Shown piece after piece: positions 1 through 26,762 of a stretch of 26,762 nucleotides of DNA (position 1 is the first letter of the stretch; each line of letters starts with the position of its first letter). The position numbers and the translations under genes are program-made. The notes under the pieces are model-generated. The model saw only the letters and a program-made list of their open reading frames with translations. It did not search any database and was not told the DNA's origin. This DNA comes from a virus, in the IMG/VR virus record IMGVR_UViG_3300045135_000787, positions 1 through 26,762 of that record; one strand, given 5' to 3'.

Positions 1-236
1 CTATTGAGCATACGAGCTTTGTACTCGTTCATAATCGCTGCATCCCCTTTGGGTCTGCCTCGTGCTACTCTATTGCCTCTTTTTTTAGACTCAACTTCAG
101 TCTTCCGAGGTCTTCCTCTTTTACGTTTGACAGGTTTTTCTTCTAAGGAATCATTCTTACTCTGTATAGCTTCAGAGGTTACGTCAGTAGTCTCTGATGT
201 TGATACCTTTTCTGTATGGTTTTCAGTATTCATCAT
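1..236 (-). CDS. Probable terminase small subunit, N-terminal part (cut by window edge)
   Basis: The open frame starts at ATG 236-234 and runs off the left edge after 78 codons. A GAGGA ribosome site lies 4 nt upstream of this ATG; the adjacent ATG (233-231) is an alternative start. The N-terminus is low-complexity (Thr/Ser/Glu rich), followed by two AT-hook-like basic motifs, KRGRPRK (about residues 39-45) and RGRPKGD (59-65). It ends in AAIMNEYKARMLN. From memory, an RPKGDAA..NEYK.RML segment is typical of small terminase subunits in marine podoviruses. That subunit recognises packaging sites on phage DNA and presents them to the large-subunit motor. The AT hooks fit DNA binding. The family call is by recognition only, and most of the protein is outside the window. 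Confidence 0.6.
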   Translation of the reverse strand, partial: MMNTENHTEKVSTSETTDVTSEAIQSKNDSLEEKPVKRKRGRPRKTEVESKKRGNRVARGRPKGDAAIMNEYKARMLN

Positions 237-250
237 TTTGTCCTCAAATA

Positions 251-275
251 GTTAGAAACTAACGTTCCTAAGGAA
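251..275. repeat. Two adjacent inverted repeats in the terminase leader
   Basis: GTTAG-AAA-CTAAC (251-263) is followed at once by TTCCT-A-AGGAA (265-275). Both sit immediately upstream of the Shine-Dalgarno sequence of the leftward terminase gene. They could form small mRNA hairpins or an operator. The sequence shows only the symmetry, not a function. Confidence 0.5.
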
Positions 276-393
276 TGATTGATTGTATTCGAAGGTCAAT
301 ACTTGTATTAAGTGGTAGTATTGAGTACAAAGTTTATTGATAGATGTGATGTTAGATTCACAGTGTTCAATGTTTGTTGTCACTATACAGTAT

Positions 394-422
394 ATTATAG
401 CATACTTTTGAGTAAAAGTCAA
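394..422 (-). promoter_or_regulatory. Sigma-70 promoter for the terminase gene
   Basis: Read leftward, TTGACT (422-417), a 17-bp spacer ending in TGC (extended -10), then TATAAT (399-394). The sequence after the -10 box resembles that of the promoters at 26064, 6543, 4192 and 8237. It leaves a leader of about 150 nt before the terminase ATG at 236. Confidence 0.85.
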
Positions 423-708
423 CCCTTTTTAGTATCTTTTTTTAATATAGAGTATCTGCACATTAACTTTATAGGTTCTGCACGGATTCCATGATAGCCT
501 TGATAGCTATATCCTATTGATAACTAAGGCTTTATAGGCTTTATAGCTTGATTGCCTTTTTAGCTTCTTTTTTATTATATTCTTGACTGTTTTAGTAGGT
601 TATTAAGAGACTACCGAGGTCAATAGAGGTCAATTTAGCCCTATTTTGTATCTGGGCAGCTACTACAAAGGCTACAATGACTCTTTAGGGGGCTCGGGGG
701 CTTCGAAG

Positions 709-727
709 CACGTCAGTCACGTGTAAC
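709..727 (+). repeat. 19-bp ACGTG motif, copy 1
   Basis: CACGTCAGTCACGTGTAAC matches the copy at 2692-2710 at 15 of 19 positions. It lies 8 bp upstream of the first 30-bp repeat copy (735-764). Confidence 0.5.
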
Positions 728-734
728 AAAATAG

Positions 735-826
735 GGCTTGACAGGGCTATGAAGTTATGATAGGGCTTGATTGGGCCACTAACGTGCTACAATTAAGGCT
801 TGACAGGGCTATGAAGTTATGATAGG
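735..826 (+). repeat. Exact 30-bp direct repeat, two copies 62 bp apart
   Basis: Positions 735-764 and 797-826 are identical over 30 bp. Each starts GGCTTGACAGGG, contains GCTATGAAG and ends TATGATAGG. Each is preceded by a 19-bp ACGTG motif (709-727 and 772-790), so the real unit is about 55 bp and tandemly duplicated. GCTATGAAG recurs a third time at 989-997. TTGACA (738-743) has no properly spaced -10 box, so I do not call promoters here. Confidence 0.85.
772..790 (+). repeat. 19-bp ACGTG motif, copy 2
   Basis: This weaker copy (14 of 19 matches to 2692-2710) ends in the shared core ACGTGCTAC. It occupies the same position relative to the second 30-bp repeat as copy 1 does to the first. 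Confidence 0.4.
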
Positions 827-976
827 CGATACTACACAGGATCTGAACAGGCTTGATAGGACTTGATAGGACTTGATAGGACTTGATAGGTCTGATTAGT
901 CTAAATAGTTGACAGTGAGGGGCTAAATAGCACCACTCTAAAGGCTTGATAGCCCTTGATAGACCTCTGGTGATTT

Positions 977-1024
977 CGCATTGTGTTAGCTATGAAGCCT
1001 TGATAGGGCTTGATAGACAATGCG
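977..1024. other. Long hairpin-forming inverted repeat
   Basis: Perfect 8-bp arms CGCATTGT (977-984) and ACAATGCG (1017-1024) enclose further paired arms CTAT/ATAG (990-993, 1013-1016) and AAGCC/GGCTT (995-999, 1007-1011). There is a 7-nt loop and a 5-nt bulge at 985-989. Two CTTGATAG copies lie inside. Neither strand has a T tract after it, so it does not look like an intrinsic terminator. It directly abuts the terminator hairpin at 1027-1076. Confidence 0.6.
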
Positions 1025-1034
1025 ATCAGCAACT

Positions 1035-1064
1035 AAAAAGCCCCATCAATTGCTTGATAGGGCT
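1035..1064 (-). terminator. Leftward intrinsic terminator with GCAA loop
   Basis: Read leftward, an 11-bp stem (AGCCCTATCAA with TTGATGGGGCT, one U-G wobble) closes a GCAA tetraloop of GNRA type and is followed by UUUU. Outer arms CAGCAACTA (1027-1035) and TAGTTGCTG (1068-1076) could extend the fold. It lies 30 nt after the stop codon of the 73-aa gene and should end the left-arm operon before the repeat region. Confidence 0.8.
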
Positions 1065-1094
1065 CTCTAGTTGCTGCTAGTGTTATGCTAGGCT

Positions 1095-1316
1095 TTACCA
1101 GTTATTAAGACTCTCGGTATAGTCACTAATCCAAGTATCAGCTTCTAAGCTGTCACCTAACATTCTAACGAGCGATCTGTATAGCATATCCTTTAGTTCT
1201 TGATCGTCTTCTAACACTATCGTACGTACTAAGTAATTAATGCGGGATTTGTAGCAATTAACATGCGCATCTGATTTATTACGTAGTGACATGAATTGTT
1301 CATAAGTTAGTGACAT
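1095..1316 (-). CDS. Hypothetical left-arm protein (73 aa)
   Basis: I do not recognise this gene. It encodes a small, soluble-looking, charged protein with a helical middle (LEDDQELKDMLYRSLVRML) and an acidic, tryptophan-containing C-terminus. AGAGGT lies 9 nt before the ATG. It has its own promoter at 1349-1377 and an intrinsic terminator 30 nt after the stop, so it is a single-gene transcription unit, possibly also reached by readthrough from the 228-aa gene. Its place in a left arm transcribed away from the replication genes, among other tiny proteins, fits a host-takeover or regulatory role. That is inference from position only. Confidence 0.7.
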   Translation of the reverse strand: MSLTYEQFMSLRNKSDAHVNCYKSRINYLVRTIVLEDDQELKDMLYRSLVRMLGDSLEADTWISDYTESLNNW

Positions 1317-1348
1317 AATTTATTACCTCTTAGTTAGTTAGTAAGGTA

Positions 1349-1377
1349 ATAATAAAACTAAGCCCCTTAGATGTCAA
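1349..1377 (-). promoter_or_regulatory. Sigma-70 promoter for the 73-aa gene
   Basis: Leftward TTGACA (1377-1372), 17-bp spacer, TATTAT (1354-1349). Its -35 box lies in the loop of the upstream terminator, and the spacer holds the symmetric CTAAG-CCC-CTTAG (1358-1370). Its leader shares AACTAACnAAGAGGTAA with the promoter at 2529. Confidence 0.75.
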
Positions 1378-1388
1378 CCTAAAGGGCT
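1355..1388 (-). terminator. Leftward terminator after the 228-aa gene, overlapping a promoter
   Basis: Arms AGCCCTTTAG (1388-1379) and CTAAGGGGCT (1370-1361) form a 10-bp stem with one U-G wobble. The 8-nt loop contains the TTGACA -35 box of the next promoter. The downstream leftward sequence TAGTTTTATT is U-rich but not a pure U tract, so efficiency may be moderate. Confidence 0.6.
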
Positions 1389-1453
1389 ATAATAAATTAA
1401 TATATACTATGTTAAAAATAGTTCTAAGAGGTAATTAATTAGACGCTCAATAA

Positions 1454-2140
1454 TCATTGGATTGTTAACGCCTCTGGGTTATCAACTACGAAGCCTGTAT
1501 TATCTTTCTTAGCATCCCCTTTAGCCCTTAGACCTACAATCACTGGACCACTATTAGCATTGTCCCAGTCACTGATATCACCATCAATAACAGGTCGATT
1601 TAGAAAGGTCTTAGGTAATCCGCCTCTAAATACTACTGCTATAGGTCGGCTAGTCTTTAGGGCTTGTTTGACCTCTGATTGATACTCTGGACGGTTGCTA
1701 TAACTAAATATATATAGTTCATTGTCTAGGGCTTTATGTATACGGTTTGCAATCTTTGTATAGTCGACAAAGGTAATATCTTTAAATTGTTGTTTAATAC
1801 TACGCCAATTATAATCGCTAATAGTGTTAAGACGTACAACAGGCTTTACGTTAGTCTTTTTACATAGGCGCTCAAAATTAGATAGTTCTTTAATCAACTG
1901 GGCTTTAAAGCCTTTGCTGTCATTCAATAGCCAATCGGTTTTAGCCGTCCTAGCGGATGCAACATTATTAAAACGGCCACGTCCAGCACTCTTAAGACAA
2001 CCGTCAAAACAACCCGCCTTATCGCTATTGGGGCATAGAGTCTTAGTTGGCATTAATGACAAGCCCGCATATCGAATAGACTGTTCTTTATTGGTCTTAG
2101 CTATCTTTGTATTTGCACCGTTAGTATCTAATAGTTTCAT
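1454..2140 (-). CDS. Conserved phage protein with CX7CX3C motif (DUF7227/Gp88-like, 228 aa)
   Basis: The start MKLLDTNGANTKIAKT, the Cys cluster C36-x7-C44-x3-C48 in LCPNSDKAGCFDGCLKSAGR, and the RFNNV..AR.AKTDWLLND segment match my memory of a widespread phage family of unknown function (DUF7227, related to mycobacteriophage Gp88). The spaced cysteines could bind metal or an Fe-S cluster. They do not match the radical-SAM CX3CX2C pattern. AGGTGG precedes the ATG at good spacing, and that ATG overlaps the stop of the 27-aa gene upstream, which suggests translational coupling. A longer plus-strand frame over the same DNA (1824-2324) is a shadow. Function is unknown; the exact family name is uncertain. 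Confidence 0.75.
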   Translation of the reverse strand: MKLLDTNGANTKIAKTNKEQSIRYAGLSLMPTKTLCPNSDKAGCFDGCLKSAGRGRFNNVASARTAKTDWLLNDSKGFKAQLIKELSNFERLCKKTNVKPVVRLNTISDYNWRSIKQQFKDITFVDYTKIANRIHKALDNELYIFSYSNRPEYQSEVKQALKTSRPIAVVFRGGLPKTFLNRPVIDGDISDWDNANSGPVIVGLRAKGDAKKDNTGFVVDNPEALTIQ

Positions 2141-2220
2141 AATACACCACCTAGAATTGAGCTTGAAAAAATTACTGCGACTGCAGCAGCGAACACACCG
2201 TATACAATATTCTCTAGCAT
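2137..2220 (-). CDS. 27-aa hydrophobic peptide
   Basis: ATG (2220-2218) follows AGAGGTATAGACC, a good ribosome site. The product is MLENIVYGVF followed by AAAVAVIF and SSSILGGVL, essentially one membrane-spanning segment. Its TGA overlaps the ATG of the 228-aa gene, so the two are probably translated together. Such short membrane peptides occur in phage early regions and may alter the host envelope or anchor a partner. The strong ribosome site and the coupled overlap are the reasons to call so short a gene. Confidence 0.6.
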   Translation of the reverse strand: MLENIVYGVFAAAVAVIFSSSILGGVL

Positions 2221-2243
2221 TGGTCTATACCTCTGTTAATACT

Positions 2244-2263
2244 GGGGCTATATTTCAAGCCCC
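2244..2263 (-). other. Intercistronic hairpin
   Basis: GGGGCT (2244-2249) and AGCCCC (2258-2263) form a 6-bp GC-rich stem with an 8-nt loop between the 74-aa and 27-aa genes. No U tract follows on the leftward transcript, so mRNA processing, stability or attenuation is more likely than full termination. Confidence 0.55.
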
Positions 2264-2270
2264 GTTGAAG

Positions 2271-2495
2271 TTATTGAGCATTGAAGGCGAAGTTAAAAAG
2301 GCTGCGACCTTTCTTAGACTCTAGAGCCAATGTTAACTTGCCTAAATGGATTTGTTTAAAGCTGCTAGGTTTGCCGTTTACATTACCAAAGCCCCAACGT
2401 TTCTTTTGACTACGCAGGCGATAAAAGCCTTGCTTGCCTAGTACCGTGAAGCGAGTAGTGCCGTTAGATGTTGCTTTAATAGTAAGTAGTTTCAT
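2271..2495 (-). CDS. Hypothetical basic left-arm protein (74 aa)
   Basis: I do not recognise this gene. The product is strongly basic and aromatic in its first half (FTVLGKQGFYRLRSQKKRWGF), with several Lys/Arg through to KKGR near residue 62, so nucleic-acid or ribosome binding is possible. GAGGT lies about 9 nt before the ATG. It is the first gene of the left-arm operon, directly behind the TTGACA/TATAAT promoter at 2529-2556. Being first behind a near-consensus host promoter suggests early expression. Like the 228-aa protein it starts MKLL, but I see no further similarity. Confidence 0.7.
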   Translation of the reverse strand: MKLLTIKATSNGTTRFTVLGKQGFYRLRSQKKRWGFGNVNGKPSSFKQIHLGKLTLALESKKGRSLFNFAFNAQ

Positions 2496-2528
2496 TGGGT
2501 GTTACCTCTTTGTTAGTTGGTAAGACCT

Positions 2529-2556
2529 ATTATAAGGATCTAAAAACCAATGTCAA
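2529..2556 (-). promoter_or_regulatory. Strong leftward sigma-70 promoter
   Basis: TTGACA (2556-2551), 16-bp spacer, TATAAT (2534-2529), leftward. The transcript leader carries AACTAACAAAGAGGTAA before the 74-aa gene, nearly the same as the leader of the 73-aa gene. Confidence 0.85.
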
Positions 2557-2605
2557 CAACTAATTGTAAAAAAATTTAAAATAATTCTACTGCTACTATC
2601 TTTTA

Positions 2606-2620
2606 ACGTGCGCACGTGCG
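2606..2620. promoter_or_regulatory. Overlapping ACGTGC palindromes (operator candidate)
   Basis: ACGTGCGCACGT (2606-2617) and CGCACGTGCG (2611-2620) are both perfect palindromes sharing seven bases. They overlap the -10 box of the weaker leftward promoter at 2619-2647, which is where a repressor would act. The ACGTGC core is the same as in the 19-bp repeats nearby. Confidence 0.6.
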
Positions 2621-2647
2621 AATAGCATAGACCACCCAGGATGTCAA
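2619..2647 (-). promoter_or_regulatory. Possible weaker leftward promoter
   Basis: TTGACA (2647-2642), 17-bp spacer ending TGC, then TATTCG (2624-2619). The -10 box is poor, but a TG extension could compensate. It lies about 90 bp upstream of the stronger leftward promoter. Confidence 0.4.
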
Positions 2648-2662
2648 GACTTTATTTTGTGG

Positions 2663-2710
2663 TACGTTAGTGACGTGCTACATCGCTGTGATACGCCAGT
2701 GACGTGCAAC
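2663..2710 (+). repeat. 19-bp ACGTG motif, copies 3 and 4
   Basis: TACGTTAGTGACGTGCTAC (2663-2681) and TACGCCAGTGACGTGCAAC (2692-2710) agree at 16 of 19 positions with a 29-bp period. They sit just upstream of the A-rich stretch and the rightward early promoter, where an activator or repressor could bind. Confidence 0.75.
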
Positions 2711-2771
2711 AAAAAAAAATAAAAATAATTTGCATATAGGTATTGACAAGGCAGATCGCAGATCTTAATAT
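2711..2771 (+). promoter_or_regulatory. Rightward early promoter with A-rich upstream element
   Basis: TTGACA (2743-2748), a 17-bp spacer and TAATAT (2766-2771). A nine-A run and a further AT-rich stretch (2711-2731) lie upstream, as an UP element would. It should start the whole rightward early and replication operon. ATAGGnnTTGACAnGGC around the -35 box also matches 731-747 in the repeat region. Confidence 0.8.
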
Positions 2772-2804
2772 ATACCTACAGATTAACAAACGGAGCAGAT
2801 CACT

Positions 2805-2933
2805 ATGGAACACAAAACTTCAGACTTTGCCTTACACATGCGAGTAATACGTTGGGCAGTTGAATCAGGTATGGGCTTTGTAGCTACAGAGTCCAATGGT
2901 GTTTACTACATAGAGTTTACTGGAGGATACTAA
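2805..2933 (+). CDS. Early hypothetical protein (42 aa)
   Basis: This is the first gene behind the rightward early promoter. CGGAG lies 8-12 nt before the ATG at 2805. The product begins MEHKTSDFALHMRVIRWAVE and ends GVYYIEFTGGY. It looks like a helix followed by a short beta strand, without cysteines or a membrane segment. I do not recognise a family. The ribosome site, the adjacent next gene (1-nt gap) and the promoter position make it a real gene; the function is unknown, probably early host interaction. Confidence 0.65.
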   Translation: MEHKTSDFALHMRVIRWAVESGMGFVATESNGVYYIEFTGGY

Positions 2934-2934
2934 G

Positions 2935-3051
2935 ATGACAGATCAGCAGATTAGAGAATATTACGACATCAATCTTAACTTGACATTATCAGAGCTATCA
3001 CGTATAACTGGTAAGACCAAAGCAGAACTTAAAAGGATACTAATGCAATGA
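2935..3051 (+). CDS. Small helix-turn-helix-like early protein (38 aa)
   Basis: The start ATG 2935 has GGAGG about 9 nt upstream, inside the previous gene. The product starts MTDQQIREYYDINLN and has LTLSELSRITGKTKAELKRIL, which reads as a helix-turn-helix: SELSRITG resembles the first helix and turn, and KAELKRIL the second helix. I recall similar short proteins near the start of early operons in marine podoviruses. It could bind the repeated sites in the control region, but it is too short to call with certainty. Confidence 0.65.
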   Translation: MTDQQIREYYDINLNLTLSELSRITGKTKAELKRILMQ

Positions 3052-3200
3052 CAAAATATTTCTACAAACTACTTGACAGCGAAGGAAAACACCTTCAAAC
3101 TTACGATCATCCAGTTAAGGCTGAAAAAGCAGCAGATCATTATTGGATGGTCAAAGGCGAATATCCACAGATTATTAAGATTAAAGGCAGATCACTATGA
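3048..3200 (+). CDS. Early hypothetical protein (50 aa)
   Basis: ATG 3048 overlaps the TGA of the previous gene (ATGA), and its own TGA overlaps the next ATG the same way. The protein (MTKYFYKLLDSEGKHLQTY and on) is basic and aromatic, with no cysteine or membrane segment. I see no recognisable family. The double four-base overlap in a run of genes with the same arrangement is the main evidence that it is translated. Confidence 0.65.
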   Translation: MTKYFYKLLDSEGKHLQTYDHPVKAEKAADHYWMVKGEYPQIIKIKGRSL

Positions 3201-3514
3201 AAAACAAACCAGAAAACCTAAAAGCAATGCTAAAACAGCGCATCAAAGACATTGACAAGGCTCTAATGAACTTTGACCCCGCTCAACATTTGACATACGC
3301 ACAGTTTGATGAGTACTTAGACGAGGTATACAAACCAGTCACTGTAGGTGGTCGTGCTTTTTTGGCCTCTAAAGTCCTATTTCAGCTTGACTACACAGCC
3401 TACTTCGAAGACTTCAGAAACTGGGCAGATACTGTTGACTATACGCAGATCAACGAGTATAATCAGTTACAAGATGAACGTGAGATGACCTTAGATTGGT
3501 TGGGGGAGCTATGA
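3197..3514 (+). CDS. Early hypothetical protein (105 aa)
   Basis: This is the largest protein of the early small-gene run. It starts MKNKPENLKAMLKQRIKDI, a basic helix, and then becomes acidic, with repeated Tyr/Phe (FDEYLDEVY, YFEDFRNWADTVDYTQINEY). I do not recognise the family. Its translation start lies in CAGATCACTATG, which is identical to the start region of the first early gene at 2805. ATGA overlaps link it to both neighbours. The acidic, helical C-terminal half could be a protein-binding or DNA-mimic surface, but that is speculation. Confidence 0.7.
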   Translation: MKNKPENLKAMLKQRIKDIDKALMNFDPAQHLTYAQFDEYLDEVYKPVTVGGRAFLASKVLFQLDYTAYFEDFRNWADTVDYTQINEYNQLQDEREMTLDWLGEL

Positions 3515-3660
3515 ATACAGATACATATTGTGCAATGTACAACTACTTAGTCCTAGATAGGCGTATTGACCCTGACGATGCTAAGTGTATATTGGCAGAC
3601 ATTGATGAAGAAGCAACAGATAGTGACCACGCTTGGGACTTATTAGAGGATTTAGTATGA
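3511..3660 (+). CDS. Early acidic hypothetical protein (49 aa)
   Basis: ATG 3511 overlaps the previous stop (ATGA), with GGGGGAG just upstream as ribosome site. The product is very acidic (DPDDAKCILADIDEEATDSDH, WDLLEDLV), starts MNTDTYCAMYNYL, and has two cysteines. No family is recognised. The charge pattern resembles many small phage inhibitors that bind host enzymes, but there is no direct evidence for that. Confidence 0.6.
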   Translation: MNTDTYCAMYNYLVLDRRIDPDDAKCILADIDEEATDSDHAWDLLEDLV

Positions 3661-3851
3661 AATACCGTAGAGAACATGTAGATACATTCACTGTAGGCGC
3701 TGCAAAGGCCATTCTAGACGATTTAGGCATTGAAGCCCTACCTACCTACAGGGACACTATAGAACTCGCTACAGAGGCTACTGGGCGCTATGTGATGGTA
3801 CTTGCCAAAGACGATAATTATGATGTACTATACGAACATTGGCACTTATAG
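3657..3851 (+). CDS. Early hypothetical protein (64 aa)
   Basis: The frame opens at 3633, but ATG 3657 (MKYRREHVDTF) is preferred. It makes the ATGA overlap seen throughout this run and has GAGG 7 nt upstream. The product is a mixed alpha/beta-looking soluble protein (AKAILDDLGIEALPTY, EATGRYVMVLAKDDNYDVL). No family is recognised. Confidence 0.65.
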   Translation: MKYRREHVDTFTVGAAKAILDDLGIEALPTYRDTIELATEATGRYVMVLAKDDNYDVLYEHWHL

Positions 3852-3860
3852 GAGAAAACT

Positions 3861-4013
3861 ATGAAGCAATATAGGGTAACAGTCTGGGGCAATTACAACC
3901 AAGACAAGAAATATTGTTATGTTGTTGGGCTATCAGACCTTGACAATTACAAAAAACAACTTAAAATGATGTACAACCGTTTCATTATTGAGGACACAGG
4001 AAGAAAACTATGA
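3861..4013 (+). CDS. Early basic hypothetical protein (50 aa)
   Basis: AGGAG lies 5 nt before ATG 3861, and the stop overlaps the next ATG. The product (MKQYRVTVWGNYNQDKKYCY, ending EDTGRKL) starts with a beta strand and is net basic. It resembles short phage proteins with a YRVTV..N..KKY..V start, but I cannot name a family. Confidence 0.6.
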   Translation: MKQYRVTVWGNYNQDKKYCYVVGLSDLDNYKKQLKMMYNRFIIEDTGRKL

Positions 4014-4225
4014 GATGCGTAGCTTGTAATGTAGAGCTAAATGACTACGAAGCAACCAGAAAAGACTCTAACGACCAGTTTATTGACCTTTGCAACCACT
4101 GCTATAGCACTGTAGGCTATGAAGGCGACAGTGTTAGACTGGACTTAGTACACGAAGCAGATATATTTTACGAAGAATCTGATGAAGAATCTTTACAGTT
4201 TGATCAAAATATGCTAAAATATTAA
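4010..4225 (+). CDS. Early zinc-ribbon protein (71 aa)
   Basis: Two CXXC knuckles, C3-x2-C6 and C28-x2-C31, are spaced as in a treble-clef or ribbon zinc site. The rest is acidic (EADIFYEESDEESLQFD). The protein may bind nucleic acid or a host protein through the zinc site; its partner is unknown. ATG 4010 overlaps the previous stop. The end of the gene carries the -35 and -10 boxes of the next promoter (4192-4220), so a new transcript starts inside it. Confidence 0.7.
   Translation: MRCVACNVELNDYEATRKDSNDQFIDLCNHCYSTVGYEGDSVRLDLVHEADIFYEESDEESLQFDQNMLKY
4192..4220 (+). promoter_or_regulatory. Rightward promoter before the primase-helicase
   Basis: TTTACA (4192-4197), 17-bp spacer ending TGC, TAAAAT (4215-4220). 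ATTAACTATATAG follows, the same downstream sequence as in the other phage promoters. Confidence 0.75.
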
Positions 4226-4246
4226 CTATATAGTGAAAAACTTGTT

Positions 4247-4420
4247 ATGAACTCTAAGAATATTAAAATACAAACCCTAAAGAACTCTATAGAGGATCTA
4301 CTTAGTACTTTGCCCTATGCAGATGGTCCTGCTTATTATCAAGATAAGAGACGACTAGCAGATCTTAGAGAACAACTTAGAAAACTAGAACAGCGCATCC
4401 CTTGCGTGATAAAGGAGTAA
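4247..4420 (+). CDS. Hypothetical coiled-coil protein (57 aa)
   Basis: ATG 4247 begins a 57-aa frame that ends 4 nt before the primase-helicase ATG and overlaps its ribosome site. Residues about 33-53 (DKRRLADLREQLRKLEQRI) form a clear heptad coiled coil, so the protein probably forms dimers or binds a helical partner. The upstream ribosome site is weak, but the gene is the first on the transcript from the promoter at 4192. No family is recognised. Confidence 0.55.
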   Translation: MNSKNIKIQTLKNSIEDLLSTLPYADGPAYYQDKRRLADLREQLRKLEQRIPCVIKE

Positions 4421-4424
4421 ACAG

Positions 4425-6014
4425 ATGGCGTTAGTAAAGTCAGGCCTACCATGTCCAAAGTGTACAAGTTCAGATGCCTACGCTATTTATGACAATGGTT
4501 GGGGTAAGTGCTTTAGCTGTGACGCTAACATCCCGTTAGAATCTAATGAAGATTACGAGAAAGAAGAGGAATACATTGTGACAAAGACCTATACATCAGC
4601 AGTCCCTAAAGAGATTACATACAGAGCCTTAGTAGATCGTAATATCTCTGTCAACACTGCAGAACGCTTTGGTGTTGGTTACTCTGGAGCAGATCTAGTA
4701 TTTCCCTTTGGCAGCGCAGCTAAGATACGTAAAGGAGGTAACAAAGACTTTACCATTGTAGGCAACTGGAGCACCTCTACAGGCTTGTTTGGTCAAGAGC
4801 GCTTCTCTGGTGGCGGTAAGATGGTAATCATCACAGAAGGCGAGATAGACGCTCTCAGTGCCTTTCAGATGATGGATGCTAAGTATCCTGTAGTCAGTGT
4901 TCGTAATGGCGCTAAGAGTGCCTTAAAGGACTGCAAAACTAACTACGAATATTTAGACAGCTTCGATACTATCTACATCAACTTTGATAACGATGATGCA
5001 GGTATGGAAGCAACTAAAGAGGTAGCAGAACTCTTTGCACGTAAGGCCAAGATTGTCAAGCTACCTAATGGTGTCAAAGATGCCAACGATATGCTTAAGG
5101 ATGGACGCAAGACAGAGTTTAGTGTGGCAGTTTGGAGGGCTGAGGCATTTACACCAGATGGTATCATTGCAGGTGAGACGCTCTATGACGAGGTAATGAA
5201 GCCTATTAAGGGCGCAGATGTCCTGTATCCATTCCCAGAGATGAATAAGCTGACATACGGTATTCGTACAGGCGAGCTAGTAACTATCACAGCAGGTTCA
5301 GGCTTAGGTAAGTCACAGTTCCTACGTGAGATTGTTTGGAACATTATGAAGACCTCTGATGAGAAGGTAGGACTAATGTTTATGGAGGAGTCAGTACGAA
5401 AGACTGCATTGTCTCTGATGTCTCTAGCAGCTAACAAGCCTCTACATCTACCAGACAGTCAAGCATCAGATGAGGAGAAGACAGATGCTTTTAATGCAAC
5501 CCTTGGCACTGGTCGTGTTTATCTTTTTGACCACTTTGGTAGTAGTGACGTTGATAACCTTGTTAACAGAGTCCGTTATATGGCGAAGGCTATGGATTGT
5601 AAGTATATCTTCCTCGACCATATTTCTATTGTGGTTTCTGCTCAGTCAAATGGTGATGAGCGTAAGGCCATAGATGAGATTATGACCAAGTTACGTACAC
5701 TGGTAGCAGAGACTGGTATTGCACTGTTCTGTGTCAGCCACTTGAAGCGTCCTAGTGACAAAGGGCACGAAGAAGGTGCAGCGACCAGTCTAGCTCAACT
5801 ACGTGGCTCAGGCTCTATTGCACAGCTAAGTGATATTGTGATAGGATTGGAACGTAACGGGCAAGCAGAGGACATTCTAGACCGTAACACAACTAAGGTA
5901 CGTGTTCTAAAGAACCGATTTAGTGGTACTACTGGCCCTGCAGGTCACTTGCTTTACAGCTTGGACACTGGTAGAATGACTGAACGTGAGATATTTGAGG
6001 AAGAGACGTTATGA
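4425..6014 (+). CDS. DNA primase-helicase, T7 gp4 type
   Basis: This bifunctional replisome protein makes RNA primers and unwinds DNA 5' to 3' as a hexameric ring. The zinc-binding domain has C10, C13, C29 and C32. The TOPRIM primase core has EGEID at 138-142 and NFDNDDAG at 186-193. The RecA-like helicase domain has Walker A GSGLGKS at 291-297, Walker B YIFLDH at 394-399 and CVSHL at 436-440. The length of 529 aa is slightly below T7 gp4 (566). AAAGGAG lies 6 nt before the ATG, which fixes the start. The gene follows an internal promoter and overlaps the next gene by four bases. The retained zinc domain means that priming as well as helicase activity is expected. Confidence 0.95.
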   Translation: MALVKSGLPCPKCTSSDAYAIYDNGWGKCFSCDANIPLESNEDYEKEEEYIVTKTYTSAVPKEITYRALVDRNISVNTAERFGVGYSGADLVFPFGSAAKIRKGGNKDFTIVGNWSTSTGLFGQERFSGGGKMVIITEGEIDALSAFQMMDAKYPVVSVRNGAKSALKDCKTNYEYLDSFDTIYINFDNDDAGMEATKEVAELFARKAKIVKLPNGVKDANDMLKDGRKTEFSVAVWRAEAFTPDGIIAGETLYDEVMKPIKGADVLYPFPEMNKLTYGIRTGELVTITAGSGLGKSQFLREIVWNIMKTSDEKVGLMFMEESVRKTALSLMSLAANKPLHLPDSQASDEEKTDAFNATLGTGRVYLFDHFGSSDVDNLVNRVRYMAKAMDCKYIFLDHISIVVSAQSNGDERKAIDEIMTKLRTLVAETGIALFCVSHLKRPSDKGHEEGAATSLAQLRGSGSIAQLSDIVIGLERNGQAEDILDRNTTKVRVLKNRFSGTTGPAGHLLYSLDTGRMTEREIFEEETL

Positions 6015-6565
6015 AGACTTGTAACAAATGTAATGCAGAACTTATTAAAGGTAGAAACTGGTACGCAGCATGGGAAGGTACTGGACAGTTGGAGTGTAAA
6101 GACTGTTACAAGGAAGCTAGCGTAAGGTCTAACGGATCTAGGATGTGGGTAAATGGTAAGTATATCTCAAAGAAACATCCATTGTTTAAAGCAGGACGTT
6201 ACAAAACTCTAGATGATGCGTGGAGTCACGTAGAAATAGATCAGAGAAGTGCTGAAGGAGAAGTTTACATCATAGCCAACAAAGCCTTTCCTAACTGGTA
6301 TAAGGTAGGCAAAGCAGTAAGCGCTGAAGATCGTCTAAACGGTTATCAGACTAGTTCACCATTCCGTGACTACGAGCTACTATACTCAGTTAAGTTCGAT
6401 AATCGACATCGTGCTGAGTCTGATGTTCATAAACTACTGCGTAATGTTTTAGATGAAGAGTGTTGTAAAAGCGAATGGTTTAAGGCAGACTATGAATCAA
6501 TACAAGAGGTGATTGATACGGTAAAAGCAAGTGAAGCACAGCTTGACCTTTTAACTGGAACGTGA
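6011..6565 (+). CDS. GIY-YIG-like nuclease with zinc ribbon (T5orf172/MUG113 type)
   Basis: An N-terminal zinc ribbon (C4, C7, C29, C32) precedes a region like the T5orf172/MUG113 branch of GIY-YIG nucleases. The matches are EVYII at 84-88 (GIY strand), WYKVGK at 96-101 (YIG strand), R108, YQTSSP at 112-117, HRAESDVHKLL with E136, and the closing SEWF at 154-157. Such domains cut DNA using the conserved Tyr, Arg and Glu. Its position, inserted between the primase-helicase and DNA polymerase, is typical of free-standing homing endonucleases, though a role in host DNA breakdown or exclusion of rival phages is also possible. It overlaps the helicase by ATGA, and its last codons hold the polymerase promoter. 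Confidence 0.75.
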   Translation: MKTCNKCNAELIKGRNWYAAWEGTGQLECKDCYKEASVRSNGSRMWVNGKYISKKHPLFKAGRYKTLDDAWSHVEIDQRSAEGEVYIIANKAFPNWYKVGKAVSAEDRLNGYQTSSPFRDYELLYSVKFDNRHRAESDVHKLLRNVLDEECCKSEWFKADYESIQEVIDTVKASEAQLDLLTGT

Positions 6566-6571
6566 TATAAT
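6543..6571 (+). promoter_or_regulatory. Rightward promoter for DNA polymerase
   Basis: TTGACC (6543-6548), 17-bp spacer ending TGA, consensus TATAAT (6566-6571), then ATTACTATACAG. It straddles the stop codon of the nuclease gene and gives a leader of about 30 nt. Confidence 0.85.
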
Positions 6572-6608
6572 ATTACTATACAGACAGCAAGCCAAGAGAA
6601 GGCATAGA

Positions 6609-8231
6609 ATGATATACTTAGACATTGAAACAAACTTAGCACATGATACTATTTGGTTATGTGTTACACGCAAAGATGGAGAAACTAAACACTGGAGATC
6701 ACCACAGGGCTTACAAGCCTATATAGGCAACGATAGCGTCTGTGCTCACAATGGTATAGGCTTTGACTATCCTATCCTTAGAGCTGTGTGGGGAGTGCAG
6801 ATACGTAAACGACAGGCTGTAGATACTTTGATTATGTCAAGGCTCTACAACCCAGTCTTAGAAGGTGGTCATAGTCTTAAAGCATGGGGCAAACGTCTAG
6901 GCTTTGAGAAGATGGACTTTGATGTAACAGACTTTGATGGAGGCTACACAGATGAAATGGCTGAATACTGTGCTAGAGATGTTCTTGTCTTAGAACGACT
7001 ACATAAGCACTTAGATACAGAACTATCTGCTTGGAATGCACAAGAAGCTGTTGACATGGAGCATGAGGTAGCTATAATACTATCTCGAATGGAACGAACA
7101 GGGTTTAAAATTGACTATGAAAAAGCTAGAGAGATGGAAGATACGCTTGTCAACGAGATGGCAACTATTGAAACTGAGCTACAAGCTACGTTCCCGCCCA
7201 TTGTTGAAGAGCGCATTAGTGCCAAGACAGGCAAACGTCTTAAAGACAAAGTTACTATCTTTAATCCAGCGTCTAGAAAACAGATTGCAGAACGACTAGA
7301 AGGGTTAGGTGTTGACTTTGACAAGTACACAGAGAAGGGCAACGTAATCATTGATGACGTAGTGCTCAACTCTATAGACCTACCAGAGGCTAAACAACTA
7401 GCACGTTACTTCTACTTACAGAAGAAACACGGACTGGTTAAGTCATGGTTAAAAGCAACTAAAGAAGATGGACGTGTACACGGTCGTATTAACAGTCTAG
7501 GAGCTGTCACTAACCGATGTACACATAGTAGCCCTAACATGGCTCAGATTCCATCAGATCACGATTGTAGGGAGTTATGGCATGTGGGAAGTAATCGAAG
7601 TCTTGTTGGAAGTGATTTATCTGGTATCGAGCTTCGCTGCCTAGCTCACTACATGAGAGACGATAGCTATACAAAGGAGTTACTAGAGGGTGATATACAC
7701 ACAGCTAACCAAGAGGCAGCAGGACTACCTACACGCTCGGATGCAAAGACATTCATCTATGCGTTCTTGTACGGTGCAGGTGAAGCCAAACTAGGCTCTA
7801 TCGTTGGTGGTGGAGGTAAAGAAGGTGCAAAGCTAAAGCAGAAGTTCTTCCGTAAGATTCCTTCGATGAAGAAGCTAATCGACAAGGTTAAACGACTGTC
7901 AGCTAAGGGCTACGTACCTGCAATGGACGGTAGACGCATACAAGTGAAGTCAGAACACTCAGCACTTAACATGCTTCTACAGTCAGCAGGGGCTATCGTG
8001 GCTAAACAGTGGCTCATTGAATCACAACGACAGGTAGTCAAACAAGGCTTGGATGCCAAGCTAGTTGCCTTCGTACACGATGAGACACAATGGGACTGTG
8101 CAGACAAAGACGCTGAGAAGTTAGCAGAGTTGCTAGTTAAGGCTGCAGAAGACGCAGGCAATCAACTAGGATTCAGGCTACCAGTGGCTGCAGAGTCAGC
8201 AATAGGAAAAACTTGGGCAGATACTCACTAA
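6609..8231 (+). CDS. DNA polymerase, family A (T7 gp5 type, compact)
   Basis: This is the replicative polymerase with 3'-5' proofreading. The exonuclease domain has DIETN (D5, E7) and YCARD (D124). The polymerase has motif A GSDLSGIELR (D336), motif B R376-x3-K380-x3-Y384, and motif C VHDE (H490, D491, E492). T7 gp5 has 704 aa; this one has 540, and I see no stretch corresponding to the thioredoxin-binding insert in the thumb, so it probably does not use host thioredoxin for processivity. The residue matching E. coli Pol I Phe762 is Tyr384. In viral surveys Phe or Tyr here goes with lytic phages and Leu with temperate ones. AGAAGG precedes the ATG. Confidence 0.95.
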   Translation: MIYLDIETNLAHDTIWLCVTRKDGETKHWRSPQGLQAYIGNDSVCAHNGIGFDYPILRAVWGVQIRKRQAVDTLIMSRLYNPVLEGGHSLKAWGKRLGFEKMDFDVTDFDGGYTDEMAEYCARDVLVLERLHKHLDTELSAWNAQEAVDMEHEVAIILSRMERTGFKIDYEKAREMEDTLVNEMATIETELQATFPPIVEERISAKTGKRLKDKVTIFNPASRKQIAERLEGLGVDFDKYTEKGNVIIDDVVLNSIDLPEAKQLARYFYLQKKHGLVKSWLKATKEDGRVHGRINSLGAVTNRCTHSSPNMAQIPSDHDCRELWHVGSNRSLVGSDLSGIELRCLAHYMRDDSYTKELLEGDIHTANQEAAGLPTRSDAKTFIYAFLYGAGEAKLGSIVGGGGKEGAKLKQKFFRKIPSMKKLIDKVKRLSAKGYVPAMDGRRIQVKSEHSALNMLLQSAGAIVAKQWLIESQRQVVKQGLDAKLVAFVHDETQWDCADKDAEKLAELLVKAAEDAGNQLGFRLPVAAESAIGKTWADTH

Positions 8232-8236
8232 AAGTG

Positions 8237-8264
8237 TTGACATCTGTCACAGATATGCTATAAT
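8237..8264 (+). promoter_or_regulatory. Consensus promoter for the SSB-like gene
   Basis: TTGACA (8237-8242), 16-bp spacer ending TGC (extended -10) and TATAAT (8259-8264): both hexamers are perfect. The strength fits a protein needed in high amounts, such as a single-strand-binding protein. Confidence 0.9.
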
Positions 8265-8316
8265 AATAGTATAGATCGTAAAAAATTAACTGTCAACCTA
8301 TATGGAGAACGACACT

Positions 8317-8721
8317 ATGAGCAACCCAATCAAACTTAAAGCAGACGTAATGTGGGCTAACCTAGATATTCGTAACGAGATGTCTGGTAAGTACCAAGTA
8401 GATCTCTGCAACCTATCTCCTGCAGCATCTCAAGCTCTGCGAGACCAAGGTATCGAAGTAAAGAACAAAGAAGACAAAGGTGATTTCATTACCTGTAAGT
8501 CCAACAATACCATCCGAGCCTATGACGCTAACGGTCTAGAACTTGACGGTGTATCAGTTGGTAACGGCTCTAAAGCCATTGCAGTCATCGGTTCTTACGC
8601 TTGGTCATTCCGCAACAAAGAAGGTGTGAGCCCATCACTTAAGAAGCTAGTCATTACTGATCTAGTGTCCTACACAGACGCTGAACCAGTATCTATTGAT
8701 GACGATGACGACATCCTATGA
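8317..8721 (+). CDS. Probable single-stranded DNA-binding protein (134 aa)
   Basis: The protein has no enzyme motif. It has a beta-rich body (KLKADVMWANLDIRNE, SGKYQVDLCNL, FITCKSNNTIRAYDANG) and a very acidic C-terminal tail (SIDDDDDIL), the usual layout of phage SSBs such as T7 gp2.5, whose tail contacts the polymerase and helicase. It lies between DNA polymerase and the exonuclease and has the strongest promoter in the window. I place the start at ATG 8317: GGAG sits 9 nt upstream, whereas the earlier in-frame ATG 8302 overlaps that ribosome site and has none of its own. Its stop overlaps the next ATG. Confidence 0.75.
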   Translation: MSNPIKLKADVMWANLDIRNEMSGKYQVDLCNLSPAASQALRDQGIEVKNKEDKGDFITCKSNNTIRAYDANGLELDGVSVGNGSKAIAVIGSYAWSFRNKEGVSPSLKKLVITDLVSYTDAEPVSIDDDDDIL

Positions 8722-9407
8722 TCGGACTAGTCGATGCTGATATACTGACATATCAGATCGGCTTTGGTGCAGAGGGTGACTCAGAGAAGAGCGCCCTCAA
8801 TACCTTAGATGGCTTTATATGCGATCTTATGCTGTTAGACCTTCCAGATGTGTTTGACTTTGAGTTCTACATAACTGGTAAGGGTGAACCTAACTTCCGT
8901 GAGGCAATCGCAGTAACACAGCCCTACAAAGGCAATCGCAGTGGTACAAAGAAACCTGAACATCTCCAAGCATTGCGAGACAGGTTAGTCAACTACTGGA
9001 GTGCTGTTGTAGCTAAGGGTGAAGAAGCCGATGATTTAATCAGTAAACGGATGACACAGCTAGGCGATAACTGCATCTGTATCAGTATCGATAAGGATTT
9101 GGATACTGTACAAGGTTGGCACTATAACTTCCGCAAACAAGATCTTTACTACGTAGACGCTGATGAAGCCCTATACAACTTCTACCATCAGTTATTGACT
9201 GGTGATAGAGTTGATAATATACAAGGTGTTCAAGGCATTGGACCTAAGAAGGCTGATAAGCTCTTAGCTGAACTAACTACTGAACAAGAGATGTGGGATG
9301 TTTGTGTCGAAGCACATGGAAGTGTTGACAGAGCCTTAGAAGATGCTATACTGTTGCACATGAGACGTAAGGATAACGAGATATGGCAACCGCCAAACGA
9401 AAGGTAA
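8718..9407 (+). CDS. 5'-3' exonuclease / flap endonuclease (FEN family)
   Basis: Acidic metal-binding clusters are at VDAD (D6, D8), EEADD (102-106), DKDLD (125-129) and TGDRVDN (161-167). They are followed by a helix-hairpin-helix, GVQGIGPKKADKLL (170-183). This is the layout of T7 gp6 and T5 flap exonucleases, which remove RNA primers and degrade host DNA. The length of 229 aa is a little short for the family. It overlaps the SSB-like gene by four bases and endonuclease I by 25 bases, so it belongs to one translationally linked replication set. Confidence 0.92.
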   Translation: MIGLVDADILTYQIGFGAEGDSEKSALNTLDGFICDLMLLDLPDVFDFEFYITGKGEPNFREAIAVTQPYKGNRSGTKKPEHLQALRDRLVNYWSAVVAKGEEADDLISKRMTQLGDNCICISIDKDLDTVQGWHYNFRKQDLYYVDADEALYNFYHQLLTGDRVDNIQGVQGIGPKKADKLLAELTTEQEMWDVCVEAHGSVDRALEDAILLHMRRKDNEIWQPPNER

Positions 9408-9799
9408 AACCTCCAAAGGGTTATGACAGCTTCTTTGAGTACGATGCACACATCAAATACTTGAAGAACTGTCGTTACCACCCTGAGAAGATTACCTATA
9501 CACAAGTTAAGCAATACGAACCAGACTTTATCTATGTATCGCCAAAGGGCTTCAAAACCTATATAGAGACCAAAGGGCGCTTCAGAGATTCAGCAGAGGC
9601 TCGCAAATACAAAGACATTAGAGACGGTTTAGCCAAGGATGAAGAGATTGTCTTTATATTCCAAAACCCTGCAACACCTTTTCCACACGCTAAGAGGCGT
9701 AAGGATGGTACAAGGATGACGCATGGAGGATGGGCTGAACTAAACAACTTTAGATACTTTACCTTAGAAACTATACCTAACGAATGGAGAACCAAATGA
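9383..9799 (+). CDS. Endonuclease I, Holliday-junction resolvase (T7 gp3 type)
   Basis: The PD-(D/E)xK core is clear: FFEYDAH with E19, YEPDFIY with D48 and YIETKG with E62 and K64. These correspond to the T7 endonuclease I catalytic set (E20, D55, E65, K67). The length of 138 aa compares with 149 in T7. In T7 this dimeric enzyme cuts branched DNA before packaging and helps break down the host chromosome. The AAGGA site and the ATG lie inside the exonuclease gene. Confidence 0.92.
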   Translation: MATAKRKVKPPKGYDSFFEYDAHIKYLKNCRYHPEKITYTQVKQYEPDFIYVSPKGFKTYIETKGRFRDSAEARKYKDIRDGLAKDEEIVFIFQNPATPFPHAKRRKDGTRMTHGGWAELNNFRYFTLETIPNEWRTK

Positions 9800-9978
9800 T
9801 TCATATCAGTATCCAACTACAGACCAATGACGGTGACGCAGAGCGTAAGACCTCAGTACTTGAGAAGGTCTATGACCCTATGACGGGCTATCTAGATCTA
9901 CTTAAAGACTACGAGAAACTGCTTAAAGGCTTCTACCGTGTAGAGGACAAAGCCGATGTTGACTCAGCAGGAAGTTAA
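9796..9978 (+). CDS. Hypothetical protein (60 aa)
   Basis: I chose ATG 9796, which overlaps the endonuclease stop (ATGA) and has GGAG 6 nt upstream. The in-frame ATG at 9784 overlaps that GGAG and lacks a site of its own. The product (MIHISIQLQTNDGDAERKTS, then TGYLDLLKDYEKLLKGF) is a short beta segment followed by an amphipathic helix. No family is recognised. Confidence 0.65.
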   Translation: MIHISIQLQTNDGDAERKTSVLEKVYDPMTGYLDLLKDYEKLLKGFYRVEDKADVDSAGS

Positions 9979-10135
9979 AGAGATCCTGTCGCAGTACGAT
10001 GAAGTCACTCTTCTGGAGATACTTGACGTGTCTTCAGAGGAGCTACTAGACCGCTTCGAAGATCGTATTGACGAGCAGTATGACGAGCTAGTAGAGGAAC
10101 TGTGTTATGACAGACAAGACCTATCCGATCAGTGA
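9956..10135 (+). CDS. Acidic helical hypothetical protein (59 aa)
   Basis: ATG 9956 lies in the end of the previous gene. The product (MLTQQEVKEILSQYDEVTLL, EILDVSSEELLDRFEDRIDE and on) is strongly acidic and all-helical. I recall short phage proteins of the form LT.EE...IL..YDEVTLLE.L.ISSEEL.ERF in marine podoviruses, of unknown function. Its end overlaps the DUF3310 gene by 29 nt. Overlap on both sides and the recognisable sequence type support translation. Confidence 0.65.
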   Translation: MLTQQEVKEILSQYDEVTLLEILDVSSEELLDRFEDRIDEQYDELVEELCYDRQDLSDQ

Positions 10136-10379
10136 AGAGCAGTATAAAGAGTTCTGGGATGCTCTGAAGGAAGAGGAAGACCCAGTAAACAAACCTGCAC
10201 ACTATGCAAACAAACAAATAGAAGTAATAGATTATATTGACGACACTGTACCAGACTGCTATAGTTTCTACTTTGGTAACGCACTGAAATACCTTAGCCG
10301 ACATCTTAACAAAGGCAACCCAGTGCAAGACCTAGAGAAGTGTAAGTGGTACATTGACCGCATGATTGAGGATAATTAA
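10107..10379 (+). CDS. DUF3310 protein (nucleotide-kinase-like annotation)
   Basis: DPVNKPAHY (25-33), IEVIDYI (38-44) and FYFGNALKYLSRHLNKGNPVQDL (54-75) are the signature of DUF3310, the domain at the C-terminal part of T7 gp1.7. T7 gp1.7 is a dGMP/dTMP kinase, so such proteins are often annotated as nucleotide kinases, but activity has not been shown for most short members. Its position at the head of the nucleotide module fits. It overlaps MazG by one base (TAATG). Confidence 0.85.
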   Translation: MTDKTYPISEEQYKEFWDALKEEEDPVNKPAHYANKQIEVIDYIDDTVPDCYSFYFGNALKYLSRHLNKGNPVQDLEKCKWYIDRMIEDN

Positions 10380-10675
10380 TGTTAGAAGATTTAGTAGTTG
10401 TATGGGCAAAAGATCGAGGGATTCTAGACCAAGGTACTATCGAGGGTCAGCTAAAGAAGCTCCAAGAGGAGATGGACGAGCTGAAGGAAGCATGGGAGAA
10501 GGACGACCGAACAGAGTACGCAGACGCTATTGGGGACTGTGCAGTGGTTCTAATCATTCTCGCTGAGATGTATGGCTTAGACTACAAAGACTGCTTAGGG
10601 GCTGCTTATGGTGAGATTGTTACTCGTAAGGGTCGTATGATTGACGGTGTATTTGTGAAGGACGCTGAAGTATGA
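10379..10675 (+). CDS. MazG-like nucleotide pyrophosphohydrolase
   Basis: An all-alpha NTP-PPase pattern is visible: EEMDE (E30, E31, E34) then YADAIGD (D49, D53) in a second helix, matching the EXXE...EXXD metal-binding arrangement. These enzymes hydrolyse NTPs or dNTPs to monophosphates plus pyrophosphate. In phages they may recycle host nucleotides or clear odd dNTPs; a ppGpp-lowering role has been proposed but is disputed. The product has 98 aa, the length of a single minimal domain. One-base and four-base overlaps link it to DUF3310 and glutaredoxin. Confidence 0.85.
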   Translation: MLEDLVVVWAKDRGILDQGTIEGQLKKLQEEMDELKEAWEKDDRTEYADAIGDCAVVLIILAEMYGLDYKDCLGAAYGEIVTRKGRMIDGVFVKDAEV

Positions 10676-10902
10676 TTATTGAGATATACGGCACTACCAA
10701 CTGTGCCTTCTGTAAAGACGCTGTAGAGCTCTGTGAGGCTGCAAAGCTAAATTACAAGTACACAGCCCTAGATGTTTATCCAGAGGCTCTAGAGGCCTTA
10801 GAAGAGCGTATAGGACGTATCCGAACAGTACCGCAGATCTTTATTGACGGTGAGCACGTAGGAGGCTTCACTGATTTAAAAGAGGCTATGAAGAATGGTT
10901 AA
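10672..10902 (+). CDS. Glutaredoxin
   Basis: The thioredoxin fold has the active site C11-A-F-C14, the cis-proline motif TVP (52-54) and the GG of the glutathione site (GGF 64-66). The length of 76 aa is that of a minimal glutaredoxin. It most likely re-reduces the C-terminal cysteines of the ribonucleotide reductase encoded right after it, with which it overlaps by 8 nt. ATGA overlaps the MazG stop. Confidence 0.93.
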   Translation: MIIEIYGTTNCAFCKDAVELCEAAKLNYKYTALDVYPEALEALEERIGRIRTVPQIFIDGEHVGGFTDLKEAMKNG

Positions 10903-12622
10903 GGTTGATTACAGTCGCAACGAGGGCTTCAGTGAACAAGCACTGAGCCTTCTAAAAGACTACTACTGCAAGAATAACGAAGACCCTCAAGATGCCTTTG
11001 CACGAGCTGCAATGGCCTACTCAGAGGGCGACATGGAGTTTGCCCAAAGGATTTATGATTACGCTAGTAAGCGCTGGTTTATGTTCAGTAGCCCTGTACT
11101 GTCTAATGCTCCTAGCAACGGTGAAGCAGTCAAAGGTCTACCTATTAGCTGCTTCCTTACTTATGTGCCTGATGATCTACATGGCCTTATAGAGCACAAT
11201 GCAGAGGTAGCATGGCTTAGTGTCAAAGGCGGTGGTGTAGGAGGTCACTGGAGCGATGTCCGAGGCATCTCAGACAAGAGTCCCGGACCTATACCGTTCA
11301 TGAAGGTTGTTGATAGTCAAATGACTGCGTACAAGCAAGGCAAGACCCGTAAGGGTAGCTATGCAGCCTACATTGACATTGACCATCCAGACATCATAGA
11401 GTTTATGAACTTCAAGCTACCAACAGGTGGCGACAGTAACCGCAAGTGTTTTAACTTGTTCAACGCAGTGAATGTCACTGATAAGTTTATGGAGGCTGTA
11501 GAGAATGCGACTACGTGGGAACTCATTGATCCAGCAGACGGAGCTGTTAGAGAAGTTGTGGAAGCTAGACGACTATGGGAGCGACTACTTGAAGCTCGTT
11601 CGAGGACTGGAAGCCCTTATATTAACTTCATCGACACAGCACAAAGAGGACTTAACAAACGACAGCAAGAGCTTGGACTCAAAGTTAGAGGAAGCAACCT
11701 TTGCAATGAAATCCACCTTGCAACAGATGAACAACGTACTGCGGTATGTTGCCTCAGTTCAGTCAACCTAGAGAAGTATCATGAATGGAAGGATTCTAAG
11801 ATGATCGCAGACCTTGTGCGCTTCTTAGACAATGTGTTATCCTTCTTCATTGAACACGCACCGAGCGAACTAAGCAAAGCAGCCTACTCAGCTCAAATGG
11901 AACGTAGTATTGGTATTGGTGCTATGGGCTTCGCAGGTCTATTACAGCAACACGAATACGCTTGGGGCGACTTAGGCGCTAAACTGCTCAATGAACGCAT
12001 CTTTAGGGATATGAATGAACAGGCTAAGAAGGCTACGAAGTTACTGGCACAGCAGAAGGGAGAAGCTCCCGACTTGGCTGGTACAGGCGATCGTAATGCT
12101 CATCTGTTTGCCATTGCCCCTAATGCTAACAGTAGTATTATCTGCGGTTGTACAGCATCTATTGAGCCTCTTAAGTCTAACGCCTTCACCCATCGCACAC
12201 GTGCTGGGGCTCACTTGATTAAGAACAAGTACTTGGAGAGACGTTTAGAGTCACTAGGCATGAACGATGAGAAGACGTGGAAGTCCATCATTAACAATGC
12301 AGGGTCTGTTCAGCATTTGGATATACCTGAAGAAGATAAGGAGATCTTCAAGACTGCATTTGAGATCGACCAAGCCTATGTAATCGACCATGCTGCAGAG
12401 CGTCAGCCTTATATCTGTCAGGGCCAGAGTGTCAATCTCTTCTTCCCTGCTGGTGTTCCACGGTCATACGTCAATGCAGTGCATCTAAGGGCTTGGAAGG
12501 GTGGACTGAAGGGCTTGTACTACTTCCGTACCACAGCAGCAGTAGAGGCTGATAAGGTCGGAGTATCAATGGAACGTAATGCGTTGAAGGACGCTGAGGA
12601 GTGTTTAAGCTGTCATGGCTAA
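10895..12622 (+). CDS. nrdA: Ribonucleotide reductase class I, large (alpha) subunit
   Basis: The enzyme reduces ribonucleoside diphosphates to deoxy forms. Active-site residues are visible: C86 in GLPISCFL, N268/C270/E272 in SNLCNEI (thiyl radical cysteine C270), C285 in AVCCLSS, and the radical-relay tyrosines Y542/Y543 in LKGLYYFRT. The C-terminal ECLSCHG carries the cysteine pair reduced by glutaredoxin. At 575 aa it is much shorter than E. coli NrdA (761), and I see no N-terminal ATP cone, so overall dATP feedback inhibition should be lost. The beta subunit is encoded 2.4 kb downstream. The gene overlaps ThyX by 8 nt. Confidence 0.95.
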   Translation: MVKVDYSRNEGFSEQALSLLKDYYCKNNEDPQDAFARAAMAYSEGDMEFAQRIYDYASKRWFMFSSPVLSNAPSNGEAVKGLPISCFLTYVPDDLHGLIEHNAEVAWLSVKGGGVGGHWSDVRGISDKSPGPIPFMKVVDSQMTAYKQGKTRKGSYAAYIDIDHPDIIEFMNFKLPTGGDSNRKCFNLFNAVNVTDKFMEAVENATTWELIDPADGAVREVVEARRLWERLLEARSRTGSPYINFIDTAQRGLNKRQQELGLKVRGSNLCNEIHLATDEQRTAVCCLSSVNLEKYHEWKDSKMIADLVRFLDNVLSFFIEHAPSELSKAAYSAQMERSIGIGAMGFAGLLQQHEYAWGDLGAKLLNERIFRDMNEQAKKATKLLAQQKGEAPDLAGTGDRNAHLFAIAPNANSSIICGCTASIEPLKSNAFTHRTRAGAHLIKNKYLERRLESLGMNDEKTWKSIINNAGSVQHLDIPEEDKEIFKTAFEIDQAYVIDHAAERQPYICQGQSVNLFFPAGVPRSYVNAVHLRAWKGGLKGLYYFRTTAAVEADKVGVSMERNALKDAEECLSCHG

Positions 12623-13256
12623 TATGAAAGTAGAACTGATTGAATCAGCAGGGGGCGACCTTAGTGTCGTCAACTCTGCACGAGTTTCTTTTAACAAAGA
12701 AAGCAGTACTCTGGATACCAAAGATGAGAAGTTAATAAACTACCTTGCGAAACATCGTCATGATACTCCGTTTAGACATAACTTTATTCAGCTTCGCTGC
12801 TCTGTGCCTCTATTCCTTGCCCGTCAGCTAATGAAGCACCAAGCAGGTCTAACGTGGAACGAAGAGAGCAAACGATACGTAGATGATATACCTGCAATCT
12901 TCTACCCTGATGAGTGGCGTGAGCGTCCTGAGAAGAGCATCAAGCAAGGCTCAGGTAAACGACATAAGTACACTCCACGGTGGTCTAGGTTCTATGAAGC
13001 CCATATGCAGGAATCACTGGATATGTATCGTGATATGATCCGTGATGGCATTGCACCAGAGATGGCACGAATGGTGTTGCCACAGAGCATGATGGTCAAC
13101 TTCATCTGGTCTGGTAATCTACTTGCGTTCTACCATGTGTGGAATCTTCGTAGCGGTGCAGGGGCTCAAGAGGAGGCTCAGTTGTTTGCGGAGTTGCTGA
13201 GGGAAGCTATTGAACCTGCCTTTCCTATAGCTTGGAAAGCTTTAGAAGGCAGATAG
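12615..13256 (+). CDS. thyX: FAD-dependent thymidylate synthase ThyX (divergent motif)
   Basis: ThyX makes dTMP from dUMP with FAD/NADPH and methylene-tetrahydrofolate, completing dNTP supply. The family is shown by FRHNFIQLRCSVPLFLARQL (53-72), WNEESKRY (81-88) and the C-terminal MVLPQ..MVNFIWSGNLLAFYHVWNLR. The usual signature RHRxxSxNExSxRY appears here as KHQAGLTWNEESKRY. The first Arg residues are replaced, the Ser position is Thr, and one residue is added. NE, S85, R87 and Y88 are kept. The length of 213 aa is normal. The start at 12615 has GAGGAG 13 nt upstream and overlaps the reductase; ATG 12624 is an alternative. Confidence 0.9.
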   Translation: MANMKVELIESAGGDLSVVNSARVSFNKESSTLDTKDEKLINYLAKHRHDTPFRHNFIQLRCSVPLFLARQLMKHQAGLTWNEESKRYVDDIPAIFYPDEWRERPEKSIKQGSGKRHKYTPRWSRFYEAHMQESLDMYRDMIRDGIAPEMARMVLPQSMMVNFIWSGNLLAFYHVWNLRSGAGAQEEAQLFAELLREAIEPAFPIAWKALEGR

Positions 13257-13296
13257 ACGCACTATATGTGCACGTAGGTTGATAACGCTGGATAAT

Positions 13297-13320
13297 AATA
13301 GGGGCCAGCACCTATTTTAT
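13297..13320 (+). terminator. Weak hairpin with T-rich tail after thyX
   Basis: AATAGG (13297-13302) and CCTATT (13311-13316) form a short stem followed by TTAT. The stem is AT-rich and the T run short, so it is at most a partial terminator. Confidence 0.3.
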
Positions 13321-13321
13321 T

Positions 13322-13370
13322 GGACTATGTTCCAACTTTAACGGACATAGTGGGAATTAACGGACATAGG
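13322..13370. promoter_or_regulatory. Triple GGACATAG operator-like repeat
   Basis: TTAACGGACATAG occurs at 13338-13350 and again at 13357-13369, a 19-bp period. An inverted, one-base-longer copy (GGACTATGTTCC, 13322-13333) precedes them and could pair with the first as a hairpin. This lies in the only sizeable gap (about 120 bp) of the nucleotide operon, just before the small-gene block. No convincing sigma-70 promoter is visible here. Confidence 0.55.
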
Positions 13371-13380
13371 AGAGTGGGTG

Positions 13381-13728
13381 ATGAAGCTAAGAGATGAAGG
13401 GACAGGTCAGCTTTATGAGTGTGAGTACGCTTGCGATGGTATAAACCAAGATCGCTACATAAAAACAGGACGCATGGTAGTAGAAGATCGCTCCAACTGG
13501 CATGAGCACCACGACTTAATTGTAGCGTGGGCTAGAGGGGCTGATATTCAATGGAAGAGTGCTGATGGTTGGAAAGAGGTCTCTGATACGCCTTTATGGA
13601 CTGAATTACATAAATACCGCATCAAACCAGACAACTCAGAAGAGATAGCTAAAGCAGAAAAGGACTTGCGCTGGCTTGAGAATGAAGTGAGCGACCTGAA
13701 GCGTAAGCTGGCTAAGTTGAGGGGTTGA
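13381..13728 (+). CDS. Hypothetical protein with C-terminal coiled coil (115 aa)
   Basis: AGGAG lies 8 nt before ATG 13381; a GTG at 13378 is an alternative start. The first 80 residues end with W..VSDTPLWTELHKYRIKP, a Trp/Tyr-rich motif that recurs in many phage proteins of unknown function. From about residue 83 a charged heptad coiled coil (EEIAKAEKDLRWLENEVSDL) runs to the end. It opens the block of small genes placed between thyX and the reductase beta subunit, and shares its TGA region with the next start. No function can be assigned. Confidence 0.75.
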   Translation: MKLRDEGTGQLYECEYACDGINQDRYIKTGRMVVEDRSNWHEHHDLIVAWARGADIQWKSADGWKEVSDTPLWTELHKYRIKPDNSEEIAKAEKDLRWLENEVSDLKRKLAKLRG

Positions 13729-13731
13729 GTG

Positions 13732-14010
13732 ATGAAACTTGTGCAAGCAAGAGAGTGGGCTGACATCTACCTCAGTTCACCACATCTATCACAAGAAGCA
13801 TATAGCTTAGAGGCTATGCTCATTGATGCCTACACTGCGGGATGGCGTGAAGGCTGGGAAGATGGTGAGTTGTGTGGCTACAATCGTGGTCGTGAGCATA
13901 ACGAGACTGACCTTGAAGTAATACGTAATGCTGGCATACAGGAAGGTATAGAACGTATGCAGAAAGCGTATCAGATTAGACCTAGAGGTAAATCAATCTA
14001 TGGACTTTGA
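13732..14010 (+). CDS. Hypothetical protein with AGIQEGI motif (92 aa)
   Basis: ATG 13732 follows GAGGGG by 7 nt; GTG 13729 is an alternative. The protein is soluble and helical, with YTAGWREGWEDGELCGYNRG in the middle and NAGIQEGIERMQKAYQIRP near the C-terminus. The second motif is repeated as EAGIQEGINRMYTLYDICP in the gene at 14274, so the two share a duplicated C-terminal module. No family is recognised. The stop overlaps the next ATG by 11 nt. Confidence 0.7.
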   Translation: MKLVQAREWADIYLSSPHLSQEAYSLEAMLIDAYTAGWREGWEDGELCGYNRGREHNETDLEVIRNAGIQEGIERMQKAYQIRPRGKSIYGL

Positions 14011-14290
14011 AGAATGGTTTGAGAAGTACAACTATCAGCGTGAATACACAGTTGAAGAATATGTCACAGCTCAAGCCGCATGGGATTACCAGCAGAAGAT
14101 TATAGACGGTTTTAAACAAGCTAATAACGACTTGGCTAAAGCAGCCATCAGACCAGACGGCTACGTCCTTGTACCTGTAGAACCTACAGAGAAGATGATT
14201 GATGCTTGGTGGGATACCCATGTGGATGGCGATGAAGAAGCACGATGGCTAACTAATTATGAGGATGCTGAAGATGAAAGTAATAGATGA
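14000..14290 (+). CDS. Hypothetical phage protein (96 aa)
   Basis: It starts MDFEEWFEKYNYQREYTVEE and contains AAWDYQQKIID, an arrangement familiar from small phage proteins (FE.WW.KY ... A.W.YQ) of unknown role. The second half, RPDGYVLVPVEPTEKMIDAW, recalls another common phage segment (PDGYVLVPVEPT..M). It may therefore be a short fusion of two widespread phage modules. It overlaps both neighbours. It has no cysteine cluster or membrane segment. Confidence 0.7.
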   Translation: MDFEEWFEKYNYQREYTVEEYVTAQAAWDYQQKIIDGFKQANNDLAKAAIRPDGYVLVPVEPTEKMIDAWWDTHVDGDEEARWLTNYEDAEDESNR

Positions 14291-14561
14291 AGTAGAACAT
14301 GAAGACGGTAGTGCTACGTACACCTTCGACCTAACAGAAGAAGAACGTATCATCATGACACAGCAAGGTATTCTATGGAGTATTATTGCAGGTGCTACTG
14401 GTGTCACGCCTGAGCAAGTGTTCAAGGATTATTTAGAATACGGTAGCGTGTACGAAGCAGGGATACAAGAAGGTATCAATCGAATGTACACACTGTACGA
14501 CATCTGCCCACAATGTAAGTTGCCAAATGGTCAACACAAGATGGACTGTAGCCGTGGGTAA
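14274..14561 (+). CDS. Hypothetical protein with AGIQEGI motif and zinc-type C-terminus (95 aa)
   Basis: ATG 14274 is chosen because GAGG (14261-14264) is 9 nt upstream; ATG 14259 would precede that site. The order is an acidic beta segment (VEHEDGSATYTFDL), a helix, then EAGIQEGINRM (61-71, shared with the 13732 gene) and CPQCKLPNGQHKMDC with C78, C81, H88 and C92, a likely zinc site. It overlaps the previous gene by 17 nt. It probably shares function with the 13732 product; the function is unknown. Confidence 0.7.
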   Translation: MKVIDEVEHEDGSATYTFDLTEEERIIMTQQGILWSIIAGATGVTPEQVFKDYLEYGSVYEAGIQEGINRMYTLYDICPQCKLPNGQHKMDCSRG

Positions 14562-14730
14562 GTTCTACTGGAAGCTGAAGGCTGGTGGAGCATTCAAGCC
14601 TATGAAGTACCAGATAACTTACATTGTATGCAATCTGAAACGCAACAGACACAAACTAGTCTCCAAGAGGCTAACAACATACCCTAGCAATCGTTGGGGT
14701 CACGGATATTGGAGTAACAAATGGAAATAA
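14554..14730 (+). CDS. Small very basic protein (58 aa, start uncertain)
   Basis: The frame is open from 14527. GTG 14554 overlaps the previous stop and gives a 58-aa product beginning GKFYWKLKAGGAFK. ATG 14602, with GGAG 11 nt upstream, would give only 42 aa. The product is strongly basic and aromatic (NLKRNRHKLVSKRL, RWGHGYWSNKWK), which suggests binding to nucleic acid. It overlaps the next gene by 10 nt. The dense packing supports a real gene, but start and function are unsure. Confidence 0.5.
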   Translation: MGKFYWKLKAGGAFKPMKYQITYIVCNLKRNRHKLVSKRLTTYPSNRWGHGYWSNKWK

Positions 14731-14903
14731 CAAAAGAGATGCTAGAGCGACACAACAAAGGTCAACAGGCTGCACAGGACGTTGTAGCTGCCTTGGATGG
14801 TCTAACGATCATTGAGGCCGTTGGTGTGCTTGAGCTAGTCAAACAAGGTATGTTAAAGTATGCAGATCAAGATTACGACCTAGACGTTGGAGGAGTCCAC
14901 TAA
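14721..14903 (+). CDS. Hypothetical helical protein (60 aa)
   Basis: GGAG lies 6 nt before ATG 14721. The product (MEITKEMLERHNKGQQAAQD, TIIEAVGVLELVKQGMLKYA) looks like two or three amphipathic helices with an acidic end. The IEAVGVLELVKQGML segment resembles short phage proteins that precede reductase genes, but I cannot name a family. It is joined to the next gene by a one-base TAATG overlap. Confidence 0.65.
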   Translation: MEITKEMLERHNKGQQAAQDVVAALDGLTIIEAVGVLELVKQGMLKYADQDYDLDVGGVH

Positions 14904-15001
14904 TGGAAGCTAAGATAGATAAACTACAAGCACAAGTGTTCCTCCTAACTATTGCACAGGCTATACTAATCACATCAATGCTTTTAGAGGTGCTGCTATA
15001 A
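14903..15001 (+). CDS. 32-aa single-pass membrane peptide
   Basis: The product MEAKIDKLQAQ is followed by VFLLTIAQAILITSMLLEVLL, one hydrophobic segment. AGGAG lies 8 nt before the ATG. TAATG overlaps join it to both the previous gene and the reductase beta gene, so it is translated in a coupled chain. It might act on the inner membrane (for example in lysis or host takeover); nothing shows which. Confidence 0.6.
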   Translation: MEAKIDKLQAQVFLLTIAQAILITSMLLEVLL

Positions 15002-15969
15002 TGTCACTATTAGACCAGAACACTGCCTACAAACCTTTTACTTATCCTTGGGCTGTAAACTTTGCCATTGACCATGAGCGTATTCATTGGGGTGAATGGG
15101 AAGCCAAGCTACAAGACGATGTAACACAATGGAAGTCAGGAAAGCTAAGTGAGTCAGAGAAGAACCACATCACCCAAATCCTGCGACTCTTCACCCAAAC
15201 GGATGTTGCAGTTGGAACTAACTATATCGAAAATTATCTACCAAAATTCAAGAACAATGAAATACGTGCAATGCTTAGTAGCTTTGTCAACCGTGAATTT
15301 GTTCATCAGCGCTCTTATGCTTTACTTAATGACACTCTAGGCTTACCAGAGGACGAGTTCAGCGCCTTTACAGAAGTACAGGCTATGCAGGACAAGTTAG
15401 ACTTTATGGCTGACATGGACGTACACAGTCACAGTGGACTTGCATTGGCTGTGGCACGGTCTGTTCTGAACGAAGGTATGAGCCTATTTAGTGCCTTTGC
15501 AATGCTGTTGAACTATCAGCGCTATGGCAAGATGAAGGGTATGTGTGAGATTGTAGAATGGAGTATTCGTGATGAGTCTATGCACTGTGAAGGCATGGCT
15601 AAACTATTTAGACAGTTCTGTGAGGAGCACCCTCGCATTGTTACTGACGAGTTCAAGGCAGCTATCTATCAAATGTTTAGGGATGCTATCAAGCTGGAAG
15701 ACAAAGTTATTGACATTGCTTTTGAGCTTGGAGATGTGGAAGGTCTTACTGCTAAGGAAGTCAAACAGTACATCCGATACATTGCAGACCGAAGATTGAT
15801 TCAGCTTGGATTGAAGGCTAACTGGAAGGTTAAAGAGAATCCTCTAGAATGGCTCGATTGGATCATCAATGGGGATAGCTTTAAGAACTTCTTTGAAGGC
15901 ACTGTAACTGATTACAGTTCAGATAACATGACAGGAGACTGGTGGAACGATGATGGTGTTGCTGCGTAA
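15001..15969 (+). CDS. nrdB: Ribonucleotide reductase class I, small (beta) subunit
   Basis: The beta subunit holds the dimetal-tyrosyl radical that starts catalysis in the alpha subunit. All six metal ligands are visible at the expected spacing: D68, E99, H102, E158, E192 and H195. The radical tyrosine Y106 is in EFVHQRSY, matching E. coli Y122. It is therefore a standard tyrosine-radical enzyme by sequence, not one of the ligand-altered subclasses. The length of 322 aa is slightly short. The C-terminal tail, which binds alpha, is acidic and Trp-rich (MTGDWWNDDG). It is separated from the alpha gene by thyX and seven small genes. Confidence 0.95.
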   Translation: MSLLDQNTAYKPFTYPWAVNFAIDHERIHWGEWEAKLQDDVTQWKSGKLSESEKNHITQILRLFTQTDVAVGTNYIENYLPKFKNNEIRAMLSSFVNREFVHQRSYALLNDTLGLPEDEFSAFTEVQAMQDKLDFMADMDVHSHSGLALAVARSVLNEGMSLFSAFAMLLNYQRYGKMKGMCEIVEWSIRDESMHCEGMAKLFRQFCEEHPRIVTDEFKAAIYQMFRDAIKLEDKVIDIAFELGDVEGLTAKEVKQYIRYIADRRLIQLGLKANWKVKENPLEWLDWIINGDSFKNFFEGTVTDYSSDNMTGDWWNDDGVAA

Positions 15970-16126
15970 TGGCTTCGGATTTGACATCGAAGTAGTAAAC
16001 AGTCTCCCCTTATGGGTGTGGGAGCAGGGACAAGATCCTGAAGTGGACGAACCTGCTGTTGGAGTTTACGAAGGGCTTGTTATTAACTTGCCCTTCATCA
16101 AGATACTAGTAGGCAAACTGGTGTAG
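15950..16126 (+). CDS. Hypothetical protein (58 aa), last gene of the rightward operon
   Basis: ATG 15950 (ATG 15953 also possible) lies inside the end of the reductase beta gene, with GGTGGA just upstream. The product begins MMVLLRNGFGFDIEVVNSLP, has VWEQGQDPEVDEPAVGVYEG and ends LVINLPFIKILVGKLV. The beta-rich body and LP[FI]-type C-terminus resemble small phage proteins of unknown function. It ends immediately before the terminator. The 20-nt overlap and its intact frame up to the terminator support it. Confidence 0.6.
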   Translation: MMVLLRNGFGFDIEVVNSLPLWVWEQGQDPEVDEPAVGVYEGLVINLPFIKILVGKLV

Positions 16127-16140
16127 GTCTCGATAGAGAC
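16127..16140. other. Small perfect hairpin before the terminator
   Basis: GTCTC-GATA-GAGAC begins directly after the last rightward stop codon. It may help 3'-end formation with the larger hairpin 6 nt downstream. Confidence 0.45.
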
Positions 16141-16145
16141 TATTT

Positions 16146-16200
16146 AGCCCCTAGATGCTACATAGACTATTTAGCCTGTGTAGTGTCTAGGGGCTTTTTT
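16146..16200 (+). terminator. Strong rightward intrinsic terminator at the convergent junction
   Basis: Arms 16146-16165 and 16176-16195 pair over 20 bp (17 Watson-Crick, 3 G-U) with a 10-nt loop and then a T run (16195-16200). The stem base AGCCCCTAGA/TCTAGGGGCT is perfect. On the leftward transcript the three wobbles become A-C mismatches and no U tract follows, so it acts mainly on rightward transcripts. The stop codon of the leftward operon overlaps the T run. Confidence 0.9.
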
Positions 16201-18241
16201 ATTTAAGTCCTAAAGACTCTAGCTTCTTCATAAGAATAACATCCCTAGGGTCTGCTTTTACTTCTTGGAAGTCACTAGGTAGTTCCTCATGTCGGAAAGG
16301 TGCAGAGGCCATGACAGAGAACAGTGCCATTTGGTCACGCTTATTGAACTCATTAGGGTTCATCATAAGTTTACTGTTAAGGCCCATTAGCTTCTTGACC
16401 TGCTTCTCTCCACCTTCTTCAAGCATCCAACGTGCTATCATAGCTGGTCCTGCTGCTAACATAGCTGCCCAAGTTTTACCTAAAGCAGAGTTCTGATCAC
16501 TAAGGACTTTGCGAACATTAGCAGTCTGTTGACCACGTACAGCTAGTGAGAAGTTACCTGCAGACTGTTTCTCCATCTGTTTAGCGTATTGAAGACCTTT
16601 TAGTATCTTAGACTGATCTTCTTTAGAGAATACAGTTGCAAAGGTACGGTTAGTCTTAGAGTTAGTTGTTAGTTTTGTAAACTCTTTGATAGCTGCATCA
16701 ATAGCTTTTTCATCAGGAGACGCTAAGATCTTACCATAAAGACTATCTAAGTAACCCGCTTGCATACGCTTTAGAGTCTTAGACTGGTCTTCAGTAAGCC
16801 CTTTACCAAACAGACTAGAGATACCTGAAGAGTGCTTCAAAGCCTCCATAGCATCTTTAGCTGTGGTTACGTTACCTTCCTTAAACAGTAGCTCGCCAAC
16901 AAACTCTGGATGAGCATCTAGACCGACCTCAATAGTCGCTCTGTTAAACCCTTCCATGCCTTTAGCGTACATATCAGATAAGTTCTGGAAACGCTTCCAT
17001 ACGTCTGTTCCAACCTTCTCAGACTGCTTGTTTAGAGACTTCTCATAAGCAGCACGAAGGTTGTTTAGGCTTTTAGCAAGTCCTTGGTTTCCTTCTTTAG
17101 ACGCTTGATAAGCTAGATCACGGAGGTTACGAATATCTGTAAAAGCACCATAGAAAGATACAGAGCGTTCATTATCTAACAAGCCCTTAAGAGTCTTCTC
17201 AAAGATCTCTAGGTTCTCATGCCCAAGACGAGTTGTTAGGTTCTGTAGATCCTTTTTAGAGCCTGTTAATCCTCGGTTTGGTACAAGGTCAACACCAGCA
17301 TCCTGTAGCACGTTACGGACGTAGTTCTCAACACCTGTAGTGTTTAGCTTAACATTCTTAGCTTGTTTGTCCAACTCGCCCCACTGTTTCTCTGAAAAAG
17401 CTATAAACTCATTACGAGCTTGGTTTACAGCTCCTTGAAAGGCCTCACCCATGTCATAATCAGCAAGACCATTCACAGTACCATCAGAGTTCCTACGAGT
17501 AATGTCAAGCATAGTTACGTTCTGATCATATATCTTACGGATAGCTTCATCTTGTGCTTTGTAGATGTCGAAGATACCGCCACCACCAAAACCAGCAAGA
17601 CCAATCTTCTCTAGAGTTGTTAAGAACTTAGAGCCTGTTAGCTGTGCTGGTGTTAGGTGTACAGGTACTCCAGTGTCACCAATAGTGACTCCAGAGTTAC
17701 CTAGAGCTTGGTTGACCTCCATTAGATATTTAAGCTCTGCTTCAGTAGGCTTCTTACCAATCTGAAGTTTGTGGATAGCTTCTTTAGCGCCTCCTAAGAT
17801 CTCACCTGCTGCACGACCAAAGGTAGCAAATGCACCTGTCTCTGCCGCTTTGTTGATGGTATCAATAGGGTCTACACGGCCTTCTACATAGTCCTGTACA
17901 GTTTCACCTACAGCCCTACCAAACATAGGGAGGCCTACCTCTGCAGCAATACCTCTAGCAGCAGCAGTGACAGGCTTCATCATAGGCGGTACAGGGTCTT
18001 TAATAGCTTGCATAGCATATCTAGCAGCAGCTAAATCACCACCTAGCTCACCGATCTCTGGAGCATATTGAGTAAGTATATCACCAACGTACTCCAAAGG
18101 AGATGGGCCTATGTCTTCCTTAATCTGAGAGATAGGAGACTTGATAGGGTCAGCAACAGGCGTAAAAGAATCTGATACCCCTGCTTGCTCTAGCAGCTTA
18201 AGGATCTCTGCATCTTGATTTGGTTGTGTTTGTCCTTCCAT
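16199..18241 (-). CDS. Large internal virion protein (680 aa, T7 gp16 position)
   Basis: This is the last gene of the leftward structural operon. It has an N-terminal Gln/Asp-rich part, then Gly/Ala-rich amphipathic stretches (AARYAMQAIKDP, GLPMFGRAVGETVQDYVEG) and a long helical, charged body. Near the C-terminus is AAGPAMIARWMLEEGGEKQV. I see no lysozyme or transglycosylase motif, unlike T7 gp16. By position after two other helical proteins, and by size, it is probably part of the ejection apparatus that carries DNA across the host envelope. The family call is from context. The TAATG overlap links it to the preceding gene. Confidence 0.65.
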   Translation of the reverse strand: MEGQTQPNQDAEILKLLEQAGVSDSFTPVADPIKSPISQIKEDIGPSPLEYVGDILTQYAPEIGELGGDLAAARYAMQAIKDPVPPMMKPVTAAARGIAAEVGLPMFGRAVGETVQDYVEGRVDPIDTINKAAETGAFATFGRAAGEILGGAKEAIHKLQIGKKPTEAELKYLMEVNQALGNSGVTIGDTGVPVHLTPAQLTGSKFLTTLEKIGLAGFGGGGIFDIYKAQDEAIRKIYDQNVTMLDITRRNSDGTVNGLADYDMGEAFQGAVNQARNEFIAFSEKQWGELDKQAKNVKLNTTGVENYVRNVLQDAGVDLVPNRGLTGSKKDLQNLTTRLGHENLEIFEKTLKGLLDNERSVSFYGAFTDIRNLRDLAYQASKEGNQGLAKSLNNLRAAYEKSLNKQSEKVGTDVWKRFQNLSDMYAKGMEGFNRATIEVGLDAHPEFVGELLFKEGNVTTAKDAMEALKHSSGISSLFGKGLTEDQSKTLKRMQAGYLDSLYGKILASPDEKAIDAAIKEFTKLTTNSKTNRTFATVFSKEDQSKILKGLQYAKQMEKQSAGNFSLAVRGQQTANVRKVLSDQNSALGKTWAAMLAAGPAMIARWMLEEGGEKQVKKLMGLNSKLMMNPNEFNKRDQMALFSVMASAPFRHEELPSDFQEVKADPRDVILMKKLESLGLK

Positions 18242-19842
18242 TATGCACCTTCTTCTCTTAGCTTGATAGCCTCAATTAAGGCCTGTGCAGTGCCTTCAGG
18301 TTGATCTGTGAACTTAGCCCACTGAGCAATCTCTGAAGCCGTAGGGATAGGAATACGTCCTTTGTATTTCCCTAGAGCACGTTGACGTACTAAGTAATTG
18401 TACTTACTAACACTCTCAAGAGCTGTTTTAGCGTTTAGAGACTTGATTGCTGTTTTGCCAGAGAAGTCATCTTTAGCCATACGTGCAGCGAACTGTTTAC
18501 CTGCATAGACCTCTGCAGCCTTACTAGAAGCTAAGTATGCTAGAACGTCTTTCAAGCCCTGTTCAGACTGTTTGTAGGATGGTAAAGACTCTTGTAAGAA
18601 CTTCAAGTCTTTATCAGACAAAGCACCTTTAAGAGCGCTTGCTTCAGCTAGGGTAATATTGCCTTGAAGTACTGACACTAAGTCGTTAGCAGCAGCACTA
18701 GCTACAGCACTGTCTACTCCTAACATAGCTCCAAGCGACATAGACCAACGCTCTACATCGGCTAGAGGACCAGTAGCAGCGCCATCTTCTACAGCGCCTA
18801 GGAAACTCTGGAAGATCTCTAGAGGACGTTCAGATTCATTACCTTTGTTAATAACGTCTGTGTACGTACCAAAGGCGTACTCTTCAGCCTGTCCTTGGAT
18901 GTCAAAGCCCTGTGTACTACCAGTACGTGCTAGAGCCTCAATACGCATATTACGGTACTTGTCTTTGTCTTCCTGACTAAGATCAGAGTTCTCTAGTAGT
19001 TTATCAAAGTCTGTCTTACCGATAGTAGTTAGACGTTCAGAAGCAACTTTGTAGTCTGCAGTGTTCTTAGCGATCTCAGTATTGGTCTTGATGATCTCTA
19101 GCGGTGTCATAGCTTCAAATCTAGATAGCTCTGCACCTTTAAGTTTAGTCTCAGCCTCACGTTGCTCCTTTAGAGCATTCTCTGCTGCTTTTCTAGCTTC
19201 TATGAGATCGACATTAGGATCACGTTCTGCTATTATGGTAGCAATCTCTTCAGCAGTCTTCTCTTTCTCTTTACCCGCCTTAGCTGCTAGAGCGTTCTCT
19301 TTAGCAATCTTAGCAGCTAGTTCATCTACTTTGCCCTGTCGAGTTTCTTCTTCAGTAGTAGTCTCAGCTTTTGCTTTTCCTGCTTGTGCCTGACTAGCCT
19401 CTGCAGCAGCTCTACGCTGTTCTGCTTGAGCCTTAGTAGCATCTAGATCAGCTTCTTGCTGTCGAGCCTGTGTAGCAGCATCCTGTGCTCGCATAGCCTC
19501 TTGTATCTTACCCTTAGCTTGCAGCTGTTTAGCTACAAAGTCTAACTGGTCAGCACGGCTATTAGGGTATTGAGCAGATGCTTGTTTCATCAAAGAGCCA
19601 AACAGCTTCTGATTCTCTGCCGCTTTGATCTCTGCAGGGCTACGTGTCTCTGCACCTGTAATACCACCAATAGATCGCATTACATTACGTGCATGGCTAG
19701 GCAAGTTAAGCATACCTGCAGAACCTACATTCTCAGCCATGTACTTACCAAGAGCCATATCCTGAGCTTCTTGCTGTTGACGTACAGCCTCTGGTGATAC
19801 AATGTCACCAAAGAGACTAGTAATTGATGGTGCTTCAGCCAT
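18241..19842 (-). CDS. Coiled-coil internal virion protein (533 aa, T7 gp15 position)
   Basis: Residues about 95-245 are almost wholly Ala/Glu/Lys/Gln heptads (QEADLDATKAQAEQRRAAAE and similar), a very long coiled coil. The C-terminal half is helical and less charged. No enzyme motif is visible. The middle position of three large helical genes at the end of a podovirus tail operon fits a middle component of the ejection complex. It is joined to both neighbours by TAATG. The homology to T7 gp15 is positional inference, not seen in sequence. Confidence 0.65.
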   Translation of the reverse strand: MAEAPSITSLFGDIVSPEAVRQQQEAQDMALGKYMAENVGSAGMLNLPSHARNVMRSIGGITGAETRSPAEIKAAENQKLFGSLMKQASAQYPNSRADQLDFVAKQLQAKGKIQEAMRAQDAATQARQQEADLDATKAQAEQRRAAAEASQAQAGKAKAETTTEEETRQGKVDELAAKIAKENALAAKAGKEKEKTAEEIATIIAERDPNVDLIEARKAAENALKEQREAETKLKGAELSRFEAMTPLEIIKTNTEIAKNTADYKVASERLTTIGKTDFDKLLENSDLSQEDKDKYRNMRIEALARTGSTQGFDIQGQAEEYAFGTYTDVINKGNESERPLEIFQSFLGAVEDGAATGPLADVERWSMSLGAMLGVDSAVASAAANDLVSVLQGNITLAEASALKGALSDKDLKFLQESLPSYKQSEQGLKDVLAYLASSKAAEVYAGKQFAARMAKDDFSGKTAIKSLNAKTALESVSKYNYLVRQRALGKYKGRIPIPTASEIAQWAKFTDQPEGTAQALIEAIKLREEGA

Positions 19843-20753
19843 TATTCACCTCCGAAGATAGAGTTATATAGGCTATCTAGACCTGAAGATACTGCAGAGC
19901 CAATCTGATCTCCTAACGAGGCCTGTTGAGCGCCAGCAGCAGCAGGAGCAAGCATACCTGTTAGGTTCTTAAGGTAAGTCTGATAAATATCACCAGCGAC
20001 CTGTTCAGCGCCAACCTGAGCCTGTAGTACAGATGGGATTGCAGCCTGTACAGCTTCACCGCCAGCCAATCGACCAGACTGTAGAGCCTGTTGGATAGGT
20101 GTAGCGCCTTGTAGTGCTGCTAGTTGCTGTGCTTGAGGCTGATAAGCCTGATTAGTCAATGTGCCAAGCAAGTTAGACTGTGCAGTCTGTTCTTGCTGTG
20201 CTCCAGTCATAGCAGTTAGGAAATCCTTATTCTGCTGTTCTAGTAGTGCTTGCTGACGTGCAAACTCTTCAGGGCTACCACCACCATATAGAGAACTACC
20301 TAGACCTAGACGGCCCTGTGCAGCCATCTGTTGCTGTAGTTGAGCCTGTTGACGATTAATCTCAGGCTGACGAGCAGCTTGTAGGCGATTGTAGATGTCT
20401 TGCTCACGTTGACCTGTACCAGTAAGAAGACCGCCTAGAACGCTCTGTGCGCCCGTTAGAGCCTGTTGTGTCATTGCCTCTTGCTGTTGACTAGGAGTAA
20501 GAGTAATATCGCCCTGAGCGCCTACAGAGACGCTTCCTAGTGCTGGTGAAGAGGTAATAGTGAATGGTTGAAATGCTGCAGCCTGTGAAGCCTGTCCAGC
20601 CAAGTCAAGTGCAGTTGTCTTAGATACATCAGCAATATCCCTAGCTCGCTTCATTTGCTCTGCAGAGGCTGCAAAGCTTGTAGCACCTGACAGAGCATTA
20701 GCGATGTTAGAACCACTGAATAGGTCGCTGAACCAGTTAGTTTCTTCAGCCAT
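19842..20753 (-). CDS. Gln/Ala-rich internal virion protein (303 aa, T7 gp14 position)
   Basis: The N-terminus (MAEETNWFSDLFSGSNIANA) is followed by a small-residue-rich, weakly hydrophobic segment (LSGATSFAASAEQ), as in membrane-inserting ejection proteins. The body is very rich in Gln and Ala (INRQQAQLQQQMAAQGRLGL, QQALLEQQNKDFL). GGAGG precedes the ATG, and TAATG overlaps join it to both neighbours. It is likely the first of three ejection proteins, the one that reaches the outer membrane in T7. Low complexity makes direct family recognition unreliable. Confidence 0.65.
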   Translation of the reverse strand: MAEETNWFSDLFSGSNIANALSGATSFAASAEQMKRARDIADVSKTTALDLAGQASQAAAFQPFTITSSPALGSVSVGAQGDITLTPSQQQEAMTQQALTGAQSVLGGLLTGTGQREQDIYNRLQAARQPEINRQQAQLQQQMAAQGRLGLGSSLYGGGSPEEFARQQALLEQQNKDFLTAMTGAQQEQTAQSNLLGTLTNQAYQPQAQQLAALQGATPIQQALQSGRLAGGEAVQAAIPSVLQAQVGAEQVAGDIYQTYLKNLTGMLAPAAAGAQQASLGDQIGSAVSSGLDSLYNSIFGGE

Positions 20754-20986
20754 TAGTAAGTGCCTCCGTCAATAGTACCAACAGTGGCTGTACCAGTTAC
20801 TTCTAGTGTTGGCATAGTTACAGTGCCTGTGAAGGTCGGTGAAGCTGTGTCGGACTTTGTAGCCACTGCTACTTGAATGTTATTAAACTCACTGTCAATC
20901 TCACCACCTTTGATGATCTTAGCAGGGTTGCCTGATTGCAGTGTATCTTTAACTGCGAAGTTAGTTGTCTTTGAATAGTTACTCAT
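20753..20986 (-). CDS. Short tail-associated protein (77 aa)
   Basis: The start MSNYSKTTNFAVKDTLQSGN, the GGEIDSEFNNI segment, and KSDTASPTFTGTVTMPTLEV are typical of N-terminal parts of phage tail-fibre or tail-spike genes, where TASPTFTGTV repeats are common. At 77 aa it is complete but lacks any receptor-binding domain, so it may be a small adaptor between tail and fibre, or the remnant of a longer fibre. It lies between the tail-nozzle-like gene and the internal virion genes. Confidence 0.7.
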   Translation of the reverse strand: MSNYSKTTNFAVKDTLQSGNPAKIIKGGEIDSEFNNIQVAVATKSDTASPTFTGTVTMPTLEVTGTATVGTIDGGTY

Positions 20987-22485
20987 TAGATTGTCCGTCC
21001 TACGATAGCCTGTGCTGTTAGTCGCTGTATAGAAACTGGTGAACCATCAATTGTAGCTTCAACACCTAGCTGAACTACTTGACCTCCACCTGAAGCGTTT
21101 ACTGTTGGGCGGTTTACCAACACACCAGCGTTGAACTCACCTTCGTTGTATTCTGCAATATTGTATTCTGCTATGACCTGTGTACTAAGCGTGAACTTCT
21201 TCTTCTTATACGCATAGCTGTAATCATAGCCCCAGTTTAGTGTTACGTCTGTAGCAGACCCGCCAATGACTGTAATCTTTAGGTTCTTTAGAAGTTTAAG
21301 GTTACTTGGAGCACCAAAGTCAATGTAGTTGGTGAAGTAGCTGAGATAGTAAGGTAATCCGTTATCACTAAAGCCATCATAAATACCTATACCACTCTCC
21401 ATACCAAAGTACAATTTACCATCACGTGTACGTAGCATAGCTTGTACATACAAGGCCGTCCAAGTAGTGGTACGGTATGCTCCGTTCTCTAAAGGTGCTC
21501 GTGTGTCAAAACAGTACACAATGTTAGAGCTAGGTAAGAACAGTAGATAGAAGGCTTCTTCAGGACTGTACACACTAACCATGTGCTGAGTCTCTGCTTG
21601 TACGAATGGGTTCAAAGAACTACGTACATTCTTAGACAAGTCAGTCATTGGGTTAGACTTCTCTTGAATGGTGCGCTGTAGGCTTCGTAGCCCAGTGTCA
21701 CTCAAGAAGATCAAGTCAGTACCAGTGGTCTGAATAGAGTCTCGTGCAATACATCCAACACCTACGATAGTATCTGCTAGTTTCATTGTAGCAGGGTCTT
21801 CAATGCCTCCGTAGACAATGATTTGACGCTTACCGAAGATGAACAAGAGTCCGTTGTGGGAAGCCATAGCAACAATAGTGTCACTACCATCAGGCCACAC
21901 CTTAGATACGTCTACATAGCCTGAAGAGCCTGTGTTCCACTTCATACCCGTTAGTAGGTCAGACCAGTAGATCACTGTAGCCTCTGTAGAGGTATTAGCG
22001 ACCCACAAGCGACCTGCAGCACTAACAACTACGTTACCTTCTGGAACAGTACCTGCATAGTCTGCGTGGTCCTCAATAGCCACTGCAGTCGTACCGTCAT
22101 ACACAACAGGTTTAGCTCCTTTACGGAACATATACTGCTTGTCATTGAGAGTAGCATAGCTATATCTACCATCAGTGACTGTGTAGGCTGCTGGAGTGAT
22201 ATCTGTTAGTGTCTCATCACCTGCATAGATCTTAGTGTCTGAAGCGCTTACAATCTCTGTAGACCCGTCAGACTTAACAAACTCTGATAGAGAGACGATA
22301 GAGTCTGGATTAGTGTCTGTTACGTATCGCCAACCCTTACGAGCACCTATACGTCCAAACTGGTCAATTACACAGTTCGTAGCCTCTAGAGCGTACTGCT
22401 CAGGCAATGACGTAGGAGAGTCCTCTGTATTAAGCCCATAGAATCCTGGAGCTTGGATGGCGATGCTCTGTAAAGGTTTAGCCAT
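20986..22485 (-). CDS. Tail tube / nozzle protein (T7 gp12-like, P22 gp10-like)
   Basis: The start APGFYGLNTEDSPTSLPEQYALEATNCVIDQFGRIGARKGW is characteristic of podovirus tail tubular B and tail-stabilisation proteins: residues fold into a beta-propeller that extends the tail below the adaptor. Repeated beta blades are visible (NGLLFIFGKRQIIVYGG, DLIFLSDTGLRSL, DGKLYFGMESGIGIYDG). The length of 499 aa is shorter than T7 gp12 (794) but common for marine podoviruses. The gene follows the adaptor gene by TAATG, as tubular B follows tubular A in T7. Confidence 0.82.
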   Translation of the reverse strand: MAKPLQSIAIQAPGFYGLNTEDSPTSLPEQYALEATNCVIDQFGRIGARKGWRYVTDTNPDSIVSLSEFVKSDGSTEIVSASDTKIYAGDETLTDITPAAYTVTDGRYSYATLNDKQYMFRKGAKPVVYDGTTAVAIEDHADYAGTVPEGNVVVSAAGRLWVANTSTEATVIYWSDLLTGMKWNTGSSGYVDVSKVWPDGSDTIVAMASHNGLLFIFGKRQIIVYGGIEDPATMKLADTIVGVGCIARDSIQTTGTDLIFLSDTGLRSLQRTIQEKSNPMTDLSKNVRSSLNPFVQAETQHMVSVYSPEEAFYLLFLPSSNIVYCFDTRAPLENGAYRTTTWTALYVQAMLRTRDGKLYFGMESGIGIYDGFSDNGLPYYLSYFTNYIDFGAPSNLKLLKNLKITVIGGSATDVTLNWGYDYSYAYKKKKFTLSTQVIAEYNIAEYNEGEFNAGVLVNRPTVNASGGGQVVQLGVEATIDGSPVSIQRLTAQAIVGRTI

Positions 22486-23132
22486 TATACTGTATCCCAG
22501 ATTAGTTCATCAGGGCTCAAAGCAGCGTCTAGTGCAATAGCATTAGTTAGCTCCTGTCGAGCAAATGCAGACTGTTCTGTAGCTCCTTGACCGCCTGTCT
22601 CACCACGCTCACGTAATGCAAACGCATAAGCATATTGGATAACAGGAGCTGAAGGAACTAAGAGACGATCACTGTCATTCTCTAGCTCTGAAGGTCGTAG
22701 AACTGCTTTGACCTGCAGAGAGATAACAGAGTCTGGTGTGCTGTGTAGCTTGATAACTACATCACCATTGCTATCTACATGAGAGACTGTATAGCCCATC
22801 ACAGTGCCGTTAGTGTCATCAGTCTGTACTTTGTATTTATTTACATCAGCAAGGCTAAGTCTACGTAGCTCTACGTTGTTTGTAGTATCATATACATGTA
22901 AGATCTCTAGACGGTTGCCAGAGCCTGTCAGTGTATATGTAGAAGTTCCAGCGACTGTGGTGACATCGAAGTCACTACGTAGGCTCTTCCAGTCCCAAGC
23001 ATCTTCAACCATACGCTTTGCATCATTAACAAAGTCGCCAATGAGAACTGAATAGTCAGACTCATTGACGGTTGTAGCTTGTTCTTCTCGAAGTCTACGC
23101 ATCACTGCATTAACTAGTTGTAAGAATGTCAT
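22485..23132 (-). CDS. Tail tube adaptor protein (T7 gp11-like)
   Basis: MTFLQLVNAVMRRLREEQ is followed by FVNDAKRMVEDAWDWKSLR (about 34-52) and VTTVAGTSTYTLTGSGNRLE, a helix-plus-beta arrangement typical of podovirus adaptor/tubular A proteins that form a 12-fold ring under the portal. The C-terminal helix region (IQYAYAFALRERGETGGQ) also fits. The length of 215 aa is close to T7 gp11 (196). The order before a nozzle protein supports the call. Confidence 0.75.
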   Translation of the reverse strand: MTFLQLVNAVMRRLREEQATTVNESDYSVLIGDFVNDAKRMVEDAWDWKSLRSDFDVTTVAGTSTYTLTGSGNRLEILHVYDTTNNVELRRLSLADVNKYKVQTDDTNGTVMGYTVSHVDSNGDVVIKLHSTPDSVISLQVKAVLRPSELENDSDRLLVPSAPVIQYAYAFALRERGETGGQGATEQSAFARQELTNAIALDAALSPDELIWDTV

Positions 23133-23134
23133 AA

Positions 23135-25639
23135 TTATACCAACTTAGCATTAAGTATTTTACGTGATAGTGGCGTATCTTTGTCTTCCAAGTTAATTTG
23201 AAATAGGTCACGTCCCATCAAATCAGCATCAGGTTCTAGACTGCCGAAGGATGTTGTACCTTTAGCAAGTCCTTCAAGATCTCCCATATCAAGACCACTT
23301 AGGTCAATATCAGGTAGATCGCCAATGTTAGTGCCTGACCAGTCTAGTGAGCCTATGTCAACACCTAGACCATTCAGTTCTGGCAGGTTAACCTCTGGCA
23401 GAGTAACATCTACGCCTGACCAATCTAGACTAGGTAGATCAATGTCCATCGCTAAGTCAGGTAGCTCTCCAAGATCAATGTTTAGATCTGGTACTGGAAC
23501 GCCTGAGAAGTCTATAGAGCCTATGTTAAGGTCTAGATCGATCATGTCTGGTAAATTGATGTCTGGGAGGTCTGCGAAGTTAACACCACCAAAGTCAATG
23601 TCAGGGAGATCAAAGTCTAACTCATTAACAATGTAGTCTGGAGCTTCGAAGTCTGGTAGTTCACCCCCTTCTTCAACGTAAGTAACAATACCGTCCACTA
23701 GAGCCTTGTTAGTATCGCCTGTTTGGTCATAGGTGTTAAGAGATTCTACAGATGCCTTACCTAGAGGATTATCTAGACCTAAGTCCTGTCCGTAAACATC
23801 ACCTAGTACGCTAACACGGTCTTCACCTAAGCCAATACGGATAGCTGCTTCTGTTGGCTGTTCGTAGCCTTCAGGAACAATGTCCATAACCTTATCAGCA
23901 TAGGTAGATACTGCAGCTTCTACAAAGTCTTCGCCATTTGCTACCTTAGTAGTAAACTCAATAGCCTTAACAGTCTCTGCAGATGCTCCTACACCTGTAG
24001 TGATCTCTGCAATTGCTTCATCAAGACTAAAGTCCAAATTGTAGTATTTATCAGCAATATCGCTCCAACTAGGTTTAGATGGTGCAGAAGTCGTTGCAGC
24101 TTCTTGCTTAGCATTGATAGCTTCACCGCCTAGCCCAATACCTTGACTTAGTGAAGTAGAGACATCAAAGTCCCCAGACTCAAAAGACTGTTGAGCTTGT
24201 TCAGCGTTAGCAGCAGAGTTGCTAAACATATCCTCTAACTTTGTAAAGGTAGTTTCACCACCGATACGCTGCTCAACCCAACGAGTACCATCACCATCTA
24301 CAGACACTTTATGGTCAACAATAGCCTTATCTGCAACACCAGCAGCACCTAGTAAGGTCTCTGTAGTCATTGCAGTACCAAGTGCAAACACTGGGACACC
24401 TGTTACAGCAAAAGCAGCCATACCAGCAGCGTATCCTATGCCGTAGTTAATGCCTTTGTTTGCTAGATAGTCAACACCAGAAGCTACTAGGTTAGCTACA
24501 GACACCCCTTCGTCTACCTGTATACGCCCTGTTTCTGGGTTTATAACTAGTCTTCGGTCTGTGCGTGATAGTGTTTCACTACTGTTTTCTTGTGCTGCTT
24601 GGTGGGCATTAAGAAGGTCTTGTGTAAATGCAATCTCAGACCTAACACCAGTGCCGTAGTAATCTCCTGCTTCAGATGCAGCCTCATACAACGTACCCAT
24701 AGCCCCTTCATCAAGACTAATCTGTTCACCGTAGTCAACAGTAAGCCCGTCTTCAAAGCCTTTTAGAGTTCCTTCACGTTGATATGGAGCATCTACGTAG
24801 GTGACACCATTAACCACAGAAATATCTGCTGTAGGAGCTGCTGAAGGCATTGCTCCGCCTAGTTCTTGTAGAGCCTCTTCGTTTACAGGATCTATAGAGA
24901 TTGTCTCTACACCTTCTGGGGTTGTGTCGATACCCACAGCAGACTTAACAGAATCAAACAAGCCCGACCAAGTGAATGAGTCATCAGACTTTGACGTTAC
25001 AGAGGGCATATCCTTCTCAGCCTCTGTTGACCAATCATCAACGCCTCTAATGAACTGGTCAACTGTATCGTCTAACCAGTCATCGTTGTAAACAGAACCA
25101 CCAAAGTCTTTGTTAATACCTTCAAACAAAGATGCTGTAGTTGATGTTACGTATTTACTATTGTCTGTATTCTCAATAGCTTGTTTGTACGCATAAGCTA
25201 CATCGTCAGAAGTATAGTAACCTTTAGTGCCAGCGATTTGATTAAGTAGTTGATCATACGTGGCATTGAATGATGTATTAGCTTGCAGTGTGTCAGAGGC
25301 TATCTGAGCCTGTCTAGCTGCTTCAGCTATTTCAGCGTTCTTAGCGTCTCGTGCAGCAATAGAAGTGTGAATAGATCCATCATTGGCTGTATATGTAGTA
25401 GGAGCTGGTTGACCACCAACGTCAGCGCTAGAGCCTCCAGAGCCTACGTAGCCACTGTTGCCATAACTAACACCACCACCGCCTGATTGTCTATTAGCAG
25501 TGTCTTGGGCTATAGCACCTGCAAACTCAGCATCAGAGACTGTAGAGCCTCCTCCACCGCCTCCGCCACCACCTGATGAACCACCACCGCCTAAGTAGCC
25601 TCCAACAGGTGTTAACATTCTTTGTAGTCTGGTTAGCAT
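23135..25639 (-). CDS. Large virion-associated protein with acidic 28-residue repeats (834 aa)
   Basis: I do not recognise a family. The N-terminus has Gly-rich tracts, including nine consecutive Gly near residues 23-31. A hydrophobic, Gly/Ala-rich segment lies at about 395-435 (GIGYAAGMAAFAVTGVPVFA), possibly membrane-active. The C-terminus (about 671-795) is a very acidic repeat region: IDFGGV (681), IDFSGV (709), LDWSGV (738) and LDWSGT (765) recur every 27-29 residues, with LPDI/LPEL sub-repeats between them. The length, the operon position before tail-tube genes and the low complexity suggest a virion or ejection protein. The repeats could form a beta-solenoid or bind calcium. The gene overlaps the acetyltransferase-like gene by 7 nt. 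Confidence 0.6.
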   Translation of the reverse strand: MLTRLQRMLTPVGGYLGGGGSSGGGGGGGGGSTVSDAEFAGAIAQDTANRQSGGGGVSYGNSGYVGSGGSSADVGGQPAPTTYTANDGSIHTSIAARDAKNAEIAEAARQAQIASDTLQANTSFNATYDQLLNQIAGTKGYYTSDDVAYAYKQAIENTDNSKYVTSTTASLFEGINKDFGGSVYNDDWLDDTVDQFIRGVDDWSTEAEKDMPSVTSKSDDSFTWSGLFDSVKSAVGIDTTPEGVETISIDPVNEEALQELGGAMPSAAPTADISVVNGVTYVDAPYQREGTLKGFEDGLTVDYGEQISLDEGAMGTLYEAASEAGDYYGTGVRSEIAFTQDLLNAHQAAQENSSETLSRTDRRLVINPETGRIQVDEGVSVANLVASGVDYLANKGINYGIGYAAGMAAFAVTGVPVFALGTAMTTETLLGAAGVADKAIVDHKVSVDGDGTRWVEQRIGGETTFTKLEDMFSNSAANAEQAQQSFESGDFDVSTSLSQGIGLGGEAINAKQEAATTSAPSKPSWSDIADKYYNLDFSLDEAIAEITTGVGASAETVKAIEFTTKVANGEDFVEAAVSTYADKVMDIVPEGYEQPTEAAIRIGLGEDRVSVLGDVYGQDLGLDNPLGKASVESLNTYDQTGDTNKALVDGIVTYVEEGGELPDFEAPDYIVNELDFDLPDIDFGGVNFADLPDINLPDMIDLDLNIGSIDFSGVPVPDLNIDLGELPDLAMDIDLPSLDWSGVDVTLPEVNLPELNGLGVDIGSLDWSGTNIGDLPDIDLSGLDMGDLEGLAKGTTSFGSLEPDADLMGRDLFQINLEDKDTPLSRKILNAKLV

Positions 25640-26034
25640 AGTTGTTTTTCCAAAGTAATCTGTTTTAGTTTGTATTCAGGTAGAACTCTATGCCACCCTT
25701 TACGACCTTTAACCTCTATAGTCGAACAACCCCACTCTTTAGCTTGTTCCTCTATAGGCTTTATAGTATTATTCCAGCCCTCTGAAGAACTAACATCAGA
25801 AGTCATATACTCAACAATATATGTCTTAGTATTATCTATTCTTGAGTATGTAGCCCCTATGCAAAAAGCAGTTAGATCCATATTGACCCAAAGGTCTGCT
25901 TTGTTATTAACTAAGAGGTTGTATAAATAGTTCGATGTCACCCAGTTGTTTAACATCTTATTGTTTGAGGTTAGAGGTTCAATGAACTCCCAGACCTCAT
26001 CAATGTCTTCTGGGTGTATTCGATGTATGTCCAT
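25633..26034 (-). CDS. GNAT-like acetyltransferase family protein (133 aa)
   Basis: MDIHRIHPEDIDEVWEFIEP, the central strand WVNMDLTAFCIGATYSR, and the C-terminal STIEVKGRKGWHRVLPEYKLKQITLEK read as the beta/alpha order of small phage GNAT-like proteins, in which GR.GW...L..Y.f is recurrent. A clear acetyl-CoA loop (Q/RxxGxG/A) is not visible, so catalytic activity is doubtful. Genes like this are common between capsid and tail genes of marine podoviruses. It is the first gene behind the strong leftward promoter at 26064. Confidence 0.6.
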   Translation of the reverse strand: MDIHRIHPEDIDEVWEFIEPLTSNNKMLNNWVTSNYLYNLLVNNKADLWVNMDLTAFCIGATYSRIDNTKTYIVEYMTSDVSSSEGWNNTIKPIEEQAKEWGCSTIEVKGRKGWHRVLPEYKLKQITLEKQLC

Positions 26035-26063
26035 GTTTGCCTCTTTGTGTTCTATATAGTAAT

Positions 26064-26092
26064 ATTATAGCATACTTTGAGACATTTGTCAA
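26064..26092 (-). promoter_or_regulatory. Consensus leftward promoter inside the structural operon
   Basis: TTGACA (26092-26087), 17-bp spacer ending TGC, TATAAT (26069-26064): both hexamers are perfect. It is nearly the same as the terminase promoter at 394-422, including CTCAAA and GTATGC in the spacer and the sequence after the -10 box. It should drive 26034-16199. Confidence 0.92.
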
Positions 26093-26095
26093 GAG

Positions 26096-26467
26096 TTAAT
26101 AGCTCCAAACAGTAGGACGAGGAGACATCTCAGGTTCTTCACAGGCATCCAAATGAATAAACCTACCAGAACCCTTCTGCTGCACTCCAATGCCTGTAAA
26201 CACATCCATTGCTAATGCGAGCTTAAGCACTTCATAGGCTTCACCACGGTCCACTGCTAGGTCTATTGCCTTACCAGTGCTGTGAGCTCCTGCAGAGGCC
26301 TTTCTAGCCTCGATTGGGTGCTCAGGGCATCGGTAGCCCGAGGTAACTCTTAACGGCTTACCATAGGCTTCTCTGAGCTCGTCAAGGGCATCCATGAACT
26401 CTGGAGACATCTTATTGTCACCACAGTGGCTACAGGAGACTTCAGAGTCACTAAAATACTTAGCCAT
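26096..26467 (-). CDS. Peptidase M15-type murein peptidase (putative endolysin)
   Basis: The zinc-peptidase pattern is SGYRCPEHP (43-51), H62-STGKAI-D69 and FIHLD with H105. H62, D69 and H105 are the expected zinc ligands of the M15A family, which cleaves D-Ala or L-Ala-D-Glu bonds of peptidoglycan. The N-terminal FSDSEVSCSHCG (5-16) has a CxxC also seen in phage members. It could be the endolysin or a virion peptidase. No signal peptide is visible, and I see no holin beside it. Its stop lies 4 nt before the -35 box of the downstream promoter. Confidence 0.85.
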   Translation of the reverse strand: MAKYFSDSEVSCSHCGDNKMSPEFMDALDELREAYGKPLRVTSGYRCPEHPIEARKASAGAHSTGKAIDLAVDRGEAYEVLKLALAMDVFTGIGVQQKGSGRFIHLDACEEPEMSPRPTVWSY

Positions 26468-26468
26468 A

Positions 26469-26762
26469 TTAGCCTCCTTGGATGATATCGTTATACTCGA
26501 TAACAGAGATCATTAGAGTCATACCAGCGCCATCCATTGCTTCAATCTTGTCACCTTCAGCGAGCATGACGAACTCGTTCTCTCCGCCACCGATCTTAAA
26601 GAACTCACTAGAGGCTAGAGAGTAGCCGTCAAACATCATTAGGTATGCTTGGTTAGCCTCATTCCATATGCGTACATCAAAGGAGCTAGTAGAGCCTGAT
26701 GTGTTCGTTACATACAACAAAACCCACTCAGCCTTCTTGCCTGTGGGTACTGTGTATAGTGT
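26469..26762 (-). CDS. Virion decoration or head-fibre-like protein, C-terminal part (cut by window edge)
   Basis: The frame is open to the right edge, so the start lies outside; 97 residues are visible. TLYTVPTGKKAEWVLLYVTN, then a beta-rich region and a GDKIEAMDGAGMTLMISVIEY end, match a common type of small phage structural protein with a single beta domain (decoration, fibre or receptor-related). The internal TTG at 26720 is not the start, since the same domain continues upstream. It precedes the M15 peptidase gene by 1 nt. Confidence 0.65.
   Translation of the reverse strand, partial: TLYTVPTGKKAEWVLLYVTNTSGSTSSFDVRIWNEANQAYLMMFDGYSLASSEFFKIGGGENEFVMLAEGDKIEAMDGAGMTLMISVIEYNDIIQGG

Follow-up and report, generated by a model that had tools for sequence, protein, structure and literature searches.

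In phage T7, arrays of a short repeat (the CCTAAAG arrays SRL and SRR) lie inside and flank the direct terminal repeat, and bacterial and plasmid DnaA-box arrays and iterons are likewise built of direct, helically phased repeats. In the SPP1 relative SF6, the DNA-binding domain of the small terminase (TerS) has little specificity for repeats, and the boxA repeats are not conserved between SPP1 and SF6 although their TerS proteins are exchangeable, which has been accompanied by the proposal that the TerS ring of these phages presents multiple weak binders one helical turn apart and selects bendable pac DNA (PMC4737164). A recent review describes the recognition of packaging sites by small terminases as unresolved, with criticism of wrapping models for lacking sequence specificity (PMC9611059).

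Here, we describe an array of the octamer CTTGATAG in a 26,762-nucleotide stretch of viral DNA (IMG/VR record IMGVR_UViG_3300045135_000787; herein referred to as the window). The array occupies part of what is very probably the direct terminal repeat of an uncultivated bacteriophage and extends beyond it. As in T7, short repeats occur inside and flanking a known or predicted terminal repeat of similar size (160 bp in T7, a median of 158 bp in the group, and 269 bp predicted in the window), both in the window and in 93 related lineages. Unlike T7, in which the CCTAAAG array has a period of 13 bp (computed z of 16.9 at lag 13), the group has a period of 10-11 bp, and its unit and its terminase and portal families are different. 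TCTCAC stands near the left end in both systems (GACTA/TCTCACAGTG in T7, a slash marking the cut or end; TAGACTCTCACAC about 10 nt inside the predicted cut in relatives; the T7 ends are our loci L383 and L384), and a CTATAGGGTCC that precedes the end of T7 by about 45 bp recalls the TATAGGGT at the left boundary of the group; these likenesses at the ends may be coincidence. The locus resembles the pac sites of SPP1 and SF6 in lying before terS and spanning its promoter, in having repeats near the cut and in repeats that are not conserved while TerS is similar. However, SPP1 is a headful packager with a single pac cut and a helix-turn-helix (HTH) TerS, whereas our group has two boundary boxes, includes relatives whose contigs carry direct terminal repeats, and encodes a TerS in which AT-hook-like motifs stand in tandem. 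Exact DnaA boxes are found in about one-fifth of the related lineages, but the array of the window is without a DnaA box, is bounded by predicted terminase-cut boxes and has no recognized initiator gene adjacent to it (its neighbors are terS, a 73-aa open reading frame [ORF], and a GP88-family gene).

The Array and Its Gene Setting

A sequence-only reading of the window had placed ten exact copies of CTTGATAG, many in 10-bp helical phase, in a gene-free region next to the terminase gene, and each of these points held. All ten copies are present on the plus strand (starting at 499, 852, 862, 872, 882, 945, 955, 999, 1009, and 1053), three runs have a strict 10-bp period (table 1), the gap at 237-1094 (858 bp) contains no credible gene (its small ORFs, of 26-60 aa, are without support) and the adjoining gene is that of TerS. 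The 38-aa HTH-like protein mentioned in the same reading was not identified among these ORFs. The ten copies in the gap compare with a mean of 0.03 and a maximum of 2 in 3,000 Markov shuffles, which preserve dinucleotide composition only, and no 8-mer of any kind exceeded five copies in 500 shuffles of the gap. Over both strands of the whole window, 13 copies were found against 1.7 expected, and the three additional single copies (15686 on the minus strand, 18140, and 18262) look like background. CTTGATAG is the commonest form and the core of a looser decamer, CTNNNNAG, of which 23 instances occur in the 435 bp upstream of the conserved box described below (3.1 expected). Relative to the predicted terminal repeat, four copies of CTTGATAG lie inside (852-889), five on the far side (945-1060) and one on the terS side (499). 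The copy at 1053 falls inside a terminator-like hairpin and may therefore have another role.

Table 1. Features of the array and its surroundings (positions in the window; PWM, position weight matrix).
Feature	Position	Strand	Basis
TerS gene, part encoding the first 78 aa, with AT-hook-like motifs KRGRPRK and ARGRPKGD in tandem	3-236	-	L002 overlap and translation; 36-member alignment
Promoter-like site before terS (TTGACT, 17 bp, TATAAT)	394-422	-	Sequence; conserved in L001, same place in many relatives
Single CTTGATAG, terS side of predicted terminal repeat	499-506	+	Sequence; conserved in L001
Right-boundary (putative terminase-cut) box GTAGCTGCCCAGATACAAAATAGGGCTAAATTG; predicted cut 663/662	629-663	-	PWM 35.3 vs shuffled maximum -24
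Predicted direct terminal repeat, 269 bp	663-931		Left and right boundary PWMs; 221-295 bp in three relatives
C-tract CCCCCGAGCCCCC, 24 nt from box as in consensus, replacing G-tract	688-700	-	Tract comparison
Two 36-bp copies (729-764, 791-826; 94% identical) with CTTGACAG and CTATGAAG units, within predicted terminal repeat	729-826	+	Sequence
Four CTTGATAG in strict 10-bp tandem, within predicted terminal repeat	852-889	+	Sequence
Left-boundary motif GTGGT/GCTATTTAGCCCCTCACTG; predicted cut 932/931	913-936	-	PWM 17.6 vs shuffled 95th percentile 5.0, maximum 6.4
CTTGATAG pair, 10-bp period, just beyond predicted left boundary	945-962	+	Sequence
CTTGATAG pair, 10-bp period, beyond predicted left boundary	999-1016	+	Sequence
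Terminator-like hairpin with copy 1053-1060	1027-1076		Sequence; conserved in L001

The first gene runs off the end of the window and is assigned to TerS by its position, its sole family match being to the AT-hook. A second IMG/VR contig, from the likely source metagenome of the window (L002; 3300045135), overlaps the window exactly over 127 bp and contains the rest of the gene, followed by TerL-like and portal-like frames; the joined TerS comprises 170 aa. In L001, an 83%-identical relative from this metagenome, matches to Pfam and PHROGs identify TerL as well as an SU10/P22-like portal, and the Pfam matches include AT_hook. Both GRP motifs are invariant in an alignment of 36 TerS members. 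The AlphaFold model of TerS has a helical core (residues 66-124) with low confidence elsewhere (mean pLDDT of 66) and found no fold match in the PDB; a minor-groove role for the AT-hooks is neither supported nor excluded by this model.

The replication genes are oriented opposite to TerS, TerL, and the portal, the coding strand changing at this site. Twenty-six base pairs that include the -10 region of the terS promoter (383-408) recur with 93% identity at 26052-26078, just before the minus-strand gene at 25633-26034, suggesting that the minus-strand (structural) genes have a promoter type in common. The 73-aa minus-strand ORF (1095-1316), which is flanked by the terminator hairpin and a GP88-family gene, has no family match and is absent from L001, and is therefore a recent gain or loss. 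The GP88-family gene (1454-2140; PF17338, phrog_1617) is situated close to the genome end, both in the window and in many of the relatives. No T7-type RNA polymerase gene was recognized in the window, nor were any Rfam families or tRNAs found there.

Conserved Boxes and Predicted Genome Ends

In nearly all TerS relatives, the repeats are separated from the terS promoter by a noncoding box, G/TACCTNCTCAGAYACAAAAWAGRG. Scanning with the box pattern returned 106 stretches. Almost every one has a G-tract roughly 30-40 nt upstream and, on contigs that extend far enough, a GRP-motif gene a few hundred nucleotides downstream. The resulting right-boundary profile (CGGGGGRGGG, a variable spacer, and then G-T-A-C-C-T-N-C-T-CAGAYACAAAAWAGRG) has box and tract at fixed spacing, with a variable spacer sequence, in 84-89 aligned sequences, and the box PWM identified 236 loci; the box precedes the tandem-AT-hook TerS gene in more than 200 loci of uncultivated phages. 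The G-tract is present in 91 of 94 sequences; in the window and in L001, a C-tract takes its place, equally spaced from the box. A further motif, AGGGT/CCTACATAGACNCACACAC, built from contig starts of the kind described below, defines the left boundary in 85 of 93 nonredundant lineages, giving box-to-motif repeat lengths of 104-360 bp, and a GT/ACCTRCNYAGAC-like core is common to the two boundary motifs. Genomes of this group are thus predicted to start with CCTACNTAGAC-type sequences and to end at G/TACC boxes, with a possible error of one or two bases in the predicted cut positions. For the window, which is an incomplete contig, the two boundary PWMs together predict a terminal repeat in its own genome.

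The location of the genome end is well supported by comparison with relatives. Three near-complete relatives have direct terminal repeats that run from contig base 1 through the last contig base (G001, 40,151 bp, repeat of 295 bp, 99% identity; G004, 38,605 bp, repeat of 257 bp, 100% identity; G002, 36,338 bp, repeat of 221 bp, 100% identity); their right ends fall within 1-2 bases of one point in the box, and both G001 and G004 begin with CCTACACTGG. Among 23 contig left ends no more than 480 bp from the box, four coincide to the base with the predicted left cut and eight are within 8 nt of it, one of the four exact starts being nonindependent because the left motif was seeded partly with the start of G001. 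One contig (L344) starts at the cut but wraps about 2.1 kb past the junction and therefore supports the left end only. Most contig ends lie away from the predicted cuts, and none of the 374 other contig ends stops at the right box, so the position of the right end comes from the three near-complete records. A genome-end or packaging site comparable with the repeat arrays of T7 had been among the options of the sequence-only reading, and it is supported by the direct terminal repeats of relatives at this place and by an array that lies in and beside the predicted repeat.

The group appears to be without a cultured member in INPHARED, since none of its phages matched the array DNA, TerS or the combination of G-tract and box (one of these searches gave short chance matches only). 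A box scan of cellular genome contigs returned 27 stretches; four among those with the top scores were inspected and have no adjacent TerS or TerL, the rest were low-scoring, and thus none indicates a host. Our literature search returned nothing relevant on DnaA boxes in terminal repeats or on AT-hook small terminases.

Turnover of the Unit and Conservation of the Phase

From the sequence-only reading, the same 10-mer array would be expected before the terminase gene of related phages. This is mostly not the case: among the first 80 relatives, multiple copies of the octamer occur at the site in just two, L001 and the more distant L051, and the remainder keep the place and the phase but not the unit. 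The units found before terS include CTATCAAG (L001), CTGTGTAG (L003), CTGTCAAG (L079), TGCCTATG (L020), and, in L062-L064, the DnaA box in reverse complement (TGTGGATAA), and further lineages have GCCAAC or Fur-like sites. Fur-box-like palindromes (e.g., TGATAATGATTCTCA) occur in the terminal-repeat region of 13 of the 93 lineages (e.g., L148, L043, L031, and L097). Several lineages (L031, L137, L148, and others) have a second short array, of GGTAACAC repeats, several hundred bases upstream of the box and outside the predicted repeat.

The helical phasing of the window extends across the 93 lineages, which have little sequence in common; their nonredundancy was judged by shared 12-mers, and some dependence through common descent therefore remains. 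Over the 300 bp preceding the box, trinucleotide self-matches are enriched at lags of 10-12 (1.9-fold), 21-23 (1.5-fold), and 32-34 (1.2-fold) and depleted at the off-phase lags of 14-17 and 25-28, with individually significant periodicity (P < 0.05) in 50 of the 93 lineages. The lag signal is 2.0-fold inside the predicted repeat and 1.55-fold in the 160 bp outside it, is absent from TerL coding DNA and persists (1.63-fold) when lineages with DnaA boxes are removed; TA and WW steps have a 10.5-bp period. That the repeat sequence changes fast while the one-turn spacing is kept suggests that the end is recognized by shape or by aligned proteins, and not by a fixed sequence.

The strongest case for a different function comes from the DnaA box, TTATCCACA, which is more than 100-fold denser at the site (1.40/kb, one orientation) than elsewhere (0.011/kb). 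Nineteen of the 93 lineages have it at the site, where one orientation predominates (65 vs. 14) and spacings of 11, 12, 22, or 33 bp are frequent, and on a 67-row TerL tree the trait has 15 positives and 13 changes, indicating that DnaA boxes were gained or lost many times. The array could accordingly represent a replication origin positioned within the terminal repeat, with iteron-like sites to which an initiator of the phage or of its host (DnaA in some relatives, another protein in the window) would bind; the DnaA boxes make such a role, whether sole or additional, the main rival to a packaging site. We nonetheless regard an origin as unlikely: about four-fifths of the lineages have no DnaA box at the site, including the window (in which a single near match, TTTTCCACA, stands at 9679), lineages with and without DnaA boxes alike retain the box-bounded terminal repeat and, to our knowledge, no known initiator site matches CTATCAAG.

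A more general possibility is that the repeat is loaded with sites for host proteins (DnaA, Fur-like, and others) that would protect or regulate the incoming end or be titrated there. The repeated switching of units between close relatives, the DnaA boxes and a palindrome, TGA[TG]AATNATT[AC]TCA, with 16 copies at the site and none elsewhere in the same loci would all fit such a platform. However, the palindrome is named Fur-like from its resemblance to a consensus, and no host protein is known for the CTATCAAG, CTGTGTAG, or GCCAAC units, making this explanation distinctly improbable.

Packaging sites described so far typically contain short sequences in several copies, and the array lies both beside terS and at the genome end, as would a sequence-specific TerS site akin to the cosB R sites or the P1 pac hexamers. 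The lineage comparison speaks against this, since the unit does not track TerS: proteins that are 94-98% identical stand beside unrelated units (e.g., five DnaA boxes in L307 and CCATGCCAA in L309), and in L001, whose TerS is close to that of the window, the tandem cluster is shifted relative to the cut and lies outside the predicted repeat. We consequently rejected sequence-specific recognition of CTTGATAG by TerS as the main reading and consider it very unlikely. Selectively neutral slippage in noncoding DNA, although compatible with fast turnover and with units that differ between close relatives, gives no reason why spacings in many lineages should be in excess at 10-12, 22, and 33 bp and in deficit at 14-17 and 25-28 bp, would not yield exact DnaA boxes and is almost certainly not the explanation.

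A Candidate Packaging Site Possibly Read by Shape

We hypothesize (with a probability of roughly 0.6) that the array belongs to the genome-end (packaging) site in a T7-type podophage with direct terminal repeats, in which phased units bend or wrap the DNA and thereby place the cut boxes. The two boxes with the shared core would mark the terminase cuts in the concatemer, and the fast-changing short units between and beside them (CTATCAAG and CTNNNNAG in the window), one helical turn apart, would allow bending or wrapping of the DNA along a single face. The most likely partner is TerS in oligomeric form, around or along which the DNA would lie; the tandem AT-hooks of TerS could touch the minor groove with little demand on sequence. 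DNA bent in this way would position the cut boxes for TerL, and the complex may serve replication besides packaging. The sequence information would then reside in the two boundary boxes and the tract, with the array providing bendable or one-faced DNA; TerS would be the protein that is wrapped, and the phasing would be needed for packaging.

This packaging reading is supported by the adjacency of TerS, TerL, and the portal to the array. Counting against it are the tract of the window, which is C-rich and not G-rich, the identification of physical ends with the contig ends of a few relatives, and the presence of CTTGATAG on both sides of the predicted cut, together with the displaced tandem cluster of L001. 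Furthermore, exact DnaA boxes in about 20% of lineages suggest sequence-specific binding there, and shape alone is therefore not the whole story. A broader view, which we put forward tentatively as the less probable part of our interpretation, is that a very large group of uncultivated phages has a bipartite end, in which fixed cut boxes surround a hypervariable, phased array that is read by shape and often captures host proteins such as DnaA, with one segment serving both packaging and replication.

More than 90 lineages with closely similar TerS proteins, in which the phase is kept, the sequence is not and the specificity would lie in the flanking boxes, constitute a natural experiment on packaging-site recognition. 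The boundary motifs also allow the physical genome ends of hundreds of contigs from uncultivated phages to be predicted. A repeated gain of DnaA boxes in terminal repeats would be surprising and would link packaging ends with replication.
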